Shown piece after piece: positions 1-64,000 of a DNA stretch of 64,000 bases; the first letter of the stretch is position 1, and every line of letters starts with the position of its first letter. The stretch comes from Phycicoccus flavus (GTDB lineage: Bacteria > Actinomycetota > Actinomycetes > Actinomycetales > Dermatophilaceae): the NCBI RefSeq assembly GCF_004025965.2, contig NZ_SAYU02000001.1, positions 62,001-126,000 on the forward strand, read 5' to 3'. The position numbers and the translations under genes were made by a program. The notes under the pieces are model-generated. The model saw only the letters and a list, made by a program, of their open reading frames with translations. It did not search any database and was not told the DNA's origin.

Positions 1-71
1 TGCTCGGCATCGACAAGGCCCGGCGGGTCCTCGGCTACGACCCGCAGCACTCCTGGCGCGACCACGTCTGA
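1..71 (+). CDS. NAD-dependent epimerase/dehydratase family protein, C-terminal end (partial)
   Basis: Only the last 22 codons are present, ending in TGA at 69-71; the gene begins upstream of the window. The tail (DKARRVLGYDPQHSWRD) matches the usual C-terminus of NAD-dependent sugar epimerase/dehydratase proteins, where a Lys/Ala-Arg helix is followed by LGY.P.HSW. It could belong to a uronate or galactose epimerase-like enzyme, but substrate cannot be judged from this fragment. A strong hairpin follows at once. Confidence 0.5.
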   Translation, partial: LGIDKARRVLGYDPQHSWRDHV

Positions 72-83
72 CGACCTCCCCGA

Positions 84-127
84 ACGTGTGTGAACACGCC
101 GCGGATCCGCGGCGTGTTCACACACGT
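84..127. terminator. Perfect 44-bp palindrome, bidirectional terminator
   Basis: A perfect 22+22 bp palindrome centred on GGATCC lies 12 bp after the epimerase stop and 18 bp before the 3' end of the kinase gene on the other strand. It can fold into a very stable hairpin on either strand and so probably ends both convergent transcripts. There is no U-tract, as is common for actinobacterial terminators. Confidence 0.75.
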
Positions 128-145
128 CCGGAGGTGGGGCCGGGG

Positions 146-1747
146 TCAGCCGGCGTCGACCGCGGCGCGCTGGACGGCGAGCCCGGCCTCGAAGCGCTCG
201 AGGTAGGCGGCGAACCCGTCGACGTCGTCCTGCTCGGGCTCCACGACCGTGCTCTCGGCGTCGGCGAACACCGTGTCCAGGTACTCGCCCAGCGACGTCT
301 CGTCCGCGTGGGCGAGGTAGCCGGCGAGCACCGCGATGCCCCAGGCCCCGCCCTCGCCGGCGGACTCGCCGACGGCGACCTTCGTCCGCAGCGCCCCCGC
401 CAGCAGCCGCTGCGCGACGCCCTCGGTGCGCAGCAGCCCGCCGTGCGCGACGACGACGTCGAGGGCGACGTCCTCGGCGTCGAGCACCCGCATCCCCAGG
501 GCCAGCGTGGCGAAGGCGCCGTAGAGCTCGGCGCGCACGAAGTTGGCCAGGGTGAGCCGGCTGTCCGGCGTGCGCAGGACGAGCGGCCGTCCCTCGTCGA
601 GACCGGTGACGGGCTCGCCGGACAGGTAGTTGTAGGCGAGCAGGCCGCCGGCGTCGGCGTCGGCCTCCAGCGCCTCGTGGAGCAGGACGCGGAAGACCTC
701 GTCGGCGTCGGCCTCGTGCCCGAGGGCGGAGGCGAACCGGCCGAAGACGCCGGCCCAGGTGTCGAGCTCGCTGGCGCCGTTGTTGCAGTGGACCATCGCC
801 ACCGGGTCGCCGGCGGGCGTGGTGACGATGTCGATCTCCTCGTGCACCGCGTCCAGCTCCTGCTCCAGGACGGCCATGAGGAAGATGCTCGTGCCGACGC
901 TGACGTTGCCGGTGCGTGGCGCGACGGCGTTCGTCGCGACCATGCCGGTGCCGGCGTCGCCCTCGGGCGGGCACACCGGCGCCCCGGCCCTTAGGGTGCC
1001 GGTGGGGTCGAGCAGCGCCGCGCCGTCGGCGGTCAGGCGCCCGGCCTCGCGGCCCGCGGGCAGGACGCGGGGGAGGAGCGAGGACAGGTCCGACCCCGAC
1101 CGCCGCTCGGCCACGAGGGCGTCGACGCGGGCCAGCCGGTCGGCGTCGTAGGTGCCGGTGGCGGGGTCGATAGGGAACATGCCGGAGGCGTCGCCGACGC
1201 CGAGGACGTGCTCGCCGGTGAGCGCGCGGTGCACGAGGCCGGCCAGCGTCGTGAGCCCGGCGACCTGCGGCAGGTGCGGCTCGTCGTCGAGCACCGCCTG
1301 GTAGAAGTGCGCCACCGACCAGCGGAGGGGCACGTTGAAGCCCAGCGCCTCGGTGAGCTCCGCGGCGGCGGTGCCCGTCGAGGTGTTGCGCCAGGTCCGG
1401 AAGGGCACGAGCAGCTCGCCGGTGTTGTCCAGGGCGAGGTAGCCGTGCATCATCGCCGAGACCCCGAGGCCGGCGAGCGAGGTCGGGGTGACGCCGTGCC
1501 GCTCCTCGCAGTCGGCGGCCATCGCCGCGTAGCACTCGCGCAGACCGGTCCACACGTCGTCCTCGGAGTAGGTCCAGGTGCGGTCCTCGTACCGGTTCTC
1601 CCAGTCGTGCCCGCCGCCGGCGAGCGGCCGGCCGGCGTCGTCGACGAGGACCGCCTTGATCCGGGTGGACCCCAGCTCGATGCCGAGCACGGCCCGGCCG
1701 TCGGCGATGACGTCCCGCGCGGGGGACCGGTCGTCGGTGGTCGACAT
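146..1747 (-). CDS. araB: FGGY-family carbohydrate kinase, probable L-ribulokinase
   Basis: A 533-residue sugar kinase of the FGGY family. The N-terminal phosphate-binding loop reads GIELGSTRIKAVLVDD, with Glu where most members have Asp; the C-terminal ATPase half has the AHGGLLRT glycine turn. Context with araD, araA and a LacI regulator indicates the cytosolic step L-ribulose to L-ribulose-5-phosphate, although the family also includes xylulokinases. I chose the ATG at 1747 because GAGGAG lies 8 bp upstream; an in-frame ATG at 1774 has no ribosome site. It is divergent from the regulator and has an operator close upstream. Confidence 0.8.
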   Translation of the reverse strand: MSTTDDRSPARDVIADGRAVLGIELGSTRIKAVLVDDAGRPLAGGGHDWENRYEDRTWTYSEDDVWTGLRECYAAMAADCEERHGVTPTSLAGLGVSAMMHGYLALDNTGELLVPFRTWRNTSTGTAAAELTEALGFNVPLRWSVAHFYQAVLDDEPHLPQVAGLTTLAGLVHRALTGEHVLGVGDASGMFPIDPATGTYDADRLARVDALVAERRSGSDLSSLLPRVLPAGREAGRLTADGAALLDPTGTLRAGAPVCPPEGDAGTGMVATNAVAPRTGNVSVGTSIFLMAVLEQELDAVHEEIDIVTTPAGDPVAMVHCNNGASELDTWAGVFGRFASALGHEADADEVFRVLLHEALEADADAGGLLAYNYLSGEPVTGLDEGRPLVLRTPDSRLTLANFVRAELYGAFATLALGMRVLDAEDVALDVVVAHGGLLRTEGVAQRLLAGALRTKVAVGESAGEGGAWGIAVLAGYLAHADETSLGEYLDTVFADAESTVVEPEQDDVDGFAAYLERFEAGLAVQRAAVDAG

Positions 1748-1790
1748 GGGCGTGCTCCTCGGGGGACGGGACATCGGTGGCCAACCATGA

Positions 1791-1804
1791 TGTTAGCGCT
1801 CACA
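1791..1804. promoter_or_regulatory. LacI-type operator, kinase side
   Basis: TGTTAGCGCTCACA is a near-palindrome with the central CG typical of LacI/GalR operators. It sits 44 bp upstream of the kinase start. A second copy in opposite orientation (1947-1960) lies 156 bp away centre to centre, a spacing that would allow looping by a tetrameric or paired repressor. The binding protein is presumably the adjacent LacI-family regulator; this is inference. Confidence 0.65.
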
Positions 1805-1912
1805 AAGGGGCGGCACCAGCCGCCGCCGCGCGGTCGGGGTGCTCGCGCGACCACTCGAGCCCGAAGCTCGGGCGCTGCGTCGAGGGGCAGGCGGCGAGGG
1901 GCCCGGGGGCGA

Positions 1913-1960
1913 TTGACACCGCCCGGGGCGGGCCCCTACCGTGTGATGTGAGCGTTAACA
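1913..1960 (+). promoter_or_regulatory. Promoter and LacI-type operator for the araR-like gene and downstream araDA
   Basis: TTGACA at 1913-1918 and TACCGT at 1937-1942, 18 bp apart, make a good sigma-70-type promoter reading right. The operator TGTGAGCGTTAACA (1947-1960) begins 5 bp after the -10 box, where a repressor would block initiation. Reverse-complemented it differs from the other operator at one base (TGTTAACGCTCACA against TGTTAGCGCTCACA). The layout implies autoregulation and control of both divergent units. Confidence 0.65.
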
Positions 1961-2066
1961 AGACGGCCCGGTCGGACGGGCCCCGGACGAGCGAGGGCGC
2001 CACGATGCACGGAGCGACCCGACCCGGGACGGGCGTCGTCGGGCTCGGCGTCCCGGGCGGAGGGTC

Positions 2067-3083
2067 GTGAGCCAGACCGTCCGGGCCCCGGTCATGGCCG
2101 ACGTCGCCCGGCTCGCCGGGGTGTCGCACCAGACCGTCTCGCGGGTCGTCAACGACGCGGCGCACATCAGTCCCGAGACCCGCGAGAAGGTGCTGGACGC
2201 CATCGAGCGTCTTGGCTACCGGCCGAACACCTCGGCACGGGCCCTGGTCCGCGGGAGGACCGGGATCATCGGGGTCATCGCCACGGCGTCGGTGGAGTTC
2301 GGTCCCGTGAGCATCCAGCGCACCGTCGAGCAGGCCGCGGCCGCGGCCGGGTTCTTCCCGACGTCGGTCAACCTCCCCGAGCTGTCGACCGCGGCGCTCG
2401 AGCAGGCCGTCGACCACCTGCGCACCCTCGGGGTCGAGGCGGTCGTCATGATCGCCGGCCACGACGAGGCGCTCGGCATCGTGCGGGCCCAGCGCACCGG
2501 TGTCCCGGTCGTCGTCGCCCAGGGCGACCTCGGCCGTGACTCGTCCGGCGTCGGCGTCGACCAGTGGGCCGCCGCCCGGGCGGTCACCGAGCACCTCGTG
2601 GGGCTCGGGCACCGCGAGATCGTCCACGTCAGCGGCCCGCTGGACTGGGCCGAGGCCCGCGCCCGGCTCGAGGGCTGGCGGCAGGCGATGTTCGACGCGG
2701 GGCTGCGGCCGGCGTCGCCGATCACGGGGGACTGGAGCTCCGAGAGCGGCTTCCGGGCCGGGCTGCAGATCTGCCAGCGGCCCGAGGTCACCGCGGTGTT
2801 CGCGGCCAACGACCAGATCGCGCTCGGGCTGCTGCGCGCGCTGTACGAGTGCGGGCGGACGGTCCCCGGCGACGTGAGCGTCGTCGGCGTCGACGACATC
2901 CCCGAGGCCGCCTACCTGATCCCGCCGTTGACGACGGTCCGGCAGGATTTCGCCGCGGTCGGCCGCCGCGCCATCGACCTCGTCCAGCGGCTCGTCGCCG
3001 GGGAGCCGGCCGAGCCGGTGCCGCTGCTCGTCCCCGAGCTCGTCGTGCGCTCCAGCACCGCCCCGCCGCCCCCGCTCCGCTGA
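2067..3083 (+). CDS. LacI-family transcriptional regulator of arabinose genes (AraR-like)
   Basis: 338 residues. The N-terminal LacI helix-turn-helix (residues 9-55) is intact, including DVARLAGVSHQTVSRVVN and the hinge region RPNTSARALVRGRT; the rest is a periplasmic-binding-protein-like sugar sensor ending in the usual TTVRQDF segment. The GTG start has GGAGGG 5 bp upstream. It lies 44 bp before araD and probably starts the araR-araD-araA transcript. Two matching operators flank the promoter region, so it likely represses its own unit and the divergent kinase until arabinose or a derivative binds. Confidence 0.85.
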   Translation: MSQTVRAPVMADVARLAGVSHQTVSRVVNDAAHISPETREKVLDAIERLGYRPNTSARALVRGRTGIIGVIATASVEFGPVSIQRTVEQAAAAAGFFPTSVNLPELSTAALEQAVDHLRTLGVEAVVMIAGHDEALGIVRAQRTGVPVVVAQGDLGRDSSGVGVDQWAAARAVTEHLVGLGHREIVHVSGPLDWAEARARLEGWRQAMFDAGLRPASPITGDWSSESGFRAGLQICQRPEVTAVFAANDQIALGLLRALYECGRTVPGDVSVVGVDDIPEAAYLIPPLTTVRQDFAAVGRRAIDLVQRLVAGEPAEPVPLLVPELVVRSSTAPPPPLR

Positions 3084-3127
3084 CCCGTCCCCGCCCCGTC
3101 CGACCCACTCCGAGAGGTTCCCCCCGC

Positions 3128-3805
3128 ATGACCGCCGTCTCCGACGTCCAGGCCACGATCGCCGAGCTGCGACGCACCGTGAGCGACCTGCACCGCGAGC
3201 TCACCCGGTACGGGCTCGTCGTGTGGACCGCCGGCAACGTCTCGGCCCGGGTGCCGGACCACGACCTCCTGGTCATCAAGCCCTCCGGCGTCTCCTACGA
3301 CGACCTCACCCCGGAGTCGATGGTCGTCTGCGACCTCGACGGCGAGGTCGTCGAGGGCGAGCACGCCCCCTCCTCGGACACCGCCGCCGCGGCCTACGTC
3401 TACCGGCACATGCCGGAGGTCGGCGGCGTCGTCCACACCCACTCGACGTACGCCTGCGCCTGGGCGGCGCGGGCCGAGCCGATCCCGTGCGTGCTGACGA
3501 TGATGGCCGACGAGTTCGGCGGCGACATCCCCGTCGGTCCCTTCGCGCTCATCGGCGACGACTCCATCGGCCGCGGCATCGTCGAGACCCTGAAGGACTC
3601 GAACAGCCGCGCGGTGCTCATGGCCGGCCACGGGCCGTTCACCATCGGCACGGACGCCCGCGAGGCGGTCAAGGCCGCCGTGATGCTCGAGGACGTGGCC
3701 CGATCGGTGCACGTCTCCCGCCAGCTCGGCGAGCCGAAGCCCATCGACCCGGCCGACGTCGCCTCCCTCTTCGACCGCTACCAGAACGTCTACGGCCAGC
3801 GCTGA
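3128..3805 (+). CDS. araD: L-ribulose-5-phosphate 4-epimerase
   Basis: 225 residues, class II aldolase/adducin fold. It converts L-ribulose 5-phosphate to D-xylulose 5-phosphate, feeding the pentose phosphate pathway. Visible family marks are the substrate loop TAGNVSAR, phosphate-binding KPSGVSYDDL, the zinc-binding HTHSTYACAWA motif and a third histidine in AGHGPFTIG. Length is normal for AraD. It sits between the LacI regulator and araA with short gaps, so the three are probably one operon. Confidence 0.9.
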   Translation: MTAVSDVQATIAELRRTVSDLHRELTRYGLVVWTAGNVSARVPDHDLLVIKPSGVSYDDLTPESMVVCDLDGEVVEGEHAPSSDTAAAAYVYRHMPEVGGVVHTHSTYACAWAARAEPIPCVLTMMADEFGGDIPVGPFALIGDDSIGRGIVETLKDSNSRAVLMAGHGPFTIGTDAREAVKAAVMLEDVARSVHVSRQLGEPKPIDPADVASLFDRYQNVYGQR

Positions 3806-3856
3806 GCGCGCCGGCCGCACCCCGCCCCGACCACGTCCCGAACTGGAGATCCGCAC

Positions 3857-5377
3857 ATGTCCGCGCCGCTTCCCATCCGCCCCCTCACCGTGTGGTTCCT
3901 CACGGGGAGCCAGGACCTGTACGGCGAGGAGACCCTGGTCCAGGTCGCCGACCAGTCGCGCGCCGTCGCCGAGCAGCTCGAGGCCGAGGGCGACCTGTCG
4001 GTGACGGTGGTGTGGAAGCCGGTGCTCAAGGACGCCGCGTCGATCCACGCCGCGATCCTCGAGGCCAACGCCGACCCGGACTGCGCGGGCGTCATCACGT
4101 GGATGCACACCTTCAGCCCGGCGAAGATGTGGCTCGCCGGCATGGACGCGCTGCGCAAGCCGATGCTGCACCTGCACACCCAGGCCGGCGCGCAGCTGCC
4201 GTGGAGCACCATCGACATGGACTTCATGAACCTCAACCAGGCCGCCCACGGCGACCGCGAGTTCGGGTACGTCGGGGCGCGGCTCGGGGTCGCGCGCACG
4301 GTCGTGTCGGGCCACGTGTCGAACCCGGTCGTGCGGGAGCGGGTCGCGGTCTGGTCGCGGGCGGCCCGGGGGGCCCACGAGCTGCGGACGATGCGGCTGG
4401 CCCGGTTCGGCGACACCATGCGCAACGTCGCCGTCACCGAGGGCGACAAGGTCGAGGCCCAGCTGCGGTTCGGCGTCGAGGTGCAGGCCTACGGCGTCAC
4501 CGAGCTGGCCGACCTCGTCGACTCCGCGCCGCCGGCTGCGGTGGACGCGCTCGTGGAGGAGTACGCCGACACCTACGACGTCGCCCCGGAGCTGCGGGCG
4601 GGTGGGGAGCGGCACGAGTCGCTGCGCTACGGCGCGGCGGTGGAGTGGGGCCTGCGCTCCTTCCTCGAGGGCGGCGGTTTTACGGCGTTCACCAGCAACT
4701 TCGAGGACCTCGGCGGCCTGCGACAGCTGCCGGGCTTGGCCGTGCAGCGCCTCATGGCCGACGGCTACGGCTTCGGCGGCGAGGGCGACTGGAAGACCTC
4801 GACGGTCCTGCGCACGACGAAGGCGATGGCGGCCGGCCGCCCGGGCGGCACCTCGTTCATGGAGGACTACACCTACGACCTGGCGACGCCGGGCCGGGAG
4901 AGGATCCTCGGCGCGCACATGCTCGAGGTCTGCCCGACCATCGCCGCGGGCCGGCCCACCCTGGAGATCCACCCGCTGGCGATCGGGGACCGCGAGGACC
5001 CCGTGCGGCTGCGGTTCACCGCGGCACCCGCGCCGGACGCCGTCGTCGTGGGCATGAACGACCTGGGCGACCGGTTCCGGCTCGTGCTCAACGAGATCGA
5101 CGTCGTCGAGCCGTCCGAGCCGCTGCCGAGGCTCCCCGTCGCCTGCGCCGTGTGGGAGCCGAAGCCGGACTTCGCCACCTCGACCGAGTCCTGGATCCTC
5201 GCCGGCGGACCGCACCACACCGTCCTGTCGACCGCGGTCGGCACGCCCGAGTTCCGCGAGCTGGCCGAGATGCTGCGTACCGAGCTCGTCGTCATCGACG
5301 GCTCGAGCACCGTCCCCGCCCTGCGCGACTCGCTCCGCTGGTCCGCGGCCTACCACCGGTTGGCCGCCGGGCTCTGA
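3857..5377 (+). CDS. araA: L-arabinose isomerase
   Basis: 506 residues, full length for AraA. It interconverts L-arabinose and L-ribulose in the cytosol and needs a divalent metal. The N-terminus has the hallmark [15 protein letters not shown]; metal ligands are visible as the glutamates in GGEGDWK and SFMEDYTYD and the histidines in GAHMLEVCP and GGPHHTVL. The ATG is preceded by GGAG. It is the last gene of the probable araR-D-A unit; no arabinose transporter is encoded beside it. Confidence 0.95.
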
Positions 5378-5447
5378 CGCCGGCCCTCACGTCCGCCCTG
5401 GGCGGAACGGGGGTCCCGTGGCCGGTGGCCGGGGCTACCGTCGGCGG

Positions 5448-5786
5448 ATGAGCGCCGTCGTCCCGCTGCACCGCCGTTCCGGACCCTCCCGCCCCACCGC
5501 CGGGCCGGCCGCGCCCGAGCCGCTGTGGCGCGAGGCCGTCGGGACCGAGCTGCGCGAGGAGCGCGCCGACCGGGGGGAGCGGCTCGTCGACGTCGCGGCC
5601 CGGGCCGGGGTGTCCGTGCAGTACCTCTCCGAGGTCGAGCGCGGGCTCAAGGAGCCCTCGTCGGAGGTGCTGGCTGCGGTCGCCGGCGCGCTGGACCTCA
5701 CCGTCGCCGAGCTGGCCGGGCGGGCCTCGAGCCGGCTCGCGCGGGCCGTCGCGGCGCCCGGTGGGGCCGTCCGTCTCGCCGCCTGA
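5448..5786 (+). CDS. XRE-family regulator, ClgR/PopR-like
   Basis: 112 residues with one helix-turn-helix of the Cro/C1 type: a start segment LWREAVGTELREERADRGERL, recognition region DVAARAGVSVQYLSEVERG and the LKEPSSEVLAAVAGAL tail, which is the signature of ClgR and PopR, activators of clp protease genes in actinobacteria. It converges on the clpP pair with 19 bp between stops, which supports a role in controlling them. I chose the ATG at 5448; TACCGT lies about 7 bp upstream, so the message may be leaderless. An upstream in-frame GTG at 5418 is less likely. Confidence 0.75.
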   Translation: MSAVVPLHRRSGPSRPTAGPAAPEPLWREAVGTELREERADRGERLVDVAARAGVSVQYLSEVERGLKEPSSEVLAAVAGALDLTVAELAGRASSRLARAVAAPGGAVRLAA

Positions 5787-5805
5787 GCCGGGGCGGCGCG
5801 GTCCG

Positions 5806-6402
5806 TCAGTCGACCGGTCGCGAGCGGACGACCGCGTCGACGACGCCGTAGTCCACCGCGGCCTCGGCGGTGAGGACGAGGTCGCGCTCGGTGTCGGCGC
5901 GCACCCGCTCGGGGGTGCGGCCGGTGTGCCGGGCCAGCAGCTCCTCCTGCACGAGCCGGACCCGCTCGACCTCGTCGGCCTCGAGGATGAGGTCGGGGAT
6001 GGTGCCCCGCCCCTCGGCGGCCGGGGCGTGGACGACGACCCGGGCGTGCGGGAGGATCTGCCGCGAGCCGGCCGCCCCGCCGGCGAGCAGCAGTGCCGCG
6101 CTGGCGACCGCCTGGCCCACGCACGTCGTCTCGACCGGCGCCCGTACGTACTGCATCGCGTCGTAGATGGCGAGCGTCGCGGAGAGGTGGCCGCCCGGTG
6201 AGTTGACGTACAGCGAGATCGGGCTGTCCGGGCGGTCGGTCTCCAGGTGCAGCAGCTGGGCGATGACGGCGTTGGCGACCCCGTCGTCGATGGGCGTGCC
6301 GACGTAGACGACCCGGTCCGAGAGCAGCCGGCTGTAGATGTCGACGGTGCGCTCGCCCTGCGCGCTGCGGGTGGTGACGTACGGGATCGGGTATCCGCTC
6401 AT
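5806..6402 (-). CDS. clpP: ATP-dependent Clp protease proteolytic subunit with displaced catalytic serine
   Basis: 198 residues, a ClpP of the Streptomyces ClpP3/P4 type (IPYVTTRSAQGERTVDIYSRLL near the N-terminus is the familiar start). It should form half of a barrel with the upstream ClpP. The histidine (LPHARVVVHAP, H125) and the Asp-containing TERD segment are present. The nucleophile region reads GQAVASAALLLAG: aligned with the canonical GQAASMGAFLLAG, the serine position is Ala100 and the serine falls one residue later. It may be inactive or shifted. Start ATG overlaps the preceding clpP stop (ATGA), so the two are translationally coupled. Confidence 0.88.
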   Translation of the reverse strand: MSGYPIPYVTTRSAQGERTVDIYSRLLSDRVVYVGTPIDDGVANAVIAQLLHLETDRPDSPISLYVNSPGGHLSATLAIYDAMQYVRAPVETTCVGQAVASAALLLAGGAAGSRQILPHARVVVHAPAAEGRGTIPDLILEADEVERVRLVQEELLARHTGRTPERVRADTERDLVLTAEAAVDYGVVDAVVRSRPVD

Positions 6403-7016
6403 CGCGCACCCCCGAGGCCGACGACGCGGCGGCCGTCGGGCAGGACGTCCTCCAGGCCGTCGACCACCGCGTCGACGAAGCCGTACTCCAGTGCCTCCTG
6501 CGCGCTGAACCACCGGTCCCGGCGCGAGTCGCGCTCGATGGTCTCGATGCTCTGGCCGGTGTCCTCGGCGACGAGCCGGAGCACGGTGTCGCGGGTCGCC
6601 CGCAGGTCCTCGGCCTGGATGGCGATGTCCATGGCCGTGCCGCCGATGCCGGCCGACCCCTGGTGCAGCAGCACCTTCGAGTGCGCCATCGCGTACCGCT
6701 TGCCCTGGGTGCCCGAGGACAGGAGGAACTGACCGGCGCTGTAGGCCATGCCGAGGTTGACGGTGCGCACGTCGTTGGGCACGGCGCGCATGCAGTCGCG
6801 GATGGCGAGCATGCCGGGGACCGAGCCGCCGGGGGAGTTGACGAGGAGATGGATGTCGGCCTTCGGGTCCTCGAGCGCGAGCAGGAGGAGGCCGTTGCAG
6901 AGGCGGTTGCTGTTCCAGTCCTCCAGCGGCTCGCCGAGCAGCAGCACGCGGCGGGCGAAGAGGCGGCGGCCCAGCTCGCTGTCGAGGGTGGTCCGGGGGT
7001 GTCGGTCGTCGTCCAT
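6399..7016 (-). CDS. clpP: ATP-dependent Clp protease proteolytic subunit, first gene of clpP pair
   Basis: 205 residues, serine peptidase of the ClpP family that works with ClpC/ClpX ATPases. The triad looks complete: Ser93 in GMAYSAGQFLLSSG, His118 in KVLLHQGSAGIGG, and Asp in the ERDSRRD segment. The VNSPGGSVPGMLAI oxyanion segment is intact. It starts the two-gene operon and ends in a 4-bp overlap with the second clpP. The pair, plus the neighbouring ClgR/PopR-like gene, looks like the accessory clpP3P4-type locus of actinomycetes and not the main clpP1P2-clpX locus, because clpX is absent. Confidence 0.9.
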   Translation of the reverse strand: MDDDRHPRTTLDSELGRRLFARRVLLLGEPLEDWNSNRLCNGLLLLALEDPKADIHLLVNSPGGSVPGMLAIRDCMRAVPNDVRTVNLGMAYSAGQFLLSSGTQGKRYAMAHSKVLLHQGSAGIGGTAMDIAIQAEDLRATRDTVLRLVAEDTGQSIETIERDSRRDRWFSAQEALEYGFVDAVVDGLEDVLPDGRRVVGLGGAR

Positions 7017-7186
7017 GGGGCCAGCGTGCGACGACGCGGCGGGGGCCGGCCGGTGGTGCTGCCGCGGGCGGATCCGCCGACGGCGGAGGCGTGGCCCGGG
7101 TGCCGTCCCCGACCCGTCGGTGTGCATGGAGCCGGTCGGGACGGGGTAACGGGTCCGGCAGACGGGACGAGAGGAGGCCGGCCGGC

Positions 7187-7804
7187 GTGGACATCGAGGT
7201 GGCGGAGGTCGTCGCGGACCAGCACGCGCGCATCCGGGACCTGTTCCACGAGGCAGCGCACGCCCCGGTCGAGCACCGGGAGGCCGCCTGCTCTCGTCTC
7301 GTCCGCTACCTGGCCGTCCACGAGGCCGCCGAGCACGAGGCGCTGCACCCCGACCGGGGTGCGCTGCTGCCGGACCCCGGCGACGACGGCGTCCGCGAGC
7401 TCGGCCACCGCGCCGAGCGGCTCGAGGACCTCGGCCCGCGCTGCGAGTCCTGGTCGGTGCAGCTGGGGCTGCTCGCGGCCGCGGTCGACCACCACGTCGT
7501 GCGCGGCGAGGCCGACGAGGTCCCGCGGTTCGTCGCGCTGGCGGCGGAGGCGGACCTCGACCGTGCGGTCCGCACCCTCCGCCGCGCCGACGACCTCGTC
7601 GCCGACGTCGGGCCGGCCGCGGACGTGCCGGCGTCCGGCTCGTTCGCGGGCCAGCTGCGGGCGGCCCGCCGGGCGGTCGCCCACGCCCCCACCGACGGGC
7701 CATCCGCTCCGCACCCGCGCGGACACACGAACGGCGCGGCGACCGGTCGTCCCGGTCGCCGCGCCGTCGGTCCGGTCGTCAGCCGGCGTCGCGCAGGGCC
7801 TTGA
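7187..7804 (+). CDS. Hemerythrin-like (HHE) domain protein
   Basis: 205 residues. The first 110 or so form a hemerythrin-type four-helix bundle: VVADQHARIRDLFHEA, then YLAVHEAAEHEALHP, then DHHVVRGEADEVPRF supply the expected metal-binding histidines and acidic residues. Such proteins bind a di-iron centre and sense oxygen, NO or redox state; the exact role is unknown. The GTG start has GAGGAGG 9 bp upstream. The last 40 residues are low complexity and the reading frame runs through a strong hairpin (7731-7767) into the 3' end of the opposite gene, overlapping it by 26 bp. The native C-terminus may therefore have been extended. Confidence 0.7.
   Translation: MDIEVAEVVADQHARIRDLFHEAAHAPVEHREAACSRLVRYLAVHEAAEHEALHPDRGALLPDPGDDGVRELGHRAERLEDLGPRCESWSVQLGLLAAAVDHHVVRGEADEVPRFVALAAEADLDRAVRTLRRADDLVADVGPAADVPASGSFAGQLRAARRAVAHAPTDGPSAPHPRGHTNGAATGRPGRRAVGPVVSRRRAGP
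7731..7767. terminator. Intrinsic terminator inside the end of the hemerythrin-like frame
   Basis: Perfect 16-bp arms (ACGGCGCGGCGACCGG and its complement) with a 5-base loop. It lies 12 bp downstream of the DUF2383 stop codon on the minus strand and therefore fits as that gene's terminator. On the plus strand it falls inside coding sequence. Confidence 0.7.
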
Positions 7805-8225
7805 CCTCGTCGCGCGCGGCGACGACGGCCTGGTGCTGGCGGCTGACCAGCGTGCGGAACCCCTCGCTGAGGTCGTCGTGGTCGAGCGCCTTCTCGTACT
7901 CCTTGACCGTGTGGTCCTCGCCGGAGACGGCCGCGCCGAGCACGCCCGAGGCGTCGTCACCGGTCAGCGCGTCCTTGAGGGACAGCCAGCCGCGGTGGAC
8001 CGCCGCACCGGCGGACCCGCTCTCGTTCACCTCGTCGCCGTAGTCGTGCCCCATCTCGACGATCTCGCGGGCGAAGGTCTCGCGCTGCTTCGACAGCCGC
8101 TCCATCGTGCCCGCCCACTCCGGGTGCTCGTTGCCCCGGAGCTTGTCCGCGGCCTCGGCGAAACCCTTCTCGCCGTCCCGCAGGGTCTCCACGAGGTCCT
8201 TGGCCACCTTCTCGTCGGTCGACAT
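7779..8225 (-). CDS. PA2169-type four-helix-bundle protein (DUF2383)
   Basis: 148 residues, mostly helical and charged, with the family pattern KVAKDLVETLRDGEKGF at the start and HRGWLSLKDAL plus a C-terminal LVSRQHQAVVAARDEVKAL helix. DUF2383 proteins are ferritin-like bundles of unknown function, often stress-induced. A SigB-type promoter is visible upstream (8265-8289). The 3' end overlaps the convergent hemerythrin-like gene, so two putative metal-binding stress proteins share this spot. Confidence 0.75.
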   Translation of the reverse strand: MSTDEKVAKDLVETLRDGEKGFAEAADKLRGNEHPEWAGTMERLSKQRETFAREIVEMGHDYGDEVNESGSAGAAVHRGWLSLKDALTGDDASGVLGAAVSGEDHTVKEYEKALDHDDLSEGFRTLVSRQHQAVVAARDEVKALRDAG

Positions 8226-8264
8226 GCTCCAGCTCCGTTCTCTCGTCGTACAGGTCCTGTCTGT

Positions 8265-8289
8265 CTACCCCACCCACCGGACCTGAAAC
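8265..8289 (-). promoter_or_regulatory. SigB/SigF-type stress promoter for the DUF2383 gene
   Basis: On the minus strand GTTT is followed after 15 bp by GGGTAG, close to the actinobacterial general-stress consensus GTTT-N14-16-GGGTAT. The -10 box is 40 bp upstream of the ATG. This suggests induction by general stress; it is a motif match only. Confidence 0.55.
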
Positions 8290-8389
8290 AAACCTTCGAC
8301 AGATTCGTCGACGCGGTGGTGAAGGTCGGGGGCTTGCGAGCGGCCGGACCGGCGCCGGGGCCGCGGCGCGGGACGGGCCGGACCGGCGG

Positions 8390-9022
8390 TCAGCCGCCCC
8401 GGACCGCGGCCCGGGCCCGCGCCGCGGTGGCGGCGAGGTCGGTCGCGCCGTCCCACGACCCGGGGTCGCCCGCCCCGTGCCACTCCGCGACCGTGCCGCG
8501 CGCCCACCGGGCCCACCGCAGCACGGCGAGCTCCTCGTCCAGCAGGAGCCGCAGGAGGAGGGCGGTGATGTGGCCGCGCTCCGGGAAGGGCAGGTCGTCG
8601 GGAGGGGTCTCGGCCAGCCCGGCGAGGGCGTCGATCCGCTCGATCGCCTCGGCCTCCATCCGGTCCAGCCCGGCCTGCAGCTGCTCCAGCGACCCGGCGT
8701 CGGCGAAGAACACCCGCAGGATCGACTCGGACTCCACGACCCGACCGGCCGCCGGCGTCGACAGCCAGTCGCGCAGGGCCGCGCGCCCGGCGTCGGTGAT
8801 GGCGTAGACGGTCCGCGGGCGCAGGCCGGTGTGCTCGCGGCGGGCCACGGCGAGGCCCGCGGCGACGAGCCGCTTCGGCTCGTCGTACAGCCGGCGTTCC
8901 GCCCGCGGCCAGAACCAGTGGAGGCTGCGCTGCATCTGCTTCGCGAGCTCGTAGGTCGTCCAGGGGCGGACGTGCAGGAGGCCGAGGAGGGCGTATCCGG
9001 TCGTCGTCGGGACGGAGGGCAT
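8390..9022 (-). CDS. PadR-family transcriptional regulator
   Basis: 210 residues. N-terminal PadR winged helix (TGYALLGLLHVRPWTTYELAKQM, LHWFWPRAERRLYDEPKRLVAAGL, and the wing RPRTVYAITDAGRAALRDWL) followed by the helical Vir_act_alpha_C-type dimerisation domain. Start is uncertain: the ATG at 9022 is used because homology begins there, with a further in-frame ATG at 9037. Neither has a clear ribosome site. It is divergent from a hydrolase/deacetylase pair and a good inverted repeat lies between, so it likely represses that pair and itself. Confidence 0.8.
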   Translation of the reverse strand: MPSVPTTTGYALLGLLHVRPWTTYELAKQMQRSLHWFWPRAERRLYDEPKRLVAAGLAVARREHTGLRPRTVYAITDAGRAALRDWLSTPAAGRVVESESILRVFFADAGSLEQLQAGLDRMEAEAIERIDALAGLAETPPDDLPFPERGHITALLLRLLLDEELAVLRWARWARGTVAEWHGAGDPGSWDGATDLAATAARARAAVRGG

Positions 9023-9030
9023 GAAACATC

Positions 9031-9076
9031 TTGACATGGTGCCGGTTGCAGTATCTACTCGTCCTCACTTACTGCA
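9031..9076 (+). promoter_or_regulatory. Promoter with PadR-type operator
   Basis: TTGACA (9031-9036) is followed by a weak -10 (TATCTA at 9052-9057, or TCTACT at 9054-9059). Overlapping the -10 is a perfect inverted repeat TGCAGTA-N16-TACTGCA (9047-9053 and 9070-9076), the size and form expected for a PadR dimer site. It would control the rightward hydrolase operon and probably the divergent padR gene. Confidence 0.6.
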
Positions 9077-9104
9077 CGCTGCACCATCGACGAGGAGCAC
9101 CGCG

Positions 9105-9914
9105 ATGCCCGACCGCATGGCCGACCCGACGGTCGAGGCGAGCCCGACGCGGCTCCCCGGCTGCACCGACGCGGGCACCGGGGGGCCCGCCCTCCTGTAC
9201 GTCCCGGGCTGGTGCGGCGACCGCTCCGTCTTCGACGGCCTCCTCGAGCGGGCGTCGGTCCACCGGCACGCCGTGTCCGTCGACCTGCCCGGCCACGGCG
9301 ACTCCCCCGACCCCGGCGACTACGGGACCGCGTTCGTCGTCGACACCCTCGTCGCCGAGATGGCGCGGACCGGCATCACCCGGGTGGTCCCCGTCGCCAT
9401 GTCCCACGCCGGCTGGGCCGCGGTCGAGCTGCGTCGCCGGCTCGGGCCGGACCTCGTCCCCGGGGTCGTGCTCCTGGACTGGATGGTGCTCGGGACCCCT
9501 CCGGGCTTCGAGGACGCCCTCGCCGCGCTGCAGGGCCCCGACTGGGCGCAGGTGAACGCCCGGCTCCGCGAGATGTGGACGGCGGGCCTGGACCTGCCGG
9601 ACCTCCAGCGGTACGTCGACGCCATGGGCGACTACGGGCGGCTGCACTGGGCCCGCGCCGGCCGGGAGATCGCGGCCGCCTTCGCGGAGTCGCCCGTCCC
9701 GCTCGACGCCATCGAGGCCCTGCAGCCGTTCCCGACGCTGCACCTCTACGCCCAGCCCGCCGACGACGCCGCGCTCACCGCGCAGCAGGAGTACGCCGCG
9801 CAGCGCCCGTGGTTCTCGGTCGAGCGGCTGGACGCCCGCAGCCACGTCCCGATGTTCGAGGTCCCCGACGTCATGGCGGACCGCATCGAGACGTTCGTGG
9901 CGGGCCTGCGATGA
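9105..9914 (+). CDS. Alpha/beta-fold hydrolase
   Basis: 269 residues. The fold is recognisable from LLYVPGWCGDRSVFDGL, the DLPGHGDS turn, the nucleophile-elbow region VPVAMSHAGWAAVEL and a late histidine in DARSHVPMFE. The elbow reads MSHAG where G.S.G is usual, so Ser is probably the nucleophile but the first glycine is replaced by Met. Substrate unknown. Start ATG at 9105 has GAGGAG about 8 bp upstream. The stop overlaps the next start (ATGA), so it is coupled to the PIG-L deacetylase and both are probably under PadR control. Confidence 0.75.
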   Translation: MPDRMADPTVEASPTRLPGCTDAGTGGPALLYVPGWCGDRSVFDGLLERASVHRHAVSVDLPGHGDSPDPGDYGTAFVVDTLVAEMARTGITRVVPVAMSHAGWAAVELRRRLGPDLVPGVVLLDWMVLGTPPGFEDALAALQGPDWAQVNARLREMWTAGLDLPDLQRYVDAMGDYGRLHWARAGREIAAAFAESPVPLDAIEALQPFPTLHLYAQPADDAALTAQQEYAAQRPWFSVERLDARSHVPMFEVPDVMADRIETFVAGLR

Positions 9915-10690
9915 CGCTGCTCGTCGTCGTCGCGCACCCGGACGACGAGACCTTCGCCTGCGGGTCCCTCCTCCTGGCCGCCGCCTCGGCCGGCATCCGC
10001 ACCGTCGTCGTGTGCGCCGGGCGCGGCGAGGCCGGCGAGGTCCGCGAGGGCGTCGACCTCCCCGCAGGCGGTATCGCCGAGCTCCGGGAGACCGAGCTGC
10101 GGGCCGCGGCCGACCTGCTCGGGGTGGCCGAGGTCGAGGTCCTCGGCCTGGTGGACTCGGGCATGGGCGGCGAGCCACCGGCGGGGTCGGTGTGCGCCGA
10201 GGCCCCGGAGGCCCTGGCCGCCCGCGTCGCCGACGCCGTCGCCCGGCACCGGCCCGAGGTGCTGGCCGGCCTCGCCGGGGACGACGGCCACCGCGACCAC
10301 CTGGCGGTGCGGGCGGCGCTGACGTCGGTGGCGCTCGAGCAGCGGCTGCCGCTCTACCTCCAGTGCCTGCCCCGCTCGCTCATGCACGAGTGGATCCTCT
10401 CCCGGGCGGGCGACGAGCACTCCGCGGCCTACGTCGAGCTGCCCGACATCGGGACCCCCGACGGGGACCTCACGACGGTCCTGGACTCCGGGGCGCACTA
10501 CGAGCAGCGGCTGGCGGCCATCGCCGTCCACCACTCGCAGCGCTCGCCGTACGACGACCTGCCCGAGGACCTGCGCCGCCGCTTCCTCGCCACCGAGCAC
10601 CTCGTGCGGGTCGGCCCGTCCGCCCCCGTCACGCCGGCGGAGTACGCCCTGCTGGGGTCCGCGGCCCGGCCCCCGACGACCACCGCCTGA
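9911..10690 (+). CDS. PIG-L family deacetylase
   Basis: 259 residues, zinc-dependent LmbE-like N-deacetylase. The zinc site is visible as AHPDDE (residues 8-13) and the later GDDGHRDHLAV, which supplies the other His ligands. Family members remove N-acetyl from sugar or lipid substrates (for example MshB or Mca in mycothiol metabolism); this one is shorter and more divergent than MshB, so the substrate is not assigned. ATGA overlap with the hydrolase indicates a two-gene operon. Confidence 0.8.
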   Translation: MTLLVVVAHPDDETFACGSLLLAAASAGIRTVVVCAGRGEAGEVREGVDLPAGGIAELRETELRAAADLLGVAEVEVLGLVDSGMGGEPPAGSVCAEAPEALAARVADAVARHRPEVLAGLAGDDGHRDHLAVRAALTSVALEQRLPLYLQCLPRSLMHEWILSRAGDEHSAAYVELPDIGTPDGDLTTVLDSGAHYEQRLAAIAVHHSQRSPYDDLPEDLRRRFLATEHLVRVGPSAPVTPAEYALLGSAARPPTTTA

Positions 10691-10736
10691 CCCCGCCCAC
10701 CCCGCCCACCCCGCCCGGGTGCGCGAGGATGGCGGC

Positions 10737-11753
10737 ATGAGCACGCCGCGCACCCTGGACCTGACCGCCGACGGCCTCCGTCTCGAGGTCGTCACCGCGG
10801 GGGCGGCCGTCCGCCGGCTCGTCGTCGAGGACGGCTCCGGTCCGGTCGACGTCGTCCTCGGGCTCGCGGACCCGGCCGACTACGTCGACGACGGCGGCTA
10901 CCTCGGCGCGACGATCGGGCGCTACGGGAACCGCATCGACGCCGGGCGCTTCCCGCTCGACGGCACCGAGCACTCCCTCAGCACCAACCAGTTCGGCAAC
11001 ACCCTGCACGGCGGCGCGCGGGGCTTCGACCGGCACGCGTGGGAGGTGGTCGACTCCGGGCCGGACCACGCGACCCTGGCGCTCACGAGCCCCGACGGCG
11101 ACCAGGGCTTCCCGAGCCGGCTCGAGGTGACGGTGACCTACCGCGTCGCCCCCGGCGAGGTGACCCTGGACTACCGCGCCCGCACGGACGCGCCGACCGT
11201 CGTCAACCTCACGAACCACGCCTACTGGGCGCTGGACGGCGCCGGGTCCGGACCGGTCGACGACCACGTCCTCGAGGTGCCGGCGCCGGCCGTCCTCCCG
11301 GTGCGCGAGGACCTCGTCCCCACCGGCGAGGTCCGCGACGTGGCCGGCACGCCCCTCGATCTGCGCTCACCGGTGCGCATCGGCGACGTCCTCGCCCGCG
11401 ACGACGAGCAGCTGCGGTTCGCCGGCGGCCTCGACCACGGCTACTGCCTCGTCGTCCCCGGCGCCGGGCCCGGCCCGGACGCCGCCCCCCGCGTCGCCGC
11501 CCGCCTCACCGGGACCTCGGGCCGCCGGCTCGAGATCACCACCGACCTGCCGGGCGTCCAGGTGTACACCGGCGCACACTTCGACGGCTCGCAGACCGGG
11601 CTGGACGGCCGTCCGATCGGGGCGCGGGCCGGCGTCGCCCTCGAGACCCAGGGCTGGCCGGACGCCCCGAACCACCCGGACTTCCCGAGCACGGTGCTGC
11701 GGCCCGGCGAGGAGTACCGGACCCGCACCACCTGGCGCCTCGGCCGCGACTGA
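10737..11753 (+). CDS. galM: Aldose 1-epimerase (galactose mutarotase)
   Basis: 338 residues. It interconverts alpha and beta anomers of aldoses. The family marks are all present: GRYGNRI, NTLHGGARGFD, catalytic His in NLTNHAYWAL, FAGGLDHGYCL, and catalytic Glu in ALETQGWPDAPNHP. Length is normal for bacterial GalM. The ATG at 10737 is preferred over an upstream GTG at 10719. It converges on aldO across a hairpin terminator; with that gene and the arabinose module it adds to sugar use. Confidence 0.9.
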   Translation: MSTPRTLDLTADGLRLEVVTAGAAVRRLVVEDGSGPVDVVLGLADPADYVDDGGYLGATIGRYGNRIDAGRFPLDGTEHSLSTNQFGNTLHGGARGFDRHAWEVVDSGPDHATLALTSPDGDQGFPSRLEVTVTYRVAPGEVTLDYRARTDAPTVVNLTNHAYWALDGAGSGPVDDHVLEVPAPAVLPVREDLVPTGEVRDVAGTPLDLRSPVRIGDVLARDDEQLRFAGGLDHGYCLVVPGAGPGPDAAPRVAARLTGTSGRRLEITTDLPGVQVYTGAHFDGSQTGLDGRPIGARAGVALETQGWPDAPNHPDFPSTVLRPGEEYRTRTTWRLGRD

Positions 11754-11763
11754 CCGGGGTGCC

Positions 11764-11781
11764 CCCGTCCCGCAGGACGGG
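11764..11781. terminator. Short hairpin terminator between galM and aldO
   Basis: CCCGTCC-CGCA-GGACGGG forms a perfect 7-bp stem with a tetraloop in the 43-bp gap between two convergent stop codons. It can serve both directions. Confidence 0.6.
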
Positions 11782-11796
11782 CGAGGGCGGACGGGC

Positions 11797-13041
11797 TCAG
11801 GGCAGGACGCGGTCGAGGAAGGCGTTGCCGAAGACGTGCTGGGGGTCGACGCGCTCGCGCAGGTCGGCGAAGTCCCCCAGCCGGGGGAAGACGGCCGCCA
11901 GCGCGGGCGCGTCCATCTCGAAGACCTTGCCCCAGTGCGGCCGGACGTCGAAGGGCGCGAGCACCTCCTCCATCCGCCGGGCCACGCCGCGGACGGCGGG
12001 CTCCTCGCGGCGAAAGGTGAAGTGGAACCCGACGGTGTCGCGGCCGTGGGCACCGCTCAGCCAGTGCTCGTCGCCGGCGATGGTGCGGATCTCCGCGACC
12101 TCCAGGAGCGGCGACAGCTCCTCGCCGATGCCCCGCAGCGCCTCGATGCCCGCGACGGCGTGCTCGCGGGGCACGAAGTACTCGGCCTGGAGCTCCTCGC
12201 CGTTGCTCGGGGTGAACTCCATCCGGAAGTGCGGCAGGCGGTCCAGCCACGGCCCCGGCTCGCCGCCCTGGCCGGTGACGGCCTCGGTCGAGCCGCCGCG
12301 CAGCATGTGCATCGTGTCGGCGGCGGGCACGGTGTCGAAGACGTCGGCGAGCGCGGGCTCGTCGGCCCGGCTCTTCACCCACAGCTGGGTGACGCCGTCA
12401 CCGTCGAACCGGGTGAACATGCTCACGCTGTAGCCGGCGCCGGTGATGTCGTCGAAGCGCCGCTCCACGGTGTCCCAGGTCAGCCCGGTGCGGACCTCCT
12501 GGCGCACGAGGTAGGTCGGCTCGACGTCGAGCTCGAGCCGGGTCACGACGCCGAGCGCGCCGAGGGCCACGACCGACCCGTCGAAGTCGGCGTCCCCGCG
12601 GGCGAGGTGGCGGACCTCGCCGTCCGGACCCATGACGTCGACCGACGCGACGGCCGCGGCCAGCGACCGGTTGCGGTTGCCCGAGCCGTGCGTCCCGGTG
12701 GCCACCGCGCCCGCGACCGAGATGTGCGGCAGCGACGCGAGGTTGGCCAGGGCCCATCCCCGGTCCTCCAGCGCCCGGGCGAGGTCGCCGTAGCGCACCC
12801 CGCCGCTCACCGACACCGTCCGCGCGGCCTCGTCGACGGCGACGTCGTCCGGCAAGCCCGAGAGGTCGACGAGCACCCCGCGGGTGTCGGTGAGGTCGGA
12901 GAAGGAGTGCCGCGAGCCGAGGGCGCGCACCAACGGGGCGCCGGCCACGACCTCGCGCAGCGCGTCGAGCGAGTCGGGTCGCTCCAGCGCCGCGGCGCGG
13001 TAGGTGTGGTTGCCGGCCCAGTTCGTCCCGATGGTCGTCAT
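11797..13041 (-). CDS. aldO: Alditol oxidase, FAD-dependent
   Basis: 414 residues, very like Streptomyces coelicolor alditol oxidase AldO, which oxidises xylitol, sorbitol and glycerol at C1 and makes H2O2. The N-terminal FAD domain has LGSRHSFSDL, whose His is the covalent FAD attachment site, then LPHISVAGAVATGTHGSG. The C-terminal substrate domain has the active-site EIRTIAGDEHWL and HWGKVFEM segments. D-arabinono-1,4-lactone oxidase is the closest alternative name. The start MTTIGTNWAGNHTY matches the family start. Confidence 0.88.
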   Translation of the reverse strand: MTTIGTNWAGNHTYRAAALERPDSLDALREVVAGAPLVRALGSRHSFSDLTDTRGVLVDLSGLPDDVAVDEAARTVSVSGGVRYGDLARALEDRGWALANLASLPHISVAGAVATGTHGSGNRNRSLAAAVASVDVMGPDGEVRHLARGDADFDGSVVALGALGVVTRLELDVEPTYLVRQEVRTGLTWDTVERRFDDITGAGYSVSMFTRFDGDGVTQLWVKSRADEPALADVFDTVPAADTMHMLRGGSTEAVTGQGGEPGPWLDRLPHFRMEFTPSNGEELQAEYFVPREHAVAGIEALRGIGEELSPLLEVAEIRTIAGDEHWLSGAHGRDTVGFHFTFRREEPAVRGVARRMEEVLAPFDVRPHWGKVFEMDAPALAAVFPRLGDFADLRERVDPQHVFGNAFLDRVLP

Positions 13042-13197
13042 CGCCGCTCGCTCCCGGAGGTCAGGGGTGCTCGTCCCACCCCAACCCTAGGTCCCGCCCG
13101 GTGTGAGCACCGGCGCGGTCCGCTGCCGGGGTGGGCCGTCGTCGCAGGACGTCCTCGACCCGCCGGCGCCCGGAGGCACCGCCGGCCGCTCTCCGGG

Positions 13198-13902
13198 TCA
13201 GCGCGAGCGGCGCCGCAGGGCCGCGGCGGTGCCGGCCGCGACGGCGGCGCCGGTGCCGATGGCCCCCGCCCGCAGGATCCGGGCCCGCCGGTCGTGCCGT
13301 CGCGCCGCCTGCACGATGGTGTGGGCCGTGGCGGACGGGCGGGCGTCCTCGGTCTGCTCGACGAGGACGAGCCGCACGGGGCTGTCCTCCTCGCGCAGCT
13401 CGGCGGCGACTGCCTCGTGGAACCCGCGCAGCGCGGCGGCCGCACCCGACTCGGCCGCGCGCCCCGCCTGTCCGCGCCAGGACAGCGGCGAGGTGACGTG
13501 GACGACGGTGCCGGACTCTCGCTCCTTCATCCGCTCCAGCGCCGTCATCGTCGTGTGGACGTGCCCGAGGTAGAGCAGGTCGGTGACCCGCCGCAGCTCC
13601 ATGGGGCACAGGTCGTCGAAGTGGACCGAGCCGGGGTCGTCGGCGGTGTTGACCCAGACGTCGACCTCCCCGAGGGCCTCCTCGATCCGGTCGACGGCGG
13701 ACTCGACCGCGTCGGGGTCGGTGGTGTCGACGACGAGCCCGAGGCCCTGCGCCCCGAGGTCGCGCACGAGGGTCGTCGCCGCGTCGACACTGGCGGGAGT
13801 GCGGGAGAGGAGGGCCACGGCGTCGCCGCGTCGGGCGAACTCGCGCGCCGCGGCCACCGCGGTCTCGGTACAGGCTCCGGTGATGGCGACGACCCTGGAC
13901 AT
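13198..13902 (-). CDS. Short-chain dehydrogenase-like protein with degenerate active site
   Basis: 234 residues with overall SDR layout: N-terminal beta-alpha-beta, VDVWVNTADD where NNAG is expected, and the catalytic helix region. The key residues are lost: the cofactor loop reads TGACTETA and not TG.(x3)G.G, and the YxxxK pair is replaced by E151-SGA-A155. A short Ala/Gly-rich hydrophobic stretch (about 211-228) followed by RRRSR ends the protein. It is probably not an active oxidoreductase; a binding or regulatory role, perhaps at the membrane, is possible. No partner gene is obvious. Confidence 0.7.
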   Translation of the reverse strand: MSRVVAITGACTETAVAAAREFARRGDAVALLSRTPASVDAATTLVRDLGAQGLGLVVDTTDPDAVESAVDRIEEALGEVDVWVNTADDPGSVHFDDLCPMELRRVTDLLYLGHVHTTMTALERMKERESGTVVHVTSPLSWRGQAGRAAESGAAAALRGFHEAVAAELREEDSPVRLVLVEQTEDARPSATAHTIVQAARRHDRRARILRAGAIGTGAAVAAGTAAALRRRSR

Positions 13903-14073
13903 GCTGATAGGACTCCTGGTACTCGGTGTGCGACCCCTGCCGTCGACACGTTGCGGTCATCATGACAACTTCATGCCCCGAACGCCCGCCGACAGCACGA
14001 CTCCCAGCGTTCTCTCAGGGACGGGAGCGCGTCGGTCGGCGTCGCCCGTACGGAGCCGGGACCGGGCGTCCGG

Positions 14074-15579
14074 TCAGGCGCGCAGGTCTCCGAGCCCGTA
14101 GTGCGCGACCTTGCGGTAGAGCGTGGAGCGGCCCATCCCGAGCCGCAGCGCGGCCTGCGTCATGGTCGTCCCCGGCTCGGTGAGCACCCGGGCGATCTCG
14201 TCCCGCTCCAGGGACTCGAGGCGCGACAGCCGCGACCCGCCCCCGCCGAGCACCCCGGGCGGCAGGTGGCGCACGTCGACGGTGTCGGCGCGCGAGGCGG
14301 CGTCGTGGACGACGCGGACGAGCTCGTCGGCGTTGCCGGGCCAGGAGTGGGCGAGCAGCGCGCGCTCGGCCGCCGGGGTGAAGGCGACCTCCCGCAGCCG
14401 GGCCTGGTAGCCGGCGTAGCGGGCGAGGGGCAGCACGTCGTCCGGGCGCTCGCGCAGCGGCGGGACGTCGACGACGGTGTCGACGAGCGACGCGAGCGGG
14501 GCCGGCACCCGGGCCAGCGAGGCCGCCGTCACCGCCCACGCGACGCGCGGACCGGTCCCGTCGGGTCCACCCGCGGACGTGCGGCGGGCGGCGACGGCCC
14601 GCGCGCGCAGCTCCTCGGCGGCCCACGCCGGCAGGGTGTCGACGTGCTCGACGACGACGGCGGTCTCGGGCTTGGCGAGCTCCGGGGTCCACAGGCGCAG
14701 CCACTGCTCGACGTCCTCGGGCGCCGGTGCGGCGGCGCTGAGGATACGGACGCGGGGGTGCGCCCGCCTCAGGGACTGGGCGAGCAGGGTGGCGCGCCCG
14801 GCCCCGGGCTCGCCGACGGCCGCGACGACCCGCCCGTCACGCAGTGCGGTCTCGGCCTCGGCGCCCGCCCGCTGCCACGCCGCGGACATCGCCCGCACCG
14901 TGCCCGCCGCCGGCTCGAGCCGGGCCCGCTGCACTCGGAACACCCCGCCCTTCGGGGGTGTCCGCGGGGTCCGTCCGCCGGCCCGGGCGAGCATGAGCGC
15001 GCTCGTCGTGCCGGCCGCCGACTGGGCCAGGGCGAGCAGCAGGTCGGCGGAGGAGCGAGCCCAGGTCGTGATGTTGACGCAGCCCTCGAGGGCCCCGCTC
15101 ACCGGGTCGAGCACCGGCACGGCGGCACACGTGTACGTGCACAGGCTGGCGCTGTAGTGCTCGTCGGCGCGCACCAGCGAGGGGGTGCGGTCGGCGAGGG
15201 CCAGGCCGAGGCCGTTGGTGCCGGCCTCACGCTCGGAGAAGGCGAAGCCGGGGGCGAGGTGCACCCGGTCCAGCGCCCGCAGCAGCGAGGTGTCGCCCGA
15301 GAACCGGCCGAGCACGAGACCGTCGGCGTCGGTGAGCATGAGGCTGAGCGGCTCGGCGGCCAGGGTCCGGTGCAGGTCGGTGAGCACCTCGTGGCCGCAC
15401 TGCGCGAAGAGGGAGTCGGTGGGGCCGGTGCCGGCCCAGACGGGGTCGACGGCCTCGAGCGAGACGCCGTACTCCTCGCTGCGCCGCCAGGAGGCGAGCA
15501 GCCGGCGGTCGACCGTGCCCGCCACGGCTCCGGGCAGCGCCGCGCGGCGGGGTGGGCCCACCGCGTCGGACGGCTCCAT
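14074..15579 (-). CDS. MimR/AcoR-like activator with degenerate AAA+ domain
   Basis: 501 residues. Order: N-terminal LLASWRRSEEYGV segment and GAF-type sensor (about 50-195), an AAA+-like middle (about 245-440), and a Fis-type HTH_8 at the end (455-498, TMTQAALRLGMGRSTLYRKVAHYGL). The middle domain is eroded: Walker A is GEPGAGRAT (Lys replaced), Walker B is AVVVEHVD, and no GAFTGA sigma-54 loop is present, though RERPDDVLPL and HSWPGNADEL remain. This is like actinobacterial regulators of propane/phenol monooxygenase operons that work without RpoN. GAGAGGAG precedes the ATG. It is divergent from the amidohydrolase operon. Confidence 0.8.
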   Translation of the reverse strand: MEPSDAVGPPRRAALPGAVAGTVDRRLLASWRRSEEYGVSLEAVDPVWAGTGPTDSLFAQCGHEVLTDLHRTLAAEPLSLMLTDADGLVLGRFSGDTSLLRALDRVHLAPGFAFSEREAGTNGLGLALADRTPSLVRADEHYSASLCTYTCAAVPVLDPVSGALEGCVNITTWARSSADLLLALAQSAAGTTSALMLARAGGRTPRTPPKGGVFRVQRARLEPAAGTVRAMSAAWQRAGAEAETALRDGRVVAAVGEPGAGRATLLAQSLRRAHPRVRILSAAAPAPEDVEQWLRLWTPELAKPETAVVVEHVDTLPAWAAEELRARAVAARRTSAGGPDGTGPRVAWAVTAASLARVPAPLASLVDTVVDVPPLRERPDDVLPLARYAGYQARLREVAFTPAAERALLAHSWPGNADELVRVVHDAASRADTVDVRHLPPGVLGGGGSRLSRLESLERDEIARVLTEPGTTMTQAALRLGMGRSTLYRKVAHYGLGDLRA

Positions 15580-15640
15580 CGCCGGCTCCTCTCGTGCTGG
15601 TCCGACGGTAACCCCGGCCCACCTCCCCCGGCGCGCCGGA

Positions 15641-15659
15641 GTGTCCCAAAGTGGGACAC
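15641..15659. promoter_or_regulatory. Inverted-repeat operator for the MimR-like activator
   Basis: GTGTCCCA-AAG-TGGGACAC is a perfect 8+8 bp inverted repeat 62 bp upstream of the regulator start and 82 bp upstream of the amidohydrolase start. A TAGCGT -10-like box lies at 15691-15696. A Fis-type HTH dimer would bind a site of this form. Assignment to the adjacent regulator is inference. Confidence 0.65.
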
Positions 15660-15740
15660 CGGCCCCCTCGTCGGGGCCCGGCCCGCGACCTAGCGTCGAC
15701 AGCGTCCGCGACGACGGCGTCGCGAGAAGGGGACCTGCCG

Positions 15741-16784
15741 ATGTACACCAAGGACGGCGAGAGCTACTACATCGTCGACGCGCACGTGGCGCTGTGGGAC
15801 GCCCGGCCCGAGAACCAGCGCAACATCCACGGCAAGCAGTTCATCGACTGCTTCTACGACTACCACCGCAACCTCTCGCCGGAGCAGGAGGTGTGGGGCT
15901 ACGACGAGTACCTCTACCAGGGCGGCGAGCGCCTCCTGAAGGACCTCTTCGAGGACGGGTACGTCGACCACGCGATCTTCCAGCCGGCCGCCCTCACCGA
16001 GTTCTACGAGCGCGGCTTCGGGCAGACCGAGGAGGCCTTCGCGCTCACCCGCGCCAACCCCGGCAGGCTCACGTACAACCACAACTGGGACCCCCGCAAC
16101 GGCGAGCAGGGGCTGGACCAGCTGCGTGCCGACCACGAGCGGATGGGCTTCACCGGGGTCAAGCTCTACACGGCGGAGTGGCACGGGGAGTCCCGCGGGT
16201 GGAAGCTCACCGACCCGTGGGCCTACCGCTACCTCGAGGCCTGCCGCGAGCTCGGCGTCACGAACATCCACGTCCACAAGGGCCCGACGATCCGCCCGCT
16301 GGACCGCGACGCCTTCGACGTCGCCGACATCGACCACGTCGCCACCGACTTCACCGACCTCAACTTCGTCGTCGAGCACGTCGGCCTGCCCCGGCTCGAG
16401 GACTACTGCTGGATCGCCACCCAGGAGCCCAACGTCTACGGCGGGCTCGCCGTCGCGATGCCGTTCATCCACACCCGGCCCCGCTACTTCGCGCAGATCA
16501 TGGGCGAGCTCCTCTACTGGATCGGCGAGGACCGGATCTTCTTCTCCAGCGACTACGCCATCTGGACCCCGCGCTGGCTCGTCGAGCGGTTCGTCGACTT
16601 CCAGATCCCCGAGGACATGAGCGAGTACGCGCCGATCACGACCGAGCAGAAGAAGAAGATCCTCGGGCTCAACGCGGCGAAGATGTACGGCCTCGACGTC
16701 CCGGCCGAGCTGCGGCTGCCCGACGCCGACGAGACCGCCACCGGCCCCCGGGACCCGGAGGCCGCCGACCTCGCGAGCGTCTGA
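15741..16784 (+). CDS. Amidohydrolase-family (TIM-barrel) metal-dependent hydrolase
   Basis: 347 residues of the amidohydrolase 2 type: DAHVALW at residues 13-19 gives a single N-terminal His (the family usually has DxHxH), then conserved GFTGVKLYTAEWHG, NIHVHKGPTIRP, NFVVEHVGLP and FFSSDYAIWTP segments. Proteins of this type, with the MYTKDGE start, are typical neighbours of actinobacterial propane/phenol binuclear-iron monooxygenase genes, where their role is not settled. First gene of an operon: the next ATG shares one base with this stop. No monooxygenase gene is present here. Confidence 0.78.
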   Translation: MYTKDGESYYIVDAHVALWDARPENQRNIHGKQFIDCFYDYHRNLSPEQEVWGYDEYLYQGGERLLKDLFEDGYVDHAIFQPAALTEFYERGFGQTEEAFALTRANPGRLTYNHNWDPRNGEQGLDQLRADHERMGFTGVKLYTAEWHGESRGWKLTDPWAYRYLEACRELGVTNIHVHKGPTIRPLDRDAFDVADIDHVATDFTDLNFVVEHVGLPRLEDYCWIATQEPNVYGGLAVAMPFIHTRPRYFAQIMGELLYWIGEDRIFFSSDYAIWTPRWLVERFVDFQIPEDMSEYAPITTEQKKKILGLNAAKMYGLDVPAELRLPDADETATGPRDPEAADLASV

Positions 16785-17587
16785 TGACCGCGCTCGCGAC
16801 CCGCACCGCGTCCGGCCCGGTCACCGAGGCCGACGTGCGCGCCGCCCTCGGGACCGTCGTCGACCCCGAGCTCGACGAGCCGGTCACCGACCTCGGCTTC
16901 GTCCGCTCGGTCTCGGTCGGCGGCGGGGCCGGGGCGGCCGACGTCACCGTGCACCTGCGCCTGCCGACGTCGTTCTGCGCGCCGAACTTCGCCTACCTCA
17001 TGGCCTCCGACGCCAAGGACGCCGTCGGCCGGCTGGCCGGGGTGGGGCGGGTGGTCGTCGAGCTCGACGACCACCACGACTCCGACCTCATCAACCGCGG
17101 GCTCGCCGCGGACGCCGGCTACGTCGGCACCTTCGGGCACGAGGCCGAGAGCGACCTCGACGAGCTGCGCGCCACGTTCCGGCGCAAGGCGCACACCGCC
17201 GCCCTGGAGCGCTGCCTCACGGCGCTGCTGCGGGCCGAGCCGTCCCGCACCGAGGCCTCGCTGGGGTCGGTGCGGCTGGCCGACCTGCCGGACGGCCGGG
17301 AGCGGCTCGCGCTGCTCGCCCGCCGCGAGGCGCTCGGCCTACCGACCGACGGCGACGCGCTCGTCCTCGTCGACCACGACGGCGTCCCCCCGCCGGGGGA
17401 CCGGGTCGCGCTGTTCCTCCGCAAGGCACGCTCGACCCGGATCAGCATCGACGGCAACGCGCACTTCTGCCGGGGACTGCTGCGCACCCGCTACGCAGGC
17501 TCCGGCGACGACCAGAGCCCCCGCGAGGACGGCGCCGAGCCGGCCGACCACCACCACCTGCTGCCCCTCACCGTGAAGGAGACCTGA
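16784..17587 (+). CDS. DUF59/MIP18-type iron-sulfur assembly domain protein
   Basis: 267 residues. An N-terminal FeS assembly P domain (about 12-95: VRAALGTVVDPELDEPVTDLGFV and LPTSFCAPNFAYLMASD, with the conserved Cys) is followed by about 170 residues with no domain I recognise, including DLPDGRERLALLARREALGL and an internal HFCRGLLRTRYAG segment. The long form of DUF59 protein is the one seen in monooxygenase-linked operons, where a role in metal-centre maturation is plausible. TGATG coupling with the amidohydrolase and a 3-bp gap to the dehydrogenase place it in one operon. Confidence 0.75.
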   Translation: MTALATRTASGPVTEADVRAALGTVVDPELDEPVTDLGFVRSVSVGGGAGAADVTVHLRLPTSFCAPNFAYLMASDAKDAVGRLAGVGRVVVELDDHHDSDLINRGLAADAGYVGTFGHEAESDLDELRATFRRKAHTAALERCLTALLRAEPSRTEASLGSVRLADLPDGRERLALLARREALGLPTDGDALVLVDHDGVPPPGDRVALFLRKARSTRISIDGNAHFCRGLLRTRYAGSGDDQSPREDGAEPADHHHLLPLTVKET

Positions 17588-17590
17588 GCC

Positions 17591-18625
17591 ATGTCCACCA
17601 TGCGCGCCGTCCGCGTCGTCGGCTACCACGAGAAGCTCGAGATGACCGAGGTGGACGTCCCCGAGGCCACCGGGCCGTGGGACGTCGTCGTGCGGATCGG
17701 CGGGGCGGGCGTGTGCCGCACCGACCTGCACATCCTCGAGGGGCAGTGGGCCGAGAAGTCGCAGGTGACGCTGCCGTACACGATCGGCCACGAGAACGCG
17801 GGCTGGGTGCACGCCGTCGGGTCCGCGGTGACCAACGTCGCCGAGGGCGACAAGGTCATCCTCCACCCGCTCGTCACCTGCGGGCTGTGCCGGGCCTGCC
17901 GCTCCGGGGACGACGTGCACTGCGAGAACAGCGCCTTCCCGGGCATCGACACCCACGGCGGGTACGCCGAGTACCTGCTGACCTCGGCCCGCTCCTGCGT
18001 GCGGATCGACGACGCGCTGGAGCCGGCCGACGTCGCCGCCCTGGCCGACGCCGGCCTCACCGCCTACCACGCGGCGGCCAAGGCGGCCCGCCGGCTCACG
18101 CCCCGGGACACCTGCGTCGTCATCGGCGCCGGGGGCCTCGGGCACATCGGCATCCAGGTGCTCAAGGCGCTGACACCGGCCCGGCTCGTCGTCGTCGACC
18201 GGATCCCGGCCGCCCTCGACCTCGCGAGGACCATCGGGGCCGACGTCGGCGTCCCGGCCGACGGCGGGCAGGTCGAGGCCGTCCTCGACCTCACCGGCGG
18301 CACCGGGGCCGAGGTCGTCGTCGACTTCGTCGGCGAGAACGGCTCGACGGCCGAGGGCCTCGCGATGACCCGGCAGGCCGGCGACTACCACGTCGTCGGC
18401 TACGGCGAGAACGTCGACGTGCCCACCATCGACCTCGTCTCGAGCGAGAAGAACGTCGTCGGCAACCTCGTCGGGTCCTACAACGACCTCCAGGACCTCA
18501 TGGCGCTGGCGGCCAAGGGGCTCGTCACGCTGCACACCCAGAAGTACGCGCTCGACGACTTCCAGCAGGCCGTCACCGACCTGGACAACGGCGACGTCCG
18601 CGGGCGCGCCATCCTCGTGCCCTGA
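17591..18625 (+). CDS. Zinc-dependent alcohol dehydrogenase
   Basis: 344 residues, medium-chain dehydrogenase. Catalytic zinc ligands are in GVCRTDLH, GHENAGWV; the structural zinc loop is CGLCRACRSGDDVHC; the NAD fold starts with GAGGLGHIGIQ and the acidic residue after VVVD favours NAD over NADP. In related monooxygenase operons the enzyme oxidises the alcohol made by the oxygenase (for example 2-propanol to acetone); here the substrate is unknown. It follows the DUF59 gene by 3 bp and is followed by a hairpin, so it ends the three-gene operon. Confidence 0.88.
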   Translation: MSTMRAVRVVGYHEKLEMTEVDVPEATGPWDVVVRIGGAGVCRTDLHILEGQWAEKSQVTLPYTIGHENAGWVHAVGSAVTNVAEGDKVILHPLVTCGLCRACRSGDDVHCENSAFPGIDTHGGYAEYLLTSARSCVRIDDALEPADVAALADAGLTAYHAAAKAARRLTPRDTCVVIGAGGLGHIGIQVLKALTPARLVVVDRIPAALDLARTIGADVGVPADGGQVEAVLDLTGGTGAEVVVDFVGENGSTAEGLAMTRQAGDYHVVGYGENVDVPTIDLVSSEKNVVGNLVGSYNDLQDLMALAAKGLVTLHTQKYALDDFQQAVTDLDNGDVRGRAILVP

Positions 18626-18637
18626 CCCGGGGCCTCC

Positions 18638-18662
18638 CACCCCCGACCCGCGGACGGGGGTG
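18638..18662 (+). terminator. Hairpin terminator after the dehydrogenase
   Basis: CACCCCCG and CGGGGGTG form an 8-bp GC stem with a 9-base loop starting 12 bp after the stop codon. It separates the three-gene operon from the following ABM gene, at least in part. Confidence 0.55.
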
Positions 18663-18728
18663 ACATCCTTCGCCCGGACGATCGATGTCACCCACGTCCG
18701 CGACACCCCGACCGAGGAAGGACCCCCG

Positions 18729-19055
18729 ATGATCCTCATCACCGTCAAGTTCCCGATCCGCGAGGACAAGCTGGCCGAGTGGCGCGAGCTGTCCCGGTTC
18801 TACGTCGACGCCGTGACCGCCGAGCCGGGCAACGTCTTCTTCGAGTTCTCCGAGAGCGTCGACGAGCCCAACACCTTCGTGTGCATCGAGGGCTTCCGCG
18901 ACGACGCGGCGGGGAAGGCGCACATGGAGCAGGAGCACGTCGCGCGGTTCATGTCCGAGATGCCGGACATCGTCGCCGCGCAGCCGCAGATCATCTACGT
19001 CGACGCCGAGGAGGTCACCGGCTTCGGGCCCATGGGCGAGATCCAGCCCCGCTGA
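18729..19055 (+). CDS. Antibiotic biosynthesis monooxygenase (ABM) domain protein
   Basis: 108 residues, one ABM dimeric alpha-beta barrel: ILITVKFPIREDKLAEWREL, then AEPGNVFFEFSESVDEPNTFVCIEGF, then HMEQEHVARFMSEMPDIV. Proteins of this form include YgiN quinol monooxygenases and small auxiliary enzymes of aromatic breakdown; without a tested substrate the role is open. GAGGAAGGA lies upstream of the ATG. The position directly after the amidohydrolase-dehydrogenase operon suggests a shared pathway. Confidence 0.75.
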   Translation: MILITVKFPIREDKLAEWRELSRFYVDAVTAEPGNVFFEFSESVDEPNTFVCIEGFRDDAAGKAHMEQEHVARFMSEMPDIVAAQPQIIYVDAEEVTGFGPMGEIQPR

Positions 19056-19125
19056 GGTCCTCGCCGTCCCGGGCCCGGCGCCACGACCTCCGTCCCGGGA
19101 CCGCGCGCGGAGCCACGCGGCCGGC

Positions 19126-19159
19126 CGGGACCCGTGCTCGTGCGGGACCCGTGCTCGTG
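19126..19159. repeat. Two tandem 17-bp repeats in the 19.1-kb intergenic region
   Basis: CGGGACCCGTGCTCGTG occurs twice head to tail (19126-19142 and 19143-19159), followed by a decayed third start (CGGGACGCGTCGTG). It lies between the ABM gene and the SRPBCC gene. It may be a polymerase-slippage repeat or a regulator site; there is no direct evidence for function. Confidence 0.7.
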
Positions 19160-19213
19160 CGGGACGCGTCGTGCGCGGGAGCGTTCGTGTCGGTCGGCTG
19201 GGAGGATGGGCGG

Positions 19214-19705
19214 GTGCTCGGGGACCGGTGGGGCGTGACGGACGCCGAGGTGGCGTCCCGGTTCGCCTGCGACGACCTCGTCCCCGCCCCCGTGCTCTCG
19301 GCCTGGCGCGGCGTCACCGTCGAGGCTCCACCGCTGCGGGTCTGGCCGTGGGTCGCGCAGGTCCGGGTGGCGCCGTACTCCTACGACCTCGTCGACAACC
19401 TCGGACGGCGCTCCCCCCGGCGGCTCGTCGGGCTCGCCGAGCCGCGGGCCGGGGAGCCCTTCACGACGGCGTTCGGCCGGCCGCAGGGCGAGATCCTCGC
19501 CGTGGACCCCGGCCGCCAGCTGACCGGACGCATCCTCGGCGCGGTCATGAGCTACCGGCTCGAGCCGCTCGGGCCCGCCGCCACCCGGCTCGTGCTCAAG
19601 CTCGTCCTGGTGCGCGGACGCCTCCTCGCGCCCCCGGTCTCCGTCGGGGACCTCGTCATGGCCCGCCGCCAGCTGCTCACGTGGAAGGAGCTCGCGGAGC
19701 GGTGA
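19214..19705 (+). CDS. SRPBCC-family protein
   Basis: 163 residues. The pattern WGVTDAEVASRFACDDLVPAP, then the strand APPLRVWPWVAQVRVAPYSYDLVDNLG and late RLVLKLVLVRGRL is that of the START/polyketide-cyclase-like SRPBCC proteins common in actinobacteria, which hold hydrophobic ligands. No catalytic function can be assigned. The GTG at 19214 is chosen because homology starts there and no earlier start has a ribosome site; the leader may be very short. Confidence 0.6.
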   Translation: MLGDRWGVTDAEVASRFACDDLVPAPVLSAWRGVTVEAPPLRVWPWVAQVRVAPYSYDLVDNLGRRSPRRLVGLAEPRAGEPFTTAFGRPQGEILAVDPGRQLTGRILGAVMSYRLEPLGPAATRLVLKLVLVRGRLLAPPVSVGDLVMARRQLLTWKELAER

Positions 19706-19795
19706 CCCCCGGGCCGGCGCAGCCCGGTCGGGGGGTTCCGGCCCCCCGCTCCCGGCCCTACGGTGGAGACCCCCCCGAGGACAGTGAGGTCCGTC

Positions 19796-20095
19796 ATGAG
19801 CCAGGTCCAGGTCGTCGCTACCATCCCCGTCCGGCCCGACCGGCGCAGCGAGGCGCTCGAGGTCCTCGGGACGCTCGTCGAGGCGACCCGGGCGGAGGAG
19901 GGGTGCCTGGCCTACGACCTCTTCGAGTCGGCCGCCGCCCCGGACGTGTTCGTCATGGTCGAGAGGTACGCCGACCAGGCCGCCCTCGACGCCCACATGT
20001 CCTCGGAGCACCTGGCGGCCGCCTTCGCCGCGGCCCAGGACCTGCTCGCGGGCGAGGTGGCCATCCACCCGCTCGTCCCGGTCGTCGCCGCCTGA
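19796..20095 (+). CDS. Second ABM-domain monooxygenase-like protein (YgiN type)
   Basis: 99 residues. VQVVATIPVRPDRRSEALEVL, AEEGCLAYDLFESAAAPDVFVMVERY and AHMSSEHLAAAFA are the three standard blocks of the ABM fold, closer to YgiN-type quinol monooxygenases than the 18.7-kb gene. ATG at 19796 is preceded by GTGAGG. It ends 18 bp from a convergent gene. Two ABM genes within 1.1 kb, separated by an SRPBCC gene, is unusual and may mark a small-molecule oxidation pathway. Confidence 0.78.
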   Translation: MSQVQVVATIPVRPDRRSEALEVLGTLVEATRAEEGCLAYDLFESAAAPDVFVMVERYADQAALDAHMSSEHLAAAFAAAQDLLAGEVAIHPLVPVVAA

Positions 20096-20113
20096 CCGGG
20101 GCGACCGCGACCC

Positions 20114-20899
20114 TCAGGTGAGGGCGCGGACGTCCTCGGGCAGCGCACCCGACCCGTCGACGACCCGCTCCACCAGCTGCTGCAGCGCCGTCAGCGCCAC
20201 CCGCTGCGACCACGGACCGTAGGACACCCGGGCCACCCCGAGCTGCTCGAGCTCCGCGTGGGGCAGGCTGCCCGGCACCTCGATGAGGGTGAGCCGCTGG
20301 CTGCCGAGCGCGTCGACGAGGGCCTCGACATGCGCGCGCTCGGTCACCCGCGGGACGAACACGCAGGGCGCCCCCGCGTCGAGGAAGGCCCGCCCGCGGG
20401 CGACGGCCTCGTCCAGGCACTCCTGCGGCGAGCGGTCCGCCGTCCGCACGAAGGCGTCGGTGCGGGCGTTGAGGACGAAGTCGGGGACGCCGGCGGACTC
20501 CGCGGCGGCCATCACCGCCTCGACCGCCCGGACCGCCTCGGGCAGCGGGCGCATCCCGTCCTCGATGTTCGCCCCGACGACCCCGAGGTCGACGGCCCGC
20601 GCGACGGTGTCCCCGGGGTCTCCGTAGCCGGACTCCAGGTCGGCGGTCACCGGGAGCTCGGTGGCCCGGACGATGCGGCCGACGGCGGCCAGCATCTCGT
20701 CCCGGGGGATGTGCTCGCCGTCCTCGTACCCGAGCGAGGCGGCGATCGAGTGCGAGGCCGTCGCGAGCGCCGTCGTCCCCGGCACGTCGGCGACGACCCG
20801 GGCGCTGACGACGTCCCACACGTTGACGACGGTGAGCAGGTCGCGGGCGCGGTGCAGGTCGAGGAAGGAGGCGGCGAGGGCGGCGGTGTCCTGGCTCAT
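20114..20899 (-). CDS. Isocitrate lyase/PEP mutase-superfamily protein
   Basis: 261 residues, TIM-barrel enzyme of the ICL/PEPM family. Mg/substrate segments are visible: TADLESGYGD (replacing the DxDxGYG loop), GANIEDGMRPL, and NARTDAFV. The KKCGH loop of true isocitrate lyases is absent, so oxaloacetate decarboxylase-, 2-methylisocitrate lyase- or carboxyphosphonoenolpyruvate-like activity is more likely. Start ATG at 20899 (MSQDTAAL) is preferred over 20935 because homology begins there. Confidence 0.75.
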   Translation of the reverse strand: MSQDTAALAASFLDLHRARDLLTVVNVWDVVSARVVADVPGTTALATASHSIAASLGYEDGEHIPRDEMLAAVGRIVRATELPVTADLESGYGDPGDTVARAVDLGVVGANIEDGMRPLPEAVRAVEAVMAAAESAGVPDFVLNARTDAFVRTADRSPQECLDEAVARGRAFLDAGAPCVFVPRVTERAHVEALVDALGSQRLTLIEVPGSLPHAELEQLGVARVSYGPWSQRVALTALQQLVERVVDGSGALPEDVRALT

Positions 20900-21042
20900 C
20901 GCCCCAGCATCCCGGGCTGACCCCGGACGCGACAACCGTCCGGGGGTGAGTGCGCGCCGGGGCGCCGGGGGCGCGACCTAGAGTGGTGACGACCGCGCGG
21001 ATCGTCGGGCGGGCCCCAGGAACCGGCGACGGACGGAGCGTG

Positions 21043-21540
21043 ATGGACCTCGACCTCGGGATGCTGCTGATCCGGCTGGCGCTGGGGCCGATGCTCGTCG
21101 TCCACGGCTACAACAAGGTGTGGGGCGGCGGCGGGCTGGACGGCACCGCCGGCTGGTTCGAGGGGCTCGGGCTGCGCCCGGGGTGGCTGCACGCCCGGCT
21201 CGGCGCCGGCACCGAGCTCGTCGCCGGGGTGCTCGTCACCCTCGGCCTCCTCACCGGGCTCGCGTCGACCGCGTTCGTCGGGCTCATGACGGTCGCCGCG
21301 CTCACCGACCACCGGGGCAAGGGCTTCTTCGTCTTCAAGGGCGGCTGGGAGTACGTCGCGGTCGTCGCCGTCCTCGCCGTCGCGCTCGCGGTGCTGGGGC
21401 CGGGCGCCTGGTCGCTGGACGCGGCGCTGGGGCTGCCGCTCTCCGGGGTGGTCTGGGGTGTCGTCGCCGCGGTCGGCGGGGTCGCCGCGGCCCTCGCACT
21501 GCTCGCCGTCTTCCGGCGGCCGGCCCCCGGCGGGGCCTGA
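21043..21540 (+). CDS. DoxX-family membrane protein
   Basis: 165 residues, four transmembrane segments. The DoxX marks are LLIRLALGPMLVVHGYNKVWGGGGL and the GAGTELVAGVLVTLGLLTGLAS segment. DoxX proteins are linked to redox and quinone metabolism but their biochemical role varies. GGAG precedes the ATG. The stop codon overlaps the gpgS start (TGATG), so it leads a coupled run of four genes. Confidence 0.8.
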   Translation: MDLDLGMLLIRLALGPMLVVHGYNKVWGGGGLDGTAGWFEGLGLRPGWLHARLGAGTELVAGVLVTLGLLTGLASTAFVGLMTVAALTDHRGKGFFVFKGGWEYVAVVAVLAVALAVLGPGAWSLDAALGLPLSGVVWGVVAAVGGVAAALALLAVFRRPAPGGA

Positions 21541-22466
21541 TGCCCGTCCGCACCCTCGCCGGCGGCCACGACGCGCAGGAGCTGCTCGCGGCCAAGGGGG
21601 ACACGGTCGTCACCGTCGTCGTCCCGGCCCGCGACGAGGAGGCGACGGTCGGGGACGTCGTGTCCGGGATCCGGCGGGCCTGGGTGGACCGGGTCCCGCT
21701 CGTCGACGAGCTCGTCGTCCTCGACTCCGACTCCACCGACGCCACGGCCGCCGTGGCCGCGGCCGCCGGCGCCACCGTGCACGCGGCCGCGGACGTGCGT
21801 CCCGACCTCGGGCCCGCCCGCGGCAAGGGCGAGGCGCTGTGGAAGTCGCTGCACGTCACCCGCGGGGACGTCCTCGTCTTCGTCGACGCCGACCTCGTCG
21901 AGTGGGACGTCGGCTTCGTCAGCGGGCTGCTGGCGCCGTTGCTCACCGACCCCACGGTGGCGCTGGTCAAGGCCGTCTACGACCGGCCGCTGCTCGACGC
22001 CGCCGGGCACGAGGCCGAGACCGGCGGCCGGGTCACCGAGCTCGTCGCCCGGCCGCTGCTGGCGCTGCACCGCCCCGACCTCGCCGGGCTCGTCCAGCCG
22101 CTGGCGGGGGAGTGGGCGGTCCGCCGGTCGGTGTTCGAGCGCTTCTCGGTCCCGGTGGGGTACGGCGTCGAGATCGCCGCGGTGCTCGACACCGCCGCCG
22201 CCCTCGGCGCCGACGCGGTGGCGCAGGTCGACCTCGGCCGCCGTGCCCACCGGCACCACCGGCACGACACCCTCGGCCCGATGGCGGTGCAAGTGCTCTC
22301 CGCCGTCGAGCGCCGGGTCGGGCGGGCCGCCGAGCGCCCGGACACCGCGGTCCTCGTCCAGTACGAGCGCGGGCCCTCGGGGTTCGAGGCCCGGCCGCGC
22401 GACGTCGACCTCGCCGAGCGTCCGCCCGCGGTGAGCACGCCGGGCTACCCGGGGGGTGCGCGATGA
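21540..22466 (+). CDS. gpgS: Glucosyl-3-phosphoglycerate synthase
   Basis: 308 residues, GT-A (GT81) glycosyltransferase that makes glucosyl-3-phosphoglycerate from UDP-glucose and 3-phosphoglycerate, the first step to glucosylglycerate and methylglucose lipopolysaccharide. Marks: VTVVVPARDEEATVGDVV, RGKGEALWKSL, the metal-binding VFVDADLVEWD and GYGVEIAAVLDTA. It follows DoxX by a one-base overlap and overlaps folP by ATGA. The gpgS-folP2 pairing is the same as in mycobacteria (Rv1208-Rv1207), which supports the call. Confidence 0.88.
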   Translation: MPVRTLAGGHDAQELLAAKGDTVVTVVVPARDEEATVGDVVSGIRRAWVDRVPLVDELVVLDSDSTDATAAVAAAAGATVHAAADVRPDLGPARGKGEALWKSLHVTRGDVLVFVDADLVEWDVGFVSGLLAPLLTDPTVALVKAVYDRPLLDAAGHEAETGGRVTELVARPLLALHRPDLAGLVQPLAGEWAVRRSVFERFSVPVGYGVEIAAVLDTAAALGADAVAQVDLGRRAHRHHRHDTLGPMAVQVLSAVERRVGRAAERPDTAVLVQYERGPSGFEARPRDVDLAERPPAVSTPGYPGGAR

Positions 22467-23338
22467 CCCGCGGTGCACCCCTGCGGCTCGGCCGGCGCAG
22501 CCACCCCGCGAGCGCCCGGCTCGTCATGGCCATCGTCAACCGGACGCCGGACTCCTTCTACGACAGGGGCCTCACCTGGGCCGAGGACGCGGCCCTCGAC
22601 CGGGTCCGGCAGGTCGTCGACGAGGGAGCGGACCTCGTCGACATCGGCGGCATCAAGGCGGCCCCGGGCGTGGAGGTCGACGCCGCCGAGGAGAAGCAGC
22701 GTGTCGTCGGCTTCGTCGAGCGGGTGCGGGCCGAGCACCCCGACCTCGTCATCAGCGTCGACACCTGGCGGGCCGAGGTGGCCCGCGCCGTGCTCAAGGT
22801 GGGCGCCGACGTCGTCAACGACGCGTGGGGCGGCGCCGACCCCGCCCTGCCCGAGGTCGTGGCCGAGTTCGGCGCCGGGCTCGTCCTCACCCACACCGGG
22901 GGCGTGACGCCACGGACCCGCCCGCACCGGATCGAGTACGACGACGTCGTCGCCGACGTCCGCCAGTCCCTGCTGCGGCAGGCCGAGCGCGCCGTCGCGG
23001 CCGGGGTCGAGCGGGAGCGGGTCGTCATCGACCCCGCGCACGACTTCGGCAAGAACACCTGGCATTCCCTCGAGGTCACGAGGCGGCTGCACGAGCTGAC
23101 GTCGCTGGGCTGGCCGGTGCTCGTGTCCCTGTCGAACAAGGACTTCGTCGGCGAGGCCCTCGACCGTCCGGTGGGGGAGCGCCTCACCGGCACCCTCGCG
23201 GCCACGGCCCTGTGCGCCTGGCACGGCGCGCAGGTCTACCGCGTCCACGAGGTGCCGCAGACCCGCGAGGTCCTCGACCTCGTGTCCGTCGTGGCGGGCG
23301 ACCTGCCCCCGGCGCGCACGGTGCGGGGGCTGGCGTGA
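22463..23338 (+). CDS. folP2: Dihydropteroate synthase-family protein (FolP2-like)
   Basis: 291 residues, pterin-binding TIM barrel. VMAIVNRTPDSFYDRG, DIGGIKAAPG, VISVDTWRAEVARAVLKVGADVVNDAWGG and VIDPAHDFGKNTWHS match DHPS blocks, but DVGGESTRPG is altered to DIGGIKAAPG, so the pABA/pterin loop is non-standard. The mycobacterial FolP2 in the same gene position has been reported to lack normal DHPS activity. It is therefore probably not the folate enzyme and may act with GpgS. Coupled on both sides by 4-bp overlaps. Confidence 0.8.
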   Translation: MTRGAPLRLGRRSHPASARLVMAIVNRTPDSFYDRGLTWAEDAALDRVRQVVDEGADLVDIGGIKAAPGVEVDAAEEKQRVVGFVERVRAEHPDLVISVDTWRAEVARAVLKVGADVVNDAWGGADPALPEVVAEFGAGLVLTHTGGVTPRTRPHRIEYDDVVADVRQSLLRQAERAVAAGVERERVVIDPAHDFGKNTWHSLEVTRRLHELTSLGWPVLVSLSNKDFVGEALDRPVGERLTGTLAATALCAWHGAQVYRVHEVPQTREVLDLVSVVAGDLPPARTVRGLA

Positions 23339-23958
23339 GCGGCTCGCTCGTCGTCGTCCCCGGCGCGCCGCTGCTGCTGCCCGAGTACACCGGCCGCGCC
23401 GACGCGGGCTCCGCGCTGCGCGAGCGGGCGGTGCAGGCGATCGGCGCCGCCACCGACCTCGACGGCACCGACCGCGTCGTCCTCGTCGTCGCCACCGACC
23501 GTGAACAGCGGGGGACGCGCTCGCCGCTCGGGCAGCGGGTGGGCTCGCACCTGTGCGGGCTGGCCGGGGTCGGGGTCGACGGTGTCCTCGTCGTCGCCTG
23601 GGACGCCCCGGTGGCCGAGTGCCGCGCGTTGGGCGAGCACCTGGCCGGCCGGCCCGCCGTGACCCTCGTCGCCGTCGCCGACGGCAGCGCGCGCCGCGGG
23701 GAGAAGGCGCCCGGCCACCTGGACCCCCGGGCCGTCGTCTTCGACGACGACCTCGTCGCCGCCCTGCGCGCGGCCGACCCGGCGGCGCTGCTGGACCTCG
23801 ACCCGGCCCTCGCCGCCGAGCTGCTGGCCCACGGCCGAGCGCCGCTGCAGGTCGCCGCGGCGGCGCTGGCCGGGCGTGGCGGGCTGCACTGCGCCGACCT
23901 CGAGACCGCCGACCCGTTCGGCGTCCTCTACGTCGTCGCCCGCCTCTCCGCCGCCTGA
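23335..23958 (+). CDS. Class III extradiol dioxygenase (LigB)-like domain protein
   Basis: 207 residues, no transmembrane segment. The opening LVVVPGAPLLLPEYTG, the mid region RVVLVVATDREQ, and the end GRAPLQVAAAALAG ... DPFGVLYVVARL resemble the LigB-subunit-like proteins of actinobacteria. The metal histidines of true dioxygenases are not evident, so catalysis is doubtful. GTG start overlaps the folP2 stop (GTGA). Last gene of the DoxX-gpgS-folP2 run; function unknown. Confidence 0.5.
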   Translation: MSGSLVVVPGAPLLLPEYTGRADAGSALRERAVQAIGAATDLDGTDRVVLVVATDREQRGTRSPLGQRVGSHLCGLAGVGVDGVLVVAWDAPVAECRALGEHLAGRPAVTLVAVADGSARRGEKAPGHLDPRAVVFDDDLVAALRAADPAALLDLDPALAAELLAHGRAPLQVAAAALAGRGGLHCADLETADPFGVLYVVARLSAA

Positions 23959-24039
23959 CCGCGAACCCCACGGGCGGCCGGGACGGCCCGCTGCCGCCCA
24001 CCCACGGGGGCGGGGGGCGGCGGACCCGCCCCTTCGTGG

Positions 24040-27000
24040 TCACCGCACGGTGACGGTGAGCGAGCCGAGTACGTCGGTGCGCTCGTCGCCGACGAGGACG
24101 TGGACGGTGTAGGTGCCCGCCGCCGCCCAGGTGTGCGAGCCGCTGACCGTGGCCGTGCCGTCGGCGGCGGCCGTCACCGTGGCGTCCTCGGTGACCGTCC
24201 CGTCGCCCCACTGGACGCGGGCGGTGTAGCCGTCGCCGGGGACCCCGCCGGTCACCGTGCCGAGCGTGACCGTGGCGGCGGAGCCCTTCGTGGTGCTCGC
24301 GTCCGCCGCCGTCTCCAGGGCGATGGGCGCGCCGTCGTCGGCGACCGCGAGGACGTGGATCCGGCCCGCGGACTGCGGGTCGCCCGTCTGCCTCGCCAGC
24401 GTCACCGACTGCACGGTCTTGCCCTCCGGGATGTCGAGCGGCGCGGTGGCGAACAGCTTGACGTGGCAGCTGTCGGTGCCCGTGCCGTTCGTCCGGTAGG
24501 TCATCTCGACCGCGACGGTGTTGCCGAAGCGGGCGTCACCGCACCAGTCGCCGTACTGCACCGGGTACTGGACGGTCGAGCCGTCGGTGAAGGTCACCGT
24601 CGACATCGTGTCCTGGTTCTTCTGGGTCGCGGTGCCGATGAGCGACATCTGCGTGGCGCCGGGGGCGAGGGTGACGTCCAGCGTCTGGCCCGCACCCGTC
24701 GCGCTGTCCGGATCACCCGCGGGGACCGCCGGCAGCGACCAGGAGAGGTCGGAGCCGGGGACCGTGAGGAGCTTGCCCGGCACGACGCCCTGGTCGACGA
24801 GGGCCTGGCGGGCGATACCCGACCGTCCGCCGTCGCAGGCGACCGAGGTCCCCACGTCGCCGATGCACTGCAGGTCGAACGCCGCCGCGTAGGACGGGAG
24901 GACGGCCTGGTGCACGGTGGCGGCGCCGAGGGCCGAGGCCGACTCCTTGCCGAGGGTCACCGTGACCCGGGGCTGGTAGTACCCCGGCTCGGCCCAGGTG
25001 TGGGTGCCGGACACGGTGGAGGTCCCGAGGTCACCGGCCTTGACGACACCCTGGCTGGGCTCGGTGCCGTCGCCCCAGTCGATGGTCGCCGTCGCCGTGA
25101 CGTCGGAGCCGGTGCCGTTGTCGGCGACGCCACCGGAGAACGTCGCGACCTGGCCGGACCACTCCTGGCCGGCCGAGGTCTCGACGGCGTCGCCGGCTGT
25201 GACCTTCAGGGCCGTGTTCTGCTCCTTCGAGCCGTCGGTGAGCAGCTCGAGCTCGGACAGGTTCACCCTGCCGGTCGCGTCCGTGACGACGAGCCGGTAG
25301 CTCGTGTAGGTCCCGGTGTGCGCGATCCGGAAGGGCCGGGTCTGGACCCGCCAGGGGAAGGTCTGACCGCTACGGGTGTCGAGCGTGCGCCAGGTCTTCC
25401 CGTCGTTCTTGGAGCCCTGGAGCCGCCACGCCGTCGGGTCGCCCTTCTCCGGGCCGGAGGTGACGGTGTACCAGGTGGCCCGCTGGCCGGCGCCGGACAG
25501 GGAGTACGTGACCGACGGGGTGGCCGAGGTGAAGGCCGCCGACGTCCTCGAGGTGTTGTCGAAGAGCGACGCCGCCGAGCCACCGGAGGCGAGGTCGGTC
25601 GCCGCTGCCTTCCCGCGGTTCTTGCCGGTGGCGTCCTTGAGCGGGTTCGGGGCCTCGGTGCCTTTCGTCAGCGACGGGGGCAGGTCCTGCTCCCGCGAGC
25701 CGAAGTCGGACGGCGTCGGGCCCATCCGGTACGTCACGGTCGTGGCGCCGGTGAGGTCCGCCTGGTCGAGGGAGACGCTCTGGTGGGTCTTGCCGTCCAC
25801 CGTGACGCCCTGGACGTAGATGTTGCGCTCCGAGTTGCCCGGGGCCTCGAAGGTCAGGTCGCCCTGGGTGCGGTGGATCGTCGTCCGCTCGAACTTCGGC
25901 GAGCCGATGGCCCACTGCGACGAGCCGACCTCCAGCGGGTAGATGCCGAGCGCGGACAGGACGTACCAGGCCGACATCTCGCCGTTGTCCTCGTCACCGG
26001 GGTAGCCCTGGCCGGTCTCGGTGCCGACGTAGAGGCGCCGCAGGATCTCGCGGACCTTCTCGGCGGTCTTCCACTGCTGGCCGGTCCAGTCGTACATGTA
26101 CGGGATGTGGTGGGAGACCTGGTTGCTCTGGCCGAGCATCCCCATCCGGACGTCGCGGGCCTCGCGCATCTCGTGGATGACGCCGCCGTAGCCGCCCGGC
26201 TTGGTCGCCGTCTCCGGCGTCGAGAAGAACTCGTCGAGCTTCTTCGCGAGCCCGTCCCGGCCGCCATAAAGGTTGGCCAGGCCCACCCCGTCCTGCGGTG
26301 CGTGGAAGGCGAAGTTCCAGCCGTTGGTCTCGGTGAAGTCGCCGCCCCAGTCCTCGGGGTCGAAGGAGGAGGCGTCGGGGAAGGCGCCGTCGGGCTGGCG
26401 TCCGCGGAAGAAGTCCGTCGCCTCGTCGAAGCTGTTGACGTAGTGCGTCGCCCGCTCCAGGAAGTACGCCGACTCCTCGCGCAGGCCCGCCCGGCGGCTG
26501 TCCGGCGTCGCCGGGTCCGTCGCGAGCTTCGCGGCCATGTTGCCGATGCCTTAGTCGTTGATGAAGCCCTCGAGTCCCCAGGACACCGACTCGTGCGTCG
26601 CGGTGCTCGTGTAGCCGAGGAACGTCGAGGTGTCGATGCCCTTGCGGCCCACCGCACTCGAGGTCGGCAGCACGGTCGCGTTCTTCAGCGCCGCGTCGTA
26701 CGTCGACAACGGGTCGGGGATCTCGACGCCGCGCAGGTAGGCGTCGGCGAAGGCGACGTCCGAGCTCGTGCCGGTCATGAGGTCGGCGTAGCCCGGCGAG
26801 GACCAGCGGGCGACCCAGCCGCCGTCGCGGTACTGCTGGACGAAGCCGTCCTCGATCTCGGCCGCGACCTCCGGGTAGAGGAGGCTGTAGGCCGGCCAGA
26901 CGGTCCGGTAGGTGTCCCAGAAGCCGTTGTTGACGTAGATCTTGCCGTCGACGACCTTCGCGTTCGTCGTCGTGGCGGTCGCGGAGCCGGACTTCGCCGA

Positions 27001-29111
27001 CACGGGGCTGGCGTACCGGTAGCGCGGCGCGGCCGCGGTGCCGGTGTTCTCGAACTGGCTGTTCGGGTAGAGGTTCAGCCGGTAGAGGTTGGAGTACATC
27101 GTCGTGCGGTCGCTGTCGTTCGCGCCCTCGACGTCGACGACGCCGAGGCGCTCGTTCCACGCGGTGTTCGCGGCCTCCCGGACGCCGTCGAAGTCCCGGC
27201 CCGCGAGCTCGAGGGCGTGGTTGCGCTTCGCCTGGTCCAGGCCGATGAAGGACGTCGCCAGGTCCAGCACGACCGTCCGGTCCGTGCGCGTGTCGAACGT
27301 CGCGTACCGGGTGCCGGTGTGGCCGTTCGGCGCGGTGCCGGCAGAGGTGGGGGTGCGGTCGAAGGTGCCGTAGACGAACATCCGGCTCCGGCCGGCGGAC
27401 AGGCCGCTGCCGTTGTCGACCCAGCCGGTGACGGTGCCGTCGGAGGGGTGGACGGTGAAGGAGCCGTTGTCGTTCACCGTGTCGAGGACGAGGTGGCCCG
27501 CGTCGGTGCCCTCGGGGAAGGTGAAGCGGAAGACGCCGCCGTGGTCGGCCGGGGTGTGCTCGGCGACGATGCCGTCGTCGAGGACCGCCCGGTAGTAGTC
27601 GGGGTGGGCGATCTCGCTCGCGTGGTCGAAGGGCAGGCCCCGGCCGGAGGCGCTGCCGGTGGGGACGCCGCTCGTCATCGACGGCATGACCGACATCTGG
27701 TTGCGGTCACCCATCCACGGGCTCGGCTCGTGCGAGACGGCCAACCCCTGCAGCACCGGGTGGTTCCGGGCGTTGTTGGCCTGCTGGTAGTAGTACTCCC
27801 ACGACTGCGAGTTCGCGTTGGTCACGGGGGTGAGGAACGTGAAGCCGTTGGGCAGCGCGCTGATCGGCAGGTTGTTGCCGCGCGAGAACGAGCTCGAGGC
27901 GTTCGTGCCGCGGCGGACGTCGACGAAGTTCGTGAGGTCGCGGTCGTCGACGGCGGCCGGGGCGGCCTGGACGCTCAGGTCGTCGACCCAGCCGCCGAAC
28001 CGGGTGTCGGTCCTCGCGGTCTCGTTGTCGTAGCCGAGGAGGATCCGGTCGACGGTCCGGCCGGCCGCGACGTCGCCGAGCGGGATCGTCACGGAGTTCC
28101 ACTGGTCGGCGTAGAGGATCTTGCCCGCGCCCTGGCCGGCCGGGCTCGCGTCGACGCCGTGGACGTCGCTCGGGCGCAGGTCGGAGAGGTAGGTGCCGTC
28201 GGTGAAGTGCAGGTCGACGGCGGTGTGCGTCGAGGGATAGGTGAGGTCGCCGCCCACCATGTCCGGGAAGATCTTGTAGGACAGGGTGCTGTCGGCGCCC
28301 ACGGGCAGGTCGACGTCGAAGAGCCGGTTCCAGGCGTAGCCGCGGCCGTCCGCGATGTGGCCGCCGGAGTAGCGCATCGCCTTGACGCCGGTCCAGCCGA
28401 CGAGGGCTTGATGTTGTAGCCGCTGACCGGGCCGGAGCCGGTCCTGGTCACCATCGGGCCGGCGCCGGCCTCGCCGGTGGAGCCGTCCGAGAGGTCCCAG
28501 TCGGCGAGCTGGATGATGCCGCCGCCGTGGTTCGCGGTGACGTCGAGCCGGTAGTAGAGGTAGCTGCCGGGGTTGTCGATGTCGAAGGTCTTCGTCGTGA
28601 AGCGGTCGGCGAAGTCGATGCCGGTCTCTCGGTCGAGGTCGGTCCAGGTCTTGCCGTCGCTCGAGCCCCGGAGCGTCACGGCCCGGGGGTCGCGCTCGGG
28701 GGCGTCGTTGGCCGACGTCAGCGAGAACGTCACCGCCTTCGCCGGCGCGCCGAGCTCGTACTGCGCCCAGGCGGTCGAGGCGAACGCGAGCCACTTGCTG
28801 TCGGGGCTACCGTCCGCGAGGTTCGCGGCGACCTCGCCGGGCGCGTTCTCGGCGCTCGCGGTCACGTCGGCGACCTGGCCGAGGAGGCTGCCCTCGCTGC
28901 TCGTCGTGCCGGTGACGCCGTGCTGGCGCGGGCCGTCGGGGCCCACCTCGACCGTCGACACCTGGGGCTGGGGCTGACCCTCCTCGAAGGAGGTCGACCA
29001 GTCACCCGGGGCCGGGGCGGCCGCCGCCGGGAGGACCGCTCCCGCCATCGTCGTCGTCGTCGCCACCGCCAGCGCGGTCACCACCGCGCGGAACCTCGTC
29101 CTGCCACCCAT
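24040..29111 (-). pseudogene. GH92 alpha-mannosidase gene, broken by a frameshift and a stop codon
   Basis: One secreted glycoside hydrolase of about 1690 codons lies here in three pieces. The first part (29111 to about 28406) has a signal peptide (MGGRTRFRAVVTALAVATT, A-rich) and an F5/8-type C domain (80-207). At 28404-28406 one base is missing (GGG where GGGG restores ...NIKP-LVGWTGVKAM). The second part (to 26551) holds the GH92 N-terminal sandwich and start of the catalytic barrel. TAA at 26551-26553 then interrupts FIND-stop-GIGNMA. The last part (to 24040) has the DEDNGEMSAWYVLSALG motif, a second F5/8-type C domain and two PKD-like modules. GH92 enzymes trim alpha-mannosides outside the cell. 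Protein similarity continues across both breaks, so decay is recent or the breaks are sequencing errors. GGAGGA precedes the start. Confidence 0.85.
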
Positions 29112-29259
29112 CGGGTCCTCCGTGCTCGTCGTCGAGCCAGTCCCGGCCTGGAGCGGCGGCGACGATGCGGCCGGGGGAGGCCGCCGATGAGGGCGTCGCT
29201 GCCCACCGGTGCCCCGACCTTCGGTCGCCGCGCAGGACGTGTCAACCGGGGCCGACGGC

Positions 29260-29276
29260 TTGTCCGGTCAGGACAA
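29260..29276. promoter_or_regulatory. Inverted-repeat operator between GH92 gene and its LacI regulator
   Basis: TTGTCC-GGTCA-GGACAA is a perfect 6+6 inverted repeat midway in the 247-bp divergent gap. The position suits repression of both genes by the LacI-family protein. The motif is not a classic LacI operator, so this is moderate inference. Confidence 0.45.
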
Positions 29277-29358
29277 CGGCACCGGACAGGACCGGACCGC
29301 CCGGGTCCACCGCGGCCGGTCGTTGCCGGGCGGGGCGGTGCTCTGGTGTCATGACGCG

Positions 29359-30384
29359 GTGACCCCGACGTCGGACCACCGGCCCCCCGCGCGCCCGACG
29401 ATGGCGGAGATCGCCGCGGAGGCGCACGTGTCGGTGAAGACCGTCTCGCGGGTCGTCAACCACCACCCCGGGGTCCGGCCCGACACGGCCGAGCGGGTAC
29501 GCGAGATCATCCGGCGTACCGGGTTCCGCCGGGCCGGCGGTCTCGCGACGATCCGGGAGGGGCGGACCTTCACCATCGGGCTCGTCGTCGAGGAGCTGGC
29601 CAACCCGTTCTACTCGCAGATCGCCGCCGGGGTGGAGCGGGAGGCGCGGATGCACCGCTACCACCTCATCACCGCGTCGGCCGAGAACTCGCCGAACCGC
29701 GAGCGGGCCGTCGTCCAGGCGCTGCTGGCCCGGCGCGTCGACGGCGTCGTCGTCGTCCCCGCCGGCGAGGCTCCCGTCGCCGACCCGTCCCTCGAGGCCG
29801 CGGGGACCCCGATCGTCCACCTGGACCGGCCCGTGCGCGGGGCGCACTGCGACACGGTGCTGTCGGACAACCTCGGGGGGATGCGCAGCGCCGTCGAGCA
29901 CCTCGTCGCCCACGGCCACCGGCGGATCGGCTTCCTCGGCGACGACCCGGAGTTCTGGACCGCGCGTCAGCGGCGGGAGTCCTTCCTCGCGACGCACGGC
30001 TCGATCGGGCTGCCGTCGCCGGCACCGGTCGTCATGGGCCCCCACGGCCCGGAGTCGGTGCGGGCGGCGCTCGCGGCCTGGACCGAGGGGCCGGAGCCGG
30101 TGACGGCGCTCGTCACCGGCAACAACCGCGTCACCGTGCTCACCCTCGTCGCGCTGCGCGACCTCGGGATCGCGCTGTCGCTCGTGGCCTACGACGACTT
30201 CGAGCTCGCCGAGCTCGTCGACCCGCCGGTCACGGCCGTCCACCTCGATCCGGCGGCGATGGGGGAGAAGGCGGCCCAGGTGCTCTTCGCCCGGCTGCTC
30301 GGTGACGAGTCGCCGCCCCGGACCATCGTCCTGCCGACCCGGCTCGTCGTCCGGGGCTCCGGCCGCCGCCCCGCCCGCGCCTGA
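29359..30384 (+). CDS. LacI-family regulator, probable controller of the GH92 gene
   Basis: 341 residues. LacI helix-turn-helix MAEIAAEAHVSVKTVSRVVN (residues 15-34) plus hinge, then sugar-binding core with TIGLVVEELANPFYSQI, DGVVVVPAGE, GHRRIGFLGDD and the end VHLDPAAMGEKAAQVL. The start is taken as GTG 29359; the ATG at 29401 is the fallback. A regulator divergent from a mannosidase gene would normally sense a mannoside-derived sugar. It is intact although its likely target is broken. Confidence 0.82.
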   Translation: MTPTSDHRPPARPTMAEIAAEAHVSVKTVSRVVNHHPGVRPDTAERVREIIRRTGFRRAGGLATIREGRTFTIGLVVEELANPFYSQIAAGVEREARMHRYHLITASAENSPNRERAVVQALLARRVDGVVVVPAGEAPVADPSLEAAGTPIVHLDRPVRGAHCDTVLSDNLGGMRSAVEHLVAHGHRRIGFLGDDPEFWTARQRRESFLATHGSIGLPSPAPVVMGPHGPESVRAALAAWTEGPEPVTALVTGNNRVTVLTLVALRDLGIALSLVAYDDFELAELVDPPVTAVHLDPAAMGEKAAQVLFARLLGDESPPRTIVLPTRLVVRGSGRRPARA

Positions 30385-30386
30385 CC

Positions 30387-30416
30387 CCCCACCCTGGACC
30401 CGCGGGTCGGGTGGGG
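30387..30416 (+). terminator. Terminator of the second LacI gene
   Basis: CCCCACCC and GGGTGGGG form the outer stem, and the bases between them include the palindrome GACCCGCGGGTC. It starts 2 bp after the stop codon. Confidence 0.7.
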
Positions 30417-30441
30417 CGGGCGCGGACGGGTCCGGACGTGC

Positions 30442-30474
30442 GACGACCCCGGCGCGAGAGCTGCCGGGGTCGTC
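30442..30474 (-). terminator. Terminator of the secreted CHRD-like gene
   Basis: Perfect 12-bp arms (GACGACCCCGGC and complement) with a 9-base loop, 65 bp downstream of the minus-strand stop at 30539. It backs up the facing LacI terminator. Confidence 0.6.
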
Positions 30475-30538
30475 CCTCCCGCGCGGGGTCCTCGCGGAAG
30501 ACGGGTGTCGTGGCCGACGGGCGGCCGCGACGGGTGGG

Positions 30539-31189
30539 TCAGTTGGCGATGCCGCCGCAGAGGACCGGGATGGTGGCCTCGAGCGGGAAGGCGTTGCCGA
30601 GCGAGGACGGGCCGGCCTCGAAGTCGTACTCGCCGTTGCCGTTGATGTCGATGCCGTGGACGACGACCTGGACGGTGCCGGCGTTGGCCATCGCCGAGTC
30701 CTGGCTGAACGTGCGGCTGTAGGAGAGGTAGCCGTTCTCGTCGGCGACCGCCATCCGGGTGAGGTCGAGCGCGCTGCTCGGCGACACGTCGCCGGTCGTG
30801 GTCAGCGAGGTGAGGATGCTGCCGTAGTACGGCACGCCCTCGACGACGGTGACGTAGCCGTCGCCGTTGACGTCGGCGTCGCTGTCCGGGCAGCCCATGT
30901 CCGTGGCCGGGCCGTCGACGCCGTGCAGGTGCATGGCGTGCGGGGCGTTGGGCATGAGGCCCCAGGCCTCGACCTTGACCTGCACCTTGCCGCTGGGCAG
31001 CGTCTTGATGCGGGTCGTGCCGTTGGCCTGGCTGTTCGGCACCGTGGGTGCCTGGACGGGGTCGAGCGAGTACGAGTAGCTCGCGACCTTGGCCGAGGGG
31101 TTGTCGTCGTGCGCGGCGAACGCAGCGCCGGCGGTACCGAGCGAGAGCGCGGCGGCGGCGGTGAGTGCGAGGGGGGTCCTGACCTTCAT
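30539..31189 (-). CDS. Secreted CHRD-like protein with calcium-loop motifs
   Basis: 216 residues. A Sec signal peptide (MKVRTPLALTAAAALSLG, cleavage likely after AFA) precedes a beta-rich domain with APHAMHLHGVDG, a histidine block like that of CHRD and Cu/Zn-SOD folds, and SALDLTRMAVADENGYLSYSRTF. Two DxDxNGDG-type loops (DADVNGDGYV and DINGNGEYDF) look able to bind calcium. Start ATG 31189 has GGAGG upstream. Function is unknown; extracellular structural or metal-binding roles are the reasonable options. Confidence 0.6.
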   Translation of the reverse strand: MKVRTPLALTAAAALSLGTAGAAFAAHDDNPSAKVASYSYSLDPVQAPTVPNSQANGTTRIKTLPSGKVQVKVEAWGLMPNAPHAMHLHGVDGPATDMGCPDSDADVNGDGYVTVVEGVPYYGSILTSLTTTGDVSPSSALDLTRMAVADENGYLSYSRTFSQDSAMANAGTVQVVVHGIDINGNGEYDFEAGPSSLGNAFPLEATIPVLCGGIAN

Positions 31190-31389
31190 GGGGTGATCCT
31201 CCGTGGGGTTTCCCTGCGATGACGGACGACAGCATCTGTGGTGCCGTCCCGGGAGGCGGTTCGTCGCACCCCGCTCGGGCGGATTGCCCGGATCGCGGAA
31301 ATCCTCCGACTTTCTCGCCGATGCCGGCGTTGCCCCTCTCACCCGCCCCACCGTCCTCGTCCGTCCCGTGCGGCGCGTGGATCGTCCTA

Positions 31390-31425
31390 GATCAACTTGA
31401 CTGTTGATCAACTCAGTGATTTAAT
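31390..31425 (+). promoter_or_regulatory. AT-rich promoter and operator of the arsR operon
   Basis: TTGACT (31397-31402) and TTTAAT (31420-31425), 17 bp apart, form the best sigma-70 promoter in the window. The ATG is 7 bp after the -10 box, so the message is probably leaderless. An inverted repeat GATCAAC-N6-GTTGATC (31390-31396/31403-31409) straddles the -35 box, which is the expected place for autorepression by the encoded ArsR protein. Confidence 0.78.
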
Positions 31426-31431
31426 ACAGAC

Positions 31432-31815
31432 ATGGAGAAGCCGGACGACGTCGACCGCGGGTTCGCCGCGCTGGCCGACCCCGTCCGCCGGGCGATCGTC
31501 GCGCGGCTCAGCCGGGGCCCGGCCACCGTCGGCGAGATCGCCGAGCCGTTCGACATCTCGCTGCAGGCGGTCTCGCGCCATCTGCAGGTGCTCGAGGACG
31601 CCGGCCTGGTGTCCAAGGGTCGCGACGCCCAGCGCCGGCCGGTCCGCCTCGAGCCGGCCGCCCTCGAGCGGCTCACCGCGTGGATCGACGGCTACCGGAT
31701 CGCGGCCGAGCGGTCATTCCGCCGCCTCGACGCCCTGCTCGCCGAGGACCCCCAAGCCCCACCGGCGGCCCCGTCCGGGACCGACCCCACCACCCCCAGA
31801 AGGAGAGACCGATGA
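31432..31815 (+). CDS. ArsR-family winged-helix regulator
   Basis: 127 residues. ArsR/SmtB fold: FAALADPVRRAIVARLSRGPATVGEIAEPF, then ISLQAVSRHLQVLEDAGLV and the wing KGRDAQRRPVRLEP. No CxC metal site is seen, so it likely senses something other than a metal ion, like other ArsR proteins encoded with AHSA1 partners. Leaderless start. Its stop overlaps the AHSA1 start (ATGA), giving a three-gene operon with the VOC gene. Confidence 0.85.
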   Translation: MEKPDDVDRGFAALADPVRRAIVARLSRGPATVGEIAEPFDISLQAVSRHLQVLEDAGLVSKGRDAQRRPVRLEPAALERLTAWIDGYRIAAERSFRRLDALLAEDPQAPPAAPSGTDPTTPRRRDR

Positions 31816-32282
31816 GCAACGAGCTGCACCTCGACGTCCCGAAGGACGTCCCCTGGATCGACTTCACCCGCGAGTTCGACGCCCCCGTCGCCGCCGTCTT
31901 CGACGCCCACCGCGACCCCGACAAGGTCCGGCGCTGGCTCGGCCCGCACGGCTACGAGATGGACGTCGTGCACTGGGAGTTCACCGACGGCGGCGCCTAC
32001 GAGTACGTGCACCGCGACCCCGACGGCGGCGAGTACGGCTTTAGGGGCTCGTTCCACACCGTGCGCGACGACGAGACCGTCATCCAGACCTTCGAGTTCG
32101 TGGGCATGCCGGACCAGGTCGCCCTGGAGTTCCTCACCTTCGAGGACCTCGGCGACGGCCGCACCCGCCTGCGCGGCCGCAGCATCGGCCGCACCGTCGA
32201 GGGCCGCGACGCCATGGTCGAGAGCGGCATGGAGTCGGGCATGCGCGAGGGGTACGTGCGCCTGGACTCCGTGCTGCGCTGA
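31812..32282 (+). CDS. SRPBCC/AHSA1-domain protein
   Basis: 156 residues. AHSA1-like helix-grip fold: FTREFDAPVAAVFDAHRDPDKVRRWLGPHGYEM is the standard opening and the C-terminus has GMESGMREGYVRLDSVL. Such proteins are often encoded directly after an ArsR regulator; their ligand is generally unknown. ATGA overlap with arsR shows coupled translation. Confidence 0.82.
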   Translation: MSNELHLDVPKDVPWIDFTREFDAPVAAVFDAHRDPDKVRRWLGPHGYEMDVVHWEFTDGGAYEYVHRDPDGGEYGFRGSFHTVRDDETVIQTFEFVGMPDQVALEFLTFEDLGDGRTRLRGRSIGRTVEGRDAMVESGMESGMREGYVRLDSVLR

Positions 32283-32313
32283 GGGCGGCCCCGTGGCCAC
32301 CGAAGGAGGACCC

Positions 32314-32730
32314 ATGGACTGGACCCTCGAGGTCGTCGTCGTCCCCGTGTCCGACGTCGAGGCGTCGATCGCGTTCTACCGCGACCGGGTGGGGTTCGCC
32401 CTGGACCACGACACCGACGCCGGGTACGGGCGCATCGTCCAGCTGACGCCGCGCGGGTCGGGCTGCTCGGTGGTCCTCGGGACGTTGCCCCCCATGCAGC
32501 GCATGGCCCCCGGCTCGCTGCACGGGCTGCAGCTGGTCGTCCCGGACGCCCGGGCCGCCCACGCGGAGCTCGTGGGTCGCGGCGTGGCGTGCGAGGAGGT
32601 GACGGCGCTCGACGAGCGGGACGGCGGCACGCTGTTCGGGTTCGCGGACCCCGACGGCAACTCCTGGGTGGTTCAGGAGATCCGGGCCCGCGGCGGGTCC
32701 TCGTCGCCGCCCCGCGACCCCGCCGGCTGA
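32314..32730 (+). CDS. VOC-family (glyoxalase-like) protein
   Basis: 138 residues, paired beta-alpha-beta-beta-beta units of the vicinal oxygen chelate fold: VVVVPVSDVEASIAFYRDRVGF in the first and GLQLVVPDARAAHAELVGRGV ... FGFADPDGNSWVVQEI in the second. Metal ligands fit the family (His/Glu at the start of the second unit and final Glu). Activity not assigned: bleomycin-resistance-like, dioxygenase or glyoxalase are possible. AAGGAGGA precedes the ATG. Third gene of the arsR operon. Confidence 0.82.
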   Translation: MDWTLEVVVVPVSDVEASIAFYRDRVGFALDHDTDAGYGRIVQLTPRGSGCSVVLGTLPPMQRMAPGSLHGLQLVVPDARAAHAELVGRGVACEEVTALDERDGGTLFGFADPDGNSWVVQEIRARGGSSSPPRDPAG

Positions 32731-32746
32731 GCGGACGGCCCGGGGG

Positions 32747-32938
32747 TCAGGGGGCCGGCGCGTCGTCCCCGGACCGCTCGGACGAGGTCCGGGCGGCGCG
32801 CTCGCGGAGCCGGTCGCGCACCTCGTCCGGGCTGTAGGCCCGGCGCGAGCGCTCGTCCCTCGTCACGAGCACCCCGGTGGCGACGACCCCGGCCGCCGAC
32901 GCGATGCCGAGCAGCTTCCACATCCGGTTGCGGTCCAC
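32747..32938 (-). CDS. Small membrane-anchored actinobacterial protein of unknown function
   Basis: 63 residues: MDRNRMWKLLGIASAAGV begins a single membrane segment ending at about residue 24, then a charged tail (VTRDERSRRAYSPDEVRDRLRER). A conserved short family in actinobacteria with the same ARDER..RAYTPDEVR tail is familiar to me but unnamed. Start is the GTG at 32938: TAGGGT lies 7 bp upstream (32946-32951), so the transcript is probably leaderless. Confidence 0.6.
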   Translation of the reverse strand: MDRNRMWKLLGIASAAGVVATGVLVTRDERSRRAYSPDEVRDRLRERAARTSSERSGDDAPAP

Positions 32939-32979
32939 GGCGCTCACCCTAGCCACCGGGGGCCCGGCACACTGGGGCC

Positions 32980-33633
32980 ATGGCGCGCCCCCGCTCGACC
33001 GCCGTCCCGTTCGACGACGCCGTCGCGACGACCCGCACCGGCGACCTGTGGATCTTCCGCGGCGGCACCGTCGCCGACCGGGCGATCCAGACGGCCAGCA
33101 ACGCCCCGGTCAACCACGTCGGGATGGCCCTCGTCCTCGACGACCTGCCGCCGCTCATGTGGCACGCCGAGCTCGGGCGGTCACTGCGGGACCAGTGGAC
33201 CGGCGACCACCACCGCGGCGTCCAGCTGCACGACCTGGCCGAGGCCGTGATGACGTGGCAGGTGCGCTACGGCCAGCGCGCCTGGCTGCGGCAGCTCGAC
33301 CCGGCCGCCGGCGCCGCCGAGGAGGACGCCGCGCTGCGGGTCGTGGCCCGGCTCGACGGGGTGTCCTTCCCCTCGACGGTCCGGCTCGGCTGGCGGTGGC
33401 TGCGCGGGCGCGACGCCCACCTCACCCGGCGCTCGCGGGAGGCGAAGGGCCTGCGGCCGGAGGACGCGTACTGCGCGGAGGTCGTCGCCGCCACGCTCGA
33501 GGAGATGGGCGTGCTGCGCCCGGACGTCCCGACGAACTGGTACGACCCCGGCCGCTTCTGGAGCGGGGACTCCCTGCCGCTCGCCGAGGGCCGCCGCTAC
33601 GGCGCCGAGGTCGAGGTCGCGCCGCCGGCCTGA
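32980..33633 (+). CDS. Permuted papain-like (YiiX/NlpC-P60-type) protein
   Basis: 217 residues. RTGDLWIFRGGTVADRAIQTASNAPVNHVGMAL carries a His early and EDAYCAEVVAATLEEMGVL a Cys late, the reversed His-then-Cys order of circularly permuted NlpC/P60 (YaeF/YiiX-like) thiol enzymes. No signal peptide, so it probably acts in the cytosol. Substrate may be an acyl or amide bond; unproven. Its 3' end overlaps the convergent membrane-protein gene by 37 bp. Confidence 0.6.
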   Translation: MARPRSTAVPFDDAVATTRTGDLWIFRGGTVADRAIQTASNAPVNHVGMALVLDDLPPLMWHAELGRSLRDQWTGDHHRGVQLHDLAEAVMTWQVRYGQRAWLRQLDPAAGAAEEDAALRVVARLDGVSFPSTVRLGWRWLRGRDAHLTRRSREAKGLRPEDAYCAEVVAATLEEMGVLRPDVPTNWYDPGRFWSGDSLPLAEGRRYGAEVEVAPPA

Positions 33634-34247
33634 CCGGGGCCGTCCGCTCCGGCCGGCGGGGTCACGGGCGGCGGGAGCCTGCGCTGCCGCAGGACGACGA
33701 CGAGGCCGACGCCGGTGCCGAGCACCGCGAGGTAGGCCGGGAAGGCCCAGACGGCGACGTCCCACCGGTCGATGGTCAGGAGGGTGACGTACCCGTTGAC
33801 CGCCCCGAGGACGAAGACCACCGGGTTCTCGGTCCACGGGTGGGTCCAGGCCTTGCGGATCGTCGGCACGCCGGCGACGGCGTCGGCGAGCACGGCGAGG
33901 ACGACGGCGCCCACCGGGTCGTCACGGGTCAGCCACACGCCGAGCGCGAGGACCGACACGAGCCCGCACGCGAGGTCGACGCGGCCCACGCGCCAGTACG
34001 CGGCCGGGTTGACGAACGTCGCGGCGGCGATGACCGCCGGGCCGAGGCCGATGGACAGGGTGAGGACGGCGGGCCACCCGACCCCCTCGTCCAGCTGGGC
34101 GAGGAAGCCGACGAGCGGCGCGGTCGCCCAGAGGATCCAGGTCACCCGGTTCGGCCGGGTCCGGCCGGCGACGGTGAGCCAGGCGTACCGGGTGCTGCCG
34201 ACGAGGCTGAGCAGGGCTCCGAGGAGGACGAACCGCGGGTCGATCAT
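33597..34247 (-). CDS. Multi-pass membrane protein, PQ-loop/SWEET-like topology
   Basis: 216 residues with about seven hydrophobic segments. GSTRYAWLTVAGRTRPNRVTWILWATAPLVGF and GVPTIRKAWTHPWTENPVVF are two similar repeat halves, each with a Pro in a loop, suggesting a PQ-loop-like duplicated three-helix unit. Function unknown. The C-terminal 30 residues are Pro/Gly/Ala-rich and overlap the convergent thiol-enzyme gene. It lies 9 bp upstream of the next minus-strand gene on that strand's far side, but promoter is not clear. Confidence 0.6.
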   Translation of the reverse strand: MIDPRFVLLGALLSLVGSTRYAWLTVAGRTRPNRVTWILWATAPLVGFLAQLDEGVGWPAVLTLSIGLGPAVIAAATFVNPAAYWRVGRVDLACGLVSVLALGVWLTRDDPVGAVVLAVLADAVAGVPTIRKAWTHPWTENPVVFVLGAVNGYVTLLTIDRWDVAVWAFPAYLAVLGTGVGLVVVLRQRRLPPPVTPPAGADGPGQAGGATSTSAP

Positions 34248-34256
34248 CCCCGGCGG

Positions 34257-34601
34257 TCAGGAGCGGGCGCGCTGGCGGCGCACCCACGGCAGCGCCACCG
34301 CGACCACCCCGACCGACAGGGCGCCCGCCCCGCCGAGCAGCCCCCACAGCCCGCCCCACACCAGGAGGACCAGGCCCTCCCAGAACAGCGAGGTGTACTG
34401 CACGTCCGGGGTGTGCCGGCTCGCGAGCCAGGCGGCGCCGATGAAGCCCAGCGACGCGAGCACCATGAGGACGACCGTCACGCCTGCCGACCGGGCGAGG
34501 GTGCGCGCCGGAGGGAGCCCGCCCTCGGGCTCGGCCGCGTCGTCCGTGTCCGCGAAGGACTCGAACAGGTCGGGCTCCTGGCCCTCGGTGCGTCGGCGCA
34601 T
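34257..34601 (-). CDS. Small membrane protein, two to three transmembrane segments
   Basis: 114 residues. An acidic N-terminus (EGQEPDLFESFADTDDAAEPEG) is followed by VVLMVLASLGFIGAAWLASRH and two more hydrophobic stretches, ending in RRQRARS. I do not recognise a family. TATGCT lies 8 bp upstream of the ATG, consistent with a leaderless start. The next minus-strand gene begins 9 bp downstream, so the two may be one transcript. Confidence 0.6.
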   Translation of the reverse strand: MRRRTEGQEPDLFESFADTDDAAEPEGGLPPARTLARSAGVTVVLMVLASLGFIGAAWLASRHTPDVQYTSLFWEGLVLLVWGGLWGLLGGAGALSVGVVAVALPWVRRQRARS

Positions 34602-34802
34602 GGGGCCCGAGCATAGGCGTGACCGCGCCACGACGCACCGAGCGGGCGACGTCCGGCCCGGACCCGTCGCCGGTCCTTGCCGGCTGCGGGAGGTGTCGGG
34701 GCGGACGGCTCCTCTGCCACCAAAGCCCCACCCGTCGGTGGACCGGCCTACGGTGTGCCGCGGACGCCCCCGCGTCCGTTCCCGACGGAGGAGACCAACC
34801 CG

Positions 34803-36530
34803 ATGCGACGATCTCGCACACTCGCGGCGACCGGTGTGGTGGCGCTCGCCACCAGCGCCCTCGCGGCGACGGCTGCCATCGCAGCCCCGACCGCGGTCCC
34901 GGCCGCGTCCGGTCACGGACCGGCGAAGTCCTACGTGGTGCTCGCGGAGAAGGGCACCGACGCCAAGGCCCTGGCCCGGCAGCTCACCCGGGCCGGCGCG
35001 ACCGTGGAGTCGGTCAACTCGGCGATCGGCATGGTCACGGTGCGCTCCACCGTGACCGGCTTCGCGGCGAAGGCCCGCTCCCTGAAGGGTGTCGAGGCCG
35101 CCGCCGACAACAGCGTCGTCGGCAGGGCGCCGAAGGACGTCCCGCAGCAGATGGCGGTCGAGAAGCCCCGCAACGGGGCCGTCGGCGCGGCGTCGGGCCA
35201 GGGCAAGGGCGCCGCGGCGGGCAAGAAGACCAAGATGGACCCGTTCGACGGACTCCTCTGGGGCATGGACCAGATCGACGCCCCCGAGGCCCACCGCATC
35301 ACGATGGGCAGCAAGAAGGTGCGGGTCGGCGTCATGGACACCGGCGTCGACGGCAGCCACCCCGACATCGCGCCGAACTTCGACCGGCGGCTGTCGCGCA
35401 ACTTCACGAACGACGCCGACGACCCGCTGTTCGACGGCACCTGCGACTACGCGGGCTGCGTCGACCCGGCGGACGTCGACGACGACGGCCACGGCACCCA
35501 CGTCGCCGGCACGATCGGCGCCGCGATGAACGGCCTCGGGGTCTCCGGCGTCGCGCCGAAGGTCGACCTCGTCAACGTCCGGGCCGGCCAGGACAGCGGC
35601 TACTTCCTCCTCGGCCCGACCGTCGACGCGCTCACCTACTCCGGTGACGTCGGCCTGGACGTCGTCAACATGTCGTTCTACGTCGACCCGTGGGCCTACA
35701 ACTGCCCCGGCGGCGCGCCCGAGGACACCGCCGAGGAGGCGGCCAACCAGGACGCCATCATCGAGGCGATGAACCGGGCGCTCGCCTACGCCCACGACCG
35801 CGGCGTCACCCTCGTCGCCGCGCTGGGCAACGGGCACGACGACCTGGCGAACCCGCGGACGGACACGAGCAGCCCCGACTACGGGTTCGACGGTCCGCAC
35901 CCGCGCACCATCGACGGTCAGGCCTGTGTCGACCTGCCCGTCGAGGGCCCCGACGTCGTCGGAGTTTCGGCGACCGGCCCGAGCGAGCGCAAGGCGTACT
36001 ACTCCAACTGGACGACCGACCTCACCTCCGGTGAGATCGAGGTCTCCGCTCCCGGTGGCGACTTCTACGACGGCACCCCCCGGGACCCGGCGAACCTCAT
36101 CCTGTCGGCCGCGCCGCTGCACGTCCTCCAGGCGAACGGTGACGTCGACGCCAACGGCGACATCACCCCCGCGGGTGAGGGCTTCGTGAAGAAGGACTGC
36201 AGGACCGAGGACGGCGAGGAGGTCTGCGGGTACTACCAGTACCTCCAGGGTACCTCGATGGCGTCGCCGCACGCCGCCGGCGTCGCGGCCCTCGTCGTCG
36301 CCGCCCACGGCGGGAAGACCGGTCCGGGCGAGTTCGGCCTGGCGCCCGACGTCACGGCGAAGATCCTCATGGACACCGCCCGCGACAAGGCCTGCCCGAA
36401 CGGTGACGGCGGCGTGTACTCGTACGCGGCCCCGATCCCGGCGAGCTACAACGCCACGTGCGTCGGCACCGCCGACTTCAACGGGTTCTACGGCGACGGC
36501 ATCGTCAACGCGCTGAACGCCGTGTCCTGA
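34803..36530 (+). CDS. Secreted S8-family subtilisin-like serine peptidase
   Basis: 575 residues. A Sec signal (MRRSRTLAATGVVALATSAL) is followed by an I9-type propeptide (SYVVLAEKGTDAKALARQL...) and the peptidase domain with Asp179 (GVMDTGVDGSHPD), His230 (DDDGHGTHVAG) and Ser485 (GTSMASPHAAG), a full catalytic triad. Insertions with extra cysteines (TCDYAGCVD, NCPGG, KKDCRTEDGEEVCGYYQ) suggest disulfides. It probably degrades proteins outside the cell. GGAGGAG precedes the ATG and a strong terminator follows. Confidence 0.92.
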   Translation: MRRSRTLAATGVVALATSALAATAAIAAPTAVPAASGHGPAKSYVVLAEKGTDAKALARQLTRAGATVESVNSAIGMVTVRSTVTGFAAKARSLKGVEAAADNSVVGRAPKDVPQQMAVEKPRNGAVGAASGQGKGAAAGKKTKMDPFDGLLWGMDQIDAPEAHRITMGSKKVRVGVMDTGVDGSHPDIAPNFDRRLSRNFTNDADDPLFDGTCDYAGCVDPADVDDDGHGTHVAGTIGAAMNGLGVSGVAPKVDLVNVRAGQDSGYFLLGPTVDALTYSGDVGLDVVNMSFYVDPWAYNCPGGAPEDTAEEAANQDAIIEAMNRALAYAHDRGVTLVAALGNGHDDLANPRTDTSSPDYGFDGPHPRTIDGQACVDLPVEGPDVVGVSATGPSERKAYYSNWTTDLTSGEIEVSAPGGDFYDGTPRDPANLILSAAPLHVLQANGDVDANGDITPAGEGFVKKDCRTEDGEEVCGYYQYLQGTSMASPHAAGVAALVVAAHGGKTGPGEFGLAPDVTAKILMDTARDKACPNGDGGVYSYAAPIPASYNATCVGTADFNGFYGDGIVNALNAVS

Positions 36531-36563
36531 CGTCGGCGCGGGGCCTTCGGGACCCCGAGCGGA

Positions 36564-36606
36564 CGCGGACGCCGCCCGCCCCCACGGGGGTCGGGCGGCG
36601 TCCGCG
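36564..36606 (+). terminator. Strong hairpin terminator after the subtilase
   Basis: Perfect 15-bp arms (CGCGGACGCCGCCCG and its complement) with a 13-base loop, 34 bp after the stop. Several degenerate GGCGTCCG repeats continue to about 36675. Confidence 0.75.
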
Positions 36607-36683
36607 TGCCGGGACCCGGCGTCCGTGTGCCGGAAGCCGGGCGTCCGCGCTTGGGGACCCGGGCGTCCGGCCGCGACGCCCGG

Positions 36684-37043
36684 TCAGGCCGTGAGGGCGT
36701 AGCCGGCGGCGGCCGCGCCGACGCCGAGGACGACGGTCAGCGCGACGATCCGGGTCGGCTCGAGGCGGTCGCCGTCCTCGGTGGCCTGCCAGATCTCCAG
36801 CGCCAGGCTGGAGAAGGTCGTGAAGGCCCCGCAGAACCCGGTGCCGAGGAGCGCGAGCCAGCCCGGGCCGGCCTTGCCGCCGACGAGCAGGCCGAGGACG
36901 AAGGCCCCCGCGACGTTGACGACGAGGGTGCCGGTCGGCACACTGGCGCCGAACCGGTCACGGACCGCCTGCCCCACGAGCATCCGGGCCGGCGCGCCGA
37001 CCGCCGCCCCGAGCGCGACGAGCAGCGCGTGGGTGGCCGTCAC
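36684..37043 (-). CDS. crcB: CrcB/FEX-type fluoride channel subunit (second)
   Basis: 119 residues, four transmembrane helices. GAAVGAPARMLVGQAVRDRF, GTLVVNVAGAFVLGLLVG and GFCGAFTTFSSLALEIWQ are the family's conserved segments, including the N and F residues that line the fluoride path. GTG start overlaps the first crcB stop (GTGA). Paired crcB genes usually encode a heterodimeric, dual-topology channel. No fluoride riboswitch was seen upstream of the operon. Confidence 0.85.
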   Translation of the reverse strand: MTATHALLVALGAAVGAPARMLVGQAVRDRFGASVPTGTLVVNVAGAFVLGLLVGGKAGPGWLALLGTGFCGAFTTFSSLALEIWQATEDGDRLEPTRIVALTVVLGVGAAAAGYALTA

Positions 37044-37468
37044 GGTCCCGGCCGGGCCGTGCGGCCGAGGCGGACCCCCGCGGCGACGGCGAACAGTCCG
37101 GCGACGAACGTGAGCGTGAGGTAGAGGAGGGCGACCTGGACGTGCCGGCCCGCCCCCAGCTCGACCGTCTCGACGGCCAGCGCCGAGAACGTCGTCCAGC
37201 CGCCGAGCACCCCGACCCCGAGGAACGGCCGCACGAGGCGGTGCGCCCCGGGCCGGTCGACGAGGGACGCGACGAGCAGGCCCATCGCGAAGGCGCCGGT
37301 GACGTTGACGAGCAACGTCGCCCAGGGCACCTGGCCGGCGCCGTGCGGCAGGGCGAGCCCCACGCCCCAGCGCCCGAGCGAGCCGGCCGCCCCGCCGAGC
37401 GCGACCGACCCAAGCAGCCCGAGGTCCGGTGCGCGCCCCGGCGCGGGGCCGGGCACCGGAGCCGTCAT
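37040..37468 (-). CDS. crcB: CrcB/FEX-type fluoride channel subunit (first)
   Basis: 142 residues, four transmembrane helices with ALGGAAGSLGRWGV, ATLLVNVTGAFAMGLLV and GVLGGWTTFSALAVETVEL. It exports fluoride when paired with the next gene. The ATG overlaps the aminotransferase stop (ATGA), and the stop overlaps the second crcB start, so the three genes are translationally coupled. The longer Pro-rich N-terminus is unlike its partner. Confidence 0.85.
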   Translation of the reverse strand: MTAPVPGPAPGRAPDLGLLGSVALGGAAGSLGRWGVGLALPHGAGQVPWATLLVNVTGAFAMGLLVASLVDRPGAHRLVRPFLGVGVLGGWTTFSALAVETVELGAGRHVQVALLYLTLTFVAGLFAVAAGVRLGRTARPGP

Positions 37469-38685
37469 CGGGCGCGGATGGTCTCGAGGTACTCGGCGAT
37501 GCGGCCGACGGCCTCGGTGAGCACCTCTTCGTCCGGGAGGGTGACGAGCCGGAAGTGGTCGGGCTCGAACCAGTTGAAGCCGGTGCCGTGGGTGACGAGG
37601 ATCTTCTTCGAGCGCAGCAGGTCGATGACGAAGGCCTCGTCGGACTCGATGGGGTAGACCTCGGGGTCCAGGCGGGGGAAGCAGTAGAGGGCGCCCTCGG
37701 GCTCGACGCAGGTGACGCCCGGGATGTCGGTGAGCAGACGCCAGGCGAGCTTGCTCTGCTCGCGGAACCGGCCGCCGGGGCCGATGAGCTCGTTGACCGA
37801 CTGGTAGCCGCCGAGCGCGGTCTGGATCGCGTGCTGCGCGGGGACGTTGGCGCACATCCGCATGTTGGCGAGCAGCGTGAGGCCCTCGAGGAAGCTCTCG
37901 GCCAGGTGCTTGGGACCGCTGACCATGACCCAGCCGGCGCGGTAGCCGCACACCCGGTAGGCCTTGGAGAGGCCGCTGAAGGTGAGGCACAGCACGTCGT
38001 CGGCGGCGTAGGTCGCGACGTGGTGGTGCACGGCGTCGTCGAAGAGGATCTTCTCGTAGATCTCGTCGGCCATGAGGACGAGGTCGTGGCGCCGGGCGAT
38101 GTCGACGAGGGCGCGCACCGTCTCCTGCGAGTACACCGCGCCGGTGGGGTTGTTCGGGTTGATGACGACGAGGGCCTGGGTGTCCGGGGTGATCTTGGCC
38201 TCGATGTCCTCGAGGTCGGGGTTCCAGCCGTTGGCCTCGTCGCAGCGGTAGTGCACCGGCGTCCCGCCGGACAGGGAGACCGCGCCGGTCCACAGCGGGT
38301 AGTCGGGCGCCGGGACGAGCACCTCGTTGCCGTCGTCGACGAAGGCCTGGAGGACCATCGTGATGAGCTCGGAGACGCCGTTGCCGATGTAGACGTCCTC
38401 GACGCCGGTGTCCCGCAGACCCCGCGACTGGTAGTACTGCGCGATGGCGGTCCGGGCCGAGTAGATGCCGCGCGAGTCGGCGTAGCCCTGGCTGTCGGGC
38501 AGGTTGTGGACCATGTCGGCGACGATGGCGTCGGGGGCCTCGAAGCCGAACGGAGCCGTGTTGCCGATGTTGAGCTTGAGGATCTTGTGACCCTCGGCCT
38601 CCAGGCGCTGGGCCTCGACGAGGATCGGCCCCCGGACGTCGTAGCGAACGTGCTGGAGCTTCTTGCTCTGGACGATCCGGCGCAT
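37465..38685 (-). CDS. alaA: Class I/II aminotransferase, AlaA-like alanine transaminase
   Basis: 406 residues, PLP fold type I. MRRIVQSKKLQHVRYDVRGP is the usual AlaA start; the core has NPNNPTGAVYS, ADEIYEKILFDD and the PLP-lysine region FSGLSKAYRVCGYRAGW. It should make alanine from pyruvate and glutamate in the cytosol. It leads a coupled run with two fluoride channel genes, a linkage with no obvious metabolic reason. Confidence 0.88.
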   Translation of the reverse strand: MRRIVQSKKLQHVRYDVRGPILVEAQRLEAEGHKILKLNIGNTAPFGFEAPDAIVADMVHNLPDSQGYADSRGIYSARTAIAQYYQSRGLRDTGVEDVYIGNGVSELITMVLQAFVDDGNEVLVPAPDYPLWTGAVSLSGGTPVHYRCDEANGWNPDLEDIEAKITPDTQALVVINPNNPTGAVYSQETVRALVDIARRHDLVLMADEIYEKILFDDAVHHHVATYAADDVLCLTFSGLSKAYRVCGYRAGWVMVSGPKHLAESFLEGLTLLANMRMCANVPAQHAIQTALGGYQSVNELIGPGGRFREQSKLAWRLLTDIPGVTCVEPEGALYCFPRLDPEVYPIESDEAFVIDLLRSKKILVTHGTGFNWFEPDHFRLVTLPDEEVLTEAVGRIAEYLETIRAR

Positions 38686-38742
38686 GCCGCCAGTGTCTCA
38701 GCCCACCCCACCCCCCCGTCCTCCCGCCACCCCCCGCCGGGC

Positions 38743-38830
38743 GACATTTCGGGGTGACCCCGAAATGTCACCGAGACCCCCCGTTCGCAAGCCGTGTCTC
38801 AGCGACATTTCGGGGTCACCCCGAAATGTC
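38743..38830. repeat. Two copies of a 27-bp palindrome
   Basis: GACATTTCGGGGT plus its complement form a palindrome at 38743-38769, and a second copy at 38804-38830 whose centre base is complementary, so each is the reverse complement of the other. Centres are 61 bp apart. The ATTTCGGGG sequence is AT-richer than its surroundings. It lies in the 242-bp gap between divergent alaA and the response regulator gene, so it may be an operator pair or a mobile palindromic unit. Confidence 0.8.
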
Positions 38831-38927
38831 ACGGGGGGTTCGCCGGTGTGGAGGTGGGGGTTGCGGGGGGCTTACCGGTGGGCCGGGCCCGGGTGGTTGC
38901 GTGGGTGGGCCGCCCTAGCCTGGGCGG

Positions 38928-39772
<845 letters not shown>

Positions 39773-39776
<4 letters not shown>

Positions 39777-40801
39777 CGCCCGAGACCAGCGCCGTCGCCC
39801 TGTCGGCCGTCGTCACCGCGGGCGCCGGCGGCACCGGCGCGCTCCTCCTCGCCCGCCTGGCCCGCGAGCGGCCGGCCGTCGCCGCCCTCGGCGCCCCGCT
39901 CGTCCTCGTCGGCTCGCTGGCCGCCGGCGTCGCCGTCGCCACCCGCTCGATGCTCATCGCCGAGGACGACTACCGCACACTGCTGTTCGTCCTGCTCGCC
40001 GGAGCGCCGATGGCCGTCGTCGTCGGGCTCCTGCTCGCCCGCCGGGTGTGGCGCCTGGAGCATGAGGCCGCCTCGTCCCGCGCGGCGCGGGCGCGCGACC
40101 GTGAGATCGAGACCTCCCGCCGCGAGACCATCCGCTGGCTCTCGCACGACCTGCGCACCCCGCTGGCCGGGATCCGGGTGCTCGCGGAGTCCCTCGAGGA
40201 CGGCGCCGTCGCCGAGCCCGCCCGGGCGCACTCGAGCATCGTCCGGGAGGTCGACCGCATGGACGGCATGGTCGACGACATCGCCGAGCTGTCGCGCCTC
40301 CAGGGGCCGGCCGAGATGCCGCGCGAGCCGGTGGAGCTCGACGACCTCGTGTCCGACGCGGTCTCCGGGGTCTCGCCGCTGGCGGACGCCGCCGGGGTCC
40401 GCCTCGTCGCCGGGGACCTGGCCGGGGCGACGGTCCTCGGCGAGGCCCGCGCCCTCTCCCGCGCGGTCAGCAACGTGCTGCGCAACGCCGTCCAGCACAC
40501 CCCGTCCGGCGGGAGCGTCACGGTCGGCACCCGGCGCGACGGCGACGTCGTGCGCGTAGAGGTCGCCGACGGGTGCGGTGGCCTCGACGAGGAGTCGCTG
40601 CGGCACGTCTTCGACGCCGGCTGGCGCGGCGACACCTCCCGGCACGAGCGCGGCATGGGCCTCGGCCTGACCATCACCCGCGAGGTCTCGCGCGCGCACG
40701 GCGGCGACGCGACGCTCGCGAACCTGCCGGACGGCGAGGGGTGCGTCGTCACCCTCGCCGTGCCCGACGCGGCGGCCGGACGACCGTCCGCCTCCGGCTG
40801 A
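39773..40801 (+). CDS. Sensor histidine kinase
   Basis: 342 residues. Two N-terminal hydrophobic segments (about 8-25/36-56 and 69-90) anchor it in the membrane with very little outside, then HisKA with His125 (WLSHDLRTPLAGIR), N box (NVLRNAVQHTPSG) and glycine box (GMGLGLTITREV). Partner of the upstream regulator. The small extracellular part suggests sensing within the membrane or inside the cell. The next two genes are redox-folding genes, so the signal may be related to thiol state; inference. Confidence 0.88.
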
Positions 40802-40905
40802 GCGGCGCCCTCCTTACCCGGTCCTCACGGCCGACCCCCGGTGCTGGCCGGGCCGCCCGTCGGTGCGCTGGACTCGGGTCAGCACCCCAGCCCGAGGAGA
40901 CCACG

Positions 40906-41439
40906 ATGTCGATCCGCCGCCCCGCCCCGCCCCGCCCCGTCCGCACCGCCCACGCCGGCGCCCTGGCCGCCGCCGCGGTGGCAGCGCTGCTCGCCGGCTG
41001 CGGCAGCGCGGCCACGGACACCGGGGGCGCGGCCCCCACGCCGGCCGCCCCCTCCCCGTCGGCGCCGGCCGACACCCCGACCGCCGGCGCCTCGCCGGCG
41101 ACGGACGACGCAGGAGCAGACTCCGCGGCCCCCGGCGCGTACGTCACCTACGAGGACTACGAGGCCGACCCCGGGGCCCACGCGGGGACGACGGTCGTCT
41201 ACTTCTTCCACGCGCCGTGGTGCCCGAGCTGCCGCGCGACCGAGGAGGCCGTGCGGACCTCCGGGGTGCCCGCGGGCCTCACCCTCGTCAAGGTCGACTT
41301 CGACTCCGCGACGGCGCTGCGGCAGGAGTACGGCGTGACGACGCAGCACACCTTCGTCCAGGTGGCGCCGGACGGCTCGGGGCTCAAGACCTGGACCGGC
41401 AGCAGCGACGGCGCCGCCATCCTCGCCGAGACCGTCTGA
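40906..41439 (+). CDS. Thioredoxin-fold lipoprotein
   Basis: 177 residues. Lipobox LLAGC with Cys32, then a Pro/Ala-rich spacer to about residue 78 and a thioredoxin domain with Cys106-Pro-Ser-Cys109 (FFHAPWCPSC) and cis-Pro region TTQHTFVQV. It should be anchored on the outer face of the membrane and reduce or oxidise protein thiols. GAGGAGA precedes the ATG. CcdA follows by 13 bp and would supply its electrons. Confidence 0.88.
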   Translation: MSIRRPAPPRPVRTAHAGALAAAAVAALLAGCGSAATDTGGAAPTPAAPSPSAPADTPTAGASPATDDAGADSAAPGAYVTYEDYEADPGAHAGTTVVYFFHAPWCPSCRATEEAVRTSGVPAGLTLVKVDFDSATALRQEYGVTTQHTFVQVAPDGSGLKTWTGSSDGAAILAETV

Positions 41440-41452
41440 CGGAGGGAGCGCC

Positions 41453-42184
41453 GTGCTGCTCGCGCTCGCGGGCGCCCTGGTGGCCGGGGCGCTGACGACG
41501 CTCGCCCCCTGCGCGCTGTCGCTGCTGCCGGTCGTCGTCGGCGGCTCGGTGGCCGGCGGGCCGGGGCGCCCGGTGGCAAGGCGGGCGGCGCTCGTCGCGA
41601 TCTCGCTCGGCGCGTCGGTGTTCGTCTTCACGCTCGTGCTGCGCGCCAGCACCGCGCTCATCGGCGTCCCACCCAGTGTCTGGCAGTGGCTGAGCGGCGG
41701 GCTGCTCGTCGCCCTCGGCGTCACCCAGGCGCTGCCCGAGGTCTGGGACCGGATCACCGTCGCGACGGGCCTCTCCGGGGGCAGCGCGCGGGGGCTCGCC
41801 GCCGCCCACCGGCGCGAGGGCGCGGTGGGCGCCGTGCTCACCGGTGCGGCGCTGGGGCCGGTGTTCACCTCGTGCAGCCCGCTCTACGGGTACGTCGTCG
41901 TCACCGTCCTGCCGGCCGAGCCCGTCCGCGGGCTGGCCCTGCTCACGACGTACGTCGTCGGGCTCGTCACCGTGCTGCTGGCCGTCGGGCTCGGCGGGCA
42001 GCGGGTCGTGCGGCGGATGCGCTGGGCGGCCGACCCGCACTCGCCGCTGCGCCGGGGTCTCGGGGTGCTCTTCGTCGTCCTCGGGGTCCTCGTCGCCACC
42101 GGGCTCATGCAGGACCTCGAGACCTGGGTGCTCGTGCACTCGCCGCTCGCGCCGTGGGAGATCGGCGCCGACCTCGGCCGCTGA
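41453..42184 (+). CDS. ccdA: CcdA/DsbD-type electron transfer membrane protein
   Basis: 243 residues, about six transmembrane helices. Redox cysteines are Cys20 (TLAPCALSLLPVV) and Cys141 (FTSCSPLYGYVV), the usual pair that moves reducing power from cytosolic thioredoxin across the membrane. The GTG start has GGAGG upstream. With the preceding lipoprotein it forms a thiol-relay pair; no cytochrome c gene is nearby, so protein-disulfide reduction is as likely as cytochrome maturation. Confidence 0.85.
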   Translation: MLLALAGALVAGALTTLAPCALSLLPVVVGGSVAGGPGRPVARRAALVAISLGASVFVFTLVLRASTALIGVPPSVWQWLSGGLLVALGVTQALPEVWDRITVATGLSGGSARGLAAAHRREGAVGAVLTGAALGPVFTSCSPLYGYVVVTVLPAEPVRGLALLTTYVVGLVTVLLAVGLGGQRVVRRMRWAADPHSPLRRGLGVLFVVLGVLVATGLMQDLETWVLVHSPLAPWEIGADLGR

Positions 42185-42234
42185 GCCCGGCGGCGTCCGC
42201 GCCGCTGTCGCTGAGCCGGCGGCGTCCGCGCCGC
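42181..42234. repeat. Imperfect direct repeat of about 24 bp
   Basis: CTGAGCC(C)GGCGGCGTCCGC and the following GCCGC occur at 42181-42205 and again at 42211-42234, period 30 bp, in the gap after ccdA, followed by a (CCG)n run. One base differs in the C run. Probably slippage. Confidence 0.65.
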
Positions 42235-42270
42235 CGCCGCCGCGCCTCGCGGTCCGGCAGACTCGGCGTC

Positions 42271-42609
42271 GTGGACGACGTCGTCGTGGAGCGGGTGCTG
42301 CGGGCCGTGGAGCAGGTGCCGCGCGGGCGCGTCGTGTCCTACGGCGACCTCGCGTCCCTCGTCGGCTGCGGGCCGCGCTACGTCGGCTCGATCATGAAGG
42401 CCTACGGCGGGAACGTCACGTGGTGGCGGGTGACGAACGCCGCGGGCGACCTGCCGGAACCGCTGCGCGAGCCGGCCCGCGAGCGGTGGGCGCAGGAGGG
42501 CATCCTGCCCAAGTCGAACGGCCTCGGCTGCCGCATCGCCGACTACCGGGCCGACCTCACCGCCCTCGCGGCGGCGTACGAGCAGGCCGTCGCCGACCTC
42601 CCGGGCTGA
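42271..42609 (+). CDS. Alkyltransferase-like protein (ATL), MGMT fold without the catalytic cysteine
   Basis: 112 residues. The MGMT DNA-binding domain is clear: VPRGRVVSYGDLASLVGCGPRYVGSIM, then NVTWWRVTNAAGDLP. The PCHR active-site cysteine of MGMT is replaced by Trp52, as in Atl1-type proteins, which bind O6-alkylguanine and pass it to nucleotide excision repair. GTG start at 42271. No other repair gene is nearby. Confidence 0.85.
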   Translation: MDDVVVERVLRAVEQVPRGRVVSYGDLASLVGCGPRYVGSIMKAYGGNVTWWRVTNAAGDLPEPLREPARERWAQEGILPKSNGLGCRIADYRADLTALAAAYEQAVADLPG

Positions 42610-42709
42610 CCGCGGAGTCGGCGGCCGCCGGCGGCTGAGCCCTCGACGCCGGACGTCACGATCCCGCATCGGCGTGCGGCTCCGACCAGCACGTTTGTGA
42701 CACTGGGGT

Positions 42710-43972
42710 ATGCGTCACCTCCGCCGTCCCGCCCCCCGCCCCGTCGCCGTCGTCTCCGGCCTCGCGCTGCTCGCGGTGACGGCCTGCTCGTCCGGCGGCG
42801 GTGACGACGTCGGCGAGGTCCCGGCCCCGCGGCCGTCCTCGTCGACCGCCACGACCGAGGAGTCCCCGAGCCCCGCCCCCCGCTCGACGCAGGAGCCGGA
42901 CCTCGCCGTCGAGGTCGTCGCCGACGGGTTCGAGCACGGCTGGGACGTCGGCTTCCTGCCGGACGGCGGCGCCCTCGTCACCGAGCGGCCGGCGCGCCTG
43001 TCCTACGTCTCCTCGCTGCGCAAGGGGGCGGACGTCACCCGGGTGCGGGCCGACCTGGACGACGTGTTCGTCGAGAGCGAGGGCGGCCTCATGGGGCTGG
43101 TCGTCCACCCCGACTTCGCGGACAGCCGCCGGTTCACCACCTGCCAGACCCACGAGGAGAACGGCTCGCCGGTCGACATCCGGCTCGTCACCTGGCGGCT
43201 GTCGGCGGACGGGGCGTCGGCGGAGCGGGAGAGGACGCTGCTCGACGGGCTGCCCCTGTCGACGGGGCGGCACTCCGGCTGCCGGATGGTGGTCGACGAG
43301 GACGGCGCGCTGGTCGTCGGCACCGGCGACACCGCGGTCGGGTCCATCCCCCAGGACCTCACGAGCCTCGGCGGCAAGACGCTGCGGCTCGACCTGGAGA
43401 CCGGGGACCCCATGCCGGACAACCCGTTCGCCGACGCGGACGACGAGGCGAAGCGGTACGTGACGAGCTTCGGCCACCGCAACATCCAGGGCATCGCGCT
43501 GCAGCCGGGCACCGGCGAGGTCTACACCGCCGAGCACGGTCCCAGCTTCGACGACGAGGTCAACCGCATCGAGTCCGGCGCCAACTACGGCTGGGACCCC
43601 GCGCAGGGCGGCACGGTCGGCGGCTACGACGAGAGCGTGCCGATGACCGACCGCAAGCGCTACCCCGACGCCGTGCCCGCCATCTGGCAGTCCGGCCGCT
43701 CGACCCAGGCGATCTGCGGCGCCGCGTTCCTCGAGGGCGAGCAGTGGGGCGCGTTCGACGGCGCACTGGTCATCACCGCGCTCAAGGGCGCCAAGCTGCT
43801 CGTCCTCCAGCTGAAGGACGACGGCACGCTGGCCGACGTCGCCATCCCCGAGTCGACGAACGGCCCGTACGGCCGGCTGCGGGCGGCTCGGCTCGGCCCC
43901 GACGGCGCCCTCTACGTGACGACGACCAACGGCGACGACGACAAGCTGCTGCGCATCACCCCCCGCACCTGA
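42710..43972 (+). CDS. PQQ-dependent sugar dehydrogenase-like lipoprotein
   Basis: 420 residues. Lipobox LLAVTAC (Cys26), a Ser/Pro/Thr-rich linker, then a six-bladed GSDH/sorbosone dehydrogenase propeller: FEHGWDVGFLPDGGALVTERP, GGLMGLVVHPDF, RHSGCRMVVDEDGALVVGTGD, GHRNIQGIALQPGTGEVYTAEHGP. Extracellular aldose oxidation is plausible; cofactor PQQ is inferred from the family and no PQQ synthesis genes are here. A near-leaderless ATG follows CACTGGGGT. Confidence 0.85.
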   Translation: MRHLRRPAPRPVAVVSGLALLAVTACSSGGGDDVGEVPAPRPSSSTATTEESPSPAPRSTQEPDLAVEVVADGFEHGWDVGFLPDGGALVTERPARLSYVSSLRKGADVTRVRADLDDVFVESEGGLMGLVVHPDFADSRRFTTCQTHEENGSPVDIRLVTWRLSADGASAERERTLLDGLPLSTGRHSGCRMVVDEDGALVVGTGDTAVGSIPQDLTSLGGKTLRLDLETGDPMPDNPFADADDEAKRYVTSFGHRNIQGIALQPGTGEVYTAEHGPSFDDEVNRIESGANYGWDPAQGGTVGGYDESVPMTDRKRYPDAVPAIWQSGRSTQAICGAAFLEGEQWGAFDGALVITALKGAKLLVLQLKDDGTLADVAIPESTNGPYGRLRAARLGPDGALYVTTTNGDDDKLLRITPRT

Positions 43973-44038
43973 CCCCGACCCCCCGGATCGCCGAGTCCCT
44001 GCGGCCCGCCGGCGAGGGCGTCGACGACCCGCCTCCCC

Positions 44039-44100
44039 GTCGAGGGGTCGTGACGCGCTGCACCCGGGTCGCTCGGTACAGCGCGTCGTGACTCCTCGAC
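44039..44100. repeat. Palindromic element B, copy 1
   Basis: Left arm 44039-44060 and right arm 44079-44100 are 22 bp each; the three mismatches are all G-U compatible as RNA, so the RNA stem would be uninterrupted with an 18-base loop. The core GTCGTGACGCGCTG recurs in the element at 45129-45190. It lies between the sugar dehydrogenase and the next gene and may act as a terminator as well. Confidence 0.75.
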
Positions 44101-44155
44101 CCGGGGCTGTGGACGGCGGTCCGCGTCGCCCGGCCCTACGGTCCAGGGTGGCGGC

Positions 44156-45079
44156 ATGCCCGCCCCGCTCCCCGCCGCCGCGTTCCCGCGCGGAGCCTTC
44201 CGGGTGCGTGACCTGGCGGCGTCGGGCGTCCCGGCGTCCCGGACGCGGCACCCGCGGTTGCTGCGGCCCACGCGCGGCCTGCGGGCCACCGAGGCGTTCG
44301 CCGACGTCGTCGAGCGCGCCCTCGGCTTCGCGGCGGTCCTCCCGTCCGACGTCGCGTTCTCGCACGTCACGGCGGCGGTGCTCCACGGACTCCCGCTGCC
44401 GTCCGACCTCGCGGGCGCGACGCTGCTCCACGTCATGCGCGACTCCGCGCGCACGCGCGTGCGGCGGGCCGGCTGCCGGGGTCACCGAGGGCTGGAGCGA
44501 CGGGGCGTGACGACGGTCGACGGGCTCCGTGTCACCTCGCCCGAGGACACGTGGTGCGACCTCGGCGAGCTGCTCGGACCGGCGCTGACGTGGACCGACC
44601 TCGTGGTGGCGGGGGACGCGGTCGTGGGACGGCTTCCCGCCGGCGTCGCCACCCTGTCGGCGGTCATCGACAGGCGCCGCGCACCACGCGGAGCGGTCAC
44701 CCTCCAGGACGCCGTCGCGGCGGTCCGGCCCGGGGTGCGCTCGCCGATGGAGACCCGGGCGCGACTCGTGGTCGTCGGTGCCGGCCTGCCCGAGCCCGCG
44801 GTGTGCGCCCCGGTGCTGGACCGGGCGGGGACGTGGCTGCTGGAGGGTGACCTCGTGTGGCATGCCCAGCGGGTCCTCGCCGAGTACCAGGGGGCCGTCC
44901 ATGCGTCCCGCCGGCGTCGCAGCGAGGACGCGCAGCGGCTCGGGCTGGCTCGCGACGAGGGCTGGACCGTCGTCGAGCTGTTCGCCGAGGACCTCCTGCA
45001 GCGGTCCCGCCGGGTCACCACCCTGCTCCGGCTGGCCCGGGAGCTGGGGGCGGACCCGCGCTCGCTCCGGCTGGAGTGA
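44156..45079 (+). CDS. AbiEi/DUF559-type protein (PD-(D/E)xK-like C-terminus)
   Basis: 307 residues. N-terminal part (RDLAASGVPASRTRHPRLLRPTRGLR, FSHVTAAVLHGLPLP, LRVTSPEDTWCDLGELL) is the common actinobacterial AbiEi-like/DUF559 family; the C-terminus (RSPMETRARLVVV, EGDLVWHAQRVLAEYQGAVHA, DEGWTVVELFAEDLL) resembles a Vsr/DUF559 endonuclease core with Asp and Glu in place. The usual EYDG reads EYQG, so one acid may be lost. These are often described as antitoxin- or defence-like, but no toxin gene is next to it. It is flanked on both sides by related palindromic elements. Confidence 0.6.
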   Translation: MPAPLPAAAFPRGAFRVRDLAASGVPASRTRHPRLLRPTRGLRATEAFADVVERALGFAAVLPSDVAFSHVTAAVLHGLPLPSDLAGATLLHVMRDSARTRVRRAGCRGHRGLERRGVTTVDGLRVTSPEDTWCDLGELLGPALTWTDLVVAGDAVVGRLPAGVATLSAVIDRRRAPRGAVTLQDAVAAVRPGVRSPMETRARLVVVGAGLPEPAVCAPVLDRAGTWLLEGDLVWHAQRVLAEYQGAVHASRRRRSEDAQRLGLARDEGWTVVELFAEDLLQRSRRVTTLLRLARELGADPRSLRLE

Positions 45080-45128
45080 CCCGGGCCCCGGCCGGCGGTC
45101 GCGGGGCCGGGGATGGGGTGCCGGACGG

Positions 45129-45190
45129 GACGAGGGGTCGCGACACGCGGCACGCAGCGCACTCGGTGCAGCGCGTCGTGACCCCTCGTC
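45129..45190. repeat. Palindromic element B, copy 2
   Basis: Arms 45129-45148 and 45171-45190 (20 bp, one true mismatch and one wobble) with 22 bases between. GAGGGGTCGCGACACGC and GTGCAGCGCGTCGTGACC are closely related to the copy at 44039-44100. Outer bases CCGGAC/GTCCGG extend the symmetry. The rest of the gap to 45269 contains no gene. Confidence 0.75.
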
Positions 45191-45269
45191 CGGCACCACG
45201 CTCGCGGTCCCGCCGGGGGGCACGCAGCAGCGGCCCACCATCGGCGTCGGGCGGGCCGGCGGTCGCCGA

Positions 45270-45896
45270 CTACTCGTCGACGATGGTCGTCGTCACGCTC
45301 GTGACCGACGGGCGGCGCGGCGTCGAGGAGAAGCCGAACCGGCACGGCGGGTCGACGGGGGCGAGCGCCCCGAGGTCGGCGCCGTCGAAGGAGCCGTGCA
45401 TCGCCGTGACCGCGTGGACGTCGGTGGCGCCGTAGTACTCGCGCCGGCCGGCCCGGGCGACGCCGCGGGTGCGGACCCCGTCGAGGACGAGCCGCGCCAC
45501 CGGGTCGGCGAGGGTCGCGAACGCCGGGCTCTCGGCGACCGGCCGGGGGACCGCCCGCAGCAGCCGGCCGAGCCCGGTGCGCGCGCCGACCTCGACCGTG
45601 AGCGACACCGACGGCGACGACGGCCCCCAGGACTGCGGCTCGGCGTCGCCGTCGGCCCAGCCGGCGAGGACCTCGACCGGCTCGATGCGCACCTCGTCGA
45701 AGGTGTACGTGGTGGCGACGAGCTCGGCGACCTCCTCGGTCGGCGCCAGCAGCACGCGGTGCCCGTCCGCCCCCTCGACCATGACGTCGGCGAACCCCCC
45801 GAACGGCGACTCCGTCCACCAGCCGACGACGACGCGCGTCCCCGACGTCGAGCCCACCCCGGCGATCCGCCCCCGGAACCGCTGCCGTCCGCTCAC
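45270..45896 (-). CDS. Conserved actinobacterial protein of unknown function
   Basis: 208 residues, no signal peptide or membrane segment. The start RFRGRIAGVGSTSGTRVVVGWWTESPFGGFADVMVE and later YTFDEVRIEPVEV recur in actinobacterial hypothetical proteins I have seen, without a named domain. Middle part has SLTVEVGARTGLGRLLRAVPRPVAE. The GTG at 45896 is chosen as homology starts there. Function unknown. Confidence 0.6.
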   Translation of the reverse strand: MSGRQRFRGRIAGVGSTSGTRVVVGWWTESPFGGFADVMVEGADGHRVLLAPTEEVAELVATTYTFDEVRIEPVEVLAGWADGDAEPQSWGPSSPSVSLTVEVGARTGLGRLLRAVPRPVAESPAFATLADPVARLVLDGVRTRGVARAGRREYYGATDVHAVTAMHGSFDGADLGALAPVDPPCRFGFSSTPRRPSVTSVTTTIVDE

Positions 45897-45927
45897 CGCC
45901 CCATCCTCGCCGACCCGGACGCGTCCC

Positions 45928-46020
45928 AACGGCCGGCGGTGCGGTGGAGCGGGGCCAGGACCCCGATCCACCGCACCGCTGCCCGCGAGCCAGCGGTCGA
46001 CGCCGACCGGGACCCCGGGC
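45928..46020. repeat. Palindromic element C, copy 1
   Basis: The first 64 bp (45928-45991) are identical to 47711-47774 and the last 24 bp (TCGACGCCGACCGGGACCCC and GGGC) recur as well. Inside is a hairpin with 13-bp perfect arms GCGGTGCGGTGGA/TCCACCGCACCGC around GGGG...CCCC. It sits between the unknown gene's start and the NmrA gene's end. Confidence 0.85.
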
Positions 46021-46027
46021 CGTCCCG

Positions 46028-46870
46028 TCAGACGAGGGCGTCCACGGCAGAGCGGGGCTCGCGGCCGAGCAGCTCGGTCAGCACCGGGTCGGTGCCGGCG
46101 AAGAAGCCTGCACGCGCCGCCCGGTGGAAGCCGAGCAGGAAGCCGGTCATCTGCTCCGGCTGCCCGGCCGCGGTCCGCCCGGCGACCCACTCGTCGTCGT
46201 CGAGGAGCCGGAGCCCGATGTCCCGGCCGGTGGCCTCGGAGGCCGCCGCAGCGAGCTCGGCGAAGGTCCACGTCCGCGGCGCGGTCAGGGTGACCGCGCC
46301 GTCGTACGCGCCGTCCGCCTCGAGGATGCGCGCCGCTGCCTCGGCCTCGTCCTCGCGCGCCGTCCACGAGACCGGGCCGTCGCCGGGCACCGTGATGACG
46401 CCGGTCTCCCGCCAGGGGCCGGCCAACCACTGGAGGCTGTGCGCGTAGAAGCCGTTGCGCAATGAAGTCCACGGGAGCCCGGACTCCGCCAACAGCTGCT
46501 CCGTCGCGGCGTGGTCCTGCCCCGGCCGGAACGGGTTGTCCGGCGCCGCTGCCTGATGGCTCGTGTAGAGGACCCGCCCGACCCCGACGTGCACCGCGGC
46601 GTCGATCGCGGCGCGGTGGAGCGCAACGGCGTCCTCAGCGGGGTCGTTGGAGGAGACGAGGAGCAGCTGGTCCGCCCCCGCGAACGCCGCCGGCAGGGAG
46701 TCGGGCTCGGCGTAGTCGCCGTGCCGCACCTCGACCCCGGCCCGGGCGAAATGCTCGGCCTTCGCGGCGTCGCGGGCGACGACGACGATCTCGTCGGCCG
46801 GCATGCGCTGGAGGAGGTGCTCGGTGGTCGCGCCGCCCAGGGCGCCGGTCGCTCCGGTGATGATGATCAT
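46028..46870 (-). CDS. NmrA-family NAD(P)-binding protein (QOR2-like)
   Basis: 280 residues. Atypical SDR: ITGATGALGGATTEHLL cofactor loop, VVVARDAAKAEHF, VRHGDYAEPDSLPAAFAGADQLLLVSS, LRNGFYAHSL and the C-terminal FAELAAAASEATGRDI block. Members reduce quinones or sense NAD(P) redox state. Start ATG 46870. It is divergent from a TetR regulator with an 80-bp shared promoter gap, so it is probably the regulator's target. Confidence 0.85.
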   Translation of the reverse strand: MIIITGATGALGGATTEHLLQRMPADEIVVVARDAAKAEHFARAGVEVRHGDYAEPDSLPAAFAGADQLLLVSSNDPAEDAVALHRAAIDAAVHVGVGRVLYTSHQAAAPDNPFRPGQDHAATEQLLAESGLPWTSLRNGFYAHSLQWLAGPWRETGVITVPGDGPVSWTAREDEAEAAARILEADGAYDGAVTLTAPRTWTFAELAAAASEATGRDIGLRLLDDDEWVAGRTAAGQPEQMTGFLLGFHRAARAGFFAGTDPVLTELLGREPRSAVDALV

Positions 46871-46950
46871 TGGTTCGCCTTTCGTGTTATCGACGTTAGC
46901 GAGCGTAGGCGCACGGATCAGTGGAAGCAAGTTGCTGTTACCGTTGGTCC

Positions 46951-47694
46951 GTGACCGAGGCCGACACCCCCCGTCAGGCGACGCGCACGGCGATCGTCGA
47001 GGCCGCGGCCCGCCTCCTGCGTGACGGCGGCCCCGCGGCGATGACGACCCGCGGCGTCGCCGAGGCCGCCGGCGTTCAGGCGCCGACCATCTACCGGCAG
47101 TTCGGCGACAAGGACGGACTGCTGGAGGCCGTCGCGGAGCACGTCATGGCGACCTTCGTCGCGGCCAAGGTCGACGCCGCCGCCGCCGAGGCCGCCGCCG
47201 ACGCCGACCCCCTCGAGGACCTGCGCCGCAGCTGGGCCCGGCAGGTCGACTTCGGCCTGGCGAACCCCGCGGTGTTCCGGCTCCTCGGCGACCCCGAGCG
47301 CGTCGTCGACTCGCCCGCGGCCCGGACGGGCCGGGAGGTCCTCGCCGCGCGCGTCCACCGGCTCGCCGTCGTGGGGCGTCTCGCCGTCCCCGAGCGGCAG
47401 GCGGTCGACCTCATCCAGGCCGCCGGGGTCGGCGTGATCCAGCAGCTGCTCGCCACCCCCGTCGAGGACCGCGACCCGACCCTCGCGGGGGAGATGTTCG
47501 AGGCCGTCCTCGGCCGGATCCTCGGCGCCGCGCCTCCGCCCGCCGGAGCCGGACCCGCCGCCGCGGCCGTCCACCTGCGCGCCGTCGTGTCCGAGCTGGA
47601 CGCCCTGAGCGAGCCCGAGCGCCGGCTCCTCGCCGAGTGGCTCGACCGCGTCCTCGCGCGGCCCGGCCCGTCGTCCGACGGCCTCGGCGCCTGA
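46951..47694 (+). CDS. TetR-family transcriptional regulator
   Basis: 247 residues. N-terminal TetR helix-turn-helix (TRTAIVEAAARLLRDGG, TRGVAEAAGVQAPTIYRQFGDKDGL) and a helical ligand domain with a long tail SELDALSEPERRLLAEWLDRVL. GTG start at 46951 lies just after TTACCGTTGG, so a short leader or none. It probably represses the divergent NmrA-type gene. Confidence 0.85.
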   Translation: MTEADTPRQATRTAIVEAAARLLRDGGPAAMTTRGVAEAAGVQAPTIYRQFGDKDGLLEAVAEHVMATFVAAKVDAAAAEAAADADPLEDLRRSWARQVDFGLANPAVFRLLGDPERVVDSPAARTGREVLAARVHRLAVVGRLAVPERQAVDLIQAAGVGVIQQLLATPVEDRDPTLAGEMFEAVLGRILGAAPPPAGAGPAAAAVHLRAVVSELDALSEPERRLLAEWLDRVLARPGPSSDGLGA

Positions 47695-47710
47695 CGACGC
47701 CCCGCGCACG

Positions 47711-47804
47711 AACGGCCGGCGGTGCGGTGGAGCGGGGCCAGGACCCCGATCCACCGCACCGCTGCCCGCGAGCCCCGCGCTCGACGCCGACCGGGACCCC
47801 GGGC
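47711..47804. repeat. Palindromic element C, copy 2
   Basis: Direct repeat of 45928-46020, 94 bp with 64 bp identical, a divergent 6-bp spot and 24 bp identical. It begins 17 bp after the TetR stop and precedes the transporter promoter. The two copies thus bracket the NmrA-TetR module. Confidence 0.85.
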
Positions 47805-47856
47805 GGTGTGGGCGGTGTGCCGTCCCCCGCCCGCGCCGGCGGCTAGGGTCCCGGGC

Positions 47857-49224
47857 ATGAGCCCCGCCGCCGCGTCCGGCCCACCGGGCCGCGACCGCGC
47901 CGGGGGCACCGCGACGGCGCCGGCCCTGCCGGCCTCCGTCCGGCGCGGCTACGGGCTCGGGTCCGTGGCCACCGGCGCGTTCGGCACCGTGCCCGGGCTG
48001 CTGCTGCTGCCCTACCTCACCGACCGGCTCGGCATCGCCGCCGGCGTCGCGGGGCTCGTCGTCTTCCTCCCCAAGGCCTGGGACGCCGTCCTCAACCCGG
48101 TCGCGGGCCGGATCAGCGACCGCTCGACGAACCCGGCCGGACGCCGCCGCCCCTTCCTCCTCACCGCCGGGCTCGCGCTCGCCGTCGCCTTCGTGCTCCT
48201 CTTCGCCGGCCCCACCGCACCGGCGGCCCTCGCGGGCACCTGGGTCGTCGTCACGTTCCTCGCCTGCGCCACGGCCTACGCGTTCTTCCAGGTGCCCTAC
48301 GTCGCCATGCCCGCGGAGATGACCGCCGACTACGACGAGCGCACCCGGCTCATGACGTGGCGGGTCGCCGTGCTCGCGCTGGCCATCCTCGTGTCCGGCG
48401 GGCTGTCGCCGGTGATCCGCGACGCGCTCGGCCCGACGTGGGGCTACCGCGGCGTCGGGCTCTTCGTCGGCGTCCTCATCGCGGTCGGCGCGGCCGGCGC
48501 CTGGTGGGGCACCCGTCACGCCCCGGCCCGCCGCACGGCCACCGCGGGAGGCAGCCTGCGCGACCAGCTGCGGGTCGTCGCCGCCGCGCCGGACTTCCGC
48601 GTCCTCCTCGGGGCCTTCGTCCTCCAGGCCCTCGCCACCGGGGCGATGCTCGCCGGCGTCGACTACGTGGCGCGGGTGCTGCTCGCCAGCCCGGCCGCCG
48701 CGACCGTCCTCTTCGTCTGCTTCGTCGGGCCGGCGCTGCTCGTCACCCCGCTCTGGCAGCGCCTCGGCGAGGCCCGCGGCAAGCGCACCGGCTTCGTCGC
48801 CGGCTCGGTGCTGCTCGGGGTGGGCGCCCTCGCGACCCTCCTCGCGGTCCGGGCCGGGACGGCCGCGACGGCGGTCACCGTCGCCGTCGTCGGCATCGGG
48901 TACGCCGCCTGCCAGATGTTCCCGCTGGCCATGCTCCCCGACGTCGCCGCCGCCGACACCGACCGCACCGGCGAGGACCGGGCCGGAACCTACACCGGCG
49001 TCTGGACGGCCGCGGAGACCCTCGGGCTGGCGCTGGGGCCGTTCCTCTTCGCCGGCGTCCTCGCGCTCGGCGGCTACGTCTCGTCCACCGACGCCGCCGT
49101 CGCCCAGCCGGACTCCGCCCGCACCGCCATCGCTCTCGGCTTCACCCTCGTCCCCGCCGTCCTCGTCGCGGCGTCCCTGCTCGTCCTGCGCCGCTACCGC
49201 CTCGACCAGGAGGTCCCCCGATGA
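47857..49224 (+). CDS. MFS transporter, GPH (glycoside-pentoside-hexuronide) type
   Basis: 455 residues, 12 transmembrane helices. GYGLGSVATGAFGTVPGLLLLPYLTDRLGI and FLPKAWDAVLNPVAGRISDRSTNPAGRRRPFLL are the MelB/GPH signature; VPYVAMPAEMTADYDERTRLMTWR is the second conserved loop. Substrate unknown; a sugar or sphingoid/lipid-like compound are both possible given the next gene. TAGGGT (47844-47849) sits 7 bp before the ATG, so leaderless. Stop overlaps the next start (ATGA). Confidence 0.82.
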   Translation: MSPAAASGPPGRDRAGGTATAPALPASVRRGYGLGSVATGAFGTVPGLLLLPYLTDRLGIAAGVAGLVVFLPKAWDAVLNPVAGRISDRSTNPAGRRRPFLLTAGLALAVAFVLLFAGPTAPAALAGTWVVVTFLACATAYAFFQVPYVAMPAEMTADYDERTRLMTWRVAVLALAILVSGGLSPVIRDALGPTWGYRGVGLFVGVLIAVGAAGAWWGTRHAPARRTATAGGSLRDQLRVVAAAPDFRVLLGAFVLQALATGAMLAGVDYVARVLLASPAAATVLFVCFVGPALLVTPLWQRLGEARGKRTGFVAGSVLLGVGALATLLAVRAGTAATAVTVAVVGIGYAACQMFPLAMLPDVAAADTDRTGEDRAGTYTGVWTAAETLGLALGPFLFAGVLALGGYVSSTDAAVAQPDSARTAIALGFTLVPAVLVAASLLVLRRYRLDQEVPR

Positions 49225-50696
49225 CCGACCACGCCCCGGCCCCCGTCGCCACCGGACCGTCCGCCGACGAGGTCCGCGCCGCCCTCGAGGCGCTGCGCGT
49301 CCACGACCTGCCGACCCACGGCGGACGCACCCTGGCCTACGTCTACGACTCCGGGCTCGCCGACGTCGACACCCTCGGCCGCGACGCCCTCGCGATGTAC
49401 GGCCCGACGAACGGCCTCGACCCGACCGCGTTCCCCTCCCTGCTGCAGATGGAGAACGACCTCGTCGCGGAGGCCGGCCACCTCCTCGACGCGCCCGACG
49501 GGTTCGTCGGCTCGGTGACGAGCGGCGGCACCGAGTCGGTCGTGCTTGCCGTCCTCGCCGCCCGGGACGGCGCCCCGCACGTGACGACGCCGAGCATGGT
49601 CATCCCCTCGAGCGCCCACGCCGCGTTCCTCAAGGCCGCGCACCTGCTCGGCGTCCGCGCGGTCGTCGTCGACGTCGACCCCACCACCCTGCGGGCCGAC
49701 CCCGAGGCGATGCGCGCCGCCGTCGACGGCACGACGGTCCTCCTCGCGGCGTCCGCGCCGTCCTACGCCCACGGCGTCGTCGACCCCGTCGCCGAGATCG
49801 CGGCCGTCGCCGCCGAGCGCGGCATCCGCTGCCACGTCGACGCCTGCATCGGCGGGTGGGTGCTGCCGCACCTCGACGACGTCCCGTCGTGGACCTTCGC
49901 GGTCGACGGCGTGACGAGCGTGAGCGTCGACCTCCACAAGTACGCCTACGCGCCGAAGGGCGTCTCGCTGCTGCTGCACCGCGACGCCGTGCTGCGCCGC
50001 GGCCACTTCTTCGCCTCCGCGGACTGGCCGGGCTACACGATGCTCAACAGCACCCTCCAGTCGACGAAGTCCGGAGGCCCGCTGGCCGCCGCCTGGGCCG
50101 TCGTCCGGCACATCGGCCGCGACGGCTACGCCCACCTGGCCCGGCAGGCCCGCGCCGCCACGCTCGACCTCGCCGGGGCCGCGGCCGGCATCGAGGGGCT
50201 GGCCGTCGTCGCCGCGCCCGACGCCAGCCTTCTGGCCCTGACCACCGACGCCTCCTGCGACGTCTACACGGTCGCCGACGAGATGCTGGCCCGTGGCTGG
50301 TACGTCCAGCCGCAGATGGCCTTCCGCGACCTGCCGCCGACCCTGCACCTCACGCTCTCGGCGGCCACCGCCCCGTCGGTCCCCGCCTTCCTCGACGACC
50401 TGCGCGCCGCGGTCGCCGCCGCCCGAGCCGCCGGCCCGGTGCAGGTGGACCCCGCGCTCGCCGGGATGCTCGGGTCGCTCGACGCCGGCCACCTCGACGA
50501 CGCGACGTTCGGCCGGCTCCTCGCCGCCGCGGGCCTCGCCGGTGAAGACGGCGCGCTCGCCCTCCCGCAGCGGATGGCCCCGGTCAACGCCCTGCTCGAC
50601 GCCTGCCCGCCGGCGCTGCGCGAGGCGATCCTCCTCGGCGTCCTCGACCGCCTCTCCCGGCCCAGCGCCCCCGCCGGCACCACCTCGGCACCCTGA
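49221..50696 (+). CDS. PLP-dependent decarboxylase/sphingosine-1-phosphate lyase-like enzyme
   Basis: 491 residues, fold-type I PLP enzyme of the pyridoxal-dependent decarboxylase family. Opening ALRVHDLPTHGGRTLAYVYDSGL and LLQMENDLVAEAGHLL, cofactor segment SVTSGGTESVVLAVL, VDACIGGWVLP, and the PLP lysine in SVDLHKYAYAPKG. Similar to sphingosine-1-phosphate lyase-type bacterial proteins. The last 80 residues are an extra helical tail. Coupled to the transporter by ATGA, so it probably acts on the imported compound. Confidence 0.8.
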   Translation: MTDHAPAPVATGPSADEVRAALEALRVHDLPTHGGRTLAYVYDSGLADVDTLGRDALAMYGPTNGLDPTAFPSLLQMENDLVAEAGHLLDAPDGFVGSVTSGGTESVVLAVLAARDGAPHVTTPSMVIPSSAHAAFLKAAHLLGVRAVVVDVDPTTLRADPEAMRAAVDGTTVLLAASAPSYAHGVVDPVAEIAAVAAERGIRCHVDACIGGWVLPHLDDVPSWTFAVDGVTSVSVDLHKYAYAPKGVSLLLHRDAVLRRGHFFASADWPGYTMLNSTLQSTKSGGPLAAAWAVVRHIGRDGYAHLARQARAATLDLAGAAAGIEGLAVVAAPDASLLALTTDASCDVYTVADEMLARGWYVQPQMAFRDLPPTLHLTLSAATAPSVPAFLDDLRAAVAAARAAGPVQVDPALAGMLGSLDAGHLDDATFGRLLAAAGLAGEDGALALPQRMAPVNALLDACPPALREAILLGVLDRLSRPSAPAGTTSAP

Positions 50697-50783
50697 CCCG
50701 CGCCGCCCCGGGGCGGCCGGTTGCCAGCGCGCCCCCCGAGGGGTTGGCTGGGACCGACAGGCACCACCGCCGGAAGGAGCACG

Positions 50784-52412
50784 ATGACCACGACCCCGGA
50801 CCCCACGCTCTCGCACACCGTGGGCCCGCCGGAGCCCGCGCTGCTGGAGCAGACGATCGGCGCCGCGCTCGGCGCGACCGCCGCCCGTCACCCGGACCGG
50901 GAGGCCCTCGTCGACCGCGCGGGCGGGATCCGCTGGACCTGGGCCGAGCTCGCCGCCGAGGTCGACACCCTGGCCCGCGCCCTCGTCGCCGCCGGTCTGG
51001 AGACGGGTGACCGGGTCGGCATCTGGGCGCCGAACTGCGCGGAGTGGACCCTCGTCCAGTTCGCGACGGCGAAGGTCGGCGCGATCCTCGTCACCATCAA
51101 CCCCGCCTACCGCACCCACGAGCTGACCTTCGTGCTGCGCCAGGCCGGCATCCGGATGCTCGTCACCGCCGCGTCCTTCAAGACCTCCGACTACGTCGCG
51201 ATGGTCGAGCAGGCCCGCGGCGACACCCCGGACCTGGAGCAGGTGTACGTCATCGGGCAGGAGTCGTGGACCGACCTGCTGGAGCGCGCCGACCAGGTGA
51301 GCCCCGAGCGGCTGACCATGGTGCACAACGCGCTGGAGTGCCACGAGCCGATCAACATCCAGTACACCTCGGGCACGACGGGCTTTCCCAAGGGCGCGAC
51401 GCTCTCGCACCACAACATCCTCAACAACGGCTACCTCGTCGGCGAGCTGTGCCGCTACACCGAGGCCGACCGGATCTGCATCCCCGTGCCCTTCTACCAC
51501 TGCTTCGGCATGGTCATGGGCAACCTCGCGGCCGTCACGCACGGCGCGTGCATGGTCATCCCGGCGCCGGGGTTCGACCCGGCGGCGACGCTCGCGGCTG
51601 TCGCGCAGGAGCGGTGCACCTCGCTCTACGGCGTCCCGACGATGTTCATCGCCGAGTGGGCCCTGCCGGACTTCGCCACCTACGACCTGTCGAGCGTGCG
51701 CACCGGGATCATGGCCGGCTCGCCCTGCCCGGCGTCGATGATGCGCAGGCTCATCGAGGCCGGCATCGAGGAGGTGACGATCGCCTACGGGATGACCGAG
51801 ACCTCGCCGGTCTCGACCCAGAACCGCACCGACGACACCTTCGAGCAGAAGGTCGAGACGGTCGGGTCGGTGCACCCGCACCTCGAGGTCAAGGTCGTCG
51901 ACCCGGCGACCGGCGAGACGCTGCCGCGGAACACCCCGGGCGAGTTCTGCACGAAGGGCTACTCGGTGATGCTCGGCTACTGGGAGGAGCCGGAGAGGAC
52001 CGCCGAGGTGCTCGTCGACGGGTGGATGCACACCGGGGACATCGCCGTCATGGACGACGACGGGTTCGTCCAGATCACCGGCCGCATCAAGGACATGGTC
52101 ATCCGCGGCGGCGAGAACGTGTACCCGCGCGAGGTCGAGGAGTTCCTCTACGAGCACCCGGACGTCCAGGACGTCCAGGTCATCGGCGTCCCGGACGAGC
52201 GGTACGGCGAGGAGCTGTGCGCCTGGGTCGTCCTGCGCGAGGGCGCGGAGCCGCTGACCGCCGAGGCCGTCCGCGAGTTCTGCACCGGCCGCCTCGCGCA
52301 CTACAAGATCCCGCGCTACGTGCAGGTCGTCGAGGAGTTCCCGATGACCGTCACCGGCAAGGTCCGCAAGGTCGAGATGCGTGAGAAGACCGTCGCGGAG
52401 CTGGGCCTCTGA
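50784..52412 (+). CDS. AMP-binding acyl-CoA synthetase (FadD-like)
   Basis: 542 residues, ANL superfamily. ATP/AMP loop [17 protein letters not shown]5 motif YGMTETSP, hinge [23 protein letters not shown], and catalytic Lys in [10 protein letters not shown]. It activates a carboxylic acid, most likely medium- or long-chain fatty acid, to acyl-CoA. GGAAGGAG lies upstream of the ATG. It starts 88 bp after the decarboxylase, so it might share a transcript with the lipid-like transporter/lyase pair. Confidence 0.88.
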
Positions 52413-52543
52413 CGCGGGCCCCGCACCACGGCTGACCTCCTGCGACGAGCCACCGGGGCGGCGGCAGGACGGACCCGCGGCCCGGCGGTAGGTTGTCCGG
52501 GCGACGCGTCGCTCGCGCCCGCACCGATCGGACAGGAAGTGCC

Positions 52544-55500
52544 ATGACCACGACGCAGCTGCTCATCGTGATCCTCGTCATCGTCGTCGCCCTCGCGGTG
52601 GTGTTCCTGCTGGTGCGTCGGTCCTCGTCGCGCAAGGAGGAGGCCCGCGTCGAGGCCGCCGGCCTGCGCGCCGAGGCCGAGGAGGTCGCGGGCGCGGTGC
52701 GCGGCCAGGAGACGTTCGCCGCCCAGGCCGAGGAACGGGCAAGGGTCGCCTACGCCGAGGCCGAGGCCGCGCGCCAGGAGGCCGAGCGGCTGCGCGACGA
52801 GGCCCGCCGCGAGCGGGAGTCCGCCGAGGCCACCCGCCGCGAGTACGAGACGATGCTGGCCCGCGCCGACGAGGTCGACCCCGACGTCCGGCACTCCGAG
52901 CACGCCGCCGCCCTCGAGGCCGCGGACGACGCCGACCACCGGGGCCCGGACTACAGCAAGGACGACACCTTCGGCGACGGCGAGACCGCCGACGACGAGA
53001 CGACCGACGACGAGGTCTCGGGTCACGGCGCGGGCGAGGACCGTCCCGCCGATCCCGAGGGGCTGGACTGGGAGCGCGACCGGCCGGCCGGGTCGGAGGC
53101 GACGGCGGGGGAGGAGCGTCGCCCGACGACGCGCGCCGAGGCCCGGCAGATGCGCGAGGAGGCCGAGCGGGCCGCCTGGGCCGGCAGCCCCGCGGCCCCG
53201 GTCCCCGGCGCGGCGGGCGCCGCCGTCATCGGCGCCGGCACCTGGGCCGCGACGCACGACGACGAGGACGGGACCCCGCGGGACGAGCAGCGCGCGGACG
53301 GCGACGGCGGGTTCGAGGACCCGCAGGAGCGGGACCGGCCGGCCGAGGAGTGGCGGACCGACGACGGCGCGACGACGGGGGGCGCCGGCGACGAGCCGGG
53401 CCCCGACTCGTGGACGACGGCTGCGGACGAGGGTGCGGCGCCGCTGGGCTGGGCGGGCGAGGGCTCGGGTCCAGCGGAGGGCGGAGACCGTCCGGCCGAC
53501 GACTGGTCGGTCGAGGAGGGCGCGGGCACCGGGGGGCCGGCGGCCGGGCAGCCGGAGGACGACGCGTCTCCCGCCGCGGACGAGCGTCGCGGCTTCGCGT
53601 CCGCCGACGGCGCGGAGACGTCGGACGAGCCCTCGGACGACGAGGCGGCGCCCGGGAGCCCCGGTGCCACGGCGTGGAGCACCCCGGCCGTCGCCGCCGG
53701 TGGTGCGGCGGTGGGCGCCGTCGCGGCGGCGGCCGTGTCCGACGGGCGTCACGACGCCGACGAGCGGACGCACGACGACGCGACTCCCGACGACGCGAGC
53801 GCCCACGAGGCGAGCGACGACGAGGCCGGCGCCCGCGAGGCGGCGGAGGCCGAGGCGCACCGGTCCTCGGGGGCGACGTCGTGGTCCGAGACGGCCGCGG
53901 TCGACCCCGAGCGGTCGGCCGGGGACGGCGGCGACGACGAGCACCGCAGCGCGCGCATCGCGGCCGCCACGGACTACCGTGACGAGACCGACGCACAGCA
54001 GGCCTCGGCCGACGACGACGTGGACGACGCCCGGTCGTCCGGGGTCCCGGCCGCGAGCCCGAGCGGAACAGGGAGCGACATGACGACGACGTCCGGCCCC
54101 GACGACCAGCAGGACCACGCCGCCCGCGGCGCGGCGGACCAGGAGGGGACCGCCGCCGACGACGCGCGCAGCCCGTCCGGCGAGTGGGGCGGCCCGCACG
54201 ACACCGACGGCGACGACACGGCCGTGACCGAGCAGGCCGGCGCAGAGCCGGCATCCTCCGTGCGGGACGACGAGGCGTCGTCCGCGACGGGCGAGCAGTC
54301 CGAGGCCTCGAGTGCGTCGGCCGCGGTGCGCAGCGCCGACTCGGCCGGCACCTCGGACGCCGCCGGCACCGCCGACACCTCCGCCGCCGACGAGGTGGAG
54401 GGGGCCGAGGACCGCGCCGAGCCGGAGTCGGCCGACGGGCCGGTCGAGACCTCCGCCGCGGGGCCCAGCGTCGCCGCCGGCACCGCCGGGCCGGAGGCGG
54501 AGGCCACGGCCACGGACGACGAGGCCGCCGCCGAGGACGTCACCGACGACGGGTCCGACCGGACACCCGCCGCCGAGGTGTCACCGGAGGCCGGGACCAC
54601 CGACGCCGGGAGCACGGACGTCGAGCCGGAGCCGGGCGGTGCGCCGCCGGCCGAGGCCGAGACCGACGCCGCCATCCCCGCCGAGCCCGAGGTCGAGTCC
54701 ACCGGTGACCCCGACGAGGACGACGCGCCCGACTGGGGTGCCTCCGAGCGGGCCCGCCTCGAGGAGAACCAGGAGCGCGGCGACCGGCTGCACGAGGACT
54801 TCGTCCGGATGGAGCGCGAGGCGGCCGCCGTCGGCATGGACACCGTCCACGACGTCGAGCCCGAGCAGGAGGAGCGGTCGGACGGCGGCTCCGCCGGGAC
54901 CGGTGACGCCTCGGGGACCGGTGACCACGCAGCCGCCGACGGCACCGACCCCGACAACGGCACCGCGTCGGACGGCACGGACCACGGCGACGAGGCCGCC
55001 ACGGACGGCGCAGACCCCGACGCGAGCGGGACCGGTGCGGGCAGCGACGCGACGGGTGACGGCGGAGCCGGGGGCGCAGGCGACGAGGCCGCGGACGGCC
55101 ACCGCTCCGCCACGACCGACGCGGAGACGACCGGGACGGCCGCGGCGGACGACGACCGCTCCGACCCGACCGACACGACCGCCGCGGACGGCACGTCCTC
55201 CGACACCGACCACGACGCCGACGAGCCGGCGGGCACGCCGAGCCGGTCCGAGGTCTCGTTCGTCGACCCGGGTGAGGAGCAGGAGTCCTCGGCCGGCACC
55301 GCCGGTGACGGCGACGCCGGGGCGGACGAGCGGACCTGGGAGGCCGACGACACCTCCTCCGCGGACGACACCGCCGTCGCCGACGGCGCGGACGACCACG
55401 CCACGACCGCACCGGACGCCGAGGGCTCGGAGGGCGCGGAGGGCGCGGACGACAGCGCGCCGGCCGGCCCGCGGCAGCGCCGGGTCTCGGAGTTCCACGA

Positions 55501-55705
55501 GATCCGGGACGGCGGCTACGGCATGGGGTCGGCCGCGACGCTCGACGACGGCGCCCAGCCGATGGACCACCCGGTGCAGGCCTACCGCGACACGATGACG
55601 TACCGCGTCCCCGGTGACCCCGGGTACGACGACGCCGACCCGGACGTCTGGTTCTACGACGCCGGCGCCGCCGAGCGCAGCGGCTTCGGGCGCTCGCAGG
55701 GCTGA
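52544..55705 (+). CDS. Giant acidic disordered membrane-anchored protein
   Basis: 1053 residues. One N-terminal transmembrane helix (residues 5-25, LLIVILVIVVALAVVFLLVR), a basic stop, then a coiled coil (about 32-105, Glu/Ala/Arg heptads). From about 110 to 975 the chain is Asp/Glu/Ala/Gly/Ser/Thr-rich with almost no hydrophobics except two Gly/Ala-rich patches near 224 and 390. The last 70 residues are again ordered and conserved in style: RRVSEFHEIRDGGYGMGSAATLDDGAQP, then PGYDDADPDVWFYD, ending AAERSGF. That tail is familiar from other actinobacterial proteins. Function unknown; topology (inside or out) is not certain. Flanked by gaps without genes. Confidence 0.75.
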   Translation: MTTTQLLIVILVIVVALAVVFLLVRRSSSRKEEARVEAAGLRAEAEEVAGAVRGQETFAAQAEERARVAYAEAEAARQEAERLRDEARRERESAEATRREYETMLARADEVDPDVRHSEHAAALEAADDADHRGPDYSKDDTFGDGETADDETTDDEVSGHGAGEDRPADPEGLDWERDRPAGSEATAGEERRPTTRAEARQMREEAERAAWAGSPAAPVPGAAGAAVIGAGTWAATHDDEDGTPRDEQRADGDGGFEDPQERDRPAEEWRTDDGATTGGAGDEPGPDSWTTAADEGAAPLGWAGEGSGPAEGGDRPADDWSVEEGAGTGGPAAGQPEDDASPAADERRGFASADGAETSDEPSDDEAAPGSPGATAWSTPAVAAGGAAVGAVAAAAVSDGRHDADERTHDDATPDDASAHEASDDEAGAREAAEAEAHRSSGATSWSETAAVDPERSAGDGGDDEHRSARIAAATDYRDETDAQQASADDDVDDARSSGVPAASPSGTGSDMTTTSGPDDQQDHAARGAADQEGTAADDARSPSGEWGGPHDTDGDDTAVTEQAGAEPASSVRDDEASSATGEQSEASSASAAVRSADSAGTSDAAGTADTSAADEVEGAEDRAEPESADGPVETSAAGPSVAAGTAGPEAEATATDDEAAAEDVTDDGSDRTPAAEVSPEAGTTDAGSTDVEPEPGGAPPAEAETDAAIPAEPEVESTGDPDEDDAPDWGASERARLEENQERGDRLHEDFVRMEREAAAVGMDTVHDVEPEQEERSDGGSAGTGDASGTGDHAAADGTDPDNGTASDGTDHGDEAATDGADPDASGTGAGSDATGDGGAGGAGDEAADGHRSATTDAETTGTAAADDDRSDPTDTTAADGTSSDTDHDADEPAGTPSRSEVSFVDPGEEQESSAGTAGDGDAGADERTWEADDTSSADDTAVADGADDHATTAPDAEGSEGAEGADDSAPAGPRQRRVSEFHEIRDGGYGMGSAATLDDGAQPMDHPVQAYRDTMTYRVPGDPGYDDADPDVWFYDAGAAERSGFGRSQG

Positions 55706-55952
55706 CGGGCCGTCCCGCCCCGGGACCCGGGCACCGCCGCGCACCCCGCCGGCGGCCCGCCCGGTCCCGGGGCGGACCCGTGCCCGGAACCGGCCCCCGG
55801 ACCGGGCGCGACGCACGGGCCGGATACGGGCCCGCCGCCACCCCCCCCGCGCCGCGACCCGCCGGGCGGTGGTCCGCGCGACACGTCCCGCGCCGACCCG
55901 GGGTCGACGAGATAGGTTCGTCGCGTCCGTCCCCCTGCGGTGAGGAGCACAC

Positions 55953-57506
55953 GTGCGCATCGGCGTCCCTCGCGAGACCGTGCCCGGTGAGACCCGGGTC
56001 GCGGCCACCCCGAAGACCGTCGAAAAGCTCGTCGGGCTCGGCTACACCGTCTTCGTCGAGTCCGGCGCGGGCGCCCTGGCCGCCTTCGACGACGAGGCCT
56101 ACCGCACCGCGGGCGCCGACGTCATCGACGACGCCGTGTGGAACGCCGACGTCGTCCTCAAGGTCAACGCGCCGACCGAGACCGAGCTCGAGCGGCTGCG
56201 CCCCGGCCAGCTCCTCGCGGCGCTGCTGAGCCCGGCCCTGCGCCCCGAGCTCGTCGAGGCCCTCGCCGCCCGCGGCGTCACCGCCCTGGCCATGGACGCC
56301 GTGCCCCGCATCAGCCGGGCCCAGTCCCTCGACGTGCTGTCCTCGATGGCGAACATCGGCGGCTACCGCGCCGTCATCGAGGCCGCGCACGAGTTCGGCT
56401 CCTTCTTCACCGGCCAGGTCACCGCGGCCGGCAAGGTCCCGCCGGCCAAGGTGCTCGTCGTCGGCGCCGGCGTCGCGGGGCTCGCGGCCATCGGCACCGC
56501 GAACAGCCTGGGCGCCGTCGTCCGGGCCTTCGACGCCCGGCCCGAGGTCGCCGAGCAGGTCGAGTCGATGGGCGCGCAGTTCCTGCGCATCGAGGTCGAG
56601 GACGAGGGCCCGTCGGCCGACGGCTACGCCAAGGAGACCAGCGCCGACTTCGACGCCAAGGCCGCCGACCTGTACGCCGCGCAGGCGCGGGACGTCGACA
56701 TCGTCATCACCACCGCGCTCATCCCCGGCCGGCCGGCGCCGCGGCTGCTCACCGAGGACATGGTCGCCTCGATGAAGCCGGGGTCCGTGGTCGTCGACAT
56801 GGCCGCGGCCAACGGCGGCAACGTCGCGGGCACCGTCGCGGGCGAGAAGGTCGTCACCGACAACGGCGTGACCCTGCTCGGCTACACCGACCTGCCGGGC
56901 CGGCTGCCGACGCAGTCCTCGCAGCTGTACGGGACCAACCTCGTCAACCTCCTCAAGCTGCTGACGCCGGAGAAGGACGGGGAGGTCGTCCTCGACCTCG
57001 ACGACGTCGTCCAGCGCGGCATGACCGTCGTCCGCGACGGCGAGGTGATGTGGCCGCCGCCGCCGGTGCAGGTGTCCGCCGCGCCCGCCCCCGGCACCGA
57101 CGTCATCACCGTCGACACCACGGCCACGAAGGCCCGGAGACGGCCGCTGCCCGCAGGGACGAAGCTCGCCGCGGCCGGCGTCGCCGCGCTGCTGTTCCTG
57201 CTCGTCGCGGCGTTCTCCCCGGCGCCCTTCCTCGGGCACTTCATGGTCTTCATGCTCTCGGTGGTCATCGGCTTCTACGTCATCGGCAACGTCCACCACG
57301 CCCTGCACACGCCGCTGATGTCGGTGACCAACGCGATCAGCGGGATCATCGTCGTCGGGGCGCTGCTCCAGGTCGGCCGCGGAGGCTGGGCGGTCTCCGT
57401 CGTCGCGTTCGTCGGCATCCTCGTCGCGAGCATCAACGTCTTCGGCGGGTTCCGGGTGACGGCCCGAATGCTCGAGATGTTCAAGCGCGAGGAGGTCGCC
57501 CGATGA
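55953..57506 (+). CDS. pntA: NAD(P) transhydrogenase subunit alpha
   Basis: 517 residues, full PntA with both parts in one chain: NAD domain ([19 protein letters not shown] start, [33 protein letters not shown]) and a C-terminal membrane part with four helices from residue 405 ([21 protein letters not shown] and onward). With PntB it moves hydride from NADH to NADP using the proton gradient. GTG start with GAGGAG upstream; TAGGTT at 55913-55918 is a likely -10. Overlaps pntB by ATGA. Confidence 0.93.
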
Positions 57507-58906
57507 GCCCCACCCTCGTCCAGGGCGCGTACATCGTCGCCGGGCTGCTCTTCATCCTCGCCCTGGCCGGCCTCTCCCGGCACGAGACCGCGCGCCGCGG
57601 CAACCGGTTCGGCATCGCCGGCATGGCGGTGGCGCTGGTCTTCACGGTCCTCGCCGCGGTCGCCGGGCGCAACGGCTCCGGCGGGCTCGGCATCGCCCTC
57701 ATCGTCGTCGCCATGGGCATCGGCGCCGCCATCGGCCTCGACCGGGCCCGCAAGGTCGAGATGACCGGCATGCCCGAGCTCATCGCCATGCTGCACAGCT
57801 TCGTCGGGCTCGCCGCCGTCCTCGTCGGCTGGAACTCCTCCTACGAGGAGACCGCGTACCCGAAGATCCACGACGTCGAGGTGTTCGTCGGCGTCTTCAT
57901 CGGCGCCGTCACCTTCACCGGGTCCATCGTCGCCTTCCTCAAGCTGTCGGCGCGCATCCCCAGCAAGCCGCTCATGCTGCCCTTCCGCAACTGGCTCAAC
58001 GTCGGCGCGCTCGGGCTCTTCGTCGTGCTCACGGTCGTCTACGTCCTCGTCCCCGACACCGCGGTCTTCGGGCGCCACCTGCTGCTCGGTCTCGTCACGC
58101 TCCTGGCGCTGGCGCTCGGCTGGCACCTCGTCGCCTCCATCGGCGGCGGCGACATGCCCGTGGTCGTCTCGATGCTCAACAGCTACTCGGGCTGGGCGGC
58201 GGCCGCGGCGGGCTTCCTGCTCAACAACGACCTGCTCATCATCACCGGCGCGCTCGTCGGCTCCTCCGGTGCGTACCTCTCGTACATCATGTGCCAGGCG
58301 ATGAACCGCTCCTTCATCTCGGTCATCGCCGGCGGCTTCGGGGTCGAGGCCGGCACCGCCGCCGTGGGTGACGTCGACTACGGCGAGCACCGCGAGGTCA
58401 CCGCCGAGGGCGCGGCGGCGCTGCTGTCGAACGCGTCGTCGGTCGTCATCACGCCCGGCTACGGCATGGCGGTCGCCCAGGCGCAGTATCCGGTGGCGTC
58501 GCTCACGAAGGCGCTGCGGGACAAGGGTGTCGACGTCCGCTTCGGCATCCACCCGGTCGCCGGCCGCCTGCCCGGCCACATGAACGTCCTCCTCGCCGAG
58601 GCCAAGGTCCCCTACGACATCGTCCTCGAGATGGACGAGATCAACGACGACCTCTCGCAGACCGACGTCGTCCTCGTCATCGGCGCCAACGACACCGTCA
58701 ACCCGGCCGCCGCCGAGGACCCCTCGTCGCCGATCGCCGGCATGCCCGTCCTCACGGTGTGGGAGGCCAAGGACGTCGTCGTCTTCAAGCGGTCGATGGC
58801 GACCGGTTACGCCGGCGTGCAGAACCCGCTGTTCTTCCGGGAGAACACCCAGATGCTCTTCGGCGACGCCAAGGACCGGGTCGAGGACATCCTCAAGGCC
58901 CTCTGA
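57503..58906 (+). CDS. pntB: NAD(P) transhydrogenase subunit beta
   Basis: 467 residues. About nine transmembrane helices ([62 protein letters not shown]) followed by the NADP-binding domain with [36 protein letters not shown] and [14 protein letters not shown]. Completes the proton-pumping transhydrogenase. ATG overlaps the pntA stop. A bidirectional hairpin follows. Confidence 0.95.
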
Positions 58907-58919
58907 GCCGTCGGCCCGC

Positions 58920-58962
58920 GACGCCGGGCGTGGGACGCACGACGCGCCCCCACCCCGGCGTC
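58920..58962. terminator. Bidirectional terminator after pntB
   Basis: GACGCCGGG-C-GTGGG pairs with CCCAC-CCCGGCGTC (14 bp, one bulge) around a 14-base loop, 13 bp after the pntB stop and 6 bp before the opposite gene's stop. Confidence 0.7.
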
Positions 58963-58968
58963 GGTGGG

Positions 58969-59544
58969 TCAGCGCGGCTTGCGGAAGGCCCCGGTGGTGC
59001 GACGGGCGATCCGGGCGGGCGCGAGGGCGGTGAACGGCGGGATGGGCAGCGGCGCGGGCTGGACGACCGTCGCGGGGGCGGGCACCGTGAGGGTGAGCCG
59101 GGCGGTCCCGGTGGTCGCCGCGGCGTCGAGGTAGTAGATGACGTTCGGGGTCGCGAGGCTCGCGCCGGGCGCCAGCGCCGTGGTCGTGGTCCCCTGGAAG
59201 TAGGCGGAGGTCGGGTCGTCGCCGGTGCCGTCGGTCCAGTAGAAGTAGTCCCGGCTCCAGGGCGCGTCGTTGTTCAGGTCGCCGTTGGTGATCCGGCCCG
59301 GCGTCCCCGGGGTGATGTCCGCGCTGATCCGGATGGTCACCGTGACCGGGGCGCCGGTGTGGTTCGTCACGACGCCGCTCTCGACCACCTGGTCGGCGGC
59401 GGTCCGCTGGACGGCGAACGTCGCCGTCACCGAGGTGCCGGAGGCGGCGAACGCGGGGGCGGCCCCGCCGACGAGGACGAGCGGGGTGCTCCAGGCGGTG
59501 GTGGCGACGAGGGCACGGCGCGTGGGCAGGACAGGACGAGGCAC
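58969..59544 (-). CDS. Tat-exported protein with actinobacterial beta domain
   Basis: 191 residues. The N-terminus PVLPTRRALVATTAWSTPLVLVGG with cleavage likely after AFA is a twin-arginine-type signal of a kind common in small actinobacterial surface proteins. The mature part is a Thr/Val-rich beta domain (TSVTATFAVQRT, VESGVVTNHTGAPVTVTIRI, TLTVPAPATVV) with a DGTGDDPTSAYF loop. No catalytic residues are apparent. GTG start at 59544 with TGGAG upstream. Function unknown. Confidence 0.6.
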   Translation of the reverse strand: MPRPVLPTRRALVATTAWSTPLVLVGGAAPAFAASGTSVTATFAVQRTAADQVVESGVVTNHTGAPVTVTIRISADITPGTPGRITNGDLNNDAPWSRDYFYWTDGTGDDPTSAYFQGTTTTALAPGASLATPNVIYYLDAAATTGTARLTLTVPAPATVVQPAPLPIPPFTALAPARIARRTTGAFRKPR

Positions 59545-59795
59545 GGGGGACTCCAGAGGGCAGGGTGAACCGGAGAGGCGGGCGTCAGCGACGCTATGGC
59601 CGTGCGGGCCGGATTTCTCGCCGAGGGACGATATCCGACCGAACGGCCGACGCCCTGCCTCCAGCTGTTGCGCCGCCCCCGCCGACCGGCCGCTCCGGCG
59701 GAGTCGGGTGCCCGGACGGCTGCCCGGGCGACCGTCCGGACAGCCGACCCGGGCGGAGCGGGCCCGCCGGTGACCGCGTCGGTAGGCTGCCGGGC

Positions 59796-60932
59796 GTGAG
59801 CGAGCCCAGTGCGCCCGACCAGCCCGGCGGCATCACCTACGCCTCCGCCGGGGTCGACGTCGAGGCCGGCGACCGGGCCGTCGAGCTGATGAAGGAGTCG
59901 GTGCGGCGAGCGACCCGGCCCGAGGTGCTCGGCGGGCTCGGCGGGTTCGCCGGGATGTTCGACGCCAGCGCGCTGACCTCCTACCGGCGCCCCGTGCTCG
60001 CCACCTCGACCGACGGCGTCGGCACCAAGGTCGCCATCGCCCGGGCCCTGGACCGGCACGACACCATCGGCTTCGACCTCGTGGGGATGGTCGTCGACGA
60101 CATCGTCGTGTGCGGGGCCGAGCCGCTCTTCATGACCGACTACCTGGCCTGCGGGTCGGTCGTCCCGGAGCGGGTGGCCGCCATCGTCTCCGGCATCGCG
60201 GCCGCCTGCGAGCAGGCCCGCGTGGCCCTCGTCGGCGGCGAGACCGCCGAGCACCCCGGGCTCCTCGGCCCGGACGAGTACGACGTCGCGGGCGCCGCCA
60301 CCGGCGTCGTCGAGCACGACGACGTCCTCGGTCCGCAGCGGGTCGAGCCGGGCGACGTCGTCCTCGGGCTCGCGTCCAGCGGGCTGCACTCCAACGGGTA
60401 CTCCCTCGTGCGGCGCGTCGTCGCGCACGCCGGCTGGGAGCTGGACCGGCACGTCGAGGAGCTGGGGCGCACCCTCGGGGAGGAGCTGCTCGAGCCCACG
60501 CGCGTCTACTCCGCCGACCTGCTCGACCTGGTCCGGACCCACGGCGTCACCGTGCACGCCCTCTCCCACGTCACCGGCGGAGGGCTGGCCGCGAACCTCG
60601 CGCGCGTGCTCCCGCCGTCGGTCCACGCCCGGCTCGACCGCGGCTGCTGGACCCCGCCGCCGGTCTTCGGGCTGGTCGGGCGCCTCGGGGCCGTGCCGCG
60701 CGAGGACCTGGAGCGGACCCTCAACCTCGGCATCGGGTTCGCCGCCGTCGTCCCCGCCGACGCCGTCGACCCCGCCGTCGCCCACCTGGAGTCGCGCGGC
60801 ATCGCCACCCGGGTCATCGGCGAGGTCTTCGACGCGAGCATCGCCGACGACGCGGTCGGACCGCTCGTGCGCGGCGCCAAGGGCGTCGACGGCGGCTCGG
60901 TCGCGCTCGTCGGCGACCACCGCACCGCCTGA
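59796..60932 (+). CDS. purM: Phosphoribosylformylglycinamidine cyclo-ligase
   Basis: 378 residues. AIR synthetase of purine synthesis. ITYASAGVDVEAGDRAVELMKESVR, STDGVGTKVAIARAL, LVGGETAEHPGLL, GLASSGLHSNGYSLVRRV and HVTGGGLAANLARVLP are the standard blocks. GTG at 59796 follows TAGGCT (59783-59788) by 7 bp, so leaderless. It is a housekeeping gene and anchors this part of the chromosome; purF is not in the window. Confidence 0.95.
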   Translation: MSEPSAPDQPGGITYASAGVDVEAGDRAVELMKESVRRATRPEVLGGLGGFAGMFDASALTSYRRPVLATSTDGVGTKVAIARALDRHDTIGFDLVGMVVDDIVVCGAEPLFMTDYLACGSVVPERVAAIVSGIAAACEQARVALVGGETAEHPGLLGPDEYDVAGAATGVVEHDDVLGPQRVEPGDVVLGLASSGLHSNGYSLVRRVVAHAGWELDRHVEELGRTLGEELLEPTRVYSADLLDLVRTHGVTVHALSHVTGGGLAANLARVLPPSVHARLDRGCWTPPPVFGLVGRLGAVPREDLERTLNLGIGFAAVVPADAVDPAVAHLESRGIATRVIGEVFDASIADDAVGPLVRGAKGVDGGSVALVGDHRTA

Positions 60933-61031
60933 CCCCCGCAGCCCCCGCCCCGCGCTCCCCACCGGCTGCCCGGCCCGGTACGGGCCGCCTGTGAGTACGA
61001 CGACTCAGGCGCGCTGTCGGAGGTCACCGCC

Positions 61032-61505
61032 ATGCTCGCCGACATGACGCCGGCCCCCGCCCCCGCCGCCCCCTTCCCCTCCGGCACCGGCTCCCCGACG
61101 CCGCCGCTGGGCCTCCCCGCCATCACCACTGAGCCGGCCCACCCCGGACCCCGTCACGCCGCGGCGGCGGACGTCGACGTCGTCCGGGCCCGGCGCTGGA
61201 CCGTCGGGGTGCTCACCCTGGCCACGCTCGCCGCCGTCGTCCACTCCACCCTGGTGCTTCTCGGGGTGTGGCTCGCCACCGGCGCCTACACCCTCGTCAC
61301 CGGCCGCGACCTGGGCTCGCTCGACGTCCTGGGCGCCGTCGACGACCTCGCGCCCGCGCTCCTCGTCGGCTGGTGCTGCGGCCTGGCCTGCGTCGCCGCG
61401 CTGGGCCGGGGTGCGGCGCTCGGGCCACGGCTCGCGGGGGTCACCGCCGGACTCGTCGGCGCGCTGTGCGGAGCCGGGATCCTCGCGCTGGGCCCGATGC
61501 TCTGA
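61032..61505 (+). CDS. Three- to four-pass membrane protein, unknown
   Basis: 157 residues. A 50-residue Pro/Ala-rich, mainly soluble N-terminus precedes hydrophobic segments at about 56-80, 100-120 and 128-155 (WTVGVLTLATLAAVVHSTLVLLGVWL, LLVGWCCGLACVAALG, LAGVTAGLVGALCGAGILAL). ATG 61032 has GGAGG 8 bp upstream. It does not match any family I know. It follows purM by 99 bp. Confidence 0.55.
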   Translation: MLADMTPAPAPAAPFPSGTGSPTPPLGLPAITTEPAHPGPRHAAAADVDVVRARRWTVGVLTLATLAAVVHSTLVLLGVWLATGAYTLVTGRDLGSLDVLGAVDDLAPALLVGWCCGLACVAALGRGAALGPRLAGVTAGLVGALCGAGILALGPML

Positions 61506-61545
61506 CGGGCGCAGCACCCGGCCGGCGTCGTGTCCCGGCCGGCGC

Positions 61546-62076
61546 TCAGACGATCAGGACCTGCGGCGCGAACAGCCGCATCGCGTCCAGGGCCCGGGCG
61601 TGGTTCTCCGGCGTCGAGCCGGCGCAGGCGTCGGCGACGACCTCGACGGTGATGCCCGCATCGGCCATCGGCAGCACGGTCGAGAGCACGCAGCAGTCCG
61701 TGGCCACGCCGGCCACCCGCACCCGGGCCCCCGGGGCGACGAGGTCGCGCAGGACCGGCCACTTGCCGAAGGTCCCGGCCGTGACCACCCGGGCTCCGAG
61801 CCGGTCCAGCTCGGGGACCACGGCGTACAGCGGGTCGTCGTCGGGGACGAGGGCGAACGGCCAGTCCTCGTAGTACCGGCCCCACGAGCCCCCGAGCGCC
61901 GGGTCGGCGACGAAGCGGGTGACCACCGTGGCGTCCGGTCCGGCGGCGTCCGCGAGCTCGCGCATGGCGCCGACCGCCGCACCGAACATGGGCGACCCCC
62001 AGGGCGAGACGCCGGGGTCGGCGAAGACGACCTGCGGGTCGACCAGGACCAGCAGGTCGTCGGCAGGAGCGGTCAC
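61546..62076 (-). CDS. Isochorismatase-fold cysteine hydrolase
   Basis: 176 residues. Catalytic residues are Asp13 (VLVDPQVVF), Lys105 (AGTFGKWPV) and Cys129 (VATDCCVLST), with the cis-peptide GVATD block. The family includes nicotinamidase, N-carbamoylsarcosine and ureidoacrylate amidohydrolases. GTG start overlaps the stop of an NCS1 nucleobase permease (GTGA), so it probably acts on an imported nucleobase or hydantoin-like product. Confidence 0.82.
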   Translation of the reverse strand: MTAPADDLLVLVDPQVVFADPGVSPWGSPMFGAAVGAMRELADAAGPDATVVTRFVADPALGGSWGRYYEDWPFALVPDDDPLYAVVPELDRLGARVVTAGTFGKWPVLRDLVAPGARVRVAGVATDCCVLSTVLPMADAGITVEVVADACAGSTPENHARALDAMRLFAPQVLIV

Positions 62077-63611
62077 GCCGGGACGGACTCGGCGGTGCGC
62101 TCGCCGGCCGCGCGCTCCTGCCGCCGGACCTTGGGGCGGCGGGCGAGCCCGGTGACGACGAAGCCGATGGCGAACGCGAGCAGCACGCCGATGTTCGAGT
62201 ACGGCCACGCGCCGTCCCAGTACGGGCCGCCGTCGGCGGCGGTGACGAAGGTCCCGAGGCCGAGCGGCTCCAGCAGGTAGCCCTGCCAGTTGTTCCACGA
62301 CGCGTCGCTGGCGAACCCGTTGACGACCAGCCCCCAGCCGACGACGGACGCGAGGACCATCGTCGCGATGGAGATCCAGTCCCAGGCGCCGTACCGGCCG
62401 GAGGCGTCGAACAGCGCGCGCTCACCGTCCGGGCCGGCGTCGTAGTCGCGGCGGCGCAGCGCGAGGTCGGCGATGAAGATGCCGGCCCACGCCGCGAGCG
62501 GCACGCCGAGGGTGATGAGGAAGGACTGGAAGGGGCCGAGGAAGTTCTGCGTGAAGAACACGACCCAGATGGTCCCGAGGGTGAGGATGACGCCGTCGAC
62601 GGCGGCCGCGGCCGGGCGGGGCACCCGCACCCCGAGGGAGAGCAGAGTCAGCCCGGAGGAGTAGATGCCGAGCACGGCACCGGAGACCAGCGAGAGGATG
62701 ACCGCGACGAGGAAGGGCACGAGGAACCACGTCGGCAGGACCGTGGCCAGGGTGCCGATAGGGTCGTTCGGGATGCCCTGGAGGACGGTCTCGTCCGACG
62801 CGGCCAGCAGCAGCCCGAAGAGGACGAGCAGCACCGGTGCCACGGCGCCGCCGATCGTGTTCCACAGGACGATGGCGCCGCCCGCGGCGTCCCGCCGCTG
62901 GTAGCGCGACCAGTCGGCGGCGATGTTGATCCAGCCCAGGCCGAACCCGGTCATGAGCATGACGAAGGCGCCGACGACGGCCTGGGGCGGCCCGCCGGGG
63001 ACGGCCTGCACGGCCGACCAGTCAATGTTGCCGGCCGCGACGACGACGAAGAGGACGGTGACGAGCCCGGTCAGCCAGGTGAGCACCGACTGCATCCGCA
63101 TGATGACGTGGTAGCCCGCCACCGAGGCCGCGACGATGAGGGCCGCGACGAGCACCGCGGCGACGACCTTGGTCCCGGTGCCGCCGCCCCAGCCGAGCCG
63201 GGTGAAGATCGTCGAGGTGGCGAGGACGGCGAGGATCGCGAGGAAGGTCTCCCAGCCGATCGAGACCAGCCAGGAGATGACACCCGGCACCTTCTGCCCG
63301 ACCACCCCGAACGAGGCGCGGGACAGGATCATCGTCGGGGCCGAGCCGCGCTTCCCGGCCACGGCGACGAGGCCGCACAGGAGGAAGGAGACGACGATGC
63401 CGAGCACGGTGACGACCGCGCCCTGCCACACCGAGATCCCGAACTGGAGGACGAACGCCGCGTAGGAGATCCCGAAGACCGAGACGTTGGCCGCGAACCA
63501 CGGCCAGAACAGGTCGCGGGGAGCGGCGGTGCGCTCGGCCTCGTCGATGATCTCGATACCGGTGGTCTCGACGCCGAGCCGACGGGTCTCGGCCGCTGTG
63601 GGAGCGCTCAT
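62073..63611 (-). CDS. NCS1-family nucleobase:cation symporter
   Basis: 512 residues, 12 transmembrane helices. Family marks include FWPWFAANVSVFGISYAAF in helix 1, GFGLGWINIAADWSRYQ and the final VTGLARR segment. NCS1 members carry cytosine, purines, allantoin, hydantoin or thiamine precursors. First gene of a two-gene operon with the hydrolase above, supporting a nucleobase or allantoin/ureide salvage pathway. Start ATG 63611. Confidence 0.85.
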   Translation of the reverse strand: MSAPTAAETRRLGVETTGIEIIDEAERTAAPRDLFWPWFAANVSVFGISYAAFVLQFGISVWQGAVVTVLGIVVSFLLCGLVAVAGKRGSAPTMILSRASFGVVGQKVPGVISWLVSIGWETFLAILAVLATSTIFTRLGWGGGTGTKVVAAVLVAALIVAASVAGYHVIMRMQSVLTWLTGLVTVLFVVVAAGNIDWSAVQAVPGGPPQAVVGAFVMLMTGFGLGWINIAADWSRYQRRDAAGGAIVLWNTIGGAVAPVLLVLFGLLLAASDETVLQGIPNDPIGTLATVLPTWFLVPFLVAVILSLVSGAVLGIYSSGLTLLSLGVRVPRPAAAAVDGVILTLGTIWVVFFTQNFLGPFQSFLITLGVPLAAWAGIFIADLALRRRDYDAGPDGERALFDASGRYGAWDWISIATMVLASVVGWGLVVNGFASDASWNNWQGYLLEPLGLGTFVTAADGGPYWDGAWPYSNIGVLLAFAIGFVVTGLARRPKVRRQERAAGERTAESVPA

Positions 63612-63713
63612 GCCGGGAGCATGGCACGCCGTGGCGGCACGTGGCGAACAGCGTGCAGCACGGCATCTCGCCCCCGAGGGGGCGGTGTGCTGCGGAGGAG
63701 GGTCAGGTCGGCG

Positions 63714-63902
63714 TCAACGCCGGCCGGAGGCCCAGGAGTCGTAGTCGTCCTCGTCGTCCCGGTCGCGACGGTCGGGGGTCCGGCCGTTCTGCGACTGTCC
63801 GTGAAGTTCCTGCTCAAGCGCCGAGAGGTCGGTGTCGGGGCTGAAGTACTTCAGCTCGCGGGCGACCTTCGTCTGCTTGGCCTTTGCTCGGCCGCGCCCC
63901 AT
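63714..63902 (-). CDS. DUF3073 protein
   Basis: 62 residues: MGRGRAKAKQTKVARELKYFSPDTDLSALEQEL, then a charged tail ending DDYDSWASGRR. This is the full DUF3073 family, a small conserved actinobacterial protein of unknown function that is often found near purM. Start ATG 63902 has GAGGGGG upstream. The remaining bases to 64000 show no further gene. Confidence 0.9.
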   Translation of the reverse strand: MGRGRAKAKQTKVARELKYFSPDTDLSALEQELHGQSQNGRTPDRRDRDDEDDYDSWASGRR

Positions 63903-64000
63903 GGCGTGACCCCCTCGTGCGTCTGCCGGGGCGGCATCGCTGGTCCGACGGCCCCTTGCGGTGGTCGTCACACGTCGCGGAGCGGCTCCGGGGATGGTGT

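Follow-up and report, generated by a model that had tools for sequence, protein, structure and literature searches.

A candidate stand-alone amidohydrolase-DUF59-alcohol dehydrogenase operon of Phycicoccus flavus, conserved in many relatives without a nearby binuclear-iron monooxygenase

We analyzed a 64-kb stretch of the Phycicoccus flavus genome (hereafter, the window) in which an activator gene (REG) is divergent from genes for an amidohydrolase (AMH), a long DUF59 protein and an alcohol dehydrogenase (ADH), with a perfect palindrome, reading GTGTCCCA AAG TGGGACAC, in between (Table 1). This layout had been described in an initial annotation of the sequence and was confirmed by open reading frames, Pfam and a palindrome search. 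The label SRPBCC given there to the ORF between the two ABM genes was not borne out, as this ORF has no Pfam match.

Table 1. Features of the locus, in window coordinates
Feature	Position	Strand	Basis
AldO-like FAD oxidase (alditol/xylitol-oxidase-like)	11797..13041	-	PDB sequence match 2vfr; Pfam FAD_binding_4 + ALO
SDR (short-chain dehydrogenase/reductase), between AldO-like gene and REG	13198..13902	-	Pfam adh_short
REG, MimR-like activator: GAF + degenerate AAA + Fis-type HTH	14074..15579	-	Pfam; divergence from AMH conserved
Proposed -10 hexamer of REG, TACCGT; operator centre 40 nt away	15605..15610	-	Read from sequence
Operator GTGTCCCAAAGTGGGACAC, core GTCCCAAAGTGGGAC at 15643-15657	15641..15659		Palindrome search, locus comparison
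Proposed -10 hexamer of the AMH operon, TAGCGT; operator centre 41 nt away	15691..15696	+	Read from sequence
AMH, amidohydrolase-2 family protein	15741..16784	+	Pfam PF04909, alignment, low-confidence structure model
Long DUF59 protein	16784..17587	+	Pfam PF01883, alignment, structure model
ADH, medium-chain zinc alcohol dehydrogenase, NAD-type by motif	17591..18625	+	Pfam ADH_N + ADH_zinc_N, motifs
ABM-domain protein 1 (ABM1)	18729..19055	+	Pfam ABM PF03992
ORF initially labelled SRPBCC, start uncertain	19151..19705	+	72% identical ORF in L121
ABM-domain protein 2 (ABM2)	19796..20095	+	Pfam ABM PF03992

The window contains the AMH-DUF59-ADH gene order of the prm/mim propane monooxygenase clusters (prmABCD/mimABCD, MimR, MimG) of Gordonia TY-5, Rhodococcus (RHA1, BCP1) and Mycobacterium, together with a Fis-type regulator, an ABM gene and the same operator class. 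Unlike those clusters, it lacks oxygenase subunits and a GroEL-like MimG (no GroEL cluster member was found between window positions 6001 and 26000), its regulator is of another subtype and its operator stands directly before AMH. The absence of an oxygenase, first noted for the window, extends to the genome as far as PF02332 is concerned: a search for this binuclear-iron monooxygenase (BMM) family, to which P450s, BVMOs, AlkB and other oxygenases do not belong, gave no match in the 4.26 Mb, 98%-complete assembly, whereas the identical search matched seven of 31 genomes of the order and left 24 without a match. The suggestion that the oxygenase lies elsewhere in the genome thus fails here for PF02332 and holds for some relatives, since among 50 genomes with AMH loci 15 matched PF02332 (three of them in or beside the trio locus) and 35 did not. 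Among the best 80 AMH loci of a species-wide scan, with up to 19 kb examined per locus, 75 had no BMM alpha gene in the stretch examined; the stretch of L187 extends into a separate BMM locus and takes in other subunits there. The oxygenase-less trio is therefore no oddity of the window, and is found in many relatives and genera. Counting as without nearby BMM the 76 of these 80 loci with no alpha gene within 6.5 kb, we observed all four core genes (REG, AMH, DUF59, ADH) in 70; of the other six, four (L150, L154, L177 and L186) run into a contig end, while L156 is without REG and L191 without ADH. When we cross-tabulated the AMH and PF02332 results by hand for a sample of the phylum, 22 of the 37 genomes with AMH had no PF02332 match over the cut-off, and 21 had no match at all. 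AMH and BMM presence are strongly associated in this sample (15/37 versus 11/359), and no stop lies inside AMH in any of 33 AMH matches. The trio is also carried by two haloarchaeal plasmids, whose plasmid records have no PF02332 match.

The palindrome is the sole site at up to three mismatches within the window (shuffle mean 0.33; at least one such loose site in 26 of 100 shuffles) and, in a scan for the 19-bp operator, the only perfect copy in the genome, where looser matches are at background (8 forward sites versus 12 for the reversed control pattern). Conservation is stronger evidence than this rarity: in 26 of 26 loci (the window and 25 relatives) a palindrome of this class separates REG from AMH, exact in 24 and with one mismatch each in L043 and L044. 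It is likewise found 5' of AMH in all 76 loci without nearby BMM (74 exact; L140 and L183 with one mismatch), and 30 genomes held 49 forward sites versus one for the reversed control. Calculation underlies the promoter geometry, as it does the operator, the conservation and the PF02332 absence. On the AMH side, 56 of 75 loci have a TAnnnT-type hexamer 40-42 nt away from the centre of the operator, versus at most two loci at any offset in a wrong-strand control; on the REG side, such a hexamer lies at 40-41 nt in 14 of 75. Six loci with ADH across REG (L052, L056, L058, L059, L061, L062) have a second operator copy before ADH, two of them exact and four with one mismatch, at an identical distance in all. 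The class also precedes each of the 20 propane-type BMM operons compared, defined by an alpha subunit sharing 77% identity or more with its L064 counterpart (14 exact GTCTC-type, L235 in the form GTCCC...GGGAC, and five with one mismatch), and an exact operator was found in none of four more distant BMM loci (alpha 62-76%). In 14 loci read from another class of the phylum we found neither a REG match nor a GTCTC-type operator, so control by REG and operator is not universal.

REG matches GAF, AAA_lid_14 and HTH_8 in Pfam, its AAA region being seen by the lid domain alone. This GAF, AAA and Fis-type HTH composition, with divergence from the target, is that of a MimR-type regulator, MimR being an acetone-responsive activator. 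We rejected REG as a classical sigma-54 activator because the core ATPase domain PF00158 gave no match in it, its Walker A motif is GEPGAGRA, with R in place of K, and the GAFTGA loop is absent from its sequence. DhaR is the top NCBIfam match of REG, but at 99 bits, far under the DhaR cut-off of 551 bits, and REG differs from DhaR-type GAF/Fis activators in its degenerate AAA core without GAFTGA. The last REG helix carries RAT in 94 of 98 rows and RST in four, namely the window, L038, L121 (with L038 one genome, of the same genus as the window) and L138. The operator is GTCCC...GGGAC in the first three of these and GTCCC...GAGAC in L138. In Modestobacter lapidis (L235), the BMM-linked regulator, of another subtype, has the helix RSS, and the BMM and trio operators are both GTCCC...GGGAC; the 21 other loci compared alongside it, those with the helix found, are all RAT. 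Operator changes accompany the same helix residue change in two regulator subtypes, and these co-changes give good support to binding of the palindrome by REG. Half-changed operators also occur in several RAT rows and thus do not require the helix change. Because it is conserved without BMM, shares its operator and shows helix/operator co-changes, the trio is a co-regulated yet separable module.

AMH matches PF04909 at E 9e-50 and its first metal motif is aligned as HxA, not HxH. Against PDB sequences it has no match at E 0.001, and its model, of low confidence (65), resembles in fold ACMSD-type decarboxylases and hydratases, among them ACMSD and the 5-carboxyvanillate and 2,6-dihydroxybenzoate decarboxylases, from which it differs in its HxA motif and in identities of 15-19% for the matches named. 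The long DUF59 protein comprises PF01883 and about 170 further residues, with C66, C230 and D97/H98 invariant in 15 sequences (numbering from a reference translated at 16781); in its model (pLDDT 82) the N-terminal fold matches DUF59/CIAO2B. ADH has the motifs C-x2-C-x2-C-x7-C, GHE and GAGGLG...VVVDR and, by family and motif, the features of an NAD secondary-alcohol dehydrogenase: an MDR fold, two Zn sites and an Asp after the second strand. Its best solved relative by sequence is the alcohol dehydrogenase 1h2b, followed by the secondary alcohol dehydrogenase ADH-A of Rhodococcus ruber and its variants.

In Actinomycetospora, according to excerpts of PMC7176365, acetone and 2-hydroxyisobutyrate strongly induce the Mim cluster, whose ADH and AMH reach 6.1% and 3.2% of the proteome, and Adh1 is put forward as possibly carrying out the oxidation that follows acetol. 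Excerpts of PMC7176365, PMC4428276 and PMC6849523 assign no role to the amidohydrolase and DUF59 genes that accompany propane/acetone monooxygenases. We suggest that the trio probably has a job of its own, with small alcohols or hydroxyketones as the most likely substrates; the initial idea that these genes serve a different substrate would then stand in the sense of something other than, or besides, BMM. In our best explanation, to which we give an even chance, the operon works on its own under control of its activator and handles small molecules that are oxygenated beforehand; an oxygenase would not be needed because the substrate would already carry oxygen. REG would bind the palindrome between the two divergent promoters, with the operator centre lying some 50 nt before each of the predicted starts and replacing a -35 element, and inducer-bound REG would switch on AMH-DUF59-ADH. 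ADH with NAD might then oxidize a short secondary alcohol, diol or hydroxyketone (2-propanol, 1,2-propanediol or acetol being candidates), and AMH, as a non-hydrolytic amidohydrolase of ACMSD/LigW type, may act on the carbonyl product, DUF59 loading or holding the AMH metal or acting together with AMH. The trio would thus be the post-oxygenase half of the propane/acetone route; propane degraders control this trio, along with the oxygenase, by an operator of this kind. Inducer, substrate and the AMH and DUF59 roles in this route we only infer. Strains with trio and operator and no PF02332 match make the role of AMH and DUF59 testable apart from the oxygenase, and the conserved operator, the promoter geometry and the natural helix/operator co-changes are direct handles on the inducer. 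The trio genes should also be used with caution as markers of propane oxidation in genomes. A more tentative possibility is that AMH and the long DUF59 protein together form a metalloenzyme, so far undescribed, that acts in C3 hydroxycarbonyl metabolism (on acetol, methylglyoxal or hydrates of these) as part of an old module common to bacteria and haloarchaea; its genes would have been mistaken for oxygenase helpers only because they were first met beside propane monooxygenase.

Alternatively, the locus could be a relic of a propane-type cluster that lost its oxygenase, the trio being leftover or working only with a BMM elsewhere, which we consider unlikely. The association of AMH with BMM fits such a history. 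Relatives show both arrangements that the initial annotation had set against its proposal: in G121, G135, Prauserella alba and Amycolatopsis the BMM operon has a trio copy of its own, and in Kribbella and Nocardia BMM genes lie within the trio locus. Trio and BMM are also split in mycobacteria: in Mycobacterium sp. AT1 (L168) the amidohydrolase, a protein of unknown function and ADH lie apart from the monooxygenase (excerpts of PMC6849523) with the same REG and operator arrangement, although that genome, unlike that of the window, has kept BMM genes. Moreover, the AMH tree places the nearest BMM-linked group beside that of the window, as a sister with weak support (94/82), leaving room for an ancestral BMM loss. 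Plain deletion at the window locus is less likely, since the regulators at the BMM loci of the two arrangements foreseen in the initial annotation are 28-44% identical to REG of the window, whereas those at oxygenase-less loci of its clade, which also keep the conserved operator, are mostly 50-78% identical. Exceptions are L066-L068, with a trio without nearby BMM, a regulator of the 33-43% type and BMM elsewhere in their genomes, and L156, with no REG of its own. Against a relic stand also the intact AMH genes, the many genomes without PF02332, the trio on BMM-free haloarchaeal plasmid records and Prauserella alba, which has both kinds of locus side by side.

A role in detoxification rather than catabolism, the operon clearing reactive carbonyls (methylglyoxal, glycolaldehyde) derived from polyols, appears quite improbable. 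It would agree with neighbours such as GldA-type dehydrogenases, glyoxalase-I-like proteins and DJ-1-family proteins, but these are rare, and the Actinomycetospora proteome share of AMH and ADH (PMC7176365, in part) suggests a main carbon route. Polyol/methylglyoxal partners (GldA, MIP, glyoxalase-like, DJ-1, AldO-like) also favour our best explanation, but their standing beside the trio in a minority of loci counts against it: among 150, some places being included twice, GldA matches occur in seven (including a remnant and one truncated where the locus ends), glyoxalase-like genes in four, DJ-1 in one and AldO-like genes, besides the window, in three rows of two genomes. Three of 38 genomes hold GldA relatives; the operator lies 80-95 nt before GldA in two of them, and in the third (G120) there is none at GldA. 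A MIP channel gene follows GldA in one of the three, and at E 1e-80 the P. flavus genome is without a relative of GldA. GldA lies directly behind ADH in L144 (62-nt gap) and is present as a remnant in L148; loci L272, L275 and L277, which belong to another class of the phylum, have it close to the trio. Glyoxalase-I-like genes occur in L275-L278 of that class, all glyoxalase-like proteins scoring under NCBIfam cut-offs, and in Peribacillus a DJ-1/PfpI gene lies behind AMH-DUF59. The AldO-like gene of the window (best PDB match 2vfr, 'xylitol oxidase', E 2e-126) is also a same-strand neighbour of REG in the L121/L038 genome, at 73% identity, with a 54% homologue in L156; it likely belongs to the system in this genus alone. 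Membership of the SDR, with one match among the 150 loci (35%, E 1e-15), is uncertain; neither of these two genes on the REG strand had been noted in the initial annotation.

The initial annotation had proposed a new oxidation pathway with the ABM proteins as cofactor-free oxygenases, which we regard as very improbable. Of the 76 loci without nearby BMM, just 26 show a plus-strand ABM gene and 50 do not (a few loci being cut by a contig end), so that it is not a core gene, and ABM genes occur in BMM clusters as well, such as L035 and those described in excerpts of PMC4428276; ABM as the replacing oxygenase is thus poorly supported. The sole NCBIfam match of both proteins is an isomerase family, below its cut-off. 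In favour of the proposal, the two ABM genes lie directly 3' of the trio in the window, and in the Amycolatopsis BMM locus L211 ABM is preceded by its own operator copy. ABM1 is also conserved in near relatives, at 92% identity in the same genus and 77-80% in three relatives of the family, and ABM2 has a 62% identical counterpart in L121.

The module of the GAF/degenerate AAA/Fis-type HTH activator (REG) and the trio of amidohydrolase (AMH), long DUF59 protein (DUF59) and zinc alcohol dehydrogenase (ADH) is real and conserved, and is known mainly by its usual company. The architecture of the locus is close to certain, and the chemistry of the operon is a reasoned guess. One account of the prm gene order includes a metal-dependent hydrolase, a metal-sulfur enzyme, ADH, GroEL, a Fis regulator and an ABM gene (PMC4428276). 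According to two further sources, the first three accessory genes of Mycobacterium sp. AT1 lie elsewhere in the chromosome as an unlinked trio (PMC6849523), and a mim cluster is present in a MAG (PMC8394569). Searches of open-licence literature gave no report of the oxygenase-less module as a system of its own. The gene description in the initial annotation is correct overall, except that the ORF labelled SRPBCC is without Pfam support (no match in its correct reading frame) and that an SDR gene and an alditol-oxidase-like gene, which follow REG on the same (-) strand, had been missed. Its proposal that the ABM-domain proteins, encoded downstream, replace the oxygenase was rejected as a core feature of the locus.

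Positions of the operon, its control elements and an adjoining gene in the window
Feature	Position	Strand	Remark
Alditol-oxidase-like gene	11797-13041	REG strand (-)	in L121/L038, from the window's genus, it comes directly after REG
Locus	14074-20095		REG (-); then (+) AMH, DUF59, ADH, ABM1, an ORF of no assigned family, ABM2
Operator	15641-15659		19-bp palindrome between REG and AMH, form GTCCC...GGGAC
REG-side hexamer			TACCGT, 40 nt from the operator centre
AMH-side hexamer	15691-15696		TAGCGT
Inverted repeat	15707-15724		CGCGAC...GTCGCG, between predicted AMH transcription start and start codon (read by eye)

The lack of a mim/prm-type monooxygenase, noticed at first in the window, extends to the whole 4.26-Mb assembly, in which PF02332, the family of the alpha and beta subunits of binuclear-iron monooxygenases (BMM), has no match; 14 control genomes likewise gave none. 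The test is valid because the same search matches 7 of the 31 genomes of the order that have AMH (E ≤ 1e-60; 297 genomes), the other 24 being without a match anywhere in the genome. When one genome per species was scanned, at least 545 relatives came up among at least 596 pattern matches, and the best 80 loci were kept; in unannotated loci, genes were called with tblastn and a simple GC-frame script. Among these best 80 of at least 545, BMM alpha was not seen in 75 (fetched stretch up to 19 kb), none lay within 6.5 kb of AMH in 76, and the four core genes are complete in 70 of those 76; L150, L154, L177 and L186 are incomplete at a contig end, L156 is without REG and L191 without ADH. Whole-genome searches of 50 genomes from the same best 80 of at least 545 found no PF02332 match in 35, among them Arthrobacter koreensis (L147), and a match in 15, including those of L156, L189 and L196, where BMM lies in or beside the AMH locus. 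Across 396 genomes sampled from the phylum, not all of them complete, AMH and BMM presence are strongly associated: AMH (E ≤ 1e-100) occurs in 37, PF02332 above cut-off in 26 and both in 15. Of the 37, 22 are without an above-cut-off PF02332 match and 21 without any match whatever, G398 having one weak match. In the comparison of gene order suggested by the initial annotation, the trio is widespread without BMM, and some relatives have BMM in or beside the locus.

Three layouts are found: BMM with trio and GroEL (e.g., L221, L222, L224, L232, L233); BMM-GroEL without AMH and the trio at a separate locus (L226-L229 versus L172, L173, L179, L168); and the trio alone. A BMM operon with its own trio copies, which the initial annotation had named as evidence against a new oxidation pathway, exists in the relative Prauserella alba (L187), convergent and end to end with a trio locus without BMM. 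The regulators of BMM loci are 28-44% identical to the window REG, and those of oxygenase-less loci of the window's clade mostly 50-78% (lowest 48%); exceptions are L156 and L066-L068, the latter three having a trio with no BMM nearby, a regulator at 33-43% and BMM elsewhere in the genome. In an AMH tree of 111 rows, with BMM labels assigned by locus and a bootstrap that had not settled, the label needs 5 changes versus a shuffled mean of 16, and within the main actinobacterial clade 87 of 94 rows bear the no-BMM label; the sister of the window's group is BMM-linked, with weak support (94/82). In Kribbella, the GroEL gene close to the loci L131 and L151, which have no oxygenase, was rejected as MimG and is by our reading housekeeping, because a GroES-like gene precedes it. 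The HxA motif of AMH was rejected as a mark of oxygenase loss: it is present in all 79 readable loci of the best 80 of at least 545 (L135 unread), including the BMM-linked L156, L189, L196, L197 and L200, and also in BMM-linked L223, with HxH in the nested BMM-linked rows L035 and L221.

The genome scan for the operator, also suggested at the outset, confirmed that the perfect palindrome is unique in its own genome, with looser matches not above background. Conservation across loci is the stronger argument for an operator. The palindrome is present in 26 of 26 loci of one set, the window and 25 relatives (24 exact; one mismatch in L043 and L044), and in all 76 loci without BMM alpha nearby among the best 80 of at least 545 (74 exact; one mismatch in L140 and L183). 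Across 30 genomes, GTCTCRnnnTGAGAC has 49 forward sites versus 1 with the reversed pattern, and the six loci with ADH beyond REG all have a second operator before ADH, at one distance (2 exact, 4 with one mismatch). A hexamer of the TAnnnT type begins 40-42 nt away from the centre of the operator in 56 of 75 loci without BMM alpha nearby (best 80 of at least 545); the spacing of the window's REG-side hexamer recurs on that side in 14 of 75 (again best 80 of at least 545). Sigma-54 is not known from Actinobacteria. The inverted repeat recurs, by eye, in family relatives L040-L042 and, with one mismatch, in L038. We counted 20 BMM loci as propane-type, their alpha sharing 77% identity or more with the L064 alpha. 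The upstream operator is an exact GTCTC-type site in 14 of them, has one mismatch in L189, L197, L200, L223 and L225, and takes the GTCCC form in L235; none of four more distant BMM loci (L037, L072, L281, L282) has an exact operator.

The last REG helix and the operator change together. Over 98 rows, the helix reads RAT in 94 and RST in 4; the REG segment with RST is RSTLYRK. Three of the four have GTCCC...GGGAC, namely the window and, from a single genome in the same genus, L038 and L121; the fourth, L138, has GTCCC...GAGAC. The fully changed operator occurs in no RAT row, the half-changed one in several. Modestobacter lapidis is an independent case of this co-change: its trio (L156), with no REG nearby, has the operator GTCCCAAAGTGGGAC, and its BMM-GroEL operon (L235), convergent to the trio, has GTCCCAAATTGGGAC. 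Both sites are of the form GTCCC...GGGAC, and the regulator linked to BMM, of the other subtype, has RSS at the RAT position. That regulator may also run the trio. The helix is RAT in all 21 other BMM-set loci in which it could be located. The lineages are few but the co-changes concordant, which gives greater trust that REG binds the palindrome. The overall odds of our preferred reading, a stand-alone operon for already-oxygenated small molecules (alcohols, diols, hydroxyketones), are left unchanged, because the substrate is its weak point.

The trio is more conserved than its control, as loci beyond this class show. A different class of the phylum supplied 14 loci in which the trio is present but neither a REG match nor a GTCTC-type operator. 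In several of them the trio adjoins an IclR-type gene (that of L277 below every cut-off). AMH, DUF59 and ADH also stand together on two plasmids of haloarchaea, whose records contain no PF02332, and in Thermomicrobium, whose plasmid has PF02332 ~370 kb from them; in Peribacillus, AMH-DUF59 is accompanied by a Fis-type regulator in divergent orientation.

Its motifs mark ADH as an MDR enzyme of the zinc, NAD-dependent type (nearest solved structures 1h2b, then R. ruber ADH-A). The AMH model matches ACMSD-type decarboxylases and hydratases at low confidence (pLDDT 65), too weak for active-site claims, which we rejected. The DUF59 model is good, its N-terminal part matching DUF59/CIAO2B proteins, and both the family portion and the additional portion hold cysteines that are invariant across 15 sequences. 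GldA acts on 1,2-propanediol/acetol and AldO takes polyols. In L144 the gene that directly follows ADH encodes a GldA-type dehydrogenase, of which L148 has a remnant; in L272, L275 and L277 such a gene lies in the vicinity of the trio. It has an operator to itself in L127/L214, which are one place, and in G157, where a MIP channel gene comes next, and none in G120, the third of three GldA genomes. The window's own genome has no GldA relative at E 1e-80. Glyoxalase-I-like genes, all below cut-offs, occur near the trio in L275-L278, and a DJ-1/PfpI gene lies behind AMH-DUF59 in Peribacillus. Such neighbours are minorities of loci: among 150 (some the same place twice), GldA matches appear in 7 (a remnant in one, truncated by the end of the locus in another), glyoxalase-like genes in 4, DJ-1 in 1 and AldO-like genes in 3 rows from 2 genomes. 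Their common theme is small polyols, hydroxyketones and methylglyoxal, which come after acetone in the route proposed for Actinomycetospora, where acetone and 2-hydroxyisobutyrate induce the Mim cluster (PMC7176365). Modestobacter lapidis has a 54% homologue of the window's alditol-oxidase-like gene close to AMH (L156).

Operator-like sites also occur elsewhere. The own genome's only perfect GTCTC-type site (C46/L111, 4003), before cupin-like and VOC-like genes, was not counted as a regulon member because the genome's own REG has the changed helix. Behind the BMM-GroEL operon of Amycolatopsis acidicola, an ABM gene has its own operator copy (L211, 3863). In two mycobacterial genomes (L201, 10313; L219, 93), the palindrome lies 178-179 nt before a large regulator, LuxR/MalT-like by its sequence. 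In three genomes (L114, L115, L218), katG-like genes have an operator-like site ~300-530 nt in front of them, and in L114 a Fur-like ORF lies in the interval. Rhodococcus aetherivorans BW2 (L035) also has a Fur-katG pair close to its BMM locus.
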